From contig NZ_CANNGP010000001.1 in NCBI RefSeq assembly GCF_947504105.1, forward strand, positions 124,001 through 188,000: 64,000 nt of DNA. The letters run 5' to 3'. Position numbers and translations under genes: made by a program. This stretch comes from an uncultured Tateyamaria sp. Lineage in GTDB: Bacteria > Pseudomonadota > Alphaproteobacteria > Rhodobacterales > Rhodobacteraceae. Every line of letters begins with the position of its first letter. Position 1 is the first letter of the stretch. The notes under the pieces are model-generated. The model was not told the DNA's origin, ran no database searches, and saw only the letters and a program-made list of their open reading frames with translations. Positions 1 through 64,000 of the stretch are shown here, piece after piece.

Positions 1-723
1 TGGCTGGAAGCTGCAAACCCGGATGTTGTACTGCTGCAAGAGATCAAGTCTGTCGACGAAAACTTCCCCCGGGAGCTGTTCGAAGATCGTGGTTATAACG
101 TCGAAACACACGGACAGAAGTCCTTCAACGGGGTGGCGATCCTGTCAAGGCTGCCGCTCGAGGATGTCACAAGTGGCCTGCCCGGCGACGAAGATGACGA
201 ACAGGCCCGATACATCGAAGCGACGGTCGTGGGCGATACGCAAGCAGTTCGACTGTGCGGGCTGTACCTGCCAAACGGCAATCCGGTGCCCGGACCGAAA
301 TATGACTACAAGCTGGCCTGGATGAAGCGTTTACGGCAACGCGCGATCCACCTTCTGGCCGAAGAAACGCCCTTCTTGATGGCGGGCGATTATAACATCA
401 TTCCGCAGGTCGAGGATGCAAAACGGCCCGACGTGTGGCGCGAGGATGCGTTGTTTCGAATGGAAAGCCGCTCTGCCTTCCGCAAGCTGTTGAACCTGGG
501 TCTGACCGAAGCCTTCCGCGCACGCAGCTTTGGACCCGGGCATTATTCTTTCTGGGACTATCAGGCGGGGGCGTGGAACAAAGATGACGGCATCCGTATC
601 GACCACTTCCTACTCAGCCCGAACTGCGCCGACATGATGACGGATTGTCAGATCGACAAGGCCGTGCGGGGCGAGGAAAAGCCATCCGACCACGTGCCGG
701 TCTGGATCAACCTGGCCGCCTAG
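1..723 (+). CDS. xth: Exodeoxyribonuclease III, 5' end outside window
   Basis: The frame is open from base 1, so the start codon lies upstream; 240 residues are visible and perhaps 20-30 are missing compared with the usual length of about 260. Metal- and DNA-binding motifs of the exonuclease III/APE1 family are present: LLQEIK near visible residue 13, the GDYN motif near 130, RIDHFLLSP near 200 and the terminal SDHVPV motif with the catalytic histidine. The family cleaves DNA 5' of abasic sites and removes nucleotides 3' to 5' from duplex DNA in base-excision repair. The next gene lies on the opposite strand, so no operon partner is visible downstream. Confidence 0.93.
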   Translation, partial: WLEAANPDVVLLQEIKSVDENFPRELFEDRGYNVETHGQKSFNGVAILSRLPLEDVTSGLPGDEDDEQARYIEATVVGDTQAVRLCGLYLPNGNPVPGPKYDYKLAWMKRLRQRAIHLLAEETPFLMAGDYNIIPQVEDAKRPDVWREDALFRMESRSAFRKLLNLGLTEAFRARSFGPGHYSFWDYQAGAWNKDDGIRIDHFLLSPNCADMMTDCQIDKAVRGEEKPSDHVPVWINLAA

Positions 724-744
724 CCCTGTTCACGAAACGCCGCC

Positions 745-1308
745 CTACATAATCAGTGCGCCCCGCGATTCCTCGGTGAAGACGCGGATGTAGTCCCCTG
801 GTGACGACCCTGCCCAATACACCCACAATCGTGTTGGCAGGTTCTCATCGATCCAGACGTAGTCGCCCTGTTCCAGTCCCCGTAACTCGGTGCTGAGGTA
901 GGTTACCCCTGTATCGGCCAGAAAATCTGTCGCCGCCATCGTGTCCTGAAAAGCTGCTACTCCTAGAATAGGCGCATCAAAATCCACATAGCCTGTGTGA
1001 ACCCCGGACAGGCTATCGAAAAACACGTAGTGGCTTGCCACAACCGTTCCTGCCGGAATCCACCCCTTTTCACTGCCAATGTCGACACGGATCGGCTCGA
1101 CCAAAGTGATATTCTGATCTTCGTCGAACCCATAGAGATTGTCGTCGTCAAACGTGTCGGCCCCAACGGCAAATGAGGTCTCAGTGTCCAGCAAAACAAA
1201 CTGCCCTGCCCCCGCCTGACGAACGATCTTGCCCTGCAGGATCTGTGCAGACACGGGGTGCGCGCATATCAACGCGGCTAAGCCTAGGGCAATCAGAGTA
1301 TGGCGCAT
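745..1308 (-). CDS. Secreted protein of unknown function
   Basis: This 187-residue protein begins with a clear Sec signal peptide (hydrophobic core LIALGLAALICA, probable cleavage after VSA). The mature part is acidic, rich in Asp, Tyr and Trp, with no cysteine and no membrane anchor, which suggests a soluble periplasmic or exported protein. I recognise no enzyme motif. It converges on the exonuclease gene and is separated from the HNH gene by about 150 bases without obvious signals. The reading frame and signal peptide support a real gene; the function is unknown. Confidence 0.72.
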   Translation of the reverse strand: MRHTLIALGLAALICAHPVSAQILQGKIVRQAGAGQFVLLDTETSFAVGADTFDDDNLYGFDEDQNITLVEPIRVDIGSEKGWIPAGTVVASHYVFFDSLSGVHTGYVDFDAPILGVAAFQDTMAATDFLADTGVTYLSTELRGLEQGDYVWIDENLPTRLWVYWAGSSPGDYIRVFTEESRGALIM

Positions 1309-1463
1309 GCCGTCTGTTTACCCGACACCCGCCGGTAGCGCATGGTCAGGCAGATCACGAGCACGTGAGGGCGCAATTCAATTGGCCGAATACATCATCA
1401 TGGAATGGACCACCACGACCCCATAACGACTTTCGGATTCTCCAAAATCGAGACGCTGGTCTC

Positions 1464-2048
1464 TCAGGCCTCCAACTCGGCATCCCAATACAGGAAGTCC
1501 ATCCAGCTTTCGTGCAAATGGTTGGGTGGAAATTTACGACCCATATTGCGCAATTCCTCCGCCCCCGGCTGGCGCGGCGGTTTGCGCAGGGCCATTCCCG
1601 TGCGGTGCAACGCCTTGGACCCTTTGCGCAGGTTGCACGGGCTGCACGCAGCCACCACGTTTTGCCAACTGGTCACACCGCCGGATGCGCGCGGCACCAC
1701 GTGATCAAAGGTCAGATCGCCCCGCGCGCCGCAATACTGGCAGCGGAATTCGTCCCTCAAAAATAAATTAAAGCGCGTGAAGGCCACGCGCTTTTGAGGT
1801 TTTACATAGTCTTTGAGGACCACGACAGAAGGTATTCGGATCTCGGTACTCGGGGACCTGACAACCTCGTCATACTCGGCAACGATATCGACCCGATCCA
1901 GCCACGCGGCCTTGATCGCCTCCTGCCAGGGCCATAGCGAAAGCGGGTAATAGCTAAGCGGCCTATAGTCGGCATTCAGCACCAAAGCGGGGTGCTGTTT
2001 CAACGCAGACGGGCTGCGCGTAAACTCCGTTCTGAAATCGCCGTCCAT
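1464..2048 (-). CDS. HNH endonuclease family protein
   Basis: The HNH core is complete: CxxC at residues 103/106, DH at 115-116, N130 and a second CxxC at 135/138, so it carries zinc-ribbon cysteines and the metal-dependent nuclease fold. I chose the ATG at 2048 because GGAG lies about 7 bases upstream and the 67 codons further upstream look non-coding; this gives 194 residues, typical for stand-alone alphaproteobacterial HNH proteins. It starts with a conserved-looking N-terminal segment (PALVLNADYRPLSYYP). It probably cuts or nicks DNA; its physiological substrate is unknown. No restriction-modification partner is adjacent. Confidence 0.85.
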   Translation of the reverse strand: MDGDFRTEFTRSPSALKQHPALVLNADYRPLSYYPLSLWPWQEAIKAAWLDRVDIVAEYDEVVRSPSTEIRIPSVVVLKDYVKPQKRVAFTRFNLFLRDEFRCQYCGARGDLTFDHVVPRASGGVTSWQNVVAACSPCNLRKGSKALHRTGMALRKPPRQPGAEELRNMGRKFPPNHLHESWMDFLYWDAELEA

Positions 2049-2362
2049 ACGTGACTCCGTCCTCGCCCTGTCTGCCCGCTTGGCACCAGAGCGGGTAACC
2101 CGCCCCAGCTTTATACGGTGACTATATCTTGTGGAAAGCGCGTTGCAAGTGCCATGCGCACCACGAGATGTCGCAGTCGCAATAGAACGCTTTGGTGACA
2201 GCGATGTGACGTTTTTTTGAGTATCCGGCCCCTTTTGCAGCACTGTCACTCAAGCGCATCCAAAGGCGTGAAATGATCCTGCACCGACGCAGAGAGGATC
2301 CAAGTCAGCTGCGAAAGCGCACCATCCTCAAGGATAACAAACCACCCAAGCACATAGCGCCG
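2049..2362. other. Intergenic region between HNH gene and esterase gene
   Basis: No gene I can support strongly. The right part must hold the HNH promoter (minus strand), but no convincing -35/-10 pair was found. Immediately after the esterase stop the same minus-strand frame stays open for about 37 codons (2246-2362) and reads like protein; this is reported as a low-confidence finding. Confidence 0.4.
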
Positions 2363-3028
2363 TCAAAGGCCCAACTTGTCCCGCATAAAGGCCAGCGCCA
2401 CACTCAGACCATCCGGCGCAATACCATGTGCTGTGCCCTTCATCACATGTGCAAACACATCCTTCCACCCGGCCTCTTGCAATGCGCCGGCAGCCTGCGG
2501 CAAGGATTGCGGTGGCACCACATCATCCTGATCGCCATGGATGAGCAAGACAGGCGGGCGGCTGACCACCTCATCGGCCAGCAGTTCAGGGTTCAGCAAC
2601 CGCCCCGAAAAGGCGACGATCCCCGCGACCGGATCTTCGCGGCGTGGGGCCACGTGCAGTGACATCATCGTGCCTTGGGAAAAGCCAAACAGCACCACCT
2701 GTTCGGGCAGCACGTCCTCGTCCACCATCAACGCATCGAGGAAGGCGTTCAAATCCTCGGCAGCGGCATTCAAACCGCGCTCGGCTTCTTCTTCCGATGA
2801 TCCATCAATCCATGGGATCGGGAACCACTGATAGCCACCGGGATAGCCCGGAATGGCTTCGGGCGCATCGGGGGCTACGAACAGCGTGTCCGGCAAATGC
2901 TCACCCAAGGGTTCCGCCAAACCCAGCAGGTCGGCCCCATTGGCACCATAGCCATGCAGGAACACAACGATTGACCGCAACTCACCCGATTGCGGCTCAA
3001 CCCGCCCTGCATGCAACACCCGTGTCAT
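2363..3028 (-). CDS. Alpha/beta hydrolase, carboxylesterase/phospholipase type
   Basis: The 221-residue protein has a full catalytic triad of the YpfH/carboxylesterase family: nucleophile Ser117 in GFSQGT, Asp near 169 in HGDQDDVVP and His201 in GTAHGI, with an oxyanion loop HGYGANG near residue 25. Such enzymes hydrolyse short acyl esters or lysophospholipids in the cytoplasm. The start at 3028 is supported by an ATGA overlap with the stop of the upstream glycosylase gene, so the two are translationally coupled. No signal peptide. The physiological substrate cannot be told from sequence. Confidence 0.88.
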   Translation of the reverse strand: MTRVLHAGRVEPQSGELRSIVVFLHGYGANGADLLGLAEPLGEHLPDTLFVAPDAPEAIPGYPGGYQWFPIPWIDGSSEEEAERGLNAAAEDLNAFLDALMVDEDVLPEQVVLFGFSQGTMMSLHVAPRREDPVAGIVAFSGRLLNPELLADEVVSRPPVLLIHGDQDDVVPPQSLPQAAGALQEAGWKDVFAHVMKGTAHGIAPDGLSVALAFMRDKLGL

Positions 3029-3669
3029 GTGATCCCCTCTCGACCCTTTGCGACCCGGTAGTAGGTGAAGAACAGCCGGGCAGCAACCGCCCGCCAAGGC
3101 GACCAATCATCGGCCATCTGGCGCAGCACTTTTTCCTTGGGCCGCTCCGGCAAATCAAAGATCAGGCGCGCCGCCTCCTGCAAGGCCAGATCACCCGGGG
3201 CAAAGACATCCGCCCGGCCAAGCGCGAACATGGCATAGATTTCAGCCGTCCAGACCCCGATGCCCTTCACTGCAGTTAGTGTGGCAATGACATCGGCATC
3301 AGGCGCTTGGCGCAATGCGTCGTAGTCGATCCCGGCCTCGGCCAGCGCCAAAGCATAGGCAATCTTCTGACGGCTCAGGCCTGCAGCGCGCAGACCGTCC
3401 TCTCCTGCCACAATCACAGGCGCGGGCGCTACCAACCCGGCCTCTTGCATCCGCGCCCAGATTGCATTGGCCGATGCGGTACTTACCTGTTGGCCGATGA
3501 TGGCATTGAGCAGTGCGGCAAATCCATCTGGCCGGCGCCTGAGCGGCAGAGGACCCGCCAACTCCAGCGCATCCGCCAGCGCCGGATGTTGCGAAGCCAA
3601 CCACGCAGCACCTTCGGCCACGTCTTCATTGCTGTCGATGATACGCCCGGTCACAGATTGTCCATCCAA
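3025..3669 (-). CDS. DNA-3-methyladenine glycosylase II family (HhH-GPD)
   Basis: The 214-residue protein carries the HhH-GPD signature: the hairpin VKGIGVWTAE (residues 134-143) followed by the catalytic aspartate (about 154) in ADVFAPGD. An AlkA-like glycosylase removes alkylated purines from DNA, opening base-excision repair. It lacks the C-terminal iron-sulfur cluster cysteines of endonuclease III/MutY and the AlkA N-terminal domain, so it is a short AlkA-type enzyme. It overlaps the cobK 3' end by 19 bases and the esterase start by 4, showing a three-gene minus-strand operon. Confidence 0.9.
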   Translation of the reverse strand: MDGQSVTGRIIDSNEDVAEGAAWLASQHPALADALELAGPLPLRRRPDGFAALLNAIIGQQVSTASANAIWARMQEAGLVAPAPVIVAGEDGLRAAGLSRQKIAYALALAEAGIDYDALRQAPDADVIATLTAVKGIGVWTAEIYAMFALGRADVFAPGDLALQEAARLIFDLPERPKEKVLRQMADDWSPWRAVAARLFFTYYRVAKGREGIT

Positions 3670-4334
3670 GCCAGCAGCGCATCCGTGTCGCTCACAAGCG
3701 GCGCGTTGCCTGTGTCAGGTTGCGCAATCAGAATCACCGGCAGTCCCAGCGTCCGGGCGGCCTCAATCTTGGGAAACCCGCTGCTCCCACCAGTGTTCCG
3801 CGCCAACAGCACATCAATTTCCAATTCTTTGAACAAAGCCGTTTCTCCGGCCGCGTCGAACGGACCGTTCCCAAACACATAAGCGCAACCGTCCGGCGCA
3901 GGATCGTCATGGCGGTGTAATTGTCGCAGGAAGACAGGCCCATCGTGATGCACCAACGTTTCTGCACTGTCGCGGCCAGACGCTGCAAAAACCCGCGCGC
4001 CTGACGGCAATGTCGCTACGGCTTGCGCCAGATCATCAACCTCTTGCCAGTGGTCCTCAATGCCTGGCGTCCAGGCCGCCCGGCCCACTCGAACCCTCGG
4101 CAAAGCCGGCGAAAACCGCGAGATCATGGCAGGCAAAATCTCGTCAAACGGATGCGTCGCATCGACAACCACATCGGCACTCCGAACGCCAGCACGCAGG
4201 GTCGCAGCGCGTGGCAGATCCGCCACCACGGACGCGCGCGACCAATAGACCTGCACGTCATGCCCCGCAGCCTGCAAGGCACGCACCGCAGGTTCGGTCA
4301 TGGCCGACCCGCCCAGAACAAGGACCCGTGTCAT
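3651..4334 (-). CDS. cobK: Precorrin-6A / cobalt-precorrin-6A reductase
   Basis: The 227-residue protein shows CobK family signatures: N-terminal VLVLGGSAMTEPAVRAL nucleotide-binding segment, VVDATHPFDE near residue 60, and the C-terminal block ARNTGGSSGFPKIEAARTLGLPV. CobK reduces a double bond of precorrin-6A with NADPH in the corrin pathway to cobalamin. It is the first gene of a minus-strand operon with a DNA glycosylase and an esterase and is separated from other cob genes, at least within this window. Its presence fits the B12-dependent enzymes nearby (NrdJ, MttB family). Confidence 0.92.
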   Translation of the reverse strand: MTRVLVLGGSAMTEPAVRALQAAGHDVQVYWSRASVVADLPRAATLRAGVRSADVVVDATHPFDEILPAMISRFSPALPRVRVGRAAWTPGIEDHWQEVDDLAQAVATLPSGARVFAASGRDSAETLVHHDGPVFLRQLHRHDDPAPDGCAYVFGNGPFDAAGETALFKELEIDVLLARNTGGSSGFPKIEAARTLGLPVILIAQPDTGNAPLVSDTDALLAWMDNL

Positions 4335-4425
4335 GCCGCCACCCTAGCCCCCTGTCGCCGGTGCGCAACCACCTGTGCTTAATCGCGCACTTGCCGCAGG
4401 TCGCGGCCAGGGATAGCCAGCACAT

Positions 4426-5649
4426 ATGACCTACGTTGATGACACCCGCGCCAAGCGCAACGTGGCCGTTCTGGTCGCGGCGCAGGCCGTCCTTGGCAGC
4501 CAGATCACCATGATGTTCGTGGTGGCTGGTCTGGCCGGACAACAGCTCACACCTTACGCCTGTTTGGCGACGCTGCCCATCTCGCTCATCGTGTTCGGGT
4601 CGATGACAACAGCGCCGTGGCTGTCGAACGTCATGCAACGCTTTGGACGCAAGACGGGGTTCATCGTAGGCGCGCTTGGCGGGCTGGCCGGTGCGGCCAT
4701 CGGGGTCTGGGCGCTAAGCATCGGCAGCTTCTGGCTATTCCTCGCGGGCAGTTTCATGACCGGCATCTACATGTCGGCACAAGGTTTCTACCGCTTTGCG
4801 GCTGCTGATACGGCTTCTGACACCTTCCGCCCCAAGGCGATCTCTTACGTCATGGCAGGTGGCCTGCTGTCGGCCATCATCGGACCGCAGGTTGTGGGCT
4901 ATGTGACCGCAGACACAGCTGATGCCACGGTCACGCGCTACATTCCGATCTATTGGGTTGCCATGGGCTTCAACGTGATGGGCATGGCGCTGTTCATGTT
5001 GCTTGATATTCCCAAGCCAGCCCCACCGTCAGCGACAGAAGGCGCGGGACGCACGCGCAAGGAATTGCTTCGGGATCCGCGCATCGTGGTCGCCGTGATC
5101 TGTGCCGCCGTATCCTATGCGCTGATGAACCTCGTGATGACCTCCACACCGCTCGCCGTGGTCGGCTGCGGGTTTACTGAACCAGACGCGGCAAACGTGG
5201 TCACAGTGCACGTTTTGGCCATGTTTGCTCCGTCCTTTTTCACCGGCCACCTGATCTCGCGCTTCGGAGCTGAGCGGATCATGGGTCTTGGCCTTGGCAT
5301 CCTTGGTGTGGCTGGCGTTGTCGCACTTCAGGGCGTCGACCTCGCCAATTTCTACTGGGCCCTGTTCTTCCTGGGACTGGGCTGGAACTTTGGGTTCATC
5401 GGGGCCACCTCCATGCTGGCCGGGGCCCATTCAGCGCAGGAACGGGGGCGTATGCAAGGCATGAACGACCTGATCGTTTTCGGCGGCGTCACCTTGGCAT
5501 CGCTGGCATCCGGCGGCTTGATGAACTGCGCAGGCGGAGACCCAGTCGAAGGCTGGGCGGCGGTGAACATCGCCATGGTGCCCTTCCTCGTGCTGGCCGG
5601 TGGATCGTTGATCTGGCTTGTGATGCGGAAACGCGCAATCGCCGTGTAA
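4426..5649 (+). CDS. MFS transporter
   Basis: The 407-residue protein is almost entirely hydrophobic with about twelve predicted membrane segments, and it has the MFS loop signature NVMQRFGRKTG near residue 67 and a second-half counterpart LISRFGAERIMG near 275. It is divergent from cobK. The substrate is unknown; the length and the central loop after helix 6 (PKPAPPSATEGAG) are typical of small-molecule efflux-type MFS proteins. Its stop codon lies inside a palindromic repeat shared with a second site 200 bases downstream. Confidence 0.87.
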   Translation: MTYVDDTRAKRNVAVLVAAQAVLGSQITMMFVVAGLAGQQLTPYACLATLPISLIVFGSMTTAPWLSNVMQRFGRKTGFIVGALGGLAGAAIGVWALSIGSFWLFLAGSFMTGIYMSAQGFYRFAAADTASDTFRPKAISYVMAGGLLSAIIGPQVVGYVTADTADATVTRYIPIYWVAMGFNVMGMALFMLLDIPKPAPPSATEGAGRTRKELLRDPRIVVAVICAAVSYALMNLVMTSTPLAVVGCGFTEPDAANVVTVHVLAMFAPSFFTGHLISRFGAERIMGLGLGILGVAGVVALQGVDLANFYWALFFLGLGWNFGFIGATSMLAGAHSAQERGRMQGMNDLIVFGGVTLASLASGGLMNCAGGDPVEGWAAVNIAMVPFLVLAGGSLIWLVMRKRAIAV

Positions 5650-5667
5650 GGCGCATCTTGATGCGCC
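5646..5667. repeat. Palindromic repeat copy 1, probable bidirectional terminator
   Basis: GTAAGGCGCATC followed by TT and the complementary arm GATGCGCC forms a perfect 8-bp stem at 5650-5667. It lies between the converging ends of the MFS gene (its stop codon is inside the repeat) and the phytoene-synthase-like gene, where it can stop transcription from both sides. There is no U-run. The same unit recurs at 5850-5871. Confidence 0.7.
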
Positions 5668-5677
5668 AGCCTGCGGG

Positions 5678-6442
5678 CTACAGCATCACGCGCCCAGTCA
5701 CAGCGCTGAAACTCAGCCGCCAGGGCGCGACGGTGGGCACGCGCCCCTCAACCACCATCGCTGGGTCGCGCGCGATCTGATCCAACACGGACCGGACGCC
5801 AATCGCAGGCCAGAGCGCTGCCCGCGCCGATGTGGGCAATCGTGGAACCGTAAGGCGCATCCTGATGCGCCCAGCCAAGGCCGCAACACCGTCCTGAGTG
5901 CCATCAAGCAAGGGAATGCGGCCCGCGTCTTCCAGCTTGGGAACAGCCCGCAAAAATGCAACAAGCCCAGCCGCCAAGGCAACGGACCGCACAGAACTTT
6001 CCTGACCAGCAGGCGCCCCAAGACATTCTGCTGCGGTCCACATCAGGTGGCCCGCCGTCTGGTCGATATAGCTGTCAAAATGCGCCTCATCTTCAAATGG
6101 TTCGCGATAGACATCCCAGCGCCGCGCCGCCACGCTTTCGTCCAACCGCCGCGCCATGGCCGCCGTCAGCACCCCAGCCAAAGGCGTTGTGACCTCATGC
6201 TTACGCACCTGTCGCCCCTCCGCAATCTCCTCGAGCGCATCCCGCCACCATTGCAAACGCATCTCGGCAATCATCGCCTCTTGCGTCACCCATGGTGCAC
6301 GTGACACCTCCACATTCAGGGCATAGTGCGGGAACAACACCGCGCGCGCCGACACCGGCGCCGCCATGACCGTCCGAAACCGATCGGGATCTCCCTGCTC
6401 GACAATCCGCGCGCAGGGAATGACCATCTCTGGCAGGCTCAT
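5678..6442 (-). CDS. Squalene/phytoene synthase family protein
   Basis: The 254-residue protein belongs to the trans-isoprenyl diphosphate synthase-like family: MRLQWWRDALEEIAEG near residue 65 and YIDQTAGHLMWTAAECLG near 130 correspond to the two conserved helices. The canonical Asp-rich DxxxD motifs of true phytoene synthases are poorly preserved, so it resembles the NDUFAF6-like branch linked to respiratory complex I assembly more than a carotenoid enzyme. The start at 6442 uses an ATGA overlap with the upstream methyltransferase stop. A palindromic repeat copy sits within its 3' part and encodes the RIRMRLTV segment. Confidence 0.78.
   Translation of the reverse strand: MSLPEMVIPCARIVEQGDPDRFRTVMAAPVSARAVLFPHYALNVEVSRAPWVTQEAMIAEMRLQWWRDALEEIAEGRQVRKHEVTTPLAGVLTAAMARRLDESVAARRWDVYREPFEDEAHFDSYIDQTAGHLMWTAAECLGAPAGQESSVRSVALAAGLVAFLRAVPKLEDAGRIPLLDGTQDGVAALAGRIRMRLTVPRLPTSARAALWPAIGVRSVLDQIARDPAMVVEGRVPTVAPWRLSFSAVTGRVML
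5850..5871. repeat. Palindromic repeat copy 2, inside a coding sequence
   Basis: GTAAGGCGCATC, then CT, then GATGCGCC, matches the intergenic copy at 5646-5667 except for one loop base. Here it lies in frame within the phytoene-synthase-like gene and encodes part of GRIRMRLTV. Confidence 0.7.
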
Positions 6443-7164
6443 TCCGGTGCCACGATCAACAGCGCATAGGCAATCTCGTCCCGGGCGGCATGCCACAGGT
6501 CAATCTCACGCTGGCATTCGGCCACGGCTTCCGCGATCACCGGATCGGTGTTGGTCGCCCGCAAATGGTCAATCCGCGCCTGCATTGGGTCATAGTAGGC
6601 CATCCAAGGCGCGCCCACGATCATGCGATGATCCAACACCCGAGAGCCGGCAGCCAAAACACGCGCCTCTATCCCGGCAAGATCGGTGATCTGCGGGTAC
6701 TCTTCCCAAAACGCCGTTGCGCCGGCCGACAAGGGCCCCAAAGCAACCGGTTCGGAAAAGACGACATGCCCACCGGGTTTCAACGCATCACGCCACAGGG
6801 TCAGTCCTTCGGTCACGCCCAGAAAATACAGCGCCCCGGCACACCAGATCAGGTCATAGGTCCCACCCGGCTCGGCCATGCTGCCAAGCTCAACGCGCAC
6901 ACGGTCCCCGAACGGCGCAAGACGCGCTTGTGCATGGGTTACAAACGGCTCTGTCGTATCAACCGCCCTGATCCGCGCCTCGGGCAAAGCCTGCGCCAAG
7001 GTGACAGTGTCCCCCCCTGTCGCGCAGCCTGCGTCAAACACGTCAACCGCGCCGGAAATGCCAATTCGGTCCAAGGCCCAATGCACGTCCTCCGGAGCAC
7101 CCGGCCCTTCGCGTGGCAGGTCCTTGTGGACTTCCAGAAAAGCCGACCATTGTTCAGGGGTCAT
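6439..7164 (-). CDS. Class I SAM-dependent methyltransferase
   Basis: The 241-residue protein has the Rossmann SAM-binding motif I, VDVFDAGCATGGDT (about residues 40-53), an acidic residue after the second strand (RAVDTTEP) and the motif IV region YDLIWCAGALYFLG. The family transfers a methyl group from SAM to a small molecule or protein; the substrate is not evident. The start at 7164 shares ATGA with the cimA stop, and the gene itself overlaps the phytoene-synthase-like gene by 4 bases, so the three genes form one translationally coupled operon. Confidence 0.85.
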   Translation of the reverse strand: MTPEQWSAFLEVHKDLPREGPGAPEDVHWALDRIGISGAVDVFDAGCATGGDTVTLAQALPEARIRAVDTTEPFVTHAQARLAPFGDRVRVELGSMAEPGGTYDLIWCAGALYFLGVTEGLTLWRDALKPGGHVVFSEPVALGPLSAGATAFWEEYPQITDLAGIEARVLAAGSRVLDHRMIVGAPWMAYYDPMQARIDHLRATNTDPVIAEAVAECQREIDLWHAARDEIAYALLIVAPE

Positions 7165-8777
7165 TCCGCACCGTCCCGTACCAGCTTCCACCGGATCGCA
7201 TCCAGCAGCGCCTCGAACGACGCATCCACTATGTTCGCTGACACACCCACGGTCGACCAGCGCCGTCCCTGCCCGTCCTCACTGTCAATGATGACACGGG
7301 TCACGGCCTCGGTCCCGCCTTGCGTGATCCGCACCTTGAAATCGACCAGACGTATATCCTCGACATTCTTCTGATACCGGCCCAAGTCCTTCGCCAGCGC
7401 CTTGGCAAGGGCATTCACGGGGCCTCGGTCAGTCCCAAGCTCATCCATGGATTCCGACACAGACAACATCTTCTTCCCATCGACCTTCACCACGACAACT
7501 GCTTCGGACAGGGACACCATCTTGTCCCGCTTGTTCTTGCGGCGCTCAATGGTCACGCGATAGCGCTTGACCTCGAAAAACTCCGGCAATAGGCCCAACT
7601 CGTCCCGCGCCAGCAGCTCGAACGACGCCTGCGCGGTGTCATAGGAATATCCGGCATCCTCGCGCGCCTTGATCCGATCCAGAATGCGCGGCAAGGCCGG
7701 GTCTTTGGCAGGCACGTCCAGCCCCATCTCGGCCAAGCGCTTACGCAGGTTCGACTGCCCCGCCTGGTTCGACATCGGAATGATGCGCGCATTGCCCACC
7801 GTATCCGGGACCACATGCTCATAGGTAGCCGGGTCCTTTAGGATCGCCGACGCGTGCAAACCTGCCTTGTGGGCAAAGGCCGACGCCCCGACAAAGGCCG
7901 CCTGCTTCTGCGGCACCCGGTTGAGGATATCATCCAGCATCCGGCTCGTCCGCGTCAGGCCCGCCAATGCATCCATCGAAACACCCGTCTCGAACCGGCT
8001 GGCATAGGGCTCTTTCAACAGCAGGATTGGGATGATCGACGTCAGGTTCGCGTTGCCGCAGCGCTCCCCCAACCCATTCAGCGTGCCCTGGATCTGCCGC
8101 GCACCCGCATCAACAGCAGCCAGCGACCCGGCCACCGCGTTTTCGGTGTCATTGTGGGTGTGAATGCCCAGACGGTTTCCATCGATGCCCGAAGCAATCA
8201 CCGCCTTGGTGATAGCATGGATGTCATGCGGCAGCGTCCCGCCATTGGTGTCACAGAGCGCAATCCAACGCGCCCCTGCGTCATAGGCCGCATGGATCGC
8301 CTCAAGCGCATAGTCCGGGTTGCTCTTGTAACCATCAAAGAAGTGCTCGGCGTCAAAGATCGCCTCGCGCCCATTCGCGACGAGGTGGGCAAAGCTCTGG
8401 GCGATGTTGTCGATGTTCTCGGCCAGTGAGATGCCAAGGGCCTTTTCCACATGGAAATCATGGGTCTTGCCAACCAGACAGACGGCTTGTGTACCGGCAT
8501 TCAGGACGGCAGCGAGGACATCATCATTCTCGGCACTGATCCCCGCCCGCTTGGTCATACCAAAGGCGGTGAAGGTCGCGCGGGTCTTGGGCGCGTCCTC
8601 GAAAAACGCGCTGTCAGTGGGGTTGGCACCGGGCCAGCCGCCTTCGATGTAGTCTATGCCAAGAGTATCCAGCGCTTGCGCGATCTGGTGCTTCTCGGGG
8701 GTCGAGAACTGCACGCCTTGGGTCTGCTGCCCATCGCGCAACGTGGTATCGAAAAGGGAGAGGCGTTCCTTGGTCAC
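7161..8777 (-). CDS. cimA: (R)-citramalate synthase
   Basis: The 538-residue protein starts with the HMGL-like signature FDTTLRDGQQ (residues 9-18), has HTHNDTENAVA and LNGLGERCGNANL in the TIM barrel, and ends in a LeuA-type allosteric dimer domain. Citramalate synthase joins pyruvate and acetyl-CoA, feeding isoleucine synthesis without threonine; the length and the IEGGWPGANPTD segment separate it from 2-isopropylmalate synthase. It is first in an operon with a methyltransferase and a phytoene-synthase-like gene. Feedback by isoleucine is expected from the family but not shown here. Confidence 0.93.
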   Translation of the reverse strand: MTKERLSLFDTTLRDGQQTQGVQFSTPEKHQIAQALDTLGIDYIEGGWPGANPTDSAFFEDAPKTRATFTAFGMTKRAGISAENDDVLAAVLNAGTQAVCLVGKTHDFHVEKALGISLAENIDNIAQSFAHLVANGREAIFDAEHFFDGYKSNPDYALEAIHAAYDAGARWIALCDTNGGTLPHDIHAITKAVIASGIDGNRLGIHTHNDTENAVAGSLAAVDAGARQIQGTLNGLGERCGNANLTSIIPILLLKEPYASRFETGVSMDALAGLTRTSRMLDDILNRVPQKQAAFVGASAFAHKAGLHASAILKDPATYEHVVPDTVGNARIIPMSNQAGQSNLRKRLAEMGLDVPAKDPALPRILDRIKAREDAGYSYDTAQASFELLARDELGLLPEFFEVKRYRVTIERRKNKRDKMVSLSEAVVVVKVDGKKMLSVSESMDELGTDRGPVNALAKALAKDLGRYQKNVEDIRLVDFKVRITQGGTEAVTRVIIDSEDGQGRRWSTVGVSANIVDASFEALLDAIRWKLVRDGAE

Positions 8778-8802
8778 AACACGTCCCCACTCTTCTCTGC
8801 TC

Positions 8803-8857
8803 CAGCCGTGGCGCGAGCGTCACGGCCAGCCCCCGACCGCCCCCCCAGGCGGGGGCT
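8803..8857 (-). terminator. Double hairpin between cysS and cimA
   Basis: Two adjacent GC-rich stems are visible: GCCGTG 8805-8810 with CACGGC 8821-8826, and AGCCCCC 8828-8834 with GGGGGCT 8851-8857. They follow the cysS stop on the minus strand, with no U-run, so attenuation, termination or mRNA end protection are all possible. The CTGGCC-type core resembles the hairpin repeats at 10.9 and 34.0 kb. Confidence 0.45.
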
Positions 8858-8925
8858 ACCCCCCCACCCGCAGCCGGGAGCTGGTCTTTGATTGTGATTC
8901 AAACTAGTTGCAAGGGCGATGTTCA

Positions 8926-10326
8926 TCATTCGCCCCCCCAGACCCGAGCTAGTTCATCGACATCGAAACTCGGAAGCTTCTCAGGTTCCGGCCCACTCGG
9001 CAAATCGACAACTTTCACCCCAGCGCGCTGCAAACCGTCTCGAATTCGATCAGCTTCCACAAAGTCTTTGTTCCGCCTCGCAGCGTCCCGCATTCGCAAG
9101 AGATCAAACACCGCACCCATTTCACCATCATGGAAACCAGGCACTGAAGCCCAAACCGGAACGCTACCCGACCAAAGACCCAGAAGCTCAAGTCCAAAGC
9201 GCAGCGAATTGACGTCGCCAGCGTTGGCAAGTTGGTGCAGACGGGTGATTGCCTCAGGTGTATTCAAGTCATCTGCAAGTGCATTTTTGGTTACGGGATC
9301 TGGCTCAGATCCTCCAGCGAGACCGACAATGCGATACCACTTCCGCAATGTCTTTTCCGCCTCAGCTCGCTTCTTCTCTGTCCAATCCATCGGCTTGCGG
9401 TAATGCGTTGACAGCATCACAAACCGGATCACCTCCCCGGGCACGCCCTGATCGAGCAAATCCCGAACGGTAAAGAAATTGCCCAAGGACTTGGACATCT
9501 TCTTGCCCTCGACCTGCAGCATTTCGTTGTGCATCCAAAACCGGGCAAACCCGTGACCAGCGCATTTTGACTGCGCAATCTCATTCTCATGGTGGGGAAA
9601 CTGCAAGTCGTTGCCCCCACCGTGAATGTCGAACGTATCACCCAGCAAATCATGCGCCATGGCCGAGCATTCGATATGCCAACCGGGCCGCCCCCGTCCC
9701 CACGGGCTGTCCCACCCGGGCAGCTCGTCATCCGATGGCTTCCACAGCACGAAGTCCATCGGGTCTTCCTTGTAGGGCGCGACCTCGACCCGCGCACCTG
9801 CAATCATGTCATCAACGGATCGACCCGACAGCGCGCCATACTTGTCATACCTGCGCACCCGAAACAGGACATGACCGTCCTTGGCATAGGCAAAGCCTTT
9901 GCCTATCAGATCTTCGATCATGGCAACCATTTGCGCGATGTATTGGGTGGCCCGAGGCTCTTTCGTCGGGCGCAATGCACCCAGCGCATCCATATCCGCG
10001 TGATACCATTCGATGGTCTCGTCCGACCGCTCGGCAACCAGTTCTTCCAACGTGCCCGATGCACCCGCCTCTTTCCGCGCAAGTGCGGTGGCATTGATCT
10101 TGTCATCCACATCTGTGAAGTTTCGCACATAAGTCACTGCATCTTCGCCATAAACATGGCGCAGCAGCCGGAACAAAACATCAAACACAAGCACTGGCCG
10201 CGCATTGCCCAGATGTGCGCGGTCGTAGACCGTGGGACCGCAGACATACATGCGCACATTGTCAGGATCGAGGGGCTCGAACACCTCTTTCCGGCGGGTC
10301 GCAGTGTTATGAAGCTGGATTGTCAT
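8926..10326 (-). CDS. cysS: Cysteinyl-tRNA synthetase
   Basis: The 466-residue class I synthetase has the zinc/active-site start [19 protein letters not shown] (the HIGH variant HLGN), the block [10 protein letters not shown] with a zinc cysteine, [12 protein letters not shown], and the KMSKS motif in [10 protein letters not shown]. It charges tRNA-Cys in the cytoplasm. I start it at 10326 (MTIQLHNT) because the 18 upstream codons are not family-like. The last third, roughly 8926-9420, uses visibly more A/T-ending codons than the first two thirds, a change also seen in gltX. Confidence 0.95.
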
Positions 10327-10539
10327 GGCAGGGTCTCGCAAGGCATGAATTCGGGCGCAGGGTTGGCGCGGGCCTAGCAATTCTGATCTGTCATGGAAAC
10401 AAAGAACCGGCCCGCTGAAGAAATCAGCAGATAATGCAGCAAATGATGCAGATGGTCCGGGTCATAAACTGTCAGTAACGCGCAGGGGTGACACCGGTCA
10501 ACCCTTGTTTCGGCGCACTGGCCCCGGCACAGTCGGACC

Positions 10540-10896
10540 ATGACACTTGATGACGCAAACCGCATTTGCGCCGCACTCCCCGGCGCGTGGTATCACTCCA
10601 GCGCCGACGGCGGGCTTGAGGCGTGGAAAGTCGGCGACAAGATGTTCGCCTGCTACGGCCACGCGCTCGACGGCATCTCGGTCAAAACCGCAGATGCCGA
10701 AAGCGCCCAATTCTTGATCGAGATCGGGGCTGCCGAAAAAGCAAAATATTTCCACCGCTCTTGGGTTCGTATCCCCTTCGATCACCCGGGGGCTGAGGCG
10801 CTTAAGGACCGCATCCACACCTCCTATGGCATCATCCGCAACAGCCTACCCCAAAAAGCCCAAGCCGAACTCGCCGCCTGGCAAGACGGTACCTGA
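10540..10896 (+). CDS. MmcQ/YjbR family protein
   Basis: The 118-residue protein matches the small YjbR/CyaY-fold family: N-terminal DDANRICAALPGA, a central WKVGDKMFACYG strand pair, and the terminal WVRIPFDHPGAEALKDRIHTSYGII region ending in a helix. Members adopt a double-wing DNA-binding-like fold, but their biological role is mostly unknown. It stands alone, with cysS divergent and a hairpin repeat directly downstream. Confidence 0.82.
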   Translation: MTLDDANRICAALPGAWYHSSADGGLEAWKVGDKMFACYGHALDGISVKTADAESAQFLIEIGAAEKAKYFHRSWVRIPFDHPGAEALKDRIHTSYGIIRNSLPQKAQAELAAWQDGT

Positions 10897-10944
10897 CCTT
10901 CTTCTGGCTTAAAATACCTCGGGGGTCTGGGGGCTGGCCCCCAG
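10897..10944 (+). repeat. Hairpin repeat, family A copy 1
   Basis: A leader (TTCTTCTGGCTTAAAATACC, then TCGGGGG) is followed by a perfect stem CTGGGGGC 10927-10934, TG loop, GCCCCCAG 10937-10944. The layout is shared with the copy at 33973-34019 and in part with 24915-24945. It lies just after the YjbR-like gene and may end its transcript. Confidence 0.6.
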
Positions 10945-11009
10945 TCCATGTGTTGACATCCCCCGCCCCCTCTGACCCCTTGGCGCCAACACATGCCAAG
11001 GAGCCAAAC

Positions 11010-12182
11010 ATGAACCTCTCCCAACGTATGCAAACGCTGACAGGCGGTGGGTCAGATGGCTGGGACGTGTTCATCAAGGCGCGTAAAATGATCGCCGAAG
11101 GCACACCGGTGACAGAGCTGACCATCGGCGAACACGACATCCGCACCGCTGCCCTCATCCTCCAGGATATGCACAAAAGCGCCCTTGGCGGCCATACCGG
11201 CTACGCCATGGTCCCCGGCACGGACACGCTGCGCGACACGGTGGCAAAACGGACCAGCGAACGGACGGGCGTCCCCACAACCCACGACAACGTGCTGATC
11301 ACACCGGGTGGGCAGTCAGCCCTCTTTGCCGCCCACGCAGCGGCCTGCGACCCAGGTGACACGGCGCTCTACCTCGACCCGTACTACGCCACCTATCCCG
11401 GCACGATCCGCGGGGTCTCCGCCATCCCCCACGCGATCCAGACCCGGGCCGAAGACGCCTTCCAGCCCCGCGCTTCAGACATCACCGCGCACGCCCAAAC
11501 TGCCAAAAGCCTGCTGATCAACTCGCCCAACAACCCAACGGGCACGGTCTATTCCCGCGACACGCTTGTCGGCATCGCCAAGGTCTGCATGGACAACGAC
11601 CTGTGGCTGATCTCGGACGAAGTCTATGACACGCAGGTCTGGGAGGGAGAACATATCTCACCCCAGTCTCTGCCTGACATGGCGGAACGCACACTGGTCG
11701 TCGGTTCCATGTCAAAAAGCCACGCCATGACCGGCTCGCGCTGTGGCTGGGTGATCGGACCGGAAAAGGTGATTGCGCACCTGATCACGTTTGCGACACA
11801 CACGACCTATGGCGTGCCCGGGTTCATTCAGGACGCCTCGGTCTTCGCACTGGATCAGGGCCCGAACTTCGAAGCCGAGATTGCCGCACCGTTCAAACGC
11901 CGTCGCGCCATCGCACAACGGGTATTGTCAGGCCAGAACACCATCGGCCTGATCCCGACCCAAGGGGCCATGTACCTGATGCTGGACATCCGTGCGACGG
12001 GAATGACCGGTGACGACTTCGCGAACGCCCTTCTGGACGAACACCACGTAGCTGTCATGCCCGGCGAAAGCTTTGGACAAGCTGCCGCCGGTCACATTCG
12101 GGTCGCCATGACAATTGACGACGCCGACTTTGAACAAGCACTGCACACGCTTACGGCATTTGCCGAAGCCCGCGCAGCCTGA
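11010..12182 (+). CDS. PLP-dependent aminotransferase, class I/II
   Basis: The 390-residue fold-type I aminotransferase has the substrate/PLP motif NSPNNPTGTVYSRDTL near residue 172, LISDEVYDTQVW near 200 and the Schiff-base lysine in SMSKSHAMTGSRCGW near 235. It should move amino groups between an amino acid and a 2-oxo acid; the substrate is not evident. The start at 11010 follows an AAGGAGCC ribosome-binding site; the 20 codons further upstream overlap a hairpin repeat. Its stop is 2 bases from the converging outer-membrane protein gene. Confidence 0.88.
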   Translation: MNLSQRMQTLTGGGSDGWDVFIKARKMIAEGTPVTELTIGEHDIRTAALILQDMHKSALGGHTGYAMVPGTDTLRDTVAKRTSERTGVPTTHDNVLITPGGQSALFAAHAAACDPGDTALYLDPYYATYPGTIRGVSAIPHAIQTRAEDAFQPRASDITAHAQTAKSLLINSPNNPTGTVYSRDTLVGIAKVCMDNDLWLISDEVYDTQVWEGEHISPQSLPDMAERTLVVGSMSKSHAMTGSRCGWVIGPEKVIAHLITFATHTTYGVPGFIQDASVFALDQGPNFEAEIAAPFKRRRAIAQRVLSGQNTIGLIPTQGAMYLMLDIRATGMTGDDFANALLDEHHVAVMPGESFGQAAAGHIRVAMTIDDADFEQALHTLTAFAEARAA

Positions 12183-12184
12183 GA

Positions 12185-12775
12185 TCAGAACCGGATCGAA
12201 CCGCGCACGGTCAGCGTTGTGGCATCCGCATCGACGCCCGAGCCGTCGATGTCGTCAAAGCTGTGCTCCAAAAGCTCCGCCCCAACGGTGTAGCGGTCGT
12301 TGATCTGATACGCGACGCCAATACCATAAAACTCGCCCGTTTCGGACCCGATCGATGTGTCCAGATCGGCGACACCGGCTGTGAAGTACCCCAACGTCCG
12401 ACCGAAATCATAACCGGCCTGCAACTTCAGACGGGCTACGCTATCAACATCGGCCGCACCATTCAGGTCGATATCGGCAAAGTCATAGTCAAGCTCACCG
12501 CCCAGAACGAAAGTGCCGAAGTCATATCGGTACCCGACATGCGCACCATATAGAATATCGTCACCATCGGCATCGCCGGATCCATCAACATCGCCATAGC
12601 CCAACTGCAAACCGGCATAACCACCCGTCCAGTCACCGCCGAAAGTCTGTACAGGCGCGGGGGGCGGGGGTGCGACAGGCGCCGCAGGTTCGGGTGCTGG
12701 GGGCTCCAAGCTGCCAGCAAGGGCCGGGCCAGCCAGGGCCGTTACCAAGCCAATCGCAAAAATGCGCGTCTTCAT
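12185..12775 (-). CDS. Outer-membrane beta-barrel protein (OmpA-like/porin fold)
   Basis: The 196-residue protein has a signal peptide (IFAIGLVTALAGPALA), then a Pro/Ala-rich linker (PPAPEPAAPVAPPPPAP), then alternating strands with Gly/Asp turns and aromatic girdle residues, ending in the C-terminal RGSIRF with final Phe, the classic outer-membrane signature. It resembles small eight-stranded opacity/Omp25-type barrels. The start at 12775 has GGAG about 7 bases upstream. The function is probably structural or a small pore. Confidence 0.85.
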   Translation of the reverse strand: MKTRIFAIGLVTALAGPALAGSLEPPAPEPAAPVAPPPPAPVQTFGGDWTGGYAGLQLGYGDVDGSGDADGDDILYGAHVGYRYDFGTFVLGGELDYDFADIDLNGAADVDSVARLKLQAGYDFGRTLGYFTAGVADLDTSIGSETGEFYGIGVAYQINDRYTVGAELLEHSFDDIDGSGVDADATTLTVRGSIRF

Positions 12776-13160
12776 AAGTCTGCTCCTTTTTTCGTGGCAC
12801 AGCGCGATCACGCGCCGCCCCGTACACAACGGTGCATGACGCGGCACAGTTCCAGTCCTCACCGCTCACAGTGTAGTAACTGCGCATCAGACCGCCCAAA
12901 TCCACGCAAAGTTGCAGTAATAAGCCGCGTGCACAGTGTCGCAAACAGACAAGACAGGCGGCGTTTCGCACGTCAGCGTGACAAAGAGTGACATGTTGAA
13001 ACAAAGGTGACAGGGGGAGTCGCACGCCGTGCAGGGCACCTTTAGCAAGATTTCACTGGTGGCACGTACCATCGGGGCCGAACGCGGCAGAGCCGCGCGT
13101 GGGCGACCCCTATCGTTGTGATCTGACCTCACTCGATACCTCGCCACTTACCCACGGACC
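12776..13160. promoter_or_regulatory. Divergent control region with three GTGACA repeats
   Basis: This 385-base region separates the minus-strand barrel gene from the plus-strand methyltransferase gene. GTGACA occurs three times in the same orientation at 12978-12983, 12988-12993 and 13007-13012, starting 10 and 19 bases apart, about one and two helical turns. This suggests a binding site for a regulator on one DNA face; the protein is unknown. No gene is seen. Confidence 0.4.
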
Positions 13161-14708
13161 ATGCAAATGAACGACCAATCACCCTCTCGCTCTGGCGGCC
13201 GGGCTGCTCGCCGCGCCGCGCGCGCCACCGCCCTCCCCGACCATCTGCGCCCGGTGCGCCCCGGCCTTGAAGGCGGGCGCTACAATCCACTGACCGACGC
13301 AGAGGTTCAGCGCATCCACACGGCTGCACTCAACGCTCTCGAAACCATCGGTCTCGCCGACGCTCCACCGTCAGGTGTGGAGTACCTGACCAATGCAGGC
13401 GCGATCCTGGGCGAAGATGGGCGCATTCGTTTCCCTCGCGCACTTGTCGAAGACACCATTGCGCGCGCGAACAGATCCATCACACTATGCAGCCGCGACG
13501 GCAAGCACGACCTCGGCCTCAGCGGCTCACGCGTCCATTACGGCACGGCGGGTGCGGCTGTGCATATGGTCGATATTGACGGACGGAACTACCGCGACAG
13601 CACAGTGCAGGACCTGCACGACGCGGCGCGTATATGCGATGTGCTCGACAACATTCACTTCTGTCAGCGGCCGATGATTTGCCGTGACATCCCCGACACG
13701 GTCGAGATGGAGTACAACTCGGTCTACGCTTGCGTATCGGGCACAACCAAACATATCGGGACCAGCTTTTCCGAACCGCATTGCGTGGCTCCGGCCGTCG
13801 AAATGCTGCACATGATTGCAGGCGGGGAAGACGCCTGGCGCGCCCGGCCCTTCGTCTCCAATTCGAACTGCTTCGTTGTCCCGCCAATGAAATTCGCGTC
13901 AGAAAGCTGCCAGGTGATGGAAGAATGCATCAAGGCTGGACTGCCCGTCCTGCTCTTGTCGGCAGGAATGAGCGGGGCCACTGCTCCCTCGACCATCGCT
14001 GGCGCAATCGTCCAAGCGGTCGCCGAATGTCTCGCTGGCCTGGTCTATGTCAACGCTGTCAAACCGGGTGCGCCAGCCATTTTCGGCACATGGCCCTTCG
14101 GCCTTGACCTGCGCACGGGGGCCATGTCGATCGGATCAGGCGAACAAGCGCTGCTCACGGCGGGCTGCGCACAAATGCACCGCTTCTATGACCTACCGGG
14201 TGGGGCCGCCGCCGGGGCGTCCGACAGCAAGATGCCCGACATGCAGGCCGGATGGGAACAGATGTGTTCCAACGTCATGGCGGGCCTGTCTGGACTGAAC
14301 ATGGTGTATGAAGCGGCGGGCATGCATGCCTCGCTTCTGGGCTTCTGCCACGAAAGCCTGATCCTGAGCGATGACATCATCGGCCAGGCCCTGCGCTGCA
14401 CGCGTGGGATCGAGGTGACAGATGAAACGCTGGCTCTCGACCAGATGGCCGATGTCTGCATGAATGGCCCCGGCCACTATCTTGGCACGGAACAGACCCT
14501 CTCGCGGATGCAATCCGATTGCGTCTATCCCAGTTTCGGCGACCGCACATCGCCCAAGGAATGGGCAGAGCTGGGCAAACCGGATCTATTGGAAAAGGCC
14601 ACCGCCCGCAAAATAGACATCCTTGTGACACGCCCCGCAGCAGGCTTTGCCAAGGATTTGGACGTGGATATCCGGAACAGGTTCAACATCCACCTTCCGC
14701 CATACTGA
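13161..14708 (+). CDS. Trimethylamine methyltransferase (MttB) superfamily, non-pyrrolysine
   Basis: The 515-residue protein belongs to the MttB superfamily: a TIM barrel with GTAGAAVHMVD near residue 135, HIGTSFSEPHCVAPAVEM near 200, GTWPFGLDLRTGAMSIGSGE near 315 and the C-terminal NRFNIHLPPY. No in-frame TAG is present, so it lacks pyrrolysine. Studied non-Pyl relatives demethylate quaternary amines such as glycine betaine onto a corrinoid protein. No corrinoid protein, methyltransferase or transporter partner is adjacent, so the substrate is open. Starts at 13161 and 13167 are both possible; neither has a strong ribosome-binding site. Confidence 0.85.
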   Translation: MQMNDQSPSRSGGRAARRAARATALPDHLRPVRPGLEGGRYNPLTDAEVQRIHTAALNALETIGLADAPPSGVEYLTNAGAILGEDGRIRFPRALVEDTIARANRSITLCSRDGKHDLGLSGSRVHYGTAGAAVHMVDIDGRNYRDSTVQDLHDAARICDVLDNIHFCQRPMICRDIPDTVEMEYNSVYACVSGTTKHIGTSFSEPHCVAPAVEMLHMIAGGEDAWRARPFVSNSNCFVVPPMKFASESCQVMEECIKAGLPVLLLSAGMSGATAPSTIAGAIVQAVAECLAGLVYVNAVKPGAPAIFGTWPFGLDLRTGAMSIGSGEQALLTAGCAQMHRFYDLPGGAAAGASDSKMPDMQAGWEQMCSNVMAGLSGLNMVYEAAGMHASLLGFCHESLILSDDIIGQALRCTRGIEVTDETLALDQMADVCMNGPGHYLGTEQTLSRMQSDCVYPSFGDRTSPKEWAELGKPDLLEKATARKIDILVTRPAAGFAKDLDVDIRNRFNIHLPPY

Positions 14709-14741
14709 CGCGGTCACACGCCGAACCCAAACTCATCAAAC

Positions 14742-14771
14742 ATCCCTCCGATTCACAGCCGGGGGGATTTT
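14742..14771 (+). terminator. Terminator after the MttB-family gene
   Basis: ATCCCTCC 14742-14749 pairs with GGGGGGAT 14761-14768 (one G-U pair), followed by TTTT. It lies 33 bases after the stop. Confidence 0.6.
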
Positions 14772-15058
14772 GCCCAAACGAGGTCATATGACGCCCCGCG
14801 CCAATATGCGTATCCGGTGATCACCGTACGTTGCTTCAAAGCCTACCTGAGCGCCCGTCCCCGGTGCACAGGGGGCGTGCAGAGTGTGGCGCCCTGTCAC
14901 CGAGCTTAATCTTCATGAAAACAAGGGGAATCCAAGTGCAAATCCTTCACCGCCCTACCTCAACAAAATGAGGCCCGGCCCCTGGGGGGAGACCGGACCT
15001 CACACCCCCACCATTCACCACGCGGACAATGACACGCGGCAAAAGTCGGGTGTTCTGG
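14772..15058. other. Intergenic region with strong secondary structure
   Basis: No gene is seen. A long stem is possible between CGGTG/ACAGGG (14862-14873) and CCCTGT/CACCG (14892-14902), followed by AAGGGGAA (14923-14930) and TGCAAATC. These weakly recall a cobalamin riboswitch, but no plus-strand gene follows and the right-hand part is the EF-hand terminator. Confidence 0.35.
14965..15002 (-). terminator. Terminator of the EF-hand gene
   Basis: On the minus strand, TGAGG-T-CCGG and CCGG-G-CCTCA pair around a short loop and are followed by TTTTGTTG. It sits about 57 bases after the EF-hand stop codon. Confidence 0.7.
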
Positions 15059-15307
15059 TTAGCCGTCGGTTGGCGGCATCAGACCCGCTTCTTGAGCAGC
15101 GGCCACTTCATCAGCGTCCAGAGCGCCATCGGCGTTCAGGTCCATCGCGGTGAAAACATCTGACGTTACATCGGGAAAGCTTGCTTGAACTTCATCGATG
15201 GTCAGTACGCCATCCCCATTCGTATCAAGTTCTGCTGCGCCTTGGCCCATGGCAAAGGCAGGAATGGTCAGCGCGGCTACGAATGTCAAAGAAGCAATCT
15301 TAGTCAT
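15059..15307 (-). CDS. Secreted EF-hand protein
   Basis: The 82-residue protein has a signal peptide (TKIASLTFVAALTIPAFAMG) and two canonical EF-hand calcium loops: DTNGDGVLTIDE and DLNADGALDADE, each with Asp at 1, 3, 5, Gly at 6 and Glu at 12. It therefore should bind calcium outside the cytoplasm. I start it at 15307, with GGAG about 8 bases upstream; the longer frame reading back to 15514 crosses the divergent sigma-factor region. It is divergent from a sigma factor gene, which may or may not be a functional link. Confidence 0.85.
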   Translation of the reverse strand: MTKIASLTFVAALTIPAFAMGQGAAELDTNGDGVLTIDEVQASFPDVTSDVFTAMDLNADGALDADEVAAAQEAGLMPPTDG

Positions 15308-15513
15308 TAGGTGAACTCCTATTGAGTTGGTTGTTGAGGGGCCGTTTCCGGCGCCCTCACTGTACATGAGCACAAATTGCGCCAATACATCCCCGCCTTC
15401 ACACCCAAGGCCCCAATCGCGCGACCGCCTGCCGATCGGGGTCGTTACAATGCGCGGCGGACTGCCCAAAAAGGGCGCACAAAAGAGATCGGCGAAAACC
15501 CCCGGGCTGTTCA

Positions 15514-16011
15514 ATGGATTTGGGAAAGCCCAGCCTCATACACATGACACAGCACATCACTCCCCGCCGCCTGGTGTCGCTTATCCCCTTGTTGACAAGG
15601 CGCGCCCGCAGGCTGGCCCGCAGTCGCGCCGAAGCCGAAGATCTGGTGCAGGACACGCTGCTCAGCCTCTGTCAGCGGTTGCATGACGGCAGCCGGGTCG
15701 ACGATCTGCCTGCTTACGCGATGCGGATGCTGTCCAACCGTGCGCGCCGTGGCTTGCGGGTGCAGGCCACGGATGAATTGGAGGATGATCACGCTCTGAC
15801 AGAGCCTGACGCACTTCTACGCCTCGATTGTGCCGACACGCTTGCCGCGATTGCAAAGCTACCAAAAGCACAGCGTCAGCTAATGGATCTGGTGGTGGCT
15901 GGGGAAACCTCGCCCCGCGCGCTCTCGAACGCCACAGGCCTACCGCTTGGCACTGTCATGTCACGTCTGGCCCGGGCACGGGCAAAGCTGCGGTTTGTTT
16001 TGTCTGACTAA
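15514..16011 (+). CDS. RNA polymerase sigma factor, ECF-like
   Basis: The protein has region 2 (LARSRAEAEDLVQDTLLSLC, the DxxQD-like core for -10 binding) and region 4 (PKAQRQLMDLVVAGETSPRALSNATGLPLGTVMSRLARAR helix-turn-helix, residues about 115-155). It should direct RNA polymerase to a specific promoter set. The start is uncertain: 15514 gives 165 residues, 15544 (MTQHITPRR) gives 155 and looks more family-like, but neither has a good ribosome-binding site. No anti-sigma gene follows; the divergent neighbour is a secreted EF-hand protein. Confidence 0.85.
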   Translation: MDLGKPSLIHMTQHITPRRLVSLIPLLTRRARRLARSRAEAEDLVQDTLLSLCQRLHDGSRVDDLPAYAMRMLSNRARRGLRVQATDELEDDHALTEPDALLRLDCADTLAAIAKLPKAQRQLMDLVVAGETSPRALSNATGLPLGTVMSRLARARAKLRFVLSD

Positions 16012-16323
16012 GAACCTGAACCATCCCCGCTTTGAAGGGGCGGTGGGTGGGCGAATTTGCAAAGCAAAGAGCGCACTCCACCGCAAAGAAAAAAGGGGGA
16101 CCAAAAGGCCCCCCTGTGAGTTTCGCCGTTCAGGCTCAATATGTTAACCGCCCGGTACTTTTCTGCCTGCGGCCTGAACGTCGTTAGGGGCGAGCGCACC
16201 CGCCCCGTGTAAAGGTGGGAAGGACTAAAGTCGCGCCCCACCCTATTCTGTCTTCGTCGGGAGCCAGACCAGACGAACCGGTCCAGCCCCCTCGCGCCCC
16301 TTCCCCGGGGTGCGTAACTTGGC
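16012..16323 (-). other. Structured region after nrdJ, possible small RNA
   Basis: No coding gene. On the minus strand from about 16206 to 16089 three stems follow each other: GGGGCG/CGCCCC (16187-16206), a 9-bp CGTTCAGGC/GCCTGAACG stem (16127-16135 with 16172-16180), and the terminator at 16089-16114. This could be the nrdJ 3' untranslated region or a separate RNA of about 120 nt. Confidence 0.35.
16089..16114 (-). terminator. Rho-independent terminator, minus strand
   Basis: On the minus strand GGGGG and CC pair with GG and CCCCC around TTTT, followed by a run of six T. It is the first clear terminator after nrdJ, about 210 bases past its stop. Confidence 0.75.
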
Positions 16324-19300
16324 TCAGCTACACCCAGACGTCCCGCCGCAAGTGTTGCATTTCATGCAGGTGCCGTTGCGCACCAGCGTGTAGTTTCCGC
16401 ACTCTCCGCAGGCCTCTCCTTCGTAGCCCTGCATCTTGGCCTTTGTGCGTGCGTCCATGGTTGTCGTCGCCGCTGTCACGGTGGTCGTCGACACGGACGC
16501 AGCTCCATTTACAGCCACTTCTGGAACCAGCGTTTGCAATGCGACCTCGGCGTCCAGACCTGTTTCGGCCATGCCACCCTGTAACACCACAAGGTCCTGC
16601 GGCAGACGCTTACGCAGGTAGCCGGTCGAACTGATTTGCTTCAGCACTTCCAAGGACTTGGACGCCGCTGTTTCGGACAGTTCAGAAACATTGCTCACGC
16701 CCTCTTCCTCACCACGACCGATGTCATCGAACGTGGCACCCTCGGGTTTCACGTGCGCCAGATCGGTGCGGTCCAGGTAGGACACGGCCAGTTCACGGAA
16801 CACGTAGTCGAGGATCGACGTGGCGTTCTTGATGCTGTCGTTGCCCTGCACCATGCCAGCCGGTTCGAACTTGGTGAAGGTGAACGCGTCCACGAACTCT
16901 TCGAGCGGCACACCATATTGCAGGCCAACGGATACAGCGATGGCAAAGTTGTTCATCATCGCACGGAAGCCAGCGCCTTCCTTGTGCATGTCGATGAAGA
17001 TCTCGCCCAAGTTGCCGTCTTCATACTCGCCTGTTCGCAGGTAGACCTTGTGGCCCCCAACGATAGCTTTCTGGGTGTACCCTTTACGGCGCTGAGGCAT
17101 CTTTTCGCGGTGAGATTTCACAATCTCCTTCACGATGATTTTCTCAACAATCTTCTCGGCCAGCACGGCGGCTTTCTCGGCGGGTGCACCGCTTTCCAGC
17201 ACCTCTTGCGCGTCCTCGTCATCCTCGACCAAAGCAGCAGCCAGAGGCTGCGAGAGTTTCGAGCCGTCGCGGTAAAGCGCGTTGGCCTTCACACCTAGCG
17301 ACCAGCTGAGTTCGTAGGCACGTTGGCAATCCTCAATGGTTGCATCGTTCGGCATGTTGATGGTCTTGGAAATCGCACCTGAGATGAAGCTTTGTGCTGC
17401 GGCCATCATGGTGATGTGGCTGTCAACGCTAAGGAAACGCTTGCCTTTCTTGCCGCAGGGGTTCGCACAGTCGAAGATATGGTAATGCTCTTCCTTGAGG
17501 TGCGGGGCGTCTTCCAGCGTCATCGTTCCGCAAACGTGATCGTTCGCAGCGTCGATATCGGCCTTCGAGAAGCCCAGCGATTTCAGCAGGTCAAAGGTTG
17601 GATCGTTCAGCTTTTCGGCCGGAATGCCCAGCACGCCTGTGCAGAACTCTTCGCCGAGCGTCCACTGGTTGAACACGAACCGGATGTCGAAGGCGCTTTC
17701 CAACGCCGCATCCACTTTGGCCAGCTCATTTGCACCAAAGCCATGTCCGGTCAGAGTCGTATGGTTGATCGCTGGTGAATTGCCGATGGAGCCATGGCCC
17801 ACCGCGTAGCTGATGATCTCTTCGATCTGAGCCGATCCGTAGCCGAGGTTTTCCAGCGCCGCAGGCACCGAACGGTTGATAATCTTGAAGTAGCCACCAC
17901 CGGCCAGCTTCTTGAACTTCACCAAGGCAAAGTCCGGTTCGATCCCTGTGGTGTCGCAGTCCATAACCAGACCGATGGTGCCGGTCGGTGCGATCACGGT
18001 GGATTGCGCGTTGCGGTAGCCGTTCTTCTCGCCCAGTTTCAGCGCTTCGTCCCAGGCCCCCATGGCGACGTCGATCAGACGTGGATCAGGGCAGTTGGCG
18101 TGGTCCAGAGCGACCGGTTTGACCGCCAGCTTCTCATAGCCTTCGGTCGCGCCATAGGCGGCGTTGCGGTGGTTGCGCATGACCCGCAGCATGTGGTCAG
18201 CGTTTTTCTTATAGCCCGGGAACGGACCCAACTCACCCGCCATTTCGGCGGAGGTGGCATAAGACACACCCGTCATAATCGCCGTCAGAGCGCCACACAG
18301 GGCCCGGCCTTCGTCGCTGTCGTATCCGTGGCCCATGTTCATCAGCAGACCACCGATGTTGGCATAGCCAAGACCCAGTGTACGGAAGTCGTACGAGCGT
18401 TGCGCGATCTCTTTCGACGGGAACTGCGCCATCATGACCGAGATTTCCAATGTCACGGTCCAGAGACGGGACGCATGCATGTACTCTTCGACCTGAAACT
18501 TTCCGTCCTTGAGGAAGGTCAGCAGGTTCATCGATGCAAGGTTACAGGCTGTGTCGTCCAGGAACATGTATTCCGAACAGGGATTCGAGCCTCGGATTTG
18601 TCCGTCTTCCGGGCACGTATGCCAGTCGTTTACGGTGTCGTGGTATTGGATACCAGGATCGGCACAGGCCCATGCGGCGTGGCCCACCTGCTCCCACAGA
18701 TCGCGCGCCTTGATAACTTTGGTCACAGAGCCATCAATGCGGCTGGTCAGTTCCCAATCAGCATCTTTCTCGACAGCCGTCAGGAAAGCGTTGGTTACGC
18801 GGATCGAGTTGTTCGAGTTCTGGCCCGAAACCGAATTGTAGGCTTCAGAGTCCCAATCGGTGTCGTATGTCGGAAATTCGATCGAGGTGTGGCCCTGCCG
18901 GGCGTAATCAAGCACGCGCTTGACGTATGTCTCCGGGATAGCAACCTTCTTGGCTGCTTTTACCGCGTCTTTCAACGCATTGTTTTTCTTGGGATCGTAG
19001 GCGTCCGCTTCGGCGCCGTCCCATGTGCCGATGGCTTCAAAGATGCCGTTCAGCTTTTCCTCGTGCATCTTGGAGCCTGCGACGATGCTCGCCACTTTCT
19101 GCTCTTCGATGACCTTCCAGTTGATGAAATCCTGAATATCAGGGTGGTCCGCATCCACGATCACCATCTTGGCCGCACGGCGTGTTGTGCCGCCGGACTT
19201 GATGGCCCCCGCTGCCCGGTCACCGATTTTCAGGAAGCCCATCAGGCCCGAGGATTTACCGCCGCCGGACAAGCTTTCGCCCTCGCCGCGCAGCGACGAG

Positions 19301-19980
19301 AAGTTGGTGCCGGTGCCCGAGCCATACTTGAACAGGCGCGCTTCGCGAACCCACAGGTCCATGATGCCACCATCGTTTACCAGATCATCCGCCACTGACT
19401 GGATAAAGCAGGCATGCGGCTGCGGATGTTCATAGGAGGACTTGGATTTGGTCAGCTTACCAGTCTTGTAGTCGACATAGTGGTGGCCTTGAGCCGGACC
19501 ATCGATACCGTATGCCCAGTGTAGACCGGTGTTGAACCATTGAGGCGAATTTGGCGCGGCGCGCTGGGTCGCCAGCATATGGCGCATCTCGTCATAGTAG
19601 GCACGTGCATCTTCCTCGGTCGAGAAATAGCCACCCTTCCAGCCCCAGTATGCCCATGCACCTGCCAAGCGGTCGAACACTTGCTTGGACGACGTCTCGC
19701 CACCCATCTCTGCATCGCCAGTCGCTTCGGAACGCCACAAGAATTCCGGTACGTCCTTCTCTTCGACTTTTTGCAGCTTGGACGGTACGCCCGCTTTGCG
19801 AAAATACTTCTGCGCGATGACGTCGCTGGCCACTTGGCTCCATGTGCCTGGTACTTCGACCTCGTCCAGGCGGAACACCACGGTCCCGTCGGGATTGCGG
19901 ATCTCGGACGCGGTCGTCACGAAATCAAGGTCCGCATAGGCGTCCTGACCGGCTTTGGTGAACTGTCTTTCAATCTTCAT
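16324..19980 (-). CDS. nrdJ: Adenosylcobalamin-dependent ribonucleotide reductase
   Basis: The 1218-residue protein is a class II reductase making deoxynucleotides with or without oxygen. Visible signatures are [20 protein letters not shown] with the nucleotide site, [32 protein letters not shown] with the active-site cysteine region, [11 protein letters not shown], and a C-terminal CGECG...CMKCNTCGG segment carrying the redox and zinc-ribbon cysteines. The start at 19980 ([11 protein letters not shown]) follows a GAGG-containing site; 20 codons upstream look non-coding. Upstream lie an NrdR-like box and a DnaA-box dyad. It depends on B12, consistent with cobK in this window. Confidence 0.95.
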
Positions 19981-20158
19981 CGCGCTGCCTCGTTCCCAGC
20001 TGGTGTTCCGAAAGGTGCACCTGACGTTGCAGGGCCCCATGTTGATGCCGACACGAAGTCACTGAACCACCCACCAGACCTGCGTGAGTGTCTGACAAAG
20101 CCCCTAACATATGGCGGTGTTTCTGTCCCTCGTGCCCGGCGCGTCACCCATAGTGTTG

Positions 20159-20176
20159 ACCACTAAATGTAGTGGT
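20159..20176 (-). promoter_or_regulatory. NrdR-like box upstream of nrdJ
   Basis: ACCACTA-AATG-TAGTGGT is a perfect 7-bp dyad and fits the NrdR consensus (acaCwAtATaTwGtgt). On the minus strand it overlaps a possible -10 (TACATT at 20166-20171) with TTGTGT (20191-20196) as a possible -35, spacing 19. NrdR is the ATP/dATP-sensing repressor of ribonucleotide reductase genes. A second phased box, usual for NrdR, is not obvious. Confidence 0.6.
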
Positions 20177-20390
20177 GATGCACCCGGCTCACACAAACTG
20201 ACGTATAGGGAGGGTACACGTCAACGATATTTTAAAAGTTTTTTGACATCTTTTTCCTTGACCACTGCAGTCGGTCTTATCGAATGGCATGCCACCCGAT
20301 TCACTTCGTTAACGCGCTGGCAATGCGACAAAATTTAATCCCCCGATGTCATGCAGAAAACTCGTGCCAATCTGACCACTTAAACAAAGA

Positions 20391-20419
20391 TGTGGATGCT
20401 TCACGTGAAGTTATCCACA
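20391..20419. promoter_or_regulatory. Inverted DnaA-type boxes flanking a palindrome
   Basis: TTATCCACA (20411-20419) is a perfect DnaA box. TGTGGATGC (20391-20399) is an inverted near-match. Between them sits the perfect palindrome TTCACGTGAA (20400-20409). The whole makes a 29-bp dyad. It may be a DnaA-responsive control site for nrdJ or the lipoprotein gene. No origin-associated genes are nearby. Confidence 0.55.
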
Positions 20420-20503
20420 GTTAACACACGTTAAGACAGAAAGGTTTTGCCGCGCTGCGGAAAATGTGTTGAGTTCGGCCTATCCCTGAACAGAGGCCCT
20501 TCA

Positions 20504-20959
20504 ATGCGACCCTTTATAGCCTGTTTCGCGGTCGCGCTTGGCGCCTGCGCACCACAATATGTAGAAACAGTTGTGACATCAGAACAAGATCTGCCCGTTC
20601 GACGGGCAACCTTTGCCGCGAATCCCGCGCCGCTGGATGATGCTTTCCGCTCATCTTGCGATGCGCCCGGAGACGAATTGCGGGTGGTATCCGGATCAGT
20701 TGTGCAATGCCGGATTTTGCCACCGCCAGATGTCGCAGCTTTTCTGGTGCTGCAATATGACGGTGCGCTCGAAGCACCAACACTCGTGGTGCAAAAGGAA
20801 ACCGACCGGAACGACGGCGCCTTCGTGGTCGAGCTATCGTATTTCGCGGAAGTCGTGCAAAAATCCGGCAACCCGCGCCGCATCTACATCAAGCAGCGTG
20901 CACTGGATCAACTCATGGATCAGTTGCTGGTTGCGACCGGCGGAACAGCATCGAACTAG
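20504..20959 (+). CDS. Small lipoprotein of unknown function
   Basis: The 151-residue protein starts MRPFIACFAVALGAC, with a lipobox LGAC and a following APQYVE, so it should be lipid-modified at Cys15 and attached to a membrane. The mature part has CDAPGDELRVVSG and a strand-rich core (DVAAFLVLQYDGA, FVVELSYFAEVVQ). No known domain is recognised. I prefer this start over the ATG at 20447 because it places the lipobox correctly. It precedes tRNA-Pro on the other strand. Confidence 0.7.
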   Translation: MRPFIACFAVALGACAPQYVETVVTSEQDLPVRRATFAANPAPLDDAFRSSCDAPGDELRVVSGSVVQCRILPPPDVAAFLVLQYDGALEAPTLVVQKETDRNDGAFVVELSYFAEVVQKSGNPRRIYIKQRALDQLMDQLLVATGGTASN

Positions 20960-20965
20960 GTGAAA

Positions 20966-21042
20966 TGGTCGGAGCGAGAGGATTCGAACCTCCGACCCCC
21001 TGTACCCAAAACAGGTGCGCTACCAGGCTGCGCCACGCTCCG
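20966..21042 (-). tRNA. tRNA-Pro (anticodon UGG)
   Basis: The minus strand folds as a complete 77-nt cloverleaf with encoded CCA. The acceptor stem CGGAGCG pairs with CGCTCCG, the D arm reads GCGCAGCCTGGTAGCGC, the anticodon stem-loop is CCTGT-TTTGGGT-ACAGG with TGG in the middle, and the T arm contains GGTTCGAATCC. The UGG anticodon reads CCN proline codons. Confidence 0.97.
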
Positions 21043-21097
21043 ACCGTGGCGCTGTCTTAGACGGCGTGCGCGCGATTGAAAAGCCCAAAGAATGCAA

Positions 21098-21571
21098 TCA
21101 GCAGGGCCAAACTGCGATATCTTGATCAAAGCTGGGGTGTCGCAGTTGTGCGCCTTCACGGATCCCCATCAGACGGGCCAAGCCACCGTTGATTTCAAGC
21201 ACGTGCGTCAGCCCGTCCCCGCCGGGAATCGGAGTTTCATCCAAAGGAACGGCCTCGTGATGAACTCTGGTAACGGTTCCTGTCGGATCAACGAACAGCA
21301 TGTCGAGCGGAATAAGCGTGTTCCGCATCCAGAAAGACAAAGGTTGAGGACGGGGATAAACAAACAGCATCCCTTCGCTTGTCGGCATTGAAGGTCTGTT
21401 CATCAGCCCAATGGCCCGTTCGCGATTGGTGTCGGCAATCTCAACGTTAAAGCGGGCCGAGCCAAAGTCACCGCGGATCCAGACGGTATCATATATGCAC
21501 TTTGCTGCACCAATCTGGGCGCAAAGACAAAAAAAGGCTGTTGCGAGGGCCCGACACAGCGGGTTCAGCAC
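21098..21571 (-). CDS. DUF192 domain protein, exported
   Basis: The protein carries the DUF192 core: FNVEIADTNRERAIGLMNRPSMP, GMLFVYPRPQPLSFWMRNTLIPLDMLFVD and a terminal HVLEINGGLARLMGI. Its function is unknown. I place the start at the GTG at 21571, two bases after the cold-shock gene stop and with GGA upstream; this gives 157 residues beginning with a signal-peptide-like ALATAFFCLCAQIGAA. An ATG at 21607 would overlap the upstream gene. It is co-transcribed with the double cold-shock gene. Confidence 0.85.
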   Translation of the reverse strand: MLNPLCRALATAFFCLCAQIGAAKCIYDTVWIRGDFGSARFNVEIADTNRERAIGLMNRPSMPTSEGMLFVYPRPQPLSFWMRNTLIPLDMLFVDPTGTVTRVHHEAVPLDETPIPGGDGLTHVLEINGGLARLMGIREGAQLRHPSFDQDIAVWPC

Positions 21572-21573
21572 GA

Positions 21574-22143
21574 TCAATCGTCCTTTTTGGGTAGCGCAGC
21601 TTCCCATGCAAGAACTTCAGCTGCCATGTGACCTCGTTTGCCGTCGATCACCCGCAATGCCAACGCTTCACCGGGCTGCAGGTCGGAAAGGCCAGAACGG
21701 CGCAACACCTCTACATGCAGGAATACGTCATCTGAACTGCCAAACACGTTGGCAAACCCAAAGCCCTTGCCTTTGTCGAACCATTTGACACGGCCCGGCT
21801 GAAGCGGCGCATCGGTGACATCGTGATGCTCCATCTCTGCCAGGTCGTTGAGGGACGACGAATCCGTATGGTCAGGCGGCGTGATGGAAATGACCTCAAC
21901 CGCCTGAACGCCACGCTCAGTGTGTTGGACACGGACATTTACATTAGCCCCATCTGCGACTGATGATTGGCCAAAATTCCGCAACACATTGACATGCAGC
22001 AGAATATCCGGACCGCCGGCATTGGCCACGATAAAGCCAAACCCTTTTACAGGATCGAACCACTTTACTGTTCCAATGACCACATCCGTATCTTGAGTGT
22101 GTTCTGACACGACTTGTCTTTCTATGAGTGCATTATGCCGCAT
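21574..22143 (-). CDS. Protein with two cold-shock domains
   Basis: Two cold-shock domains are visible, each with the RNP1-type motif: GTVKWFDPVKGFGFIVAN near residue 24 and GRVKWFDKGKGFGFANVFG near 117, joined by an acidic linker (DHTDSSSLNDLAEMEHHD). Cold-shock domains bind single-stranded RNA/DNA, so it may act as an RNA chaperone. It is 189 residues from ATG 22143; GTG at 22110 (VSEHTQDTD) is an alternative start. It is first of a two-gene unit with a DUF192 gene. Confidence 0.9.
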   Translation of the reverse strand: MRHNALIERQVVSEHTQDTDVVIGTVKWFDPVKGFGFIVANAGGPDILLHVNVLRNFGQSSVADGANVNVRVQHTERGVQAVEVISITPPDHTDSSSLNDLAEMEHHDVTDAPLQPGRVKWFDKGKGFGFANVFGSSDDVFLHVEVLRRSGLSDLQPGEALALRVIDGKRGHMAAEVLAWEAALPKKDD

Positions 22144-22230
22144 AACAAGACTTGCGCCATTTTCACCTCATAATTCAAGCACGAAATACTGTTTATAATT
22201 CAGATATTTACATTTCACGTTACATGAAAT

Positions 22231-22836
22231 TCACGGGCTGAGCCGCGTCACGTGCCACGCTGAACCGGGTTTTTCGCGCCGCCAACAGAACCGATCATGC
22301 AGTCGAAACGCGCCGTCAGCCCAGAATTCGATCTCAACGGGTGTGATCCGGTACCCCCCCCAGAAAGGCGGTCGGGACGGGTTTGTGCCTTCCCGCGCCG
22401 TGACCTTCGCCACCGTAGCCATCAATGTTGAGCGGCTGTCCAGCGGCGCACTTTGGTCTGACGCCCATGCACCGAGGCGCGATTTTAATGAGCGCGAAGC
22501 ATAATAGGCGTCGGCCTTTGAGCCATCCTCCTTTTCGACAATGCCACGCACCCGCACCTGCCGCCGCAGCGATTTCCAATGCATGACAAACGCCGCCTTG
22601 CCCGCCTGATCCAATTCCGCTGCCTTCGCGCTTGTATAGTTTGTATAAAAGACAAAGGCGTCATCTTCGACGTCTTTCAGCAAGACCATGCGCGCGTTTG
22701 GCAAACCCTCCGCATCCACGGTGCTGAGAGCAATGGCGTTGGGATCGTTCAATTCGGTCTCATCTGCGTCCGCCATCCATGCGCGCACGATGTCAAAAGG
22801 GTTCTCACCCTCAAATTTCCCGCCCCGGTCTGCCAT
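22231..22836 (-). CDS. pdxH: Pyridoxamine 5'-phosphate oxidase
   Basis: The 201-residue protein is a PNPOx: [22 protein letters not shown] near residue 30, [13 protein letters not shown] near 62, [25 protein letters not shown] with FMN/substrate residues at the C-terminal dimer domain, ending WHVTRLSP. It oxidises pyridoxamine or pyridoxine phosphate to pyridoxal phosphate with FMN and oxygen. The start at 22836 follows CAGGAGACG. It is divergent from fabI. Confidence 0.94.
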
Positions 22837-22970
22837 GTCCGTCTCCTGTTGAGTTTTGAAACAGCTAGCCTCGCGCGCACCCCGGTTCAACTGCTGCACC
22901 CTCTCTTGATGCGTCTGGGGCAATGGCATAAAGCTGGCCGCCAGACACAAAGCCGATAACGAGGGACGGG

Positions 22971-23789
22971 ATGGGCAGTAACATGGCGAGCAATCTGATG
23001 ACGGGCAAGCGGGGTCTGATCATGGGTCTCGCCAATGACAAATCCATTGCGTGGGGCATCGCCCGCACCCTGCACGCGGCTGGGGCGGAACTGGCGTTTT
23101 CCTATCAAGGGGATGCTTTGAAAAAGCGTGTTGATCCACTGGCGGCCCAGCTGGGCAGCGACATCGTGCTTCCTTGCGACGTGGGCGACGAAGCATCGAT
23201 TGATGCCCTCTTTGACGCACTCAAAGAGCGTTGGGGCAAGTTGGACTTCATCGTTCACGCCATCGGTTTTTCAGACAAGAACGAACTGCGCGGCCGCTAC
23301 GTTGATACGAGTCGGGACAATTTTACCCTGACCATGGACATCTCGGTCTATTCTTTCACAGCCGTAATGCAGCGCGCGGAAAAAATGATGACGGATGGCG
23401 GCAGCGCGCTGACCCTCACCTATTATGGGGCCGAGCAGGTCATGCCGCACTACAACGTCATGGGTGTCGCCAAGGCCGCACTTGAGGCGTCGGTCAAATA
23501 TCTGGCCGAGGATCTAGGCAAGGACAACATTCGCGTCAATGCGATCAGCGCTGGGCCGATCAAGACCCTCGCAGCCTCAGGCATCGGCGACTTCCGCTAC
23601 ATCATGAAGTGGAACGAGTACAACTCGCCCCTGCGGCGAAATGTGACCATCGATGATGTTGGCAAATCGGCGCTGTTCCTGCTGAGCGATCTGGGGTCTG
23701 GCACGACGGGCGAAAATCTTCACGTCGACGCGGGCTACCACGTGGTCGGCATGAAGGCAGTCGACGCGCCTGACATTGAAAAAGGGTAA
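22971..23789 (+). CDS. fabI: Enoyl-[acyl-carrier-protein] reductase (NADH)
   Basis: The 272-residue SDR-fold enzyme has [19 protein letters not shown] as the divergent FabI nucleotide site, and the FabI catalytic Tyr-x6-Lys in [14 protein letters not shown]. It carries out the last step of each elongation cycle of fatty acid synthesis, reducing trans-2-enoyl-ACP. The start is either 22971 (GAGGGACGG just upstream) or 22983 (MASNLM). It runs directly into a LysE-type exporter and gpt, with gaps of 3 bases each, so a plus-strand operon is likely. Confidence 0.94.
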
Positions 23790-23792
23790 CGG

Positions 23793-24401
23793 ATGAGCCT
23801 GACACTGGCAGAGCTTGTTGCCTTCAATACCGTCCTGCTGGCTGCATTGCTTTCGCCCGGAGCCGCCATGCTGTTTATCACCAAGGCGACCGTAGCCGGT
23901 GGCCGCGCCGCCGGGATTGCCACAGGCATTGGTCTTGGAACTGCAGCGGCGATGTGGACCCTCGCGGCATTGCTTGGACTTGAGGCTGTCTTCACGCTCT
24001 TTCCATGGACATATACCGCCCTAAAGGTCGGAGGGGCGCTGTACCTGATCTGGATTGCGATCCAAACATGGCGACATTCGCGCGACCCGCTTGGCGATGC
24101 TCCAAAACCACGGGGACAAGCGATCTTGTCCGGAATGCTTTTGAATCTGGGCAACCCGAAGTCGATGCTGTTTGCCGCCGCCGTGATTGTCGTTGTCTTT
24201 CCCAAAGGGCTCGCGCCGGCAGATATCATGGTGATCGTGCTGAACCACTGGCTACTCGAACTGGCGTTTTATACTCTTCTCGCTCTTGCGCTGAGTACCC
24301 CGCACATTCGACGCGGCTATGTCAGCCTCAAACCTGTTTTCGACCGCATCGCGGCTACACTGCTTGGCGCGCTTGGCCTGCGCCTGATCCTGGAGAAGTA
24401 G
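23793..24401 (+). CDS. LysE/RhtB family exporter
   Basis: The 202-residue protein has about six membrane helices and the family start motif LLAALLSPGAAMLFITKATVAGGRAAGIATGIGLGTAA, with the conserved GxGxG-like turn and GNPKSMLFAAAV in the fifth segment. The family exports amino acids or small metabolites. The gene starts 3 bases after fabI and ends 3 bases before gpt. The substrate is unknown. Confidence 0.86.
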   Translation: MSLTLAELVAFNTVLLAALLSPGAAMLFITKATVAGGRAAGIATGIGLGTAAAMWTLAALLGLEAVFTLFPWTYTALKVGGALYLIWIAIQTWRHSRDPLGDAPKPRGQAILSGMLLNLGNPKSMLFAAAVIVVVFPKGLAPADIMVIVLNHWLLELAFYTLLALALSTPHIRRGYVSLKPVFDRIAATLLGALGLRLILEK

Positions 24402-24404
24402 ACA

Positions 24405-24908
24405 ATGGCAGACCGCCTCCCCCACGAAAAAGGGTTCCACATCAGCTGGGATCAGATCCACCGCGACAGCCGGGCACTGGCCTGGCGTCTTGATGGGCAA
24501 GGACCAGACAATGGTGCCTGGCGGGCCGTGGTTGCGATCACGCGGGGCGGCATGGCACCGGCGATGATCGTCAGTCGCGAGTTGGACATCCGCACTGTGG
24601 ATACGATCAGTGTCAAATCCTACCACCACCAAAGTCAGGGCGAAGTTGAAGTCCTGAAAGCACCTGACGCAAACCTGATGGGGGATGGCACAGGCATCCT
24701 TGTCATTGATGATCTGGTGGACTCAGGCCGCACCCTCGAAGTTGTGCGCGATCACTACCCAAAGGCACATTTTGCCACTGTGTATGCCAAGCCCAAGGGC
24801 GAGCCGATGGTTGATACGTTCATAACCGGCGTCAGTCAGGACACATGGATATTTTTCCCATGGGACATGGCCCTGCAATATGTCGAACCATATCGCGGCA
24901 CCGACTAA
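24405..24908 (+). CDS. gpt: Xanthine-guanine phosphoribosyltransferase
   Basis: The 167-residue protein has the PRPP-binding motif [11 protein letters not shown] at residues 100-110, the TRGGMAPA loop near 47 and the KPKGEP/FFPWD purine-binding end typical of enterobacterial-type Gpt. It converts xanthine and guanine with PRPP to XMP and GMP for purine salvage. It is the last gene of the fabI operon; a family A repeat copy lies just after its stop. Confidence 0.93.
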
Positions 24909-24914
24909 TCTCCG

Positions 24915-24945
24915 TCATCTTGCCAGATAACTACCGTCGGAGGCT
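24915..24945 (+). repeat. Hairpin repeat, family A copy 2
   Basis: TCATCTTGCCAGATAA at 24915-24930 is identical over 16 bases to 33973-33988. It is followed by a shorter GC-rich segment (CGGAGGCTCCG palindromic). It lies between gpt and the aminotransferase gene. Confidence 0.65.
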
Positions 24946-24971
24946 CCGGCGCTTTTGAAACGAGCGACCTC

Positions 24972-26147
24972 ATGACCCTGACGCGCACCGCATCCACTTT
25001 CGCTCCTCCGGTGATGGAGGCGCGGCGCTGGATTGAAGGCGTCAATTTCCCTGAAGACCGTCCGCTGATCAACGTGAGCCAGGCCGCTCCGGTCGATCCT
25101 CCACCGGATGCCCTGCGCCAAGCCATGGCCGATGCAGCTCTGACCAAGGACGACGCGCATCTCTACGGTCCGGTTCTAGGCATGACGGCCCTACGCGCCG
25201 GATTGTCTGACCAGATCAACCGACACTATGACGCGCGCACGACGGCAGAAAACATCGCCATCACCTCCGGCTGCAATCAGGCCTTCGCCGCGGCAATAGC
25301 CGCACTATGTAACGAAGGAGATGAGGTGATCCTTCCAACCCCATGGTATTTCAATCATAAAATGTGGTTGGACATGAGCGGGGTTGCCTCTGTGCCACTG
25401 CCTGCCGGGGACGATATGTTGCCGGATGTCGCAGCCGCGGAGGCTTTGATCACAGACCGGACACGCGCCATCGCATTGGTCACGCCGAACAATCCAGCCG
25501 GAGTTGAGTATCCGGACAGACTCGTGCTGGATTTCTTCGAATTGGCAAAGGCGCGCGGAATTGCCCTGATCGTCGACGAAACATATCGCGACTTTGACAG
25601 CCGCAGTGGCGCGCCCCACACCCTTTTCCAGCAGGATGGGTGGGATGAGACGTTCATCCATCTCTATTCATTCTCCAAGACATATCGATTGACCGGTCAC
25701 CGGGTCGGCGCGTTGGTCACATCCCCTGCGCGCTTGGCCGAGGCAGAGAAGTTCCTGGACACGGTTGCCATATGTCCCGGCCAGATCGGGCAATATGCCG
25801 CCTTTTGGGGGCTTGAGAACCTTGGCAATTGGGTCGCCGGAGAACGGAACGAAATCCTTGTTCGTCGCAAGGCCATTGCCGATGGGTTTCCTGTGTTGGC
25901 GGACAAAGGTTGGGAGCTTATGGGTTTGGGCGCGTATTTCGCCTACATGAAGCACCCGTTCGATATGTCGTCGGCCGAGCTTGCCCCGAAAATGGTGCAG
26001 GAGGCGGGCATCCTATGCTTGCCCGGTACAATGTTCTGGCCGGAAGATGCCGTCGAGGGGCGCCAACAATTGCGCATTGCCTTCGCCAATCTCGACGCCC
26101 GCGGCATAGATAACCTTTACACAAGGCTGTCAGCTCTGACCCTTTGA
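24972..26147 (+). CDS. PLP-dependent aminotransferase
   Basis: The 391-residue fold-type I aminotransferase has HLYGPVLGMTALRAGLSD near residue 61, LPTPWYFNHKMW near 120, TPNNPAGVEYPD near 173, LIVDETYRDF near 200 and the PLP lysine in YSFSKTYRLTGHRVGAL near 236. It is distinct from the aminotransferase at 11.0 kb. Substrate unknown; the family includes aspartate- and aromatic-type enzymes. A repeat separates it from the fabI-gpt unit. Confidence 0.87.
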   Translation: MTLTRTASTFAPPVMEARRWIEGVNFPEDRPLINVSQAAPVDPPPDALRQAMADAALTKDDAHLYGPVLGMTALRAGLSDQINRHYDARTTAENIAITSGCNQAFAAAIAALCNEGDEVILPTPWYFNHKMWLDMSGVASVPLPAGDDMLPDVAAAEALITDRTRAIALVTPNNPAGVEYPDRLVLDFFELAKARGIALIVDETYRDFDSRSGAPHTLFQQDGWDETFIHLYSFSKTYRLTGHRVGALVTSPARLAEAEKFLDTVAICPGQIGQYAAFWGLENLGNWVAGERNEILVRRKAIADGFPVLADKGWELMGLGAYFAYMKHPFDMSSAELAPKMVQEAGILCLPGTMFWPEDAVEGRQQLRIAFANLDARGIDNLYTRLSALTL

Positions 26148-26224
26148 ATCCCACGCGCTCTTGCCCGTCTCAGGCAGTGCCGTTAGACATCCTCAACCGC
26201 AACGACACCCGTTAGAAGGCGCAC

Positions 26225-28072
26225 ATGGCCAAGAGCAAAACATCCATCTCGAAAATCGCCGTTTGGATCCTTCTGGGCCTGTTGTTTGTCGGTCTCAGCC
26301 TCGGCTTCGGCCTTGATGGTCTGGGCGGTACAATCCGCACCGTCGGCAAGGTCGGCGACAGGCATATCGACGTGCAAACCTATGCCAACACGCTGCAGCG
26401 CGAAATGCAGGCGGTTGGGCAACAGACTGGCAGCCCACTGACGTTTGCGCGCGCGCAGGCGATCGGCCTTGATCAAGCCGTGCTGGCTCGATTGGTTCGT
26501 GCTCGTGCACTGGACCACGAAGCGGGCCAGATGGGTCTGAGCGTGGGTGACGAAACGATCCGCGATGAAATCCTCAACATCCCGGCGTTCCGCGGGCTCG
26601 ACGGTTCATTTGATCGCGATGCCTACCGCTTCGCCCTTGATCAGCAGGGCACCAGCGAATCCGAATTCGAGACCCAATTGCGCGAGGAAGTGTCCCGCTC
26701 GATCCTTCAGGGTGCCATCCTGTCCGGCATCAGCATGCCCGAAACATATGCCCGCACGCTTGTCTCCTTCCTTGGCGAAACACGCGACTTTACATGGGTG
26801 CGTCTGGGGCAAAGTGATCTTGAAACTACGTTACCCGCCCCTTCGGACGAGGTGCTGCGCGCGTATTACGAGGACAATCTGGACGACTACGAGCTGCCCG
26901 AAACCAAACGCATTACTTACGCTGCACTGACACCCGACATGATCCTCGATTCCATGGAGGTAGAAACAGCCACTCTGCAAGCCGAGTTCGAGGCGCGCGC
27001 GGATCAATACAACCGTCCGGAGCGCCGCTTGGTCGAACGCCTGGTGTACCTTGACGCGGACGCCGCTGAACGCGCCGCCGCACAGCTCGATGTGAACGGC
27101 ACCACGTTCGAAGCGTTGGTGACCGAGCGTGGATTGGAGCTTGGTGACGTTGATATGGGTGATGTGACCCGCCTTGAACTGGATGCTGCAGGCGAAGCCG
27201 TGTTTGGCGCAGAAGTTGGTGATGTTGTCGGTCCCCTACCCTCGTCATTGGGCCCGGCCTTGTTCCGTGTGAACGGCGTCCTGCCCGCGCGGCAGACCAG
27301 CTTTGAAGATGCGGAACCCCAGTTGCGCCAGGAATTGGCGTTGGACGCGGCGCGGCGGCAGGTTGCCGTTCTTGCCGAGGAGTTCGACAACTTGTTAGCT
27401 GGCGGCGCCACGCTCGAAGAGCTGGATGTCGAAACCGACATGCAGCTGGGCACTATCGACTGGTTCCCGGCTATGGGCGAAGGGATTGCCGCCTACGATG
27501 GTTTCCGCGATGCGGCCGTGGAATTGACCCAAGACGACTTCCCAGAAATCGTGCAGTTGGATGACGGTGGTATCTTTGCCATGCGCATGGATGATACCCT
27601 GCCGCCCCGCCCCGCGCCGTTTGACGAAGCCAAATTGAATGTTCAGGGCAACTGGGAAGCAGAACAGACCGAAGCCCGATTGACCGAAAAGGCCGAAGCG
27701 CTGCTGCCCGCATTGGAAGCCGGCGAGAGCTTTGCCAGCCGGTCGCTCGAATCCATTGTAGAAACTGATCTGGACCGCAGCGCGTTTGTACAGGGCACAC
27801 CGCCCGCATTCATGCCCGCCGTGTTCGAAATGGAGCCCGGCGACGTGCGCATCATCTCGGGCTACGGAGCGGTGTTGGTGGTGCGTCTTGATGCGATCAA
27901 CGAAAGCGGCGACACGCCCGAGACACAGGCTGAAACTACCGCGCTGAGCGCTGAGATGGGTCAAATCCTGGCCGGTGAAATCTTCAACATCTTTGGTGAA
28001 GATGTCGTGCTGCGCGCAGGGACCCAGATCAACCAGCAGGCGCTGGATGCCGTGCATGTGAACTTCCCCTGA
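26225..28072 (+). CDS. ppiD: Peptidyl-prolyl isomerase PpiD-like, membrane-anchored
   Basis: The 615-residue protein has one N-terminal membrane segment (AVWILLGLLFVGLSLGFGL), a SurA-N-like chaperone region (TPVETYARTLVSFLGETRDFTWV context), a degenerate parvulin domain around residues 240-360 and an extended C-terminal chaperone part. PpiD helps folding of exported proteins at the outer face of the inner membrane. The stop overlaps the trpE start by one base, so trpE is probably translationally coupled to it. The parvulin active-site residues look weak, so it may act mostly as a chaperone. Confidence 0.86.
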   Translation: MAKSKTSISKIAVWILLGLLFVGLSLGFGLDGLGGTIRTVGKVGDRHIDVQTYANTLQREMQAVGQQTGSPLTFARAQAIGLDQAVLARLVRARALDHEAGQMGLSVGDETIRDEILNIPAFRGLDGSFDRDAYRFALDQQGTSESEFETQLREEVSRSILQGAILSGISMPETYARTLVSFLGETRDFTWVRLGQSDLETTLPAPSDEVLRAYYEDNLDDYELPETKRITYAALTPDMILDSMEVETATLQAEFEARADQYNRPERRLVERLVYLDADAAERAAAQLDVNGTTFEALVTERGLELGDVDMGDVTRLELDAAGEAVFGAEVGDVVGPLPSSLGPALFRVNGVLPARQTSFEDAEPQLRQELALDAARRQVAVLAEEFDNLLAGGATLEELDVETDMQLGTIDWFPAMGEGIAAYDGFRDAAVELTQDDFPEIVQLDDGGIFAMRMDDTLPPRPAPFDEAKLNVQGNWEAEQTEARLTEKAEALLPALEAGESFASRSLESIVETDLDRSAFVQGTPPAFMPAVFEMEPGDVRIISGYGAVLVVRLDAINESGDTPETQAETTALSAEMGQILAGEIFNIFGEDVVLRAGTQINQQALDAVHVNFP

Positions 28073-29580
28073 TGGCACTTGTCCCCGATTTTGACAGCTT
28101 TGCTGCAGCGTATGCCGCAGGCGAAAACCAGGTGGTCTACACACGTCTGGCGGCGGACCTCGACACGCCAGTATCGCTCATGCTGAAATTGACGGGCGCA
28201 CAAAAGGACGCGTTTGTCCTTGAATCAGTGACCGGCGGCGAAGTGCGCGGACGCTATTCCATCATCGGTATGAAACCGGATCTGATCTGGCGCTGCGACG
28301 GCAAAACGTCGTCCATCAACCGGATGGCCCGTTACGATGCGGATGCGTTTGAGCCGCTGGAGGGCAATCCGCTCGACGCGTTGCGCGCACTGATCAAAGA
28401 AAGCCGCATCGAACTGCCAGACGATCTGCCACAAGCCGCCGCTGGTCTGTTTGGCTATCTCGGATACGACATGATCCGGCTGGTTGAACGCCTGCCGGAC
28501 GTAAATCCGGACCCGCTAGGCCTGCCCGATGCGTTGATGCTGCGCCCGTCCGTCGTTGCGGTTCTTGATGGCGTAAAGGGTGAGGTCACTGTCGTCTCGC
28601 CTGCATGGGTGAGTGACGGACAATCGGCGCGTGCCGCCTATGCACAGGCGGCGGAACGGGTGATGGATGCGGTACGCGATCTCGAACGTGCAATGCCAGT
28701 GGAAACCCGCGATCTGGGGGACGCCAGCCCGCAGGCAGAGCCGGTGTCGAACTTTACCAAGGACGGCTACAAGGCCGCCGTTGAAAAGGCGCGTGACTAC
28801 ATCAAGGCCGGTGACATTTTTCAGGTTGTGCCAGCCCAGCGATGGACGCAAGAGTTTCGGGAGCCTCCCTTCGCGCTCTATCGCTCCCTGCGCCGTACGA
28901 ACCCGTCACCGTTCATGTTCTACTTCAACTTCGGTGGTTTTCAGGTCGTTGGTGCCAGCCCCGAGATTCTCGTCCGGGTGTTTGGCAGCGAAGTCACGGT
29001 CCGCCCTATCGCGGGCACCCGTCCCCGCGGGGACACGCCGGAACAGGACCGGGAACTAGAAGCCGATTTGCTGGCCGACAGGAAGGAATTGGCAGAACAC
29101 CTCATGCTGCTTGACCTGGGCCGCAACGATGTTGGTCGCGTGGCCAAGATTGGCACCGTGCGCCCGACCGAAGAGTTCATCGTCGAACGCTACAGCCACG
29201 TGATGCACATCGTATCGAATGTTGTCGGTGAATTGGCCGCGGGCAAGGACGCGCTTGATGCGTTCTTTGCCGGGATGCCTGCCGGAACCGTATCGGGCGC
29301 ACCCAAGGTTCGCGCCATGGAGATCATCGACGAATTAGAGCCGGAAAAGCGCGGCGTCTATGGCGGCGGCGTTGGCTATTTCAGCGCCGGTGGCGACATG
29401 GACATGTGCATCGCCCTGCGCACAGCAGTGGTTCAGGACCAGAAGCTTTATATCCAGGCCGGTGGTGGCGTTGTGTATGACAGTGACCCCGAGGCCGAAT
29501 TCATGGAAACGGTCCACAAATCCGGCGCAATTCGACGAGCGGCGGCGGATGCCGCACGCTTTGGCGGCGGCAATCAGTGA
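28072..29580 (+). CDS. trpE: Anthranilate synthase component I
   Basis: The 502-residue chorismate-binding enzyme shows the N-terminal Trp-feedback domain (VSLMLKLTGAQKDAFVLESVTGGEVRGRYS) and the C-terminal catalytic half with GAGDIFQVVPAQRW-like, GASPEILVRV, RPIAGTRPRG, DLGRNDVGRV and PAGTVSGAPKVRAMEII motifs. With TrpG it makes anthranilate from chorismate and glutamine. It starts on the last base of the ppiD stop. TrpG is 2.8 kb away, separated by an aspartoacylase gene and an inverted gene. Confidence 0.95.
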   Translation: MALVPDFDSFAAAYAAGENQVVYTRLAADLDTPVSLMLKLTGAQKDAFVLESVTGGEVRGRYSIIGMKPDLIWRCDGKTSSINRMARYDADAFEPLEGNPLDALRALIKESRIELPDDLPQAAAGLFGYLGYDMIRLVERLPDVNPDPLGLPDALMLRPSVVAVLDGVKGEVTVVSPAWVSDGQSARAAYAQAAERVMDAVRDLERAMPVETRDLGDASPQAEPVSNFTKDGYKAAVEKARDYIKAGDIFQVVPAQRWTQEFREPPFALYRSLRRTNPSPFMFYFNFGGFQVVGASPEILVRVFGSEVTVRPIAGTRPRGDTPEQDRELEADLLADRKELAEHLMLLDLGRNDVGRVAKIGTVRPTEEFIVERYSHVMHIVSNVVGELAAGKDALDAFFAGMPAGTVSGAPKVRAMEIIDELEPEKRGVYGGGVGYFSAGGDMDMCIALRTAVVQDQKLYIQAGGGVVYDSDPEAEFMETVHKSGAIRRAAADAARFGGGNQ

Positions 29581-29598
29581 CGCCCTTGCATTTAGGTA

Positions 29599-29619
29599 GG
29601 TGGATTGGGTCAATCCACC
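29599..29619. repeat. Palindromic repeat, family B copy 1
   Basis: GGTGGATTG, GGT, CAATCCACC is a perfect 9-bp stem after trpE, without U-run. It resembles the stem at 37335-37361 (GTAGGGCGGACC arm). It probably ends or protects the trpE transcript. Confidence 0.6.
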
Positions 29620-29689
29620 CCATCAGGCAGGGTGTCCAACGAACACGGAAAGACTGGATCTGCATCTCTGGTCTGGTACGATCCCGTTG

Positions 29690-30727
29690 ATGGCATGCCC
29701 CGCGTTTCAATTGGGCGGTGTGGATATTGCACCTGACACGCGGGCATCGGTCGCGCTGCCCGTCTCCACCCTTCAGGATCACACACCCGTGTCCCTGCGC
29801 GTTGAGGTGCTGCACGGCAAGCGCCCCGGCCCCACCATGTTCGTCAGTGCCGCTGTCCACGGAGACGAGGTAATCGGGGTGGAAATTGCCCGCCGCCTGC
29901 TCCGTACGCCACAGCTCGAAAAAATACGAGGCACACTCCTCGTGGTGCCGATCGTCAACGCCTTCGGCTTTCTCGCAAGGTCCCGCTATCTGCCTGACCG
30001 CCGTGACCTGAACCGTTGCTTCCCAGGCAGCGCTGGCGGGTCACTTGGATCACGGCTGGCGCATATCTTTCTCCATGACGTCGTTCTGCGCTGTGACTTT
30101 GGCATCGACCTGCATTCGGCAGCCGTTCACCGCACCAACCTACCCCAGGTCCGTGTCACGCCCGGCGATCAAACAACTGCACACATGGCCCGCAGCTTTG
30201 GCGCCCCCGTCATCCTGAAGTCGTCCTTACGCGATGGATCACTGCGCGGCGAAGCGGCAGAACAGGGCACGCCCATCCTGCTGTATGAGGCAGGCGAAGG
30301 CCTGCGCTTTGGCGAGTTTGCCGTGCGTGCCGGCGTGGCCGGCATACTGCGTGTGATGCGCGATCAGGGGATGTTGGCCTCAAAGGGCATCGCCCGCGCG
30401 CGGACCCCATCGCTGATCTGCAACGGCTCTACATGGTTGCGCGCGCCGTCAGGCGGGTTGTTACGCACATTCAGGGCCGAAGGCGATGTGGTCGAGAAAG
30501 GCGACGTTCTGGCCGCCGTCTCGGATCCTTCAGGCTCGACGGAAACAGACCTCATTGCGCCCGCGTCCGGCATCCTGATCGGGCGTGCCGTCCTGCCGGT
30601 CGTGAACGAGGGTGACGCCGTGTTTCACCTGGCGGATATCAGCCCAACAGCCGACGAAGACACGGTCGAGGCGATGACCGCCCAGTTGGAAACTGACCCG
30701 CTTTTTGACGAGGACGAGATTATCTGA
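29690..30727 (+). CDS. Succinylglutamate desuccinylase/aspartoacylase family protein
   Basis: The 345-residue zinc carboxypeptidase-like hydrolase has the metal ligands in VHGDEVIGVE (His-x-x-Glu) near residue 60 and in CDFGIDLHSAAVHR (His) near 135, and a C-terminal biotinyl-like barrel (LRTFRAEGDVVEKGDVLAAVSDP). The family removes acyl groups from N-acyl amino acids or related amides; substrate unknown. The start at 29690 (MACPAFQLGGVDI) is preferred; the 30 upstream codons cross a repeat. It converges on the deacetylase-like gene with only 2 bases between. Confidence 0.83.
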   Translation: MACPAFQLGGVDIAPDTRASVALPVSTLQDHTPVSLRVEVLHGKRPGPTMFVSAAVHGDEVIGVEIARRLLRTPQLEKIRGTLLVVPIVNAFGFLARSRYLPDRRDLNRCFPGSAGGSLGSRLAHIFLHDVVLRCDFGIDLHSAAVHRTNLPQVRVTPGDQTTAHMARSFGAPVILKSSLRDGSLRGEAAEQGTPILLYEAGEGLRFGEFAVRAGVAGILRVMRDQGMLASKGIARARTPSLICNGSTWLRAPSGGLLRTFRAEGDVVEKGDVLAAVSDPSGSTETDLIAPASGILIGRAVLPVVNEGDAVFHLADISPTADEDTVEAMTAQLETDPLFDEDEII

Positions 30728-30729
30728 AG

Positions 30730-32202
30730 TTACTGCTGTTGCTCTGCGAGCAGTTGAAGGACGGCAGACACCGGCGCCAGCGCCACGCGCTCCGCCCTGT
30801 CCTGCAGCCCCCAAAGAAGCAGTGCCGAGATCGTGTCTGGACGCACGCGGCCTACCATGATCACACCGCCCTCTTGTCCCGCACGAAACGCTGCCTGGTC
30901 CAGGAACCGGCGGATCACCGTGGGTGTTTGCCCGGCACTATCAAAGTCACGGAAAATCAATCCAGCGGGAACCCCTTCGCGCGCGGCAAGCTTTTGTGCA
31001 GTATTGAGCCCCTTGGATTGCAAGACCAATCCGTGGCCAGTGGCCAAGACTGCAGCGGCAATTTGGTCAGACGCAGCGCGCGTTTCTTGCAGACCGACCC
31101 CAGTCCCTTCCATCACAGCGACCGCCTCAGGCACGGCATCCAGCGCCGCCGATAGCGTGACCTCGGTGTCAGAGGGCGTGGCACCTGCCGGAAGGTCAAG
31201 AAGCGTCGCAACCTCGAACCCCTGCGCCCTGTACTCTGCCGCGCGTTCCGCTGCATCCGAGAGTGAGGCATTGACAGCAAAGGTCAGCGGATAAGGAAAA
31301 CTCTGCAGGGCGGCAAGTCCGACACTCCCCCCCGTCAGGTCCGCGCCCTCGTCTATGAGCACGATGGACATCAGGGGGTTGTCTTCCGGGTTCTCGAATG
31401 GCGCGGCAAAGGCCACGAGGGGCGGTGCACCCGGGGCAGCAACATCTGCCGCTTCATCGGTAACGACGCCCGGCGCGTCCTCGTCCCCATTGCGATCCAC
31501 CAAGGACGTCGCAGGTCGCCCGATCGTGGGTCGCCGCGTGTCTATCGTTGGATCCAGCGCCGATGGAAGTGCGGCGGATTGTTCTGGTGATGGATCCGGA
31601 TCTGTCGGTGTATCTGCAACTTCGGGGGCATCAGGTGCGGGGGTTGCCTCTGGAGTGCCCGGCGCCGGGGCTTCTGCGGTTGGTGTATCCGTCCCGTCAG
31701 AGATTTCGGAGGCATCTTCGGCAAATGCGGTTGGCGTATCCGGCACTTGTGGTGCTGGCGGTTGCGCTGGATCAGTCGAAATCGACAACTCCGTCTCGCC
31801 GACGGGCGCTTGCGGCGCATCCGTCTGGACACCGGGTTGAAGCGGTGCGTCCGTATCAATTGCAACAGTCGCGCCCTCGCCTGCCTCGGCCGGATCGGCC
31901 AATCCCTCTGCCTGACCGGTCTGTGGAACCGAAGGCGTATCCGCCCCGGCCGCCTCCGCCGCATTCACATCATCGGCTTGAGGACTGCCCAATTGTGGCG
32001 CATCACCATCCATGACGAGATCGGCATCACCACGTGATTGCGGTGTCTCTCCAGCACCCGCCTGAGGGGCGTCGGCACCTTGCGGTGCCTGAACAACGGC
32101 GTCCGGTCCGGTCGGGCTGTCGCTGACAATGGACAGGGCCGCCGCGCCCGCAACGCTCACAACACCACCCCACAAAATGCCGCTCAGAAAACCCCGTGCC
32201 AT
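30730..32202 (-). CDS. Divergent polysaccharide deacetylase family protein
   Basis: The 490-residue protein has an N-terminal membrane anchor (ARGFLSGILWGGVVSVAGAAAL), a long low-complexity Ala/Pro/Asp/Thr-rich linker of roughly 270 residues, then a C-terminal polysaccharide-deacetylase-like fold of about 190 residues (MSIVLIDEGADL, PYPLTFAVNASLSDA, GLVLQSKGLNTAQKLA, GVIMVGRVRPDTI). The fold is the divergent YibQ branch; the enzyme activity is not proven. The start at 32202 follows AAAGAGGTCAC. It lies inverted inside the trp region, between the aspartoacylase gene and trpG. Confidence 0.8.
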   Translation of the reverse strand: MARGFLSGILWGGVVSVAGAAALSIVSDSPTGPDAVVQAPQGADAPQAGAGETPQSRGDADLVMDGDAPQLGSPQADDVNAAEAAGADTPSVPQTGQAEGLADPAEAGEGATVAIDTDAPLQPGVQTDAPQAPVGETELSISTDPAQPPAPQVPDTPTAFAEDASEISDGTDTPTAEAPAPGTPEATPAPDAPEVADTPTDPDPSPEQSAALPSALDPTIDTRRPTIGRPATSLVDRNGDEDAPGVVTDEAADVAAPGAPPLVAFAAPFENPEDNPLMSIVLIDEGADLTGGSVGLAALQSFPYPLTFAVNASLSDAAERAAEYRAQGFEVATLLDLPAGATPSDTEVTLSAALDAVPEAVAVMEGTGVGLQETRAASDQIAAAVLATGHGLVLQSKGLNTAQKLAAREGVPAGLIFRDFDSAGQTPTVIRRFLDQAAFRAGQEGGVIMVGRVRPDTISALLLWGLQDRAERVALAPVSAVLQLLAEQQQ

Positions 32203-32370
32203 ATGTGACCTCTTTGCCTGTCCCGCAACAGCCCCGCTTTGCGGTGTGCCATCGCCTGCTCTTCGTGCCTGTCCTCGCGCCTCCCGCCCCTTGACGCTGG
32301 CGGGCAAGCCTGAACATGTATGGCGCAACTATACCGGCCAACGCCCGCCCTTGGAACACAGAATACGCCC

Positions 32371-32952
32371 ATGCTGCTGCTGATCGACAATTACGACAGT
32401 TTTACCTACAACCTCGTCCACTATTTGGGATCTCTTGGGGCAGATGTGCATGTCTACCGCAATGATGCCCTGAACGTGCAGGAGGCGATGGCGCTCAAGC
32501 CAGAGGGCATCCTTCTGTCGCCCGGCCCGGGCACACCGGATCAGGCCGGAATTTGCCTCGCGCTCACCGCTGCAGCAGCCGAGACGCGCACACCCTTGAT
32601 GGGTGTCTGCCTTGGACATCAAACCATTGGTCAGGTTTTCGGAGGTAAGGTCGTGCGCGCCGACGAGATCGTGCATGGCAAGATGGGGACGATGCACCAT
32701 GACGGCATGTCAGTGTTCAAGGGGCTGCCGACGCCGTTCGAGGCCACGCGTTACCATTCGCTGATCGTCGACCGTGACAGCCTGCCGGATGAGCTGGAAA
32801 TCACCGGCGCGCTCAAGGACGGCACGATCATGGGCCTCGCCCACAAGGAATTGCCGATCCACGGTGTGCAATTCCATCCGGAATCGATCCGCTCAGAACA
32901 TGGGCATGCGATGCTGCAGAACTTCCTGGATCTCATGCCGGTGGCCGCATGA
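32371..32952 (+). CDS. trpG: Anthranilate synthase component II (glutamine amidotransferase)
   Basis: The 193-residue class I glutamine amidotransferase has [11 protein letters not shown], the nucleophile cysteine in [11 protein letters not shown] near residue 80 and the His-Glu pair in [16 protein letters not shown] near 170. It releases ammonia for TrpE and may also serve aminodeoxychorismate synthase. The start at 32371 ([14 protein letters not shown]) is family-like; the 17 codons before it are not. It overlaps trpD by 4 bases. Confidence 0.94.
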
Positions 32953-33965
32953 GTGACGCACTGAAACCGCTCATTGATGCGGCGGCAAACGGACCCCTGT
33001 CACGCGATCAGGCCGAGGCAGCCTTCCAAATCCTTTTTGACGGCGAAGCAACACCCAGCCAAATTGGCGGATTACTGATGGCCCTGCGTACACGTGGCGA
33101 AACGGTCGACGAATACGCGGCCGCCGCCGCCGTGATGCGCGCCAAGTGCAACCCGGTCAAAGCGCCTGAGGGCGCTATGGACATCGTTGGCACAGGTGGG
33201 GACGGCAAGGGCACGCTGAATATCTCGACAGCCACCGCATTCGTCGTGGCAGGCGCAGGCGTGACGGTCGCCAAACACGGCAACCGCAACCTCAGTTCGA
33301 AGTCCGGGGCAGCGGATGCGCTGACCCAGATGGGCATCAACGTTATGGTCGGCCCTGACGTCGTCGAAAAAGCAATCGAGGGGGCCGGCATCGGCTTCAT
33401 GATGGCCCCCATGCATCACCCGGCCATTGCCCACGTGATGCCGACGCGGGCCGAGCTGGGCACGCGCACAATCTTCAACATCCTCGGTCCCCTTACAAAT
33501 CCCGCGGGCGTCAAGCGGCAACTAACCGGCGCATTCTCGCGCGACCTGATCCGCCCCATGGCCGAAACACTGGGTCAGCTTGGGTCCGAAGCTGCTTGGC
33601 TGGTGCATGGGTCGGATGGGACAGATGAGCTCACGATCACAGGCGTGTCGTGGGTTTCCGGCCTGTCCGAGGGTACAGTCACCGATTTTGAAGTGCACCC
33701 AGAAGAGGCTGGCCTGCCCACCCATCCGTTCGAGGCCATCGTGGGCGGTACCCCCGAAGAGAACGCCAAGTCGTTCTCGGCCTTACTTGATGGTGCACCC
33801 GGCGCCTATCGCGACGCTGTGCTTCTGAATTCCGCCGCCGCACTCAAAGTTGTTGGCACCATCACGGACTTGAAGGAAGGTGTCGCACGTGCGGCCGAAA
33901 GCATCGATAGCGGCGCCGCACGAGACAAAATCAAGATGGTAGCAAAGATTACGCAAGCGGGTTGA
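32949..33965 (+). CDS. trpD: Anthranilate phosphoribosyltransferase
   Basis: The 338-residue protein has the PRPP site [23 protein letters not shown] near residue 80, [22 protein letters not shown] near 107 and [16 protein letters not shown] near 180. It links anthranilate to PRPP in tryptophan synthesis. The ATGA overlap with trpG shows coupling. A family A hairpin repeat separates it from trpC. Confidence 0.95.
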
Positions 33966-33972
33966 TGCTCTT

Positions 33973-34019
33973 TCATCTTGCCAGATAAACTCCGGGGAGT
34001 GCGAGGGGCTGGCCCCTCG
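33973..34019 (+). repeat. Hairpin repeat, family A copy 3, inside the trp operon
   Basis: TCATCTTGCCAGATAA (33973-33988) is identical to 24915-24930. Then AACTCCGGGGAG leads into a perfect 8-bp stem CGAGGGGC 34002-34009, TG loop, GCCCCTCG 34012-34019. It lies between trpD and trpC and could cause partial termination or RNA processing. Confidence 0.65.
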
Positions 34020-34049
34020 TTCCCACCGTCAGACAAAAAAGCGCGACAG

Positions 34050-34865
34050 ATGACTGATACGATCCTCGACAAGATCAAAGCCTACAAACTTGAGGAAGTG
34101 GCGGCCGACAAGGCATCCAAACCGCTCGAAGCGGTGGAAGCCGAGGCGCGCGAGGCGTCCCCTATACGCCCGTTCACACATGCATTGCAGGTTGCGAACC
34201 GCGAAGCCTATGGCTTGATTGCAGAGATCAAGAAGGCCAGCCCATCCAAGGGGCTGATCCGGGCCGACTTTGATCCGGCAGTGCTGGCCAAAGCCTATGA
34301 AGACGGTGGCGCCACATGCCTGTCTGTCCTGACGGACACCCCAAGTTTTCAGGGCGCAAAGGCGTTTCTGACACAAGCCCGCGACGCCTGCGCACTGCCC
34401 GCCTTGCGCAAGGATTTCATGTACGACACCTACCAGGTTGCCGAAGCACGCGCACTTGGGGCCGATTGCATCCTGATCATCATGGCCTCGGTCAGCGACG
34501 CGCAAGCGCAGGAATTGGAAACGGCGGCCTTCGAATGGGGCATGGACGTGTTGATTGAAGTACACGATGCCGAAGAGCTGGAGCGTGCGTCAAATCTCAA
34601 AAGCCCTCTGATGGGGATCAACAACCGCAACCTCAAGACATTCGAGGTGACGCTGGACACGACCCGCACCTTGTCGAAACAGGTACCCGCAGATCGCACC
34701 ATCGTGGCCGAAAGTGGGCTCAACACCCCCGCCGATCTGGCGGATTTGGCAATGTACGGCGCTCGCACATTCCTGATCGGGGAAAGCCTGATGCGGCAGG
34801 AGGACGTGGCAATTGCTACGCGGACGCTTCTGGCCAACCCACTCACCGCAGGCGGGGGCATGTAG
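34050..34865 (+). CDS. trpC: Indole-3-glycerol phosphate synthase
   Basis: The 271-residue TIM-barrel protein has [20 protein letters not shown] near residue 60, [17 protein letters not shown] near 90, [22 protein letters not shown] near 115 and the phosphate loop [11 protein letters not shown] near 220. It closes the indole ring in tryptophan synthesis. The start at 34050 (MTDTILDKI) is chosen because the upstream 24 codons lie in a repeat. Its stop directly precedes the moaC start. Confidence 0.95.
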
Positions 34866-35339
34866 ATGGCACTCACACATTTCGATGATCAGGGTGCCGC
34901 CCACATGGTGGATGTGTCAGACAAGGACATCACTGACCGCATTGCCGTTGCAGAGACGTGGGTGAAGATGAAGGCGGAAACCTTTGATATCATTACCGAA
35001 GGTCGCGCAAAGAAGGGTGATGTCATCGGCGTCGCCCGGCTGGCCGGTATCATGGGGGCCAAGCGCACCGCAGACCTCATCCCGCTCTGCCATCCACTGC
35101 CCATCACCAAAGTATCCGTCGATCTGGAACCGGATGCAGACTTGCCGGGGCTACGCATCACCGCAACCGTCAAGATGACCGGCCAAACGGGGGTCGAGAT
35201 GGAAGCGCTGACCGCCGCCTCCACAGCCGCTCTCACAGTCTACGACATGGCCAAGGCCGTAGACAAAGGCATGGAGATCGGCGGCCTGCACGTTGTCCTG
35301 AAGGATGGCGGGAAGTCGGGACGTTACGAGGCGACATGA
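34866..35339 (+). CDS. moaC: Cyclic pyranopterin monophosphate synthase
   Basis: The 157-residue protein carries the MoaC signatures [32 protein letters not shown] (with LCHPL) and [25 protein letters not shown]. It makes cPMP, the first molybdopterin intermediate, with MoaA. Its ATG begins directly after the trpC stop codon, and its stop overlaps moeA by 4 bases, so molybdenum-cofactor genes ride on the trp transcript. Confidence 0.95.
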
Positions 35340-36511
35340 TCACTGTCACCCAAGCGCTTGAGCACCTGTTCACCCTGGCGGACGAGATGCCTGTCGAACA
35401 CGTCCCGCTCGTAGAAGCCGACGGTCGGGTTCTGGCGCAGTCTGTCGCGGCACGCCGCACGCAACCACCCTTTGCCGCCTCATCGATGGATGGATACGCC
35501 GTCAAAGCGGTCGAAGCTGACCAACACGCGCAGTTCAAAGTTGTTGGCGAAGCCGCAGCCGGACATGGTTGGAATGGTACGCTCGGTGCCGGTCAGGCCG
35601 TGCGCATCTTTACGGGTGCCCCTGTCCCTGATGGCGCCGACAAGGTCGTCATTCAGGAAGATATCACCCGCAACGGCGACCTGATCACCATCACGGATGA
35701 TCCCGGCGCCAAGGACAATATCCGCCCTGCTGGCATCGACTTTGCTTTGGGCGACACGCTCGACGCACACCGCGTTCTGGCACCTGCTGACATAGCACTT
35801 CTAGCCTCCATGAACATCGCCGACATACCGGTGCGCCGAGCACCAGTTGTGGCGCTGATCGCGACCGGTGATGAGCTGGTCATGCCCGGCGAAGTCCCCG
35901 GCCCGGATCAGATTATTGCATCGAACACGTTCGGGCTTGCCGCAATGTTGCGGCGTCTCGGCGCTGTGCCACGCATACTGCCCATAGCGCGGGACAGCGC
36001 TGTGTCGCTCACCACTGTTTTCGGTCTGACAACGGGGGCTGACCTGATCGTTACCATCGGCGGCGCATCGGTTGGCGATCATGACCTTGTCGGCCATGTC
36101 GCCGGTGAGCTTGGGATGAATCGCAGCTTCTACAAGGTTGCAATGCGGCCTGGCAAACCGCTCATGGCCGGACGGCTGAACGGTACACCCATGGTTGGTC
36201 TGCCCGGAAACCCGGTCTCCGCCATGGTCTGTGGCACCGTGTTTCTGACGCCCATGATCCGCGCAATGCTTGGCTTGGGTCAGGCGCAAGCACCACGGGT
36301 AAAAGTGCCTCTGTCCACCTCACTGGCTGCAAATGGACCACGTGAACATTACATGCGCGGCCGCGTCAGGGCCGGGGCTGTCGAGGATGCCGGACTTCAG
36401 GACAGTTCACTGTTAAGCGTGCTTGCGGATGCCAATGCCCTGATCGTACGCCCGCCCAACGATCCCGCCCGCGATGCCGGTGATATGGTCGATATCATAC
36501 ATTTGAACTGA
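35336..36511 (+). CDS. moeA: Molybdopterin molybdotransferase
   Basis: The 391-residue protein has the MoeA N-terminal [13 protein letters not shown], the MoCF-type motif [15 protein letters not shown] near residue 240 and the [19 protein letters not shown] block near 285. It inserts molybdate into adenylylated molybdopterin. The ATGA overlap with moaC shows coupling. The lexA promoter begins a few bases after its stop. Confidence 0.95.
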
Positions 36512-36515
36512 CCCG

Positions 36516-36544
36516 TTGACACAAAAGGGGAACGTCCGTAGAAC
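36516..36544 (+). promoter_or_regulatory. lexA promoter with SOS box
   Basis: TTGACA (36516-36521) and TAGAAC (36539-36544), 17 bases apart, form a sigma70-type promoter. The alphaproteobacterial LexA box GAAC-N7-GAAC lies at 36530-36544 and overlaps the -10. LexA binding would block transcription, giving autorepression. Confidence 0.8.
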
Positions 36545-36577
36545 AAACCCAAACCAATCGGGCTTGGAGGACGAACA

Positions 36578-37276
36578 ATGTTGACCAAGAAGCAGCTTGA
36601 TCTGCTCGAATTCATTCACAAACGGGTGCAGCGCGATGGTGTACCCCCCAGTTTCGACGAAATGAAAGAGGCGCTGGATCTGCGGTCCAAATCGGGCATT
36701 CACCGTCTGATCACGGCGCTGGAAGAACGCGGGTTCATTCGCCGCCTCGCCCACCGTGCGCGCGCCATCGAAGTGGTGCGCCTACCCGAAAGCCTGGGCG
36801 GTGCACCCGGTGGGTTCCAACCCCGCGTGATTGATGGCGACAAGCCCGATGCTCCGCCCCCGGCGGCGGCCCGCCCTGTTGAAACCGCAGATGCTATAAC
36901 GCTGCCTGTGATGGGCCGGATTGCCGCCGGGGTGCCAATCTCCGCCATTTCCGAGGTCTCTCACTCCGTCGCGGTGCCTGGGCAGATGTTGTCCGGCCAG
37001 GGCGATCACTATGCGCTTGAGGTCAAGGGCGACTCGATGATCGACGCCGGTATCAATGATGGCGATGTGGTGGTCATTCGCGAGACATCGACCGCAGATA
37101 ACGGGGACATTGTTGTCGCGCTGGTCGAAGATCATGAGGCAACGCTGAAACGCTACATGCGCAAGGGTGACACTATCGCGCTCGAAGCAGCCAACCCGGC
37201 ATATGAGACACGGGTTCTCCCGGTTGGCCAGGTCAAAGTGCAAGGGCGCTTGGTTGGTCTGATCCGCACCTACTGA
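36578..37276 (+). CDS. lexA: SOS repressor LexA
   Basis: The 232-residue protein has the winged-helix DNA-binding domain ([12 protein letters not shown] ... [18 protein letters not shown]), the Ala117-Gly118 cleavage site in GRIAAGVP, the catalytic Ser153 in KGDSMIDAG and Lys191 in EATLKRYM. It represses DNA-damage genes and cuts itself when RecA filaments form. The start at 36578 follows TTGGAGGACGA. A GAAC-N7-GAAC operator upstream indicates autoregulation. Confidence 0.97.
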
Positions 37277-37283
37277 ACCGGGC

Positions 37284-37305
37284 GCGCACGACACGTGCGC
37301 CTTAC
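37284..37305. repeat. Palindrome after lexA, GTAAGGCGCA type
   Basis: GCGCACG, ACA, CGTGCGC forms a 7-bp stem and is followed by CTTAC, so its reverse complement begins GTAAGGCGCA like the repeats at 5.6 and 5.85 kb. It lies just after the lexA stop. Confidence 0.5.
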
Positions 37306-37334
37306 AGTTGCGATTGCCGCGTGATCTTGGTGCC

Positions 37335-37361
37335 GTAGGGCGGACCATGGGTCCGCCCTAC
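37335..37361. repeat. Palindromic repeat, family B copy 2
   Basis: The arm GTAGGGCGGACC (37335-37346) and its complement GGTCCGCCCTAC (37350-37361) form a perfect 12-bp stem with an ATG loop. It lies between the converging ends of lexA and comEC and is a likely bidirectional transcription barrier. Confidence 0.7.
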
Positions 37362-39439
37362 TTGCTTTGTGCGACAATCCAGTTGTCTGGAACAAGGGCC
37401 GTCAATTGGGGCTGCGGGTCTTTGGACCAGCCAGACCACATGCGATCCCCTGCAACGTCGCGCGCCGTCCGAAGATGTAACGTACCCCCCGTTTCAACCA
37501 ATGCGACGGCCCCTGTGCGTCGAAGAATGGGTGGGGTCAGGACCAGACAAGGCAGCTTTGTGGCTTCGACAAGATCCGTATTGCTGACAACGATATCGCC
37601 TTTCACACAGCCGGTGAATGCAGCTGCTGCGCGTTTGCCACTCAAATGCACGATCTGCGGGCCAGTCCCATTTTCCCAACGGGCCGCTGCGGCCACCTGA
37701 TCAATGCCCTCTCCGTCATTCTCCAACCAGTTGCGAGCGACAAAACCAGAGCCCTTTGCCCGGCTCAATGCACGCCCTTCATCGGTCATCAGCCCGACAA
37801 TCCCGCCGGTATCTGCCACAAGCACCTGCGGGCGCGACCCGGTTTGCCACAAAAGCAAGGCAAGACCGACGGCCGTCACCCCCACGAAACGTGCACGCCC
37901 CTGCCACAGGATGACAAAGAGCATACCCAAAGCCATCAAGGGCAACACGGCGGGGCTGGGTCCCGCAACATAACCCTGCGCGCCATCCAAACTGGAGACC
38001 GCATCTGCGACCCAAAGAATCCAGCGCAATCCCAACCCCATCAACCACAAACCAAGGATATCGAGGCCGACGGGTGCCAGGATCAGCGCAAGCACGGCTG
38101 CCGGGATCACAAGCGTCCCCATCAAGGGAACGCTCGCAAGGTTCGCAATCAACCCGTAGTGCGCCATCGTGTTGAAATGCGCAGCACCAATAGGTGCGGT
38201 CGCAAGCCCCGCCACGGCCGAAGAGATCACCACCCCTAAAACGGGCTGGATCCACTTTGGGCCAAGTGACCAATCAAGATCACGAATCCAGCCAAATACG
38301 GCGACAAGCGCCGTGGTGGCGGCAAAGGACATCTGGAACCCCGGCCCCATCAACGCCTCAGGTCGCAACGTCAGGACGATCAGCGCAGCCATGGCAACCG
38401 ATCGCAAGCTGATGGCACGCCGATTGACCAGCACCGCGCAAAGGGCAACGGCCACCATGACATAGGCACGCTCGGTCGCGACGTTGCCCCCGGACAAAGC
38501 AAGGTAGACCGACGCAGCGATCAAGGCGCCGAATGCGGCCAGTTTTCGGGCAGGCCAATACAGCGCGACACGCGGAACCAAGGCAAAGATCAGGCGCAAC
38601 AGGCCAAACACAAAGCCAGACAACAGGCCCATATGCAGCCCTGAGATGGCCAACAGGTGGGCCGTGTTCGAGGCGCGCAGATCTTGTAACGCGTCCTGAC
38701 TGATCCCACTGCGGTCCCCTGTGGTCACAGCCGCAGCAAACCCTCCCACATCTCCGGGCAGGACAGAACGAACATGGGTCGAAACAGACATGCGGATGCG
38801 AAACAGCGTTTGGCGCAGGTCGAATTCCGCCATGCTGATGGCGACCAGCGGCACGCGGGTATAGCCGACCGCACCCAATTCTGCGAACCAGGCATGGCGC
38901 TGGAAATCAAAACCACCTGGCTCTACCGGGCCGCCCGGGGGGCCGAGATGCGCGGTTGTCATGACCCGCAAGCCGGGTTCTGGTGCGACACCCAGACCAA
39001 CCTCTCCATGCAATGAAATACGAACGCGCTTGGGTGTCTTGGACGGCGCGACGCGGTCCAGCTTGACGTGATCCAAGGTCAGGCGCACCGCATCGGATGC
39101 ACTGCGATCCATACCAACAATGCGCCCCTCGACCGGCCCATAATACCGCCAGTCCAGCACCGGGCCCGCCACGGAATGGGCGCGCCATCCAGCGAGCACA
39201 AAACCGAGCGCAATCATTGCAAGGAACACCAATAGGGGCGACATCACTTCTCCGACGCGCCGGGCTGCAAGCGCAACCCCTGCCCCGGCCCCCCCGACAC
39301 TCAGGATTAGGACAATGGATGGCTCAAATCGAAGACCGAAGAACAGGGCAATCCCGCATGCCATCCCAACCGGGCACCATCCAAACAGGTGACCACGCTG
39401 GATCAGCATCACGTGGCGAAATCCCAGGCCATGCCCCAT
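37358..39439 (-). CDS. comEC: ComEC/Rec2-family membrane protein
   Basis: The 693-residue protein has many membrane helices and the competence-domain signature LLAISGLHMGLLSGFVFG near residue 240, with a DUF4131-like N-terminal region. ComEC channels single-stranded DNA across the inner membrane during natural transformation. The C-terminal segment after about residue 550 lacks the HxHxDH metal motif of the usual metallo-beta-lactamase-like domain. The start at 39439 follows GAGAGGGGCAAGC. It is divergent from gltX. Confidence 0.88.
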   Translation of the reverse strand: MGHGLGFRHVMLIQRGHLFGWCPVGMACGIALFFGLRFEPSIVLILSVGGAGAGVALAARRVGEVMSPLLVFLAMIALGFVLAGWRAHSVAGPVLDWRYYGPVEGRIVGMDRSASDAVRLTLDHVKLDRVAPSKTPKRVRISLHGEVGLGVAPEPGLRVMTTAHLGPPGGPVEPGGFDFQRHAWFAELGAVGYTRVPLVAISMAEFDLRQTLFRIRMSVSTHVRSVLPGDVGGFAAAVTTGDRSGISQDALQDLRASNTAHLLAISGLHMGLLSGFVFGLLRLIFALVPRVALYWPARKLAAFGALIAASVYLALSGGNVATERAYVMVAVALCAVLVNRRAISLRSVAMAALIVLTLRPEALMGPGFQMSFAATTALVAVFGWIRDLDWSLGPKWIQPVLGVVISSAVAGLATAPIGAAHFNTMAHYGLIANLASVPLMGTLVIPAAVLALILAPVGLDILGLWLMGLGLRWILWVADAVSSLDGAQGYVAGPSPAVLPLMALGMLFVILWQGRARFVGVTAVGLALLLWQTGSRPQVLVADTGGIVGLMTDEGRALSRAKGSGFVARNWLENDGEGIDQVAAAARWENGTGPQIVHLSGKRAAAAFTGCVKGDIVVSNTDLVEATKLPCLVLTPPILRRTGAVALVETGGTLHLRTARDVAGDRMWSGWSKDPQPQLTALVPDNWIVAQSK

Positions 39440-39519
39440 GCTTGCCCCTCTCGCCCATGGTGAGTATCAGGAGCGCAAACCGTAGACTCTTCGTGGTTAA
39501 ACAAAGGTAAACGCACACC

Positions 39520-40920
39520 ATGTCCCAACCCGTCGTCACCCGCTTTGCCCCCTCGCCCACCGGCTTCCTGCACATCGGCGGCGCACGCACGGCGCTGTTC
39601 AACTGGCTGTATGCACGCGGGCGCGGAGGCACTTTCCTGCTCCGGATCGAAGACACCGACCGCGCACGCTCGACACCGGAAGCCACGCAAGCAATCCTTG
39701 ACGGAATGGCTTGGCTGGGCCTTGACCACGACGGCGACGTGATCAGCCAGTTCGCGCGCGTAGACCGGCACGCCGAAGTGGCCAACCGGCTTTTGTCGGA
39801 CGGCAAGGCATACAAATGTTTCTCGTCGCAAGAAGAGATCGCCGCGTTCCGCGAAGCTGCCCGGGCCGACGGCAAATCGACCCTATTCCGCTCGCCCTGG
39901 CGCAACGCTGACCCAACCACACATCCCGATGTTCCCTTCGTCGTGCGGATCAAGGCTCCTCAAGTGGGCAACACCGTGATCCGTGACGAGGTGCAAGGCG
40001 ATGTGACCATCCGCAATGACCAGTTGGACGACATGGTCCTGCTGCGCGCCGACGGCACCCCCGTCTACATGCTGGCCGTCGTGGTCGACGACCACGACAT
40101 GGGCGTGACTCACGTGATCCGCGGCGATGACCATCTGAACAACGCGGCACGCCAGATGATGATCTACGATGCGATGGGTTGGGACGTTCCGGTCTGGGCC
40201 CACATCCCACTGATCCACGGACCTGATGGCAAGAAGCTTTCGAAGCGTCACGGGGCGCTTGGGGCGCAAGAGTACCAGATCATGGGATATCCGGCAGCCG
40301 GGATGCGCAACTACCTCGCGCGTCTGGGGTGGAGCCATGGCGACGACGAGTTCTTTACGGATGCGCAAGCCAGGGAATGGTTTGATCTGGGCGGGATTGG
40401 AAAAAGCCCCGCCCGGTTCGATGTAAAGAAGCTCGAAAACCTGAGCGGGCAGCATATCGCACAAACCAATGACGCTGCATTGCAGCAAGAAATTGAAAGA
40501 TATCTGGAGGTCGCTGGTTTAGAACAACTGAAACAATCGCAGAAAGATGGGCTGCTGACGGCATTGCCGCATGTCAAAGAGCGAGCCAAGACTTTGCCGG
40601 AACTCCTTGAAAAAGCATATTTTGTTCTGACAGAGAGACCAATAACGCCGGATGAGAAAGCATCAAAAGCGCTTGATAGTGTATCCCGTAGTATACTGTC
40701 GCAATTGACGCCGCAGTTGCAAACCGTTACTTGGTCTCGTGACAGTTTGGAGGCGGTCCTGAACAATTTTGCTGCGTCGCAGGACACGAAATTCGGCAAG
40801 CTGGCAGGTCCTTTGCGGGCCGCCCTTGCAGGTCGGGCCGTAACGCCTTCGGTCTTTGACATGATGCTGGTGCTGGGGCGCGACGAAACCCTTGCCAGGC
40901 TTGAGGATGCTGCCGCCTGA
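39520..40920 (+). CDS. gltX: Glutamyl-tRNA synthetase
   Basis: The 466-residue class I synthetase has the HIGH motif in [19 protein letters not shown] (residue about 10) and KMSKS in [12 protein letters not shown] near 240. It charges tRNA-Glu. The first 300 codons are GC-biased like their neighbours, but about 40430-40760 is visibly richer in A/T-ending codons; this may reflect intragenic recombination. It is divergent from comEC and precedes gltA. Confidence 0.95.
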
Positions 40921-41024
40921 CGAGGTTCATCAATCGTTCATGGTGCGCAGTCTAACGATGGGCACGCGGGTATGCCGCGGCCCTTGGCGGCTGCGCCCGC
41001 CACGCGACGAAAGGAACGACCCAG

Positions 41025-42320
41025 ATGGCCGATACCCAAAAATCCGCAACCCTGACAATTGGTGACGACAGCTACGACCTGCCGATCCACTCGCCCACCG
41101 CCGGCCCAGATGTGCTGGACATCCGCAAACTCTATGGTCAGGCGGGTGTGTTCACCTACGATCCAGGCTTCACCTCGACAGCCAGCTGCGACAGCACCAT
41201 CACCTTCATCGATGGTGGCAACGGCGTATTGTTGCACCGCGGCTACCCTATCGAACAACTGGCCGGCAAATCCCACTACCTCGAAGTGTGCTATCTGTTG
41301 CTTTATGGTGAACTCCCATCGGCATCGCAGCTGGAAGAGTTCGAGAGCCTGGTCACCAACCACACCATGCTGCACGAGCAAATGCAGTATTTCTATCGTG
41401 GCTTCCGCCGTGACGCGCACCCGATGGCGATCATGACCGGCGTTGTCGGTGCGATGTCCGCCTTCTACCACGATTCCACCGACATCCATGACGAACACCA
41501 GCGCGAGGTCGCTTCGATCCGCCTGATCGCCAAGATGCCGACAATTGCGGCTTGGGCCTACAAGTTCTCGATCGGCCAACCGTTCATCTATCCGCGCAAC
41601 GATCTGGATTATGCTTCGAACTTCCTGCGCATGTGCTTTGCCGTCCCGGCCGAGGATTACGAGGTCAACCCGATCCTGTCCCGTGCCATGGACCGCATCT
41701 TTACGCTGCACGCGGATCACGAGCAGAACGCCTCGACCTCGACCGTGCGTCTGGCTTCGTCCTCGGGCGCAAACCCGTTTGCCTGTATCGCGGCTGGCAT
41801 TGCGTGCCTCTGGGGGCCGGCACACGGTGGTGCGAACCAAGCCTGCCTCGAGATGCTGAAAGAAATCGGCAGCGTCGACCGTATCCCGGAATTCATTGCG
41901 CGCGCTAAGGACAAGAACGATCCGTTCCGCCTGATGGGCTTCGGGCACCGCGTCTACAAGAACTTCGACCCGCGCGCGACAGTCATGAAACAATCCGCCG
42001 ACGAAGTTCTGGAACTGCTTGGTGTCGAGAATAACCCGGTCCTGCAGGTCGCCAAGGAACTAGAAAAACAGGCGCTTCAGGATCCGTATTTCGCCGAGAA
42101 GAAGCTGTTCCCGAATGTGGACTTCTATTCCGGTATCATCCTCGAGGCGATGGGCTTCCCCACGTCAATGTTCACCCCGATCTTTGCCATGTCGCGGACG
42201 GTGGGCTGGATCTCGCAGTGGAAAGAAATGATCGCCGATCCACAGAACAAGATTGGCCGCCCGCGCCAGCTTTACCTGGGCGAAACGTCACGCGACTATG
42301 TCGATATCGAAAGCCGCTGA
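41025..42320 (+). CDS. gltA: Citrate synthase
   Basis: The 431-residue type II citrate synthase has [19 protein letters not shown], the active-site [30 protein letters not shown] near residue 230, [18 protein letters not shown] near 305 and VDFYSGI near 365. It condenses oxaloacetate and acetyl-CoA at the entry of the TCA cycle; the type II hexameric form is usually NADH-inhibited. AAAGGAACGACCC upstream is the ribosome-binding site. A strong terminator follows. Confidence 0.97.
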
Positions 42321-42330
42321 CGTTTACAAA

Positions 42331-42355
42331 CCCCCACCATCGAGTGGGGGTTTTT
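42331..42355 (+). terminator. gltA terminator
   Basis: CCCCCAC (42331-42337) pairs with GTGGGGG (42344-42350), followed by TTTTT. It is a classic rho-independent terminator right after gltA. Confidence 0.92.
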
Positions 42356-42417
42356 CGTTTCAATCGCATGACTTCTACGGTGCTGTTTCTGTCAGTGAAA
42401 CAATGAACTTCGTCGTC

Positions 42418-42447
42418 TTGACTGCCTGAGTGGTCTGCCACTAAATC
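42418..42447 (+). promoter_or_regulatory. Probable promoter of RTX-repeat gene
   Basis: TTGACT and TAAATC are 18 bases apart, starting about 60 bases before the start codon and after the gltA terminator, so the gene is transcribed alone. Confidence 0.5.
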
Positions 42448-42475
42448 GCCACATAACCATGTGGGGACGGTGAAG

Positions 42476-44140
42476 ATGGGTATCGGTATTACGTTACTTA
42501 CGTTGTTGGGTGTTGGACTTCTGGTCAGCGTTTTTAATGATGACGACGACGACACTTCAAAAGACGCTGAAAAAAGCGATGATGAACGTTTCGACGGCAG
42601 TGACACGAACGACAGTGTCGACGCCGGCGCCGGGAATGACACAGTATTTGGTGGTGGCGGCAACGACGCTTTGTTGGGCGGTAGCGGTGGTGATGCCATA
42701 TTTTCTGGTGCTGGTGACGACTTGGCTTTTGGCGAAGCCGGAGGCGACGCACTGTCCGGAGGATCGGGCGACGATGAGATCTTCGGCGGTGCCGGAAATG
42801 ATACGATGATGGGTGGTGCAGGTGATGATTTCATCATCGGCGCGGACATTATCGACGGACCAGGTCTGTTCCGGACAGCGCAGGACCTGGAACGAGACCT
42901 GACAGACGAGGAAATTGAGGCTTTTGTCGACCTGACAGCCGACCCTGGCGAGGCGGATACGCTCGATGGGGGTGATGGCAACGATATCCTATTGGCAGGC
43001 AGCTCAGATCTGGTCACGTCCGGCGACGGGTCCGATGAAATCGTGATTGGTGAATGGGTCGATCCGTCTGAACCGGTGACCATCACCGATTTTGACACTG
43101 CAAACGACGTGATCGAATACCAGTTCAACGAGACATTTCCTTCCACAGCCGGTTTTGTGGAAAGTGACGACGGGACACCCGGTTTTTCGGTGAATGGCGA
43201 TATTGTCGCCCTGCTGCCCGGTGTTTCCCTCGGGGCGCTGCTACAAGACGGGCAGTTCAACCTTTTGCGGCTGGAAACGATCGGAGACGAAGGCGAAGTC
43301 CTGCTTGGGACAGGCGGACCCGACAGTATCGCTGGCGGACCCGGGAACGATATCGTGGATGCCGGACCCGGAAACGACACCATATCAGCGAGTGGTGGCG
43401 ACGATTCCGTGCTTGGCGGCGACGGTGACGACATTGTTCAAGGTCAGGGCGGCGACGATCTGATCTTTGGCAATACGGGCAGCGATTTCCTGCAGGGTCG
43501 CGGCAACACGGATACGATCATGGGGGGCGACGATGGCGACTGGGTTAACGGCAATGACGGCAACGATGAAGTTGCCGGCGAAGGCGGTCAGGACACGGTT
43601 GTGGGCGGCGCGGGCGAAGATACCGTGCGCGGCGGTGCAGGTGCCGATCAGATATTTGGTGGCAGTGTTGTAGGCGACCCGCTTACAACATCCCAAGCTG
43701 AGGCACTGCAGGATGGTTCACGATCCCTGGCTGAGGTTTTGGGTGTTGCGCCCGGAACCGGACTGACGATTGAGGATGACAATGAAGTCGACCTTCTTGA
43801 TGGACGGGCCGGCAACGATGCGCTGACATTCGGAGCGGGCGACATTGCCACGGGCGGTGCGGGCGAAGATGATTTCATAATTATCGCAGACTCGGCGGGT
43901 AACTCTGCTGGCGAAAGCACGATCACCGACTTCGACGAAGAGGATGACAGCCTCGTGGTCATGCGTGCGGTTGGATCTTCTCCCGTCAACATCACCATTT
44001 CCGAAGCGGGCAGCGACGTAAACATCTTCGTCGACGGCGTTCTGACAACGGTGGTTCAGGGCGGCGCGGGACAGATATTCCAGACCGATATCATCCAGAT
44101 CGAAGGGTACAACGTCGATTTGCTTGAATCGCGTGCCTAG
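42476..44140 (+). CDS. Membrane-anchored RTX (hemolysin-type) calcium-binding protein
   Basis: The 554-residue protein begins with a membrane segment (MGIGITLLTLLGVGLLVSVF) followed by an acidic stretch, then two blocks of GGxGxDxxx nonapeptide repeats, about residues 55-125 and 280-400, which form calcium-loaded beta-rolls. Between them and at the end are DFD-rich segments (ITDFDTANDVIEY, TITDFDEEDDSLVVM) like those in type I-secreted RTX proteins. The N-terminal helix is unusual for secreted RTX proteins and suggests anchoring. Start: GTG 42461 is possible, but ATG 42476 has better spacing. Confidence 0.85.
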   Translation: MGIGITLLTLLGVGLLVSVFNDDDDDTSKDAEKSDDERFDGSDTNDSVDAGAGNDTVFGGGGNDALLGGSGGDAIFSGAGDDLAFGEAGGDALSGGSGDDEIFGGAGNDTMMGGAGDDFIIGADIIDGPGLFRTAQDLERDLTDEEIEAFVDLTADPGEADTLDGGDGNDILLAGSSDLVTSGDGSDEIVIGEWVDPSEPVTITDFDTANDVIEYQFNETFPSTAGFVESDDGTPGFSVNGDIVALLPGVSLGALLQDGQFNLLRLETIGDEGEVLLGTGGPDSIAGGPGNDIVDAGPGNDTISASGGDDSVLGGDGDDIVQGQGGDDLIFGNTGSDFLQGRGNTDTIMGGDDGDWVNGNDGNDEVAGEGGQDTVVGGAGEDTVRGGAGADQIFGGSVVGDPLTTSQAEALQDGSRSLAEVLGVAPGTGLTIEDDNEVDLLDGRAGNDALTFGAGDIATGGAGEDDFIIIADSAGNSAGESTITDFDEEDDSLVVMRAVGSSPVNITISEAGSDVNIFVDGVLTTVVQGGAGQIFQTDIIQIEGYNVDLLESRA

Positions 44141-44160
44141 CCGCAATTTTTGAAACACGT

Positions 44161-44182
44161 GCGCCCTGCATGTGCAGGGCGC
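44161..44182. terminator. Hairpin after RTX gene
   Basis: GCGCCCTGC, ATGT, GCAGGGCGC is a perfect 9-bp stem; TTTTT follows 12 bases later. It lies between converging genes. Confidence 0.6.
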
Positions 44183-44287
44183 CGTGCAACATCGTTTTTC
44201 TGTCCAAGAGCGGCATGAGCCAACGTGCAGAAACCGCGGCTATGCCAAGATCAGGCACCCTGTATGCGCGCCTCGGCAACCGTCGAA

Positions 44288-45064
44288 TTACCGCCCCTCG
44301 AAACTCGGCTTGCGTTTTTCAACAAACGCCAGAACACCCTCGCGGAAGTCACGGCTTTGCCCGCAGGCCCCCTGCTCGGACGCTTCAGACGCCATTTGTG
44401 CCTCAAGGTCGTTGCTCCAGCTTTCACGGATCACGCGCTTGGCGGCGGCAAATGCCTTGGTCGGGCCGTTCGACAGATGCGCGACACGCGCCTTCCAGTG
44501 TTCCTCGAACCCGTCATCGGCCACCGCTTCCCAGATCATACCCCAGGCATCCGCTTGGCTGGCCGTGATCTTTTCGGCGAACAGCGCAGCTCCGATGGCT
44601 TTGGCCATACCCATCGTGCGGGGCAGCACATAGGTACCCCCGGCATCCGGAATCAGGCCGATGCGCGTAAAGGCCTGTAGAAAATAAGCGCTCTCGGATG
44701 CAATCACCACGTCACAGGCCAGCGCAAGGTTTGCGCCTGCCCCGGCTGCCGCGCCGTTCACCACAGCCACCGTTGGCACGGGACAGTCAACAATCGCGTT
44801 CAGCATCGGGGTGTATTCGTCACGCAACGTCCGTTCCAGATCCAGGTTGGACGCATTGGCGCGATCCCCCAAATCCTGACCCGAGCAAAAGGCGCGCCCG
44901 GCACCGGTCAACACCACAACACGTGCCGATTTACCGGCATGTGTGACAGCCACTTCGATCTCTGCACGCATCTGGGTGGTGAGCGCGTTCATCACATCGG
45001 GTCTGTTCAGCGTGATGATCGCCGCGCCGTCTTCCATTTCATAGGTGAGCGTCTCGTATTTCAT
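44288..45064 (-). CDS. Enoyl-CoA hydratase/isomerase family protein
   Basis: The 258-residue crotonase has the oxyanion segments AFCSGQDLGD near residue 62 and VNGAAAGAGANLALACDVVIAS near 104, and LIPDAGGTYVLPRTMG with the Asp position typical of PaaG-type isomerases near 138. It probably acts on acyl-CoA thioesters, perhaps in phenylacetate or aromatic catabolism. The ibuB/paa neighbours are absent, so the pathway is open. It is the most downstream gene of this minus-strand group, about 70 bases after ccmH. Confidence 0.87.
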   Translation of the reverse strand: MKYETLTYEMEDGAAIITLNRPDVMNALTTQMRAEIEVAVTHAGKSARVVVLTGAGRAFCSGQDLGDRANASNLDLERTLRDEYTPMLNAIVDCPVPTVAVVNGAAAGAGANLALACDVVIASESAYFLQAFTRIGLIPDAGGTYVLPRTMGMAKAIGAALFAEKITASQADAWGMIWEAVADDGFEEHWKARVAHLSNGPTKAFAAAKRVIRESWSNDLEAQMASEASEQGACGQSRDFREGVLAFVEKRKPSFEGR

Positions 45065-45133
45065 GGCCGGTGTCCCTTTAGGTTCCGGTCCTCAATATCA
45101 AACCGATCAGTTTGGAAAAGCCCCGACGCGCGG

Positions 45134-45589
45134 TCACTCGTCCATAATCTCGCGCAAACGGCGGGTTTCCTTGTCGCTCAGCCCGTCTTCAGAGGCGACC
45201 GATGCCGCGCTACGCCCGCGCAAATAACCAAAGCCGATGCCAGCGGCCAACAAGAACATCAGCGGCCCGGCCGCCCACAACATCCAGCTCGACCCGGATG
45301 CACGGGGCGTCATCAACACGAACTCTCCATACCGCTCGACAAAGAAATCAACGATCTGCGCATTGCTTTGCCCTGCCACCACCTGTTCGCGAATAACCTG
45401 CCGCGCATCGATGGCCCATTGCGCGTTCGACGACGCAACGGATTCGGACTGACACACCACGCACCGCAGCGCGTGGTCCAATGCGCGGGCTCGCGCCTCT
45501 TGCGCCGGGTCCTCCAGCATCTCGGACGGATCAAGCGCCAGCGCTGCAGTGCTCAGAAGCAGCCAGAAGATGATTGCAAGCCGCCTCAT
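45134..45589 (-). CDS. ccmH: Cytochrome c-type biogenesis protein CcmH
   Basis: The 151-residue protein has a signal sequence, the redox motif LRCVVCQ (Cys43/Cys46), the region DARQVIREQVVAGQSNAQIVDFFVERYGEFVLM and a C-terminal membrane anchor near 105-125. It keeps apocytochrome haem-binding cysteines reduced at the System I haem lyase. The start at 45589 makes an ATGA overlap with ccmF. Confidence 0.95.
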   Translation of the reverse strand: MRRLAIIFWLLLSTAALALDPSEMLEDPAQEARARALDHALRCVVCQSESVASSNAQWAIDARQVIREQVVAGQSNAQIVDFFVERYGEFVLMTPRASGSSWMLWAAGPLMFLLAAGIGFGYLRGRSAASVASEDGLSDKETRRLREIMDE

Positions 45590-47544
45590 TCCGCGGGTAC
45601 CGCCTGCATCTTGCGCGCGCCCACTGCCACACGGAAACGGCGGTCGCTCAAGGACAACAGGCCACCCAGGGCCATCAGCGCGCAGCCGATCCAAATCCAG
45701 TTAGTCAGTGGTTTGATATAGGTCCGCACAGCCCAACCACCGCCCTGTTGCGCATCGCCGATAACGACATAGACATCGCGCGCCAGATCATAGTCGATCC
45801 CGGCTTCCGTCGTGGGCATCTGTGCCACCGGATAAATCCGTTTCTCAGGACGCAGTTGCGCAATCTCATCCCCATCCCGCGACAGGGTAATGCTGGCCAT
45901 CGTGGAGAGATAGTTCGGCCCTTCCAAATCCTCGACCGCATCAAGGGTCAGGTCATACCCCCCAACCGTAAACTGCTCTCCAATCTGGGCCACGCGGATA
46001 TCCTCGGATTGCCATGCCGTCAGGCCCGCCACACCGATCATGGTGACACCCAACCCGGCATGCGCAACTGTCTTGCCCCAGTCAGCCCGCGGCAAGCGCC
46101 ACAGCCGACCAAAATTGAAGGTCTTGCCGGTGCGAGACGCGAGATCGACCATCGCCCCCATGACCAGCCACGCCCCAAGGAAAGCGCCCAATGGTCCGGT
46201 CAGTGGTTTGCCTGTGTTCATTGCCCATGCCAGCCCGCCGACGGCCAATGCCAAAACGAACACATAGCGCAAGGGCCGAATCGCACGTGCTATTTGTCCC
46301 CGCTTCCAGGGGATCATCGCGCCGATGGGCAGGATCAGACCAAGGATCACCATGAAGGGCGTGAAGGCCATGTTGAAGAACGGCGGCCCGACGCTCAACT
46401 TGCGGTCAAAGAACATCTCGGCCACGAGCGGCCACGTCGTGCCCACGAAGACGACAAAACAACTCACCGCAAGCAGCAGGTTGTTGACCACCAACGCGCT
46501 TTCACGACTGACCATGCCAAAGACCCCACGCGCTTCCATCGTGCCTGCACGCAGCGCGAACAGGATCAACGCCCCGCCCATGAAGAAACCCATGATCATC
46601 AGGATGAACACACCACGCTCAGGATCGTTGGCAAAGGCATGGACCGAGGTCAGCAAGCCTGACCGCACGATAAATGTGCCAATCAACGAAAAGCCAAAGG
46701 CCAGGATGGCCAGCAGGATGGTCCACGATTTCAAGCTCTCACGCTTCTCAACCACGATGGCGGAATGCAGCAGCGCCGCTGCCAACAACCAGGGCATGAA
46801 AGACGCGTTTTCGACCGGGTCCCAGAACCAGAAGCCGCCCCAACCAAGCTCGTAATAGGCCCACCAGGACCCCAACGCGATCCCGATGGTCAGGAACACC
46901 CAGGCCGCCAGCGTCCACGGCCGCACCCAACGACCCCAGGCCGCATCCACGCGCCCCTCGATCAAGGCCGCCACCGCAAAGGAAAACGCCATGCTCAGGC
47001 CGACATAACCGAGATACAGAAACGGCGGATGAAATGCCAAACCGGGATCCTGCAGCAATGGGTTGAGATCCTGCCCGTCAAACGGCGGCACAGCCAAACG
47101 CAGAAACGGATTTGATGTGAACAGAATAAAGGCAAGGAAGGCGACACCAATCGCCCCCTGCACTGCCAGCACACGGGCCCGCAGGGTTGGCGGCAGATTG
47201 TCTCCAAACCAAGCGGCCATGGCGCCAAACAAGGCCACAATCAGAACCCACAGCAGCATGGACCCTTCGTGGTTCCCCCAAGTGCCTGAAATCTTGTAGA
47301 GCATCGGTTTTGCTGAATGGCTGTTCAGCACCACCAGCCGGAGAGAGAAATCCGAAACGATGAACGCCCACATCAACGCCGCAAACGAAAAGGCGATCAA
47401 CAGGAACTGTGCGGAAGCCGCAGGCTCTGCCACCGCCATCCAGCGCGCATCGCGGCGCCATGCCCCGACCAGGGGCACCACGGCCTGAACAATAGCAATC
47501 AAAAAGGCGAGGACGAGGGCAAAGTGACCGAGCTCTGTAATCAT
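45586..47544 (-). CDS. ccmF: Haem lyase subunit CcmF
   Basis: The 652-residue protein has about fifteen membrane segments and the tryptophan-rich haem-handling WWD-like domain GSWWAYYELGWGGFWFWDPVENASFMPWL near residue 235, with conserved periplasmic histidines. It holds haem from CcmE and attaches it to apocytochrome c. It overlaps ccmH by 4 bases. Upstream, a holin/endolysin pair separates it from ccmE. Confidence 0.96.
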   Translation of the reverse strand: MITELGHFALVLAFLIAIVQAVVPLVGAWRRDARWMAVAEPAASAQFLLIAFSFAALMWAFIVSDFSLRLVVLNSHSAKPMLYKISGTWGNHEGSMLLWVLIVALFGAMAAWFGDNLPPTLRARVLAVQGAIGVAFLAFILFTSNPFLRLAVPPFDGQDLNPLLQDPGLAFHPPFLYLGYVGLSMAFSFAVAALIEGRVDAAWGRWVRPWTLAAWVFLTIGIALGSWWAYYELGWGGFWFWDPVENASFMPWLLAAALLHSAIVVEKRESLKSWTILLAILAFGFSLIGTFIVRSGLLTSVHAFANDPERGVFILMIMGFFMGGALILFALRAGTMEARGVFGMVSRESALVVNNLLLAVSCFVVFVGTTWPLVAEMFFDRKLSVGPPFFNMAFTPFMVILGLILPIGAMIPWKRGQIARAIRPLRYVFVLALAVGGLAWAMNTGKPLTGPLGAFLGAWLVMGAMVDLASRTGKTFNFGRLWRLPRADWGKTVAHAGLGVTMIGVAGLTAWQSEDIRVAQIGEQFTVGGYDLTLDAVEDLEGPNYLSTMASITLSRDGDEIAQLRPEKRIYPVAQMPTTEAGIDYDLARDVYVVIGDAQQGGGWAVRTYIKPLTNWIWIGCALMALGGLLSLSDRRFRVAVGARKMQAVPAE

Positions 47545-47626
47545 GACCTCGTTATATGTCGCCCGCTCCCCGTCGCCAATGGGTCTGCCGTTTATGTCGC
47601 ATCACGTCTGCGCCAGCGACCGTTGA

Positions 47627-48193
47627 TTACGCCGCGGCGCGCCACTCTTCAAGAGCGGCATTGTCCCCCTGCGCCAGCGACGCAAAGGTCAGCGTAGCGT
47701 CCCCATCCGTCGCAGCAGCACCGATCCCGTCATGACGCATTTTCCGCAGGGCCGACACGTTCTCCATCACCTGCGGAACATGTGCCATGGTTTGCACGAT
47801 CTCGCGCTGAAATTGCTGCGCCTTCACCTGGTGCCGTGCCCCGAAATAGAAGGATACAATGACACCCAACAGCCACCAAAGCGGCTCTGGCACCAGCGCA
47901 ATGCCCTGCATCCGTTCTGCAAACCACAAGGGTTCGACCATGGCCGACACGAACAGGCCAAGCGTGCCCAAGGCCAGCGCGGGACGCGGCAAGCGGTTGA
48001 TCGCGTCCATCACCCGATCAAACACGCCCTGGCGCGGCACCGCGAACTCGGCTCCGAACTCGCGCATCGCCTGAATTTGCACGTCATGTGCACGTGCCGA
48101 CCCCGCTTCGGCGTTTTCACGAAACACTTCGACGGTGTCTTTTACCACGTTGCGGCCACCACCAAACAACAGCCCGAACAGCCGATCAATCAT
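47627..48193 (-). CDS. Holin of the 3TM type
   Basis: The 188-residue protein has a basic/amphipathic N-terminus and about three hydrophobic segments around residues 70-130 (ALALGTLGLFVSAMVEPLWFA, PLWWLLGVIVSFYFGARH), matching stand-alone 3TM holins. Such holins open the inner membrane so an endolysin can reach the cell wall. I choose the ATG at 48193, which makes an ATGA overlap with the endolysin stop; ATG 48199 is also possible. No other phage gene is nearby. It resembles the holin used to release gene transfer agents. Confidence 0.75.
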   Translation of the reverse strand: MIDRLFGLLFGGGRNVVKDTVEVFRENAEAGSARAHDVQIQAMREFGAEFAVPRQGVFDRVMDAINRLPRPALALGTLGLFVSAMVEPLWFAERMQGIALVPEPLWWLLGVIVSFYFGARHQVKAQQFQREIVQTMAHVPQVMENVSALRKMRHDGIGAAATDGDATLTFASLAQGDNAALEEWRAAA

Positions 48194-48801
48194 CCCCATA
48201 GCTCAACCCTTTCCCCAAACTGCGCATCTGTCAGATGAAAGCGCGGCGCGATGAACTCCTCGGCCCGTTTGATCCAGCCGCCCTTCCCGCCTGCCCGACT
48301 GCGCGCGTACTTGCGGCTGGCTGGCCGATTGTCGGCGATGCGGAAGTAATAATTGCGGCGCGCAATCCCATAAGCATCGACCAGATGATCTGGAGCGGCG
48401 TGATAGGCTGCGCGCGCAGCCCCGATGCTCTGCGGGCCCAGGGCTCCATCGACCGCAACATTGTGGCCCATGGAATTCAGCAAGCGCTGCAGGATCTTGA
48501 TCGCGTTGGCACCCGCGTTGACATACATGTCAAAGACGGTTGCATGCAGCGACGCAGGCAATGCGGCAATTTGTGGGCGTTCAAAGTAGTGCATGACAAA
48601 GATATCGATGGCCTGCGCACGGCTGAGACGCCGCACATCGCGCACATCCACGTCGCCATCGCGATCCAGATCCAGCCGCAGCCGACGCATGGTGTGAATG
48701 GTCACCCCGAAATTCGTGGCTCCACCCGGATCATCCGGGTCGTTCACAAAACCACCCTCGCGGCCAACGATCTCTTCTGCAATGTCTCGGACACTCTGCA
48801 T
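48190..48801 (-). CDS. Endolysin, glycoside hydrolase family 108
   Basis: The 203-residue protein has the GH108 N-acetylmuramidase signature REGGFVNDPDDPGGATNFGVT with catalytic Glu15, VMHYFERPQIAALP near 75, and a C-terminal peptidoglycan-binding-like segment (ILQRLLNSMGHNVAVDGALGPQS) with a HNVAVDGALGP core. It cuts the glycan strands of peptidoglycan. It has no signal peptide, so it needs the adjacent holin. In Rhodobacter capsulatus an endolysin/holin pair of this type, outside the main cluster, releases gene transfer agent particles. Confidence 0.85.
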   Translation of the reverse strand: MQSVRDIAEEIVGREGGFVNDPDDPGGATNFGVTIHTMRRLRLDLDRDGDVDVRDVRRLSRAQAIDIFVMHYFERPQIAALPASLHATVFDMYVNAGANAIKILQRLLNSMGHNVAVDGALGPQSIGAARAAYHAAPDHLVDAYGIARRNYYFRIADNRPASRKYARSRAGGKGGWIKRAEEFIAPRFHLTDAQFGERVELWG

Positions 48802-48850
48802 AAGCCAGTCCTTCCCCTAAGATGAGATGGGAAGACTGCTTTGATGTTGG

Positions 48851-48865
48851 TTAACGGGCCTTAAC
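48851..48865 (-). promoter_or_regulatory. CtrA-like direct repeat before the endolysin gene
   Basis: TTAAC-GGGCC-TTAAC lies 50 bases upstream of the endolysin start. The CtrA consensus is TTAA-N7-TTAA, so the spacing is one base short. A TTAAC-N5-TTAAG copy is at 20421-20435. Confidence 0.35.
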
Positions 48866-48876
48866 GCGACCGTACG

Positions 48877-49320
48877 CTAGGTCTCGGGCTCTTGGTAAAC
48901 ACCCTGTTCCTTAAGGGCGTCGACCACCTCCGCGGGCATATAGGTCTCGTCGTGTTTGGCAAGAATTTCAGAAGCTTCAAAGACGCCGTTAATGTAGGAA
49001 CCGGTGCCAACCATGCCCTGGTTCTCTTCAAAAAGATCGGGCAACACGCCAGTAAAGACAACGGGCACCGTCCCGCCACCATCTGTGACCTCAAAGCGAA
49101 TCGACTCTCCCTGCCCTCGCATCAGTGATCCTTCGGCCACCAGCCCACCAATACGGAACACTTCCGTTGGACCAGGCGGCTCCGCCAGGATCTGGCTGGG
49201 CGCCCGGAAAAAGTTGATGCCATCCCGCATCGCATAGCCAATCAGCGCCGTGGATACGATCAACGCCACCGCTGCAAGGGCGATGATCTGGATACGGCGC
49301 TGCTTTTTCAGGCTCTTCAT
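48877..49320 (-). CDS. ccmE: Haem chaperone CcmE
   Basis: The 147-residue protein has one N-terminal membrane helix (IIALAAVALIVSTALIGYA) and an OB-fold with FRIGGLVAEGSL near 55 and the haem-binding His123 in AKHDETYMP. It carries haem covalently to CcmF. It is separated from ccmF and ccmH by the endolysin and holin genes. Upstream, argC ends 10 bases before its start. Confidence 0.95.
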   Translation of the reverse strand: MKSLKKQRRIQIIALAAVALIVSTALIGYAMRDGINFFRAPSQILAEPPGPTEVFRIGGLVAEGSLMRGQGESIRFEVTDGGGTVPVVFTGVLPDLFEENQGMVGTGSYINGVFEASEILAKHDETYMPAEVVDALKEQGVYQEPET

Positions 49321-49329
49321 GGGCTCACG

Positions 49330-50358
49330 TCACGGGAACAACGGGGCCATCATCAGCCCTTCGGTCTCGGAAATACCTAACATCAGATTGGCATTTTGCA
49401 ACGCTTGCCCCGACGATCCCTTGGTCAAATTATCGAGGGCCGCGATCACAACGGTCCGCCCCGGCGTCCGGTCGGGTGCCACACCGATGTGGCAAAAGTT
49501 CGATCCGCGCACATGCCGGGTGCTGGGCACCTCGCCCATTGGCAGCACCTCGATGAACGGCTCGGTCGCATAAGCAGCCGCCAGCACATCATAAATTGCC
49601 TGCGCTTCGCCCTTCACATAGGCGGTGCCCAAAATCCCCCGGTTGGCCGGGATCAGATGCGGCAGGAACTGGATGTGCACATCCCGTCCCGCAACCTTTG
49701 AAAACTCCTGATCGAACTCGCCCAAATGCCGGTGACTGCCTCCGGTAGCATACGCATGGTAGCCCTCGCTCAGTTCCGCATGCAGCAAATTCTCTTTCAA
49801 GGCCCGGCCAGCCCCCGACACGGCAGCTTTCAGGTCCAGAATGATGTCATCCAGATCAATCACACCTGCCGCAATCAACGGCCGCAATGCAAACTGACCC
49901 GTCGCGGCGTTGCATCCGGTCCCGGCCACCAGCCGCGCGCCCGCAATCTCATCGCGATAGAATTCGGTCAAACCATAGACCGCTTCCCCCTGCATCTCGA
50001 CGGCAGAATGCGGGTTGCCATACCACTTGGCATAGGCCTCCGGATCCCGCAGCCGGAAATCAGCGCTCAGGTCCACGATCCGTAAATCCCGCGGCAGGCC
50101 AGAGATCACCTCTTGGCTCGTTTTGTGCGGCAAGGCGCAGAAACACAGGTCAATGCCAGACCAGTCAATCTGGTCAAAGGACACCATGGTCGGCAGGTCC
50201 AGATGACGCAGATGCGGAAACACCTGCGAAACCGTTTGCCCAGCCTTGGAGAACGCGCCCAAAGCCTTGATATTGATGGATGAATGCCCGGAACTCAACC
50301 GGATCAGTTCAGCGCCCGTGTAGCCGGATGCGCCCAGGATAGCGATGTTGTATGTCAT
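49330..50358 (-). CDS. argC: N-acetyl-gamma-glutamyl-phosphate reductase
   Basis: The 342-residue protein has the NADP fold [15 protein letters not shown] and the catalytic Cys149 in [16 protein letters not shown]. It reduces N-acetylglutamyl phosphate in arginine synthesis. The short gap to ccmE (9 bases) suggests a common minus-strand transcript. Confidence 0.95.
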
Positions 50359-50385
50359 GTCGGTCTTCTTGGATAAAGTGTCAGA

Positions 50386-51195
50386 TCAAGCGGCTTCAAA
50401 CGTGATCTGTCGTCGCAAGAATTGCGTGGCGCGCTGACTGACCGTCTTGGGGTCGCCCGTGGTCAGATATGCTGCACTGCCTATTCCCATCTTGCCGGGA
50501 TGCCGCTCCAGGTAGTCGGCAAGGCTTTCACCGACCAGGCCGGCCTGCGAATACACAGCAACATCCGCACCCAGCGCATCCTGAAATTCATCCTGCATCA
50601 ACGGGTAGTGCGTGCAGCCCAGAATGGCCGCTTGCGGATGGGGCATCTTGCGCTTGAGCGCATCGACATGAGACCGCACAAGCGCATCGGCAAGGATCAT
50701 GTCACCATCCTCAATGGCATCTACAACACCACCGCAAGCCTGCGCCTCGACGTCCACGCCGATGGCACGAAAGGCCAATTCGCGTTGAAAAGCGCGGCTT
50801 GCCACCGTGGCAGGTGTCGCAAACAGCGCCACATGCTGCACACCCACTTCGCGCGGGGGCGAATTGTCGCCCCACTGCCTCTCGGTCAGCGCTTCGATCA
50901 TTGGCACAAACACCCCAAGAACCCGCTTGTCCTCGGGAACCCACCCCTCCTGCATCCGACGGAGGGCTGCGGCAGAGGCTGTGTTGCAGGCCAAAATGAC
51001 CAGATCACAGCCAGCGTCGAACAGGCGCTGCACCGCCGAGCAGGTCAGGTCATAGATGTTGTCGGCGGTCCGCACACCGTAGGGCGCGTTGGCACTGTCG
51101 GCGAGATACACGAACTCCACATCCGGCAACCGCTTTTGCGCGGCGTCCAGAACCGTTAGCCCGCCCAGACCGGAATCGAAAATACCAACTGCCAT
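50386..51195 (-). CDS. murI: Glutamate racemase
   Basis: The 269-residue protein has [11 protein letters not shown] near residue 6, the first catalytic Cys70 in ACNTASA and the second Cys194 in GCTHYPLM. It makes D-glutamate for peptidoglycan. It lies between argC and an acyltransferase in a minus-strand run. Confidence 0.95.
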
Positions 51196-51212
51196 GTCGC
51201 GCCTCTTGCGGC

Positions 51213-52097
51213 TCAGGTGCGGTGCCGCTCTTCGAACTCATATCCAAGGTCAAACATCTTGACCGGGTTCGGGTTCAGCTCATACGTGGCTTTGCGCAGG
51301 AATTCCATCATCTGTTTGGGGTGCTGCGCCAAGGGGTCCAGCAAATCCCTGCCGATCGGCTCTCCGATGGCCACATCGACGGGCGTATCGACACGTTTCT
51401 TGAACTCTTTGATCAGCAGACCAAGTCGCAACGTATTGTGTAGGTGGCTGGCAATCTGAAACATGCGGCTGGTGTGTCCATCGAAGTAGAGCGGCACAAC
51501 CGTCGCCTCGGATTTGGCGACCATGCGCGCCGTAAAACCGCGCCAGCCGGGATCCATGGGCCGCGAAAACGGCTTTGCTGCCGTGCTGACAGTCCCACCG
51601 GGAAAGATGCCAATCGCTCCGCCGTCGCCAAGATAGCGCAACGCCTCCTTGCGGGTCGCCACGTTCAACGCCATTGCCTCCCGCGTGTCATCAAAGCTGA
51701 TCGGCAGCAGGACCTTGTTCAACTCTTCGGCCTTCTTGAAGACCGAATTTGCCATGATCCGAAAATCACCCCGGATGGTTGACAGGATATGACCCATCAT
51801 CAGCCCGTCCATAATGCCGTAAGGATGATTGGCAATCAGGATCAACGGCTTATCGCGGGGAATGTTGTCAAGGCTACCCGCTACGATGTTCAGCGTCAGC
51901 CCATAGCGTTCAACCATCACGGCCCAGAAGTCACGTCCTGCCGCCACTTCGGTTTCATATCCCTGCGCGCGCTTGATCAGGCGCAACCGTCCAGTCGTGT
52001 TCTCAAGGATCCGGATCAACGCCCGCCCGCCCTTGGTCTCGGCAGAATGGGAATAGCTGATCTCGCGTGTGATTTCGCGTTGCTGACGGTTGGGCAT
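51213..52097 (-). CDS. Lysophospholipid acyltransferase family protein
   Basis: The 294-residue protein has the PlsC acyl transferase motif NHPYGIMD (His91, Asp97), the second motif [12 protein letters not shown] near 165 and [20 protein letters not shown] near 195. It probably transfers an acyl chain to a glycerol- or ornithine-type lipid at the inner membrane. The exact substrate is unknown; a role like OlsA is possible. Confidence 0.85.
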
Positions 52098-52184
52098 ATT
52101 GCTCTGCCTGGTGAATGAACTAAGCTCCCGTTTTACGGGGTGCGCGCAATCCTGCCTAGCCCATATGACGCAGGTGTGACGCGA

Positions 52185-55100
52185 TCACTCAGCCGCTTTG
52201 GACTGGCTCGGTCCCCCTGCCCGGATAACGGACAGCAACTCCTCACGCCGCTTGGCAGCCTTCACCTCGTTCGCCTGCTTGACCGGACCAAAGCCCCGAA
52301 TATCCAGCGGAAGCGCTGCAAGTGCGACGATTGCATCGCGCGTGCCGTCATTCAGCTTGGGCAGAACCGCCTTCATATCCGCCTCGTACTGCTTGATTAG
52401 CGCCCGCTCCATCCGCCGCTCCTCGGTCCGCCCAAAGATGTCCAACGGCGTTCCGCGAAGCCCTTTCAATTTCGCCAATATGCGGAAGTTGCGCATCATA
52501 CCGGGCCCGTATTCCTTCTTCACAGGCCGCCCATCCGGGCCGTCCTTTGACAGCATCGGCGGGGCCAGGTGGAACTTCATCCTGAAATCCCCCTCGAACT
52601 GCTCGCGCGCCTTGGCCTCTGTTTCCAGATGCAGGCGGGCTACCTCGTACTCGTCCTTGTAAGCGAGCAGCTTGTGATACCCCTTGACCGCTGCCTCCTT
52701 CACGGAGACGTCTTCAATCCCATCGATCAGCTTGCGATAGCGTTTCGCCAGCCGCTTGGATTGGTACTTCACCAGATGATCCGCCCGGAAGGCGATCTTC
52801 TCATCCAGCGACTTCGGCAGCTGGATCACCTTGGGCTCCGCAATCCGCGCGGCCTCTTCCGCATGCAGCACCGCCCAGCGCCCGATATCAAAGGCGCGTT
52901 TGTTGCGCTCAACCGCCGCACCGTTCAGATCAATCGCCGTCACGATGGCGTCATGGGTCAACGGCACTAAGCCCCGCTGCCACGCCGCGCCGAAGATCAT
53001 CATGTTGGAAAAGATGCTGTCGCCCATCGTGGCCTTGGCCAGATCGGACGCATCGAACATATCTACCCGGTCGCGCAGCCGTGCCTCAAGCGCTAGGGAC
53101 AGCCGATCCGACGGCAAGGCAAACTCGGTATCGCGAGTAAAATCGCCCGTGATGATTTCGTGACTGTTGACGACAGCCCCCGTGCGCCCAGCGCTCGTCA
53201 GACCCAAGGTCTTCGCTCCGGCAGAGACCACCAAATCACCACCAATCAACGCATCGCATTCACCGGTCGCCACACGAATGGCGCTGATATCGGCAGGATC
53301 ATTCGCCAACCGACAATGGATGTGCACCGCACCGCCCTTCTGGGCCAGCCCTGCCATTTCCATCATCCCGGCACCTTTACCGTCGATATGCGCCGCCTGT
53401 GCCATGACCGCGCCAATGGTCACAACACCAGTGCCACCCACACCGGTAATGACCACGTTCCAAGTGCCCTTGATCTCAGGCAACTCAGGCATCGGCAGAT
53501 CAGGCAAGTGCAACTCGGTTGTCGCCGCCTTCTTCACCTGCGCGCCTTCCAGCGTCACAAAGCTGGGGCAGAACCCTTTGAGGCACGAAAAATCCTTGTT
53601 GCAGGACGACTGGTCAATCGCCCGCTTCCGACCCAACTCGGTCTCTTTCGGCACGATGGAGACACAGTTCGACTGCACGCCGCAATCGCCGCAGCCCTCG
53701 CACACATCCGTGTTGATGAACACGCGCTTGTCGATGTCCGGAAAAGTTCCACGCTTGCGCCGCCGCCGCTTCTCAGCCGCGCATGTCTGCACATATACAA
53801 TGACACTCACGCCCTCGGTCTTGGCAAAACGCTCCTGCACCACCGGCAGCTCCGCCCGCTCATGGGTCGGTACACCGGACGGAAAACGCGACACATCCAC
53901 GTCTTCCTTTTCGTCATAAACCACGGCCACGTGCTCACAGCCCATCGCCCGGACTTCATCGACGATCCGGTAAGGATCAAGACCACCCTCATTCCCCTGT
54001 CCGCCCGTCATGGCTACAGCGTCGTTGTACAGGATCTTGTAGGTGATGTTCGTACCCGCAGCCAAAGCTGCGCGAATGGCCTGCACGCCCGAGTGGTTAT
54101 AAGTCCCGTCGCCTATATTCTGAAACACATGATCGCGCGTCGAAAACGGCGCCTCGCCGATCCAGTTCGCGCCCTCGGCCCCCATATGGGTGTACCCGAT
54201 GGTCTCGCGGTCCATCCACTGCACCATGTAGTGACAGCCGATGCCCGCATAGGCACGCGACCCTTCGGGCACTTTCGTCGATGAATTGTGCGGGCAGCCT
54301 GAACAGAAATAGGGCAAGCGCGCCGCGATATCCTCGGCATTGTCGGACCGGCGCGCCTCGTCCAGCTCGGCCAGCCCCGCCTTGATCCCATCGGTATTGC
54401 GGCCTTCCTCCAGAAGAATACCACCCAGCTTCTCGGCAATCAGGATCGGGTCCAGCGCACCACGGGTCGGGAACAACTCTTCACGGTGCAGTCCACCGGC
54501 CCCGCCCTTGTACCAGCCATAAACACGCCGCCCGCGCCGGTCGTCGAAAATGGCCTCCTTGATCTGCACCTCGATCAGCTTGCGCTTTTCCTCGACCACA
54601 ACGATCAGGTCCAAGCCTTCGGCCCAGTCGTGGAAGCCCTGCATGTCCAGAGGGAACGTCTGCCCCACCTTGTAGGTGGTAATACCCAGCCGCTCAGCCT
54701 CGTTCTCATCGATTTTCAGCAGGTTCAGCGCATGGGCCAGGTCCAGCCAGTTCTTGCCCGCCGCGACAAAACCTATCTTGGCTCCGGGCTTGCCCCACAT
54801 CCGCTTGTCCATGCGGTTGGCGCGGCTGAATGCCTCTGCCGCAAAGCGTTTGTGGTCAATCATCCGCGTCTCTTGTTCTGTCGGCGTATCGACCAAGCGA
54901 ATGTTCAGACCACCATCAGGCAGTTGGTAGTCGGGCACCTTGATGCTCATGCGATGCGGATCGCCATCCACGACGCTGGTGGCCTCTACTGTGTCCTTCA
55001 TGGTCTTCAGACCAACCCACAGCCCGGAAAACCGGCTCAGCGCCCAACCATAGACACCGTAATCCATGATCTCCTGCACACCCGCCGGAGAGACAACAGG

Positions 55101-55604
55101 CATATAGGCATCAATCAACGCCCATTCGGACTGATGCAACACGGTCGAGCTTTCACCCGTGTGGTCGTCTCCCATGGCAACCAGCACGCCACCATGTTTC
55201 GACGATCCTGCCATGTTGGCATGTTTGAACGCATCACCAGAGCGGTCCACGCCCGGCCCCTTGCCGTACCACAGGCCAAAGACGCCATCGAACTTGCCCT
55301 CGCCACGCAACTCGGCCTGCTGCGCGCCCCATAGGGCAGTCGCTGCCAAATCTTCGTTCAACCCCGGCTGGAATGTAACATCATGGGCGGCCAGCTGTTT
55401 AAGTGCACGTGTCATCTGCATATCCACAGCACCCAAGGGCGAGCCGCGATACCCCGTCACCAGACCGGCGGTGTTCAGACCTGCGGCCGTATCCCGCGCC
55501 TTCTGCATCAACACCAAGCGTACAAGCGCCTGCGTGCCGTTCAACAAAACGGGACTCTTTTCAAGGTCGTACCGGTCGTTCAAGGAAATCTTCTGCGTGC
55601 TCAT
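52185..55604 (-). CDS. Indolepyruvate ferredoxin oxidoreductase, fused alpha-beta
   Basis: The 1139-residue protein joins the pyruvate-type thiamine-diphosphate halves: GTQALVRLVLMQKARDTAAGLNTAGLVTGYRGSP-like start, CSGCPHNSSTKVPEGSRA, a 4Fe-4S ferredoxin-type CEGCGDCGVQSNC near residue 640 and a TPP-like gamma domain (GVGGTGVVTIGAVMAQAAH). It decarboxylates aromatic 2-oxo acids to acyl-CoA with ferredoxin. The LysR gene next door is divergent and may regulate it. Confidence 0.92.
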   Translation of the reverse strand: MSTQKISLNDRYDLEKSPVLLNGTQALVRLVLMQKARDTAAGLNTAGLVTGYRGSPLGAVDMQMTRALKQLAAHDVTFQPGLNEDLAATALWGAQQAELRGEGKFDGVFGLWYGKGPGVDRSGDAFKHANMAGSSKHGGVLVAMGDDHTGESSTVLHQSEWALIDAYMPVVSPAGVQEIMDYGVYGWALSRFSGLWVGLKTMKDTVEATSVVDGDPHRMSIKVPDYQLPDGGLNIRLVDTPTEQETRMIDHKRFAAEAFSRANRMDKRMWGKPGAKIGFVAAGKNWLDLAHALNLLKIDENEAERLGITTYKVGQTFPLDMQGFHDWAEGLDLIVVVEEKRKLIEVQIKEAIFDDRRGRRVYGWYKGGAGGLHREELFPTRGALDPILIAEKLGGILLEEGRNTDGIKAGLAELDEARRSDNAEDIAARLPYFCSGCPHNSSTKVPEGSRAYAGIGCHYMVQWMDRETIGYTHMGAEGANWIGEAPFSTRDHVFQNIGDGTYNHSGVQAIRAALAAGTNITYKILYNDAVAMTGGQGNEGGLDPYRIVDEVRAMGCEHVAVVYDEKEDVDVSRFPSGVPTHERAELPVVQERFAKTEGVSVIVYVQTCAAEKRRRRKRGTFPDIDKRVFINTDVCEGCGDCGVQSNCVSIVPKETELGRKRAIDQSSCNKDFSCLKGFCPSFVTLEGAQVKKAATTELHLPDLPMPELPEIKGTWNVVITGVGGTGVVTIGAVMAQAAHIDGKGAGMMEMAGLAQKGGAVHIHCRLANDPADISAIRVATGECDALIGGDLVVSAGAKTLGLTSAGRTGAVVNSHEIITGDFTRDTEFALPSDRLSLALEARLRDRVDMFDASDLAKATMGDSIFSNMMIFGAAWQRGLVPLTHDAIVTAIDLNGAAVERNKRAFDIGRWAVLHAEEAARIAEPKVIQLPKSLDEKIAFRADHLVKYQSKRLAKRYRKLIDGIEDVSVKEAAVKGYHKLLAYKDEYEVARLHLETEAKAREQFEGDFRMKFHLAPPMLSKDGPDGRPVKKEYGPGMMRNFRILAKLKGLRGTPLDIFGRTEERRMERALIKQYEADMKAVLPKLNDGTRDAIVALAALPLDIRGFGPVKQANEVKAAKRREELLSVIRAGGPSQSKAAE

Positions 55605-55636
55605 CGCTGGCCTCCCCTGCCGTGATCAGTCTTGCA

Positions 55637-55652
55637 TATTCTCAGTTGAATA
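55637..55652. promoter_or_regulatory. Inverted repeat in the divergent ior/lysR region
   Basis: TATTC-N6-GAATA is a dyad between the indolepyruvate oxidoreductase gene and the LysR gene. It may be a LysR site, though it matches the T-N11-A rule only off-centre. Confidence 0.25.
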
Positions 55653-55773
55653 ATAGGTCACATACTCTGACCTTACCAGAAATTTTTTACGCGCGTCCGG
55701 TTCCGGTCATGCAAGCGATGTGAAAAGAGACTATTTCGGATAGGGTAGCGCAAACGTTACGAAAGTGGTGCAG

Positions 55774-56679
55774 ATGGACTGGGATAAGTTACGGATATTT
55801 CACGCGGTGGCGGACGCGGGAAGCCTGACGCATGCAGGTGACAAGCTGAATCTCAGCCAATCCGCCGTGTCGCGTCAAATTCGCGGTCTCGAAGAATCGC
55901 TGAACGCTACCCTGTTCCACCGCCATGCCCGCGGCCTGATCCTGACCGAACAGGGCGAATTGCTGTTCGACGCCACTACAGCGATGAACAAGCGGCTCGA
56001 CACAGCCAGCGCCCGCATCCGCGACAGCGAAGAAGAGGTGTTTGGCGATCTGCGCGTGACGACCACCATCGGCTTTGGCACGCTGTGGCTGGCCCCACGA
56101 TTGGTCAAGCTTTACGAACAGTACCCCGACCTGCGCGTCGACCTGATGCTGGAAGAACGGGTGCTTGACCTGCCCATGCGCGAGGCCGACGTGGCCATCC
56201 GCATGAAGGAACCCAGCCAGGCGGACCTGATCCGCAAGCGCCTGATGACGGTCAAGATGCAGGTGTTTGCCACACAGGCATACCTTGATGCCAATGGAAC
56301 ACCCGACACGCCCGAAGACCTGATCCATCATCGCCTGATCTGCCAGAACGTAAACTCGGCCCAGGTGGGCGCAGGCAGCAGCCTCGTGCAGCACCTGCTG
56401 ACCTACGAAATGCGATCCCTTCTGACAGTGAACAACTACTTCGGCGTGCTACAGGGCGTGCTTCAGGACCTCGGCCTTGGCATCCTGCCGGACTACGTCT
56501 CGTTGGATGATCCGCGACTCGTCCGCGTGCTACCCGAGATTGAATCTGCCGATGTGCCTGTTTTTTTGGCATACCCGGAAGAATTGCGCCAATCCAAGCG
56601 AATTGCCGCCTTCCGGGACTTCGTGCAGGAAGAGATCATCGCCTACCGTAAGATGCTGAGGCAAAAAGAAAATCCCTGA
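55774..56679 (+). CDS. LysR-type regulator, LsrB/VtlR-like
   Basis: The 301-residue protein has the HTH DKLRIFHAVADAGSLTHAG followed by LSQSAVSRQIRGLEESL and a co-inducer domain. The N-terminus (MDWDKLR-FHAVA-AGS-THAG, LSQSAVSRQI) is as I recall for LsrB/VtlR proteins of Rhizobiales, which activate AbcR-type small RNAs. ATG 55774 is chosen; GTG 55765 is an alternative. A T-N11-A palindrome and a probable small RNA gene lie directly after its stop, and an oxidoreductase gene is divergent. Confidence 0.85.
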   Translation: MDWDKLRIFHAVADAGSLTHAGDKLNLSQSAVSRQIRGLEESLNATLFHRHARGLILTEQGELLFDATTAMNKRLDTASARIRDSEEEVFGDLRVTTTIGFGTLWLAPRLVKLYEQYPDLRVDLMLEERVLDLPMREADVAIRMKEPSQADLIRKRLMTVKMQVFATQAYLDANGTPDTPEDLIHHRLICQNVNSAQVGAGSSLVQHLLTYEMRSLLTVNNYFGVLQGVLQDLGLGILPDYVSLDDPRLVRVLPEIESADVPVFLAYPEELRQSKRIAAFRDFVQEEIIAYRKMLRQKENP

Positions 56680-56700
56680 GATATGCGCAAAATGCATATC
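56680..56700 (+). promoter_or_regulatory. T-N11-A palindrome after the LysR gene
   Basis: GATATGC, GCAAAAT, GCATATC is a perfect 7-bp dyad. T at 56684 and A at 56696 are separated by exactly 11 bases, the LysR-box rule, at the dyad centre. It lies one base past the LysR stop codon. Confidence 0.55.
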
Positions 56701-56844
56701 TGCCATGCCTTTGCGCATGCTGAAAGTGCCTTGATCGAAGGCATGCGCATCCCTACCTCGCCTATTGAAGAAACACGGCGCACATCGCGCCTTCTTCATA
56801 CCTCCCTGTTGGACTTGGCCGAGCTTCGTGCTCGGCCTTTTTTT
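56701..56844 (+). ncRNA. Candidate small RNA downstream of the LysR gene
   Basis: The segment folds: CATGCCTT (56704-56711) pairs with AAGGCATG (56738-56745), then unpaired CCCTACCTC and CCTCCC (56801-56806), which could pair with ribosome-binding sites, then a strong terminator. It has no plausible protein. The exact 5' end is unknown. It may be a separate gene activated by the LysR protein or a 3' untranslated region product. Family unknown; an AbcR-like role is inference. Confidence 0.45.
56817..56844 (+). terminator. Strong rho-independent terminator
   Basis: GGCCGAGC, TTCGT, GCTCGGCC, then seven T. It ends the region after the LysR gene. Confidence 0.93.
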
Positions 56845-56922
56845 GGCTTGTTCGTTGCATCGAATCCTTTTCCGCTGCATGCCAGCAGAAAAACCTATAA
56901 AAACAAGCGTCGCGGGGAACAG

Positions 56923-59202
56923 ATGCGCCAGTTCATTTCCTACATTCAGGCGATCCTGATCGCCCTGTCATTTCTTACACCGGCCACGCTCTCCGCTCAG
57001 ACCCTTTTGGGCACAGACACCTCGGACGCGTCGACGGTGCCGTCCTTGCCAAGCCCGCTGACAGAAGACGCCGCAAACGCTCTGATTTCCCGGCTATCCG
57101 ATACACAGGTCCGCGAGTTGTTGCTTGATCGGCTCAATGCACAGGCCGTCCCGAACGAAGAAGACGCAGGTGTCGGTGAGTTCCTGTATCACCTAACAAG
57201 CGGTGCGTTTGGCTCGATCGTGCAAGCCGTGGAACGCGTGCCGATCCTCTTCAGCAGCCAAGCCAAGGCATTTTCGAACTTCGGCAACTTCGTCGGCACC
57301 AATGGCCTGGTGGCAACTGCTGGGTTCTTTGCACTGGTCACGATCGGGGCCTTGCTTGTCGAATTGGTATTCCGGCGGTTGATCCGCAAATGGTTGATCC
57401 TGCCCCACCATGCGGATCAGAATGCCAGCCTGCGGTCGACGTTGATGCTTCTGTTTGTCCGGTTGCTCAGCGAATTGGCGGCCGTGGGTGTCTTTATCGC
57501 TTCAGCCATCCTGCTGACACGCTTCATTGTGCCGCCATACTATCACCCGTTCCTCACGCTGTTTGGCTTCAATCTTGTCGGCCTGCCCCGATTGGCCATC
57601 GCGGTGGGACGGTTCTTCATGGCCCCCACAGCGCCTGCCTACCGGATCGTACACGCCACGGACGAGGTCGCGCGCGCCATCGTCTTCCACATGTTCTGGC
57701 TTGCCCTCCTGATCGGGCTTGGCGCGTCCATCATCCCCTTCAATGCGGCCAACGGGGTGCCAGTGGGCGAATCCCGCATCGGCTTCTGGATCAACCTGTC
57801 GGTGCACGTCTACGTCGCCGTCATCGTTTGGCGCTACCGTGACGCTATGGTGCGCATGATGCGCGGCGCCGACCCGGACGTCAGTCCGATAGAAGAGCGG
57901 ATCGCGCGCGCCTTTCCCTACTTCGCCATCGCCGCGGCCATGGGAACGTGGTGGGTGGTCAACATCGTGGTGAGCTACGGTGACTTCGCAGTGCTGCGCA
58001 GTGCCCCACACTACAAGACCATGACCCTCCTGCTCTTCGCACCGGCCATGGACACGGCGATCCGCGGTCTGGTGCGCCGGTTGGCCCCGCCAATGACCGG
58101 CGAAGGGGCCGTGGCTCAGCGCGCCTACGTGGCGACGAAACGGTCCTATATCCGCATTGGGCGGGTGATCGTTTTCGGTATCGTTTTGATCTCGATCGCG
58201 GGCTTCTGGGGCATGACACCGACAACGCTCGCCTCGGCCGGGGTCGGAGAACGGTTTGCCGCCAGTCTCATCGAATTCCTGATGATCGTCGCCATCGGAT
58301 ATCTGGTGTACGAAGTCGTTTCGCTGATCATCAACCGCAAGCTGGCTGCGGAACAGACGGCATCGGGTTATGACCCCGACACCGAAGACACCGGCGATGG
58401 CGGCGGCGCGGGCGGCTCGCGCCTGTCCACCGTTTTGCCCTTGATCCTCGGCGTCAGCCAGGCGGCCATCGTGGTGCTGTTCCTGCTCTTGGGGCTCAGC
58501 AATATCGGCGTGGACACAACCCCGCTGCTTGCAGGTGCCGGTATCGTCGGCCTCGCCATTGGCTTCGGCGCCCAGAAACTGGTGACAGACGTTGTGTCGG
58601 GTATCTTCTTCCTCGTCGATGACGCCTTCCGAACCGGGGAATATGTCGAGGTCGAAGGCACTATGGGTACGGTCGAAAAGATCTCGATCCGGTCAATGCA
58701 ATTGCGCCACCACAAGGGGCCCGTTCACACCCTGCCCTATGGCGAAATCCCAAAGATCACCAATTTCAGCCGCGATTGGGTGATCATGAAACTGCGCTTT
58801 ACGGTGCCCTTCGGCACCGACCCTGAGAAAGTTCGCAAACTGTTCAAGAAAATCGGGCAGGACATGATGGCCCTGGACCAGTTCAAGGACGATTTCCTCC
58901 AGCCGTTCAAGTCGCAAGGTGTCTTTGAATTCGACGACGTGGGCATCGTGATCCGCGGCAAATTCATGGCCAAGCCCGGCACGCAATTCGTGCTGCGCAA
59001 GGAAATCTACAACCGCGTCAACAAGGCATTCGAAGAGAACGGCCTTGAGTTTGCGCGGCGCGAAGTGCGGGTCGCAATCCCGAACCTCACGGACCAGGAC
59101 AAGCTGACAAAAGAGGACAAGGCCACAATTGCCGCCGCGGCGACACAGGCCGCGCAAGAGATGGAGGAACAAGCCCCCGCTGTCGAAAAACCCGGGGACT
59201 GA
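56923..59202 (+). CDS. MscS-family mechanosensitive channel
   Basis: The 759-residue protein has a signal peptide, a periplasmic N-terminal domain of about 110 residues, multiple membrane helices and the MscS core: LLAGAGIVGLAIGFGAQKLVTDVVSGIFFL near residue 530, then the beta domain VGEYVEVEGTMGTVEKISIRSMQLRHHKGPVHTLPYGEI. It opens under membrane tension to release solutes. The start at 56923 follows GGGGAACAG; the upstream frame crosses the terminator and is not coding. Confidence 0.9.
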   Translation: MRQFISYIQAILIALSFLTPATLSAQTLLGTDTSDASTVPSLPSPLTEDAANALISRLSDTQVRELLLDRLNAQAVPNEEDAGVGEFLYHLTSGAFGSIVQAVERVPILFSSQAKAFSNFGNFVGTNGLVATAGFFALVTIGALLVELVFRRLIRKWLILPHHADQNASLRSTLMLLFVRLLSELAAVGVFIASAILLTRFIVPPYYHPFLTLFGFNLVGLPRLAIAVGRFFMAPTAPAYRIVHATDEVARAIVFHMFWLALLIGLGASIIPFNAANGVPVGESRIGFWINLSVHVYVAVIVWRYRDAMVRMMRGADPDVSPIEERIARAFPYFAIAAAMGTWWVVNIVVSYGDFAVLRSAPHYKTMTLLLFAPAMDTAIRGLVRRLAPPMTGEGAVAQRAYVATKRSYIRIGRVIVFGIVLISIAGFWGMTPTTLASAGVGERFAASLIEFLMIVAIGYLVYEVVSLIINRKLAAEQTASGYDPDTEDTGDGGGAGGSRLSTVLPLILGVSQAAIVVLFLLLGLSNIGVDTTPLLAGAGIVGLAIGFGAQKLVTDVVSGIFFLVDDAFRTGEYVEVEGTMGTVEKISIRSMQLRHHKGPVHTLPYGEIPKITNFSRDWVIMKLRFTVPFGTDPEKVRKLFKKIGQDMMALDQFKDDFLQPFKSQGVFEFDDVGIVIRGKFMAKPGTQFVLRKEIYNRVNKAFEENGLEFARREVRVAIPNLTDQDKLTKEDKATIAAAATQAAQEMEEQAPAVEKPGD

Positions 59203-59325
59203 ACCGGCCAGCCTCAAAAACCGTTCCGGTTGCTGCTTTCTGGACACGATGATGTGACCCAGATTTGTCTTTGCCCAAGGTTGTCCCAGTTGTTGTACGG
59301 ACAAATCACGGGACGGGGGATGATC

Positions 59326-59724
59326 ATGCAAACGCTCAAAGGCATCGGGCTGCCACTGTTCGCAGCAGCCGTTGCGACGTTAACGGCAAGTGGTGCACAG
59401 GCCGATCTGACGCCGACAGATATCGACGCGCTGTCCGGCAACGCCAAGGTGAGGGTCTTGTCGTCAGATGGCGCCATTCTGGGCGTCACTGACGGCATCA
59501 GCTTTCAGGGCGATCGCGCCCGACTGTTCGTGCTGACACGCGGGGGAAACATCTTTCGACGTACCGGCGGCAAGGACATCGTCGTCACGACCATGACCAA
59601 TAAGCTGACCCTGAAAGGTCAGGACCTGATTATGGATGCAGACGCGCAGCGCGTACGGATCAAGGCGAACAAATCGTTTACCGATGACAGCTCCCCAATC
59701 ACGATCTTGTTGCTCGGTCGCTAA
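59326..59724 (+). CDS. Secreted protein, tandem paralogue 1, unknown family
   Basis: The 132-residue protein has a signal peptide (LPLFAAAVATLTASGAQA) and a mature strand-rich part: VLSSDGAILGVTDGISFQGDRARLFV, NIFRRTGGKDIVVTTMTNKLTLKGQDLIM, ADAQRVRIKAN. The pattern loosely recalls a PRC-barrel. The next gene is a clear relative. ATG 59320 and 59326 are both possible starts; 59326 has the better spacing from GGGGG. Function unknown. Confidence 0.75.
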   Translation: MQTLKGIGLPLFAAAVATLTASGAQADLTPTDIDALSGNAKVRVLSSDGAILGVTDGISFQGDRARLFVLTRGGNIFRRTGGKDIVVTTMTNKLTLKGQDLIMDADAQRVRIKANKSFTDDSSPITILLLGR

Positions 59725-59789
59725 ATCAGCTGCGAATAAATCATCTTGCTCAGGCGTTCTTCGTACATACGCTTTTGAAAGGATACTCA

Positions 59790-60182
59790 ATGCCCATATT
59801 TTTGAACACACTCAAGACCACCCTTGCCGCCGGTGTACTGGCGATTACCGCCTCGACCGGGCAAGCGGACCTGACGGCGACCGAAGCGGCGCAGGTCGAA
59901 AAGCTGCGCGGCACACCTGTACTGTCGTCCGACGGCGGGTTGGTGGGCCTGATCCAAGGGGCTTCGATCAGCGGCGACAAGGCGTCGCTCTTCCTAAAAC
60001 CCGGCAGCGGCGACATCCTGCGCCGCAACGGCCACGACATCATCATTCGAACCAATACGACAGAACTCACGCTCCAAGGCACTCAGATCATCCTGAACGC
60101 CAATGCGCAGCGCGTACGCACAAAAGCGAACGTGCAGAAGGAGGAGGATGATCAGGTGGTGGTCCAACTGCCCCGCATCTGA
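59790..60182 (+). CDS. Secreted protein, tandem paralogue 2, unknown family
   Basis: The 130-residue protein has a signal peptide (TTLAAGVLAITASTGQA) and a mature part parallel to the preceding gene: ADLT, VLSSDGGLVGLIQGASISGDKASLFL, ILRRNGHDIIIRTNTTELTLQG and NANAQRVRTKAN. A good AAGGA site lies 7 bases before ATG 59790. The two genes likely arose by tandem duplication and have diverged. Function unknown. Confidence 0.78.
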   Translation: MPIFLNTLKTTLAAGVLAITASTGQADLTATEAAQVEKLRGTPVLSSDGGLVGLIQGASISGDKASLFLKPGSGDILRRNGHDIIIRTNTTELTLQGTQIILNANAQRVRTKANVQKEEDDQVVVQLPRI

Positions 60183-60517
60183 CACTACAGCCGCGCGGGA
60201 ACAATATGTGCGGGCTTCACTCACATGCTGATCCCACGCGGCTGGCTTCCCAGCCAACAGACCGTTAAGGCCGATGCCGAAGCAGCAATGATTTGACCAG
60301 ATATTTGCGACCGCATCCGATTGGGGCCCAGCCTGCAGAAAAAGGGTTAAGTTTTGCCAAAACAACCGCACGGTGACCTAAGCGATTGATCCCATGGGAC
60401 GACCAAAAAGCGATGAATATGCTCTAAACGCAGCGAACCAGCTGTCCCCGCGGGGACAAACCCTTTCCCCTCCGCCGTCCCTGCTCTAAAGAGCGGTCCA
60501 AAGCCGGGGGACACCAC
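60183..60517. other. Intergenic region before purL
   Basis: No gene is seen. It contains a perfect 14-base palindrome GTCCCCGCGGGGAC at 60444-60457, about 60 bases before purL, and a short hairpin near 60236-60255 (CGGCTGG/CCAGCC). Confidence 0.4.
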
Positions 60518-62677
<2,160 letters not shown>

Positions 62678-62684
62678 CCCTGTT

Positions 62685-62722
62685 GGGGCGGCGAGATTTT
62701 TCGTAGGAAAAATCTTGGCCCC
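62685..62722. terminator. Bidirectional terminator between purL and VWA gene
   Basis: GGGGC ... AGATTTTTC, GTAG, GAAAAATCT ... GCCCC: inner 9-bp perfect stem (62694-62702 with 62707-62715) plus outer 5-bp stem. It ends purL and lies 3 bases past the VWA gene stop. Confidence 0.75.
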
Positions 62723-62724
62723 GA

Positions 62725-63978
62725 TCAGGCGGTGATCATTCGGAGCAAGCGGTCGCGGTCGCCGACATCGTCGCGCAGGGAAATCACCTGCGCCAGTTCT
62801 TCGATGGACGCTATGGAGTGACCAGCGCGGAAGCTGTCGACATGAGGTAGCATCGCCGCGATTCCACGGGCCCGCGGTGCAAAGTCCTCCCATCTTAACA
62901 ACGGGTTGATCCAGATCAGGCGCTGTGCGGAGAGGTGCAGACGCTCCATCTGTTTTGCCAATGCATCCGGGTCGTCGCGGTCGAGGCCATCCGTGATCAA
63001 CAAGACCACGGCCCCTTGCCCCAGCACCCGGCGGGACCAGTCGCGATTGAACGTTTCAAGGCAAGACCCAATCCGCGTGCCGCCTTCCCAATCCTGCGCT
63101 TCCGCCCCTGCGGCTTGCAGCGCCGCATCCACGTCACGCTGTGCCAGATGTCGCGTGATATTCGTGAGCCGTGTGCCGAAGGTGAAGGCGTGCACCTTGG
63201 CCCACCCTGCCCCTTTAGCATTCGCCACTGCATGGAGGAAATGTAGCACCACGCGGGAATACTGGCTCATAGAGCCCGAGATATCGCACAGCGCAACTAG
63301 GTTCGGGTAGCAAACTCTGGGGGTTTTCCACTTCAGATCGCGCATCTCTCCGCCCTGTCGCATGGCGGCGCGCAATGTGCGGGCGGGATCGATGCGCCCC
63401 AGCCCTGCGACCCGCGTCCGGCGCGTGGGCATGGGATCGACTGGCAGCGCCATGCGGGCAAGCATGGCTTTGGCTTGCGCCATTTCCTCGGTGCTCATCT
63501 GTTCGAAATCGAGCGTTTTAAGCTGTTCTTCGGCGCTCATTGTAAGGGAGGCGTCAATCTCGATCTCGGTGCCGCCCTCTTCGATGTCGGGCAGGTCGAT
63601 GTCGTCGCCCGCGCCGTCAAGCAGCGCTTCGGCCGCGCGTTTCTCGGCCGCTTGTGCGCCGCGATCTTCCTGCACGCCGCGTACCGCCGGCAGCATCGCC
63701 GCCATCATGTGTTCGAGATAGCGCGGGTCACGCCAGTAGAGCCGGAAGATTTGTGCGAAGACTGCCCTGTGTTCAGGTTTCGATACGAAACAGGCATGCA
63801 GGGTCCAGTAGAAGTCGCGCTTTTCTGTAAAGCCCGCCTTGGTCACCGCCGTGATCGCATCCATAACCCGGCCCGTGCCGATGGGCAGACCGGCGCGGCG
63901 CAGGGCGCGGGCGAAATGGGTGATATTCCCAGCAAGACGCGGGTTCTCCGGCAATTCGAGCGGGGCGTATTCAGGCAT
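62725..63978 (-). CDS. VWA domain protein, CoxE-like
   Basis: The 417-residue protein has a VWA domain with the MIDAS motif DISGSMSQYS near residue 238, GGTRIGSCLETF and LITDGLDRDD, and an N-terminal CoxE-like region. Such proteins usually work with a MoxR-type AAA+ ATPase to activate metalloenzymes. The partner would lie upstream, beyond 64000. The start at 63978 (MPEYAPLELPENPRLAG) is family-like. Confidence 0.88.
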   Translation of the reverse strand: MPEYAPLELPENPRLAGNITHFARALRRAGLPIGTGRVMDAITAVTKAGFTEKRDFYWTLHACFVSKPEHRAVFAQIFRLYWRDPRYLEHMMAAMLPAVRGVQEDRGAQAAEKRAAEALLDGAGDDIDLPDIEEGGTEIEIDASLTMSAEEQLKTLDFEQMSTEEMAQAKAMLARMALPVDPMPTRRTRVAGLGRIDPARTLRAAMRQGGEMRDLKWKTPRVCYPNLVALCDISGSMSQYSRVVLHFLHAVANAKGAGWAKVHAFTFGTRLTNITRHLAQRDVDAALQAAGAEAQDWEGGTRIGSCLETFNRDWSRRVLGQGAVVLLITDGLDRDDPDALAKQMERLHLSAQRLIWINPLLRWEDFAPRARGIAAMLPHVDSFRAGHSIASIEELAQVISLRDDVGDRDRLLRMITA

Positions 63979-64000
63979 CTGTCAGGCCGGGGGCCAGCCC

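Follow-up and report, generated by a model that had tools for sequence, protein, structure and literature searches.

The window analysed here is a stretch of 64,000 nucleotides from an uncultured Tateyamaria sp. (Rhodobacteraceae; assembly GCF_947504105.1, contig NZ_CANNGP010000001.1, positions 124,001 to 188,000 of the forward strand), and coordinates given without a further label refer to it. Between 55774 and 56844 it carries a gene for a LysR-type regulator, an inverted repeat that adjoins the stop codon of this gene, a predicted promoter and a predicted small RNA (sRNA) gene ending in an intrinsic terminator. The individual features are as follows:

55774..56679, plus strand: lysR, putative lsrB/vtlR orthologue, 301 aa from ATG 55774 (GTG 55765 is an alternative start)
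56680..56700, no strand assigned: LTTR dyad GATATGC-N7-GCATATC, proposed LsrB recognition site, with T-N11-A at 56684/56696
56694..56706, plus strand: exact GCAT-N3-TG-N3-T, the published LsrB/VtlR consensus, which overlaps the dyad's right arm
56731..56736, plus strand: -35 element TTGATC (CTTGATC), 50 bases past 56681, where the scored 19-mer starts
56754..56759, plus strand: -10 element TACCTC within CCTACCTC, after a 17-base spacer
56765, plus strand: predicted transcription start, 6 bases past the -10 hexamer, aligned with the mapped start of SorY in R. sphaeroides
56766..56844, plus strand: sRNA of about 80 nt, putative SorY orthologue, from Rfam scores and the same position as SorY in the R. 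sphaeroides locus (L084)
56766..56798, plus strand: 5' hairpin of the sRNA, from folding
56799..56816, plus strand: open anti-Shine-Dalgarno core UACCUCCCUGUUGGACUU, between two hairpins
56817..56844, plus strand: intrinsic terminator GGCCGAGC-UUCGU-GCUCGGCC-U7, from sequence and folding

The TGA of lysR occupies 56677-56679 and the dyad begins at the very next base. Its two perfect 7-base arms, the N7 spacer and the distance of 11 bases between T56684 and A56696 are exactly as described in the initial annotation, and the strong terminator placed there at the RNA end is also present, finishing in U7 at 56844. The terminator-ended RNA is, however, shorter than the approximately 145 bases then proposed, because its predicted start lies at about 56765 and not at 56701; a 145-nt transcript beginning at the dyad was rejected in view of the conserved promoter at 56731-56759. 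The stem CATGCCTT/AAGGCATG, which had been attributed to the RNA, does exist in the sequence, but it overlaps the promoter, has by eye no counterpart in relatives and most likely lies outside the RNA. From the two stretches reported as exposed, CCTCCC belongs to the RNA, while CCCTACCTC is the -10 region. What had been taken for the first stem of the RNA and for its first CCTACCTC is promoter.

Two further reading frames cross the region: an antisense one of 116 codons (56530-56880) and one of 839 codons, which opens at ATG 56683, crosses the RNA and continues into MscS, both of them putative. The start of the MscS gene was set by choice at ATG 56923. On the 3' side of the RNA this gene and two small ORFs intervene before purL.

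Among solved structures, the best relative of the window LysR was PDB entry 9hh1 (E 8.6e-70; next 5.4e-27), which is the A. tumefaciens LsrB entry of PMC11975290. When 9hh1 was searched back in the Tateyamaria genome, the window LysR came first (2.7e-70 vs 2.8e-35 for the next protein), with 237.5 bits vs 122.6 for the next LysR. The two proteins have 122 of 299 residues in common (41%), and 46 of the first 62. Judged by this sequence comparison, the window LysR and Agrobacterium LsrB are reciprocal best matches and putative orthologues, which agrees with the LsrB/VtlR-type regulator originally suggested. With the window protein as query (E<=1e-60, no more than 16 candidates scored per genome) 84 of the 144 class genomes searched had one match each, and with 9hh1 as query matches were obtained in 88 of the 144, three genomes having two. 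The gene is intact in R. sphaeroides (L084), in the window and in 79 of 80 related loci, which were fetched by similarity to the window LysR and are therefore no measure of how common the layout is; they are taken here as Rhodobacterales, five of them (L020, L036, L048, L049, L062) being assigned to Alphaproteobacteria only.

The putative LsrB orthologues of this group have features of their own. The trxB motif (C[AV]xCDG, sought in the upstream 1.5-2.5 kb) was found in 0 of 80 Rhodobacterales loci and in 25 of 27 loci from other families of the class; Rhizobiales likewise carry trxB in front of lsrB. None of the 80 Rhodobacterales proteins has C144 or C273, the redox cysteines of A. tumefaciens LsrB; since they are rare in Rhizobiales-order loci too (C144 in 7/30, C273 in 3/30), they are a poor defining feature of LsrB. 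A cysteine at position 190 is found in 77/80 Rhodobacterales proteins, in 1/27 other loci of the class and in 0/30 Rhizobiales-order loci, and may possibly be a lineage-specific sensor residue. In PMC11975290 (2025) LsrB is called unique to Rhizobiales, R. sphaeroides being among the species compared, and the earlier PMC7486931 describes it as conserved in many Alphaproteobacteria. The distribution of putative lsrB orthologues found here disagrees with the Rhizobiales-only claim.

As to the RNA, the Rfam SorX model (RF02784) gave 56.6 bits at 56759-56843, above its cut-off of 46.6, and the SorY model (RF02651) gave 51.4 bits, below its cut-off of 111. The best SorY match in 199 genomes of the family, G046:C4:1632645 with 115 bits, falls in a genome that we took as R. 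sphaeroides and lies 3 bases from the published SorY start at 1,632,642 (PMC6238624); SorY-type matches with E<=0.001 were present in 187 of the 199. The order lysR orthologue, dyad, RNA, purL is common to the R. sphaeroides locus and the window, and on account of this shared position behind the LysR orthologue and before purL the window RNA is taken as the putative orthologue of the published sRNA SorY. Both RNAs also have the same promoter layout, the same CUUCAUACCUCCCUGUUGGACUU stretch and a terminator, but differ in the sequence of the 5' hairpin, which explains the low score of the window RNA on the SorY model.

With SorX the window RNA has the core and the terminator in common, whereas SorX is processed with RNase E from the 3' UTR of ompR-1 (PMC8625941, PMC6238624). 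Three SorX matches above the cut-off are present in the Tateyamaria genome. One of them (L001) stands behind a response-regulator ORF, OmpR-type by eye, which is the SorX setting of R. sphaeroides, and identification of the window RNA as SorX by location was rejected in favour of this copy. The third SorX-type RNA (L003, C26:49204-49268 of the same genome) scored 47.3 bits vs the cut-off of 46.6 and is flanked by ORFs resembling, by eye, an IalB-type protein and a beta-ketoacyl synthase.

For ar15, the AbcR model, there was no match on the window at the gathering cut-off and none listed up to E 10, where a weaker match under the overlapping suhB one would be hidden; AbcR membership was rejected on the cut-off. 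The suhB model itself (RF00519, ar15 clan) matched the window RNA weakly (20.9 bits, E 0.056, below the cut-off of 41), and MmgR/suhB has the CCUCCCU...GACUU stretch followed by a terminator in common with it, at another genomic location. The AbcR-like anti-Shine-Dalgarno RNA that had been expected here is better described as one of the SorX/SorY RNAs, a family in which the members studied act on mRNAs of transporters, than as an ar15 RNA.

An RNA downstream of lysR was identified in 78 of the 80 related loci; it was not found in L038, where the lysR frame is interrupted, or in L080, where 154 nt are left on the contig. The exact 14-mer CCTCCCTGTTGGAC occurs no more than 330 nt past the lysR stop in 72/80 loci and, counted without selection, is present in 76/80; L008 and L045 have an RNA with a variant core, and in L046 the RNA is slightly displaced. 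The 73 distinct RNAs used for structure prediction had been picked by their exact 14-mer core, which makes the core invariant in this set by selection. RNAalifold on alignment A1 gave no supported stem and two unsupported pairs, an effect of MAFFT, which spreads the variable 5' hairpins over the alignment; each RNA was therefore folded alone. A 5' hairpin of at least six pairs was formed in 73/73, and the core was open in 71/73 of these RNAs selected for CCTCCCTGTTGGAC. Set against 60 dinucleotide shuffles each, the 70 distinct 5' domains came out more stable, with a mean z of -3.25, and the window RNA (56766-56844) had a folding z of -5.9.

The genes around the RNA are conserved as well: the IOR gene lies upstream in 79/80 loci and purL is found in 64 of the 71 full-length loci, the MscS gene in only 18 of these 71. 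As the whole neighbourhood is conserved, adjacency alone would prove little within the Rhodobacterales group. The scoring set consisted of 84 sequences (80 loci, R. sphaeroides, two family genomes and the window), 78 of which could be scored. The best dyad agreed in 9-12 of 12 positions in all 78 and in at least 10 positions in 68, while among 1560 mononucleotide shuffles of the same stretches 38 reached 9 positions and one reached 10. From the dyad start to the TTG of the -35 element there are 50 bases in 60/78 sequences and 49 in 17/78; in the one exception, L076, CTTGATC starts 40 bases from the scored dyad site. The -10 element was picked by a score favouring T, A and T at the key positions; in relatives it is mostly CCTAAAT or CCTAATT (TAAAT, TAATT, TATTT), and the consensus of the core promoter across scored relatives is CTTGA(T/A)-N16-CCTAAWT. 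In the Tateyamaria genome of 4.76 Mb, the dyad was the sole exact match to TATGC-N7-GCATA among the matches listed, which are ordered with exact ones at the top. A scan allowing one mismatch yielded 61 places vs 71 for the reversed-pattern control; since this is not above the control, only the perfect site stands out and no regulon is predicted.

In three loci the RNA is displaced from lysR, by 4.0 kb (L051), 1.3 kb (L063) and 2.5 kb (L081), and was found with the covariance model R1 described below. These RNAs are preceded by dyads scoring 10, 10 and 11 of 12 at offsets of 50, 49 and 50, respectively, and in L081 and L051 ORFs lie between lysR and the RNA. The distance from dyad to promoter is fixed also here, which means that the dyad goes with the promoter of the RNA. 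In the window the dyad touches the lysR stop codon, and one could suppose that it serves lysR itself, as a feedback site at the mRNA end, or else MscS, which lies downstream; we regard this as very improbable, because the gap between lysR stop and dyad takes values between -19 and 197 while that from dyad to RNA promoter is constant, and because the MscS gene was found in so few of the full-length loci.

The same data bear on a possible origin of the RNA by cleavage of lysR mRNA at its 3' end, in the way SorX arises from the ompR-1 mRNA, the dyad then being incidental. The position directly behind a regulator gene and the Rfam label SorX speak for such an origin, and read-through from lysR may be a minor source of the RNA. 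Nevertheless, conserved -35 and -10 elements show a constant spacing to the dyad, SorY of R. sphaeroides has its own start and is made without processing (PMC6238624, PMC8307010), and in L051, L063 and L081 the RNA stands together with its promoter 1.3-4 kb behind lysR. Processing from the 3' UTR was rejected on these displaced RNAs with a promoter of their own, and we consider it quite unlikely.

The dyad centre lies about 75 bases before the predicted start, the usual LysR recognition site being at about -65. The published LsrB motifs, GCAT-N3-TG-N3-T and TGCA-N6-GCAT (PMC8844928, PMC10746234), fit the right arm of the dyad and its TGC-N7-GCA layout; the exact GCAT-N3-TG-N3-T consensus is present in only 7/79 Rhodobacterales loci, and the window has such a match.

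Taken together, 56680-56844 is in our judgement probably an independent sRNA gene orthologous to that of SorY, which LsrB would activate via a composite promoter and whose product would block ribosome access to transporter mRNAs. The LsrB orthologue made from the adjoining lysR gene would bind the dyad and activate the sRNA promoter. A stress sigma factor may provide the second input through the RpoH-like core promoter, as suggested by the agreement of this core in the window group, in both spacing and letters, with the RpoH1 consensus of S. meliloti, CTTGAA-N16-CCTATAT (PMC8844928). Exposed between two hairpins, UACCUCCCUGUUGGACUU would pair with AGGGAGG ribosome-binding sites on mRNAs for TRAP and ABC transporter substrate-binding proteins, and uptake would be lowered. 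The orthology, the layout and conservation of the promoter, the structure of the RNA, its family membership and the AGGGAGG contrast described below were all computed here. They confirm what had been observed at this locus and support the circuit of regulator and RNA proposed from it, in which we infer the control by LsrB.

SorY of R. sphaeroides has its own transcription start, binds Hfq and acts on takP mRNA (PMC6238624, PMC8307010, PMC5036791), and it is unprocessed and dependent on RpoHI/RpoHII (PMC8307010, PMC5036791), a dependence that fits the RpoH-like core. PMC8307010 and PMC5036791 ascribe SorY expression to RpoHI/RpoHII, and a search of the two for LysR gave 0 occurrences in each. 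It could accordingly be argued from this dependence, and from the likeness of the core promoter to the RpoH1 consensus quoted in PMC8844928, that RpoHI/RpoHII alone drive the RNA and that the dyad is bound by another protein or is a relic. We hold this to be unlikely, though less so than processing from lysR mRNA: the dyad is kept in 78/78 scored sequences at a fixed distance to the -35 element, it is found also behind lsrB in 14/27 loci of other families and before an AbcR RNA in L160, and LsrB binds the abcR1 promoter of S. meliloti (PMC8844928). Activation by LsrB through the dyad, with RpoH as a further input, accordingly remains our preferred reading.

The binding of LsrB to this promoter and its activation, the signal sensed and the targets in Tateyamaria sp. 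are inferred. On the targets, AGGGAGG at ribosome-site distance from an ATG preceded substrate-binding proteins in 13/42 listed genes, vs 0/20 for AAGGAGG (Fisher p 0.006). The contrast fades when any transporter part is counted (15/42 vs 3/20, p 0.14), and the binding-protein class was chosen after the first list had been seen, so the enrichment of AGGGAGG at substrate-binding-protein genes is a hint and not proof. These counts cover the first 30 of 57 DAGGGAGG sites, the first 30 of 66 AAGGAGG sites and all 19 CAGGGAGG sites; ORFs of less than 100 codons were dropped, and for L191 and L205 the class was assigned on 90 residues. The CAGGGAGG sites belonged to binding-protein genes in 4/16 cases (three DctP, one SBP_bac_1), vs 9/26 for other AGGGAGG sites, and as they are not enriched, a pairing signal, if there is one, would concern CCUCCCU alone. 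Because of the two further SorX-type RNAs in the same genome, AGGGAGG sites are not specific to the window RNA. The takP product is a TRAP binding protein. As the SorY target of R. sphaeroides, takP encodes part of a malate transporter (PMC6238624, PMC8307010). The Tateyamaria genome carries a reaction-centre cytochrome gene, which makes photooxidative stress a plausible setting.

A similar layout was found beyond the Rhodobacterales. The pattern [CT]ATGC-N7-GCAT[AG] occurs no more than 420 nt behind lysR/lsrB in 64/79 Rhodobacterales loci, 14/27 other loci of the class and 6/30 Rhizobiales-order loci, the background per 420 nt being 0.004, 0.018 and 0, respectively. CCTCCC with a T-run at terminator distance is present within 450 nt behind lysR in 71/76 Rhodobacterales loci and within the same distance in 16/27 class loci, vs 0.007 expected per locus, and behind lsrB in 0/30 of L160-L189. 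Most of 18 aligned RNAs from other families have CGTCTCCCAGACG-GAAG-CCTCCCTGTTnnACTTG-terminator in common. None of the 27 best-matching class loci outside Rhodobacteraceae contained an RNA family at the Rfam cut-off, and in 8/8 class loci tested the RNA matched the SorX or suhB model below the cut-off (best E 9.6e-8).

Covariance model R1 was built only from RNAs outside the family of the window. It matched 9/15 class loci not used in its building, 21/27 overall and 18/22 families, as well as 76/80 Rhodobacterales loci, missing L041 and L071, in which the core is present, and L038 and L080. At E<=0.1 there was no R1 match in the 30 Rhizobiales-order loci, those with AbcR included, in 6/27 class loci, or in L148, L149 and L151. 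One match, L074:12539, stands outside the layout and without a dyad. At L139:2593-3190 three consecutive R1 matches lie behind lsrB, like the tandem abcR1/abcR2.

AbcR RNAs were recognised with the ar15 model in 8 of 20 scanned Rhizobiales-order loci. In L160, whose LsrB is 93% identical to 9hh1, two ar15 RNAs follow lsrB and the first is preceded by the dyad CTATGC-N7-GCATAACTGGCATGC, which resembles the window dyad in geometry. A search with RF02345 in 144 class genomes gave no match, but the controls were silent too and the result is uninformative. RF02347 was rejected as an AbcR model, as it is ar45; ar45 RNAs adjoin the speF leader in 4/5 of the loci L111-L115.

The Rhizobiales LsrB/VtlR-AbcR1 system (ar15, RF02345) resembles the window in its putatively orthologous regulator, the RNA gene directly behind it, the TGC-N7-GCA dyad and the CCUCCC stretch, and transporter mRNAs are its reported targets. 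In contrast, the window has an RNA below the ar15 cut-off, no trxB and no C144/C273, and it has one RNA with an RpoH-like core, whereas in S. meliloti LsrB acts on AbcR1 and RpoH1 on AbcR2 (PMC8844928). The region of AbcR1 is described as syntenic across Alphaproteobacteria (PMC8844928). LsrB together with a CCUCCC-type sRNA could be one ancestral device of Alphaproteobacteria, with SorY as the Rhodobacterales branch and AbcR1/2 as a derived or replaced branch in Rhizobiaceae and relatives, a reading to which we give an even chance. Homology of the two RNAs would be putative within it. On the same reading the device would survive in 18/22 other families (27 best-matching class loci) as an RNA below the Rfam cut-offs; most such RNAs have a hairpin with an exposed CUCCC loop, followed by CCUCCCUGUUnnACUU and a terminator.

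SorY and the LsrB-AbcR circuit are each already known. In the literature searched, outside which the original SorY description falls, we found neither SorY behind an LsrB orthologue with an LsrB-type dyad nor related RNAs behind lsrB elsewhere. New here are the proposed lsrB-SorY link, the conserved unit of dyad and promoter, and the related RNAs in other families. SorY thereby likely gains a transcriptional activator, and the LsrB/VtlR-sRNA circuit would now take in Rhodobacterales and further class families, joining two separately studied literatures, on the Rhodobacter stress RNA and on the rhizobial switch. If there was one ancestral device, the work on SorY in photooxidative stress and on AbcR in host interaction would concern the same circuit. 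If LsrB and RpoH share one promoter, the signals split over AbcR1 and AbcR2 in S. meliloti would meet on a single RNA.

Elsewhere in the window, positions 14217-14316 match Rfam PYLIS_3, the pyrrolysine insertion element of mttB, with 45.4 bits, above the cut-off, and at least one gene of the MTTB family (L218) is present in the Tateyamaria genome.
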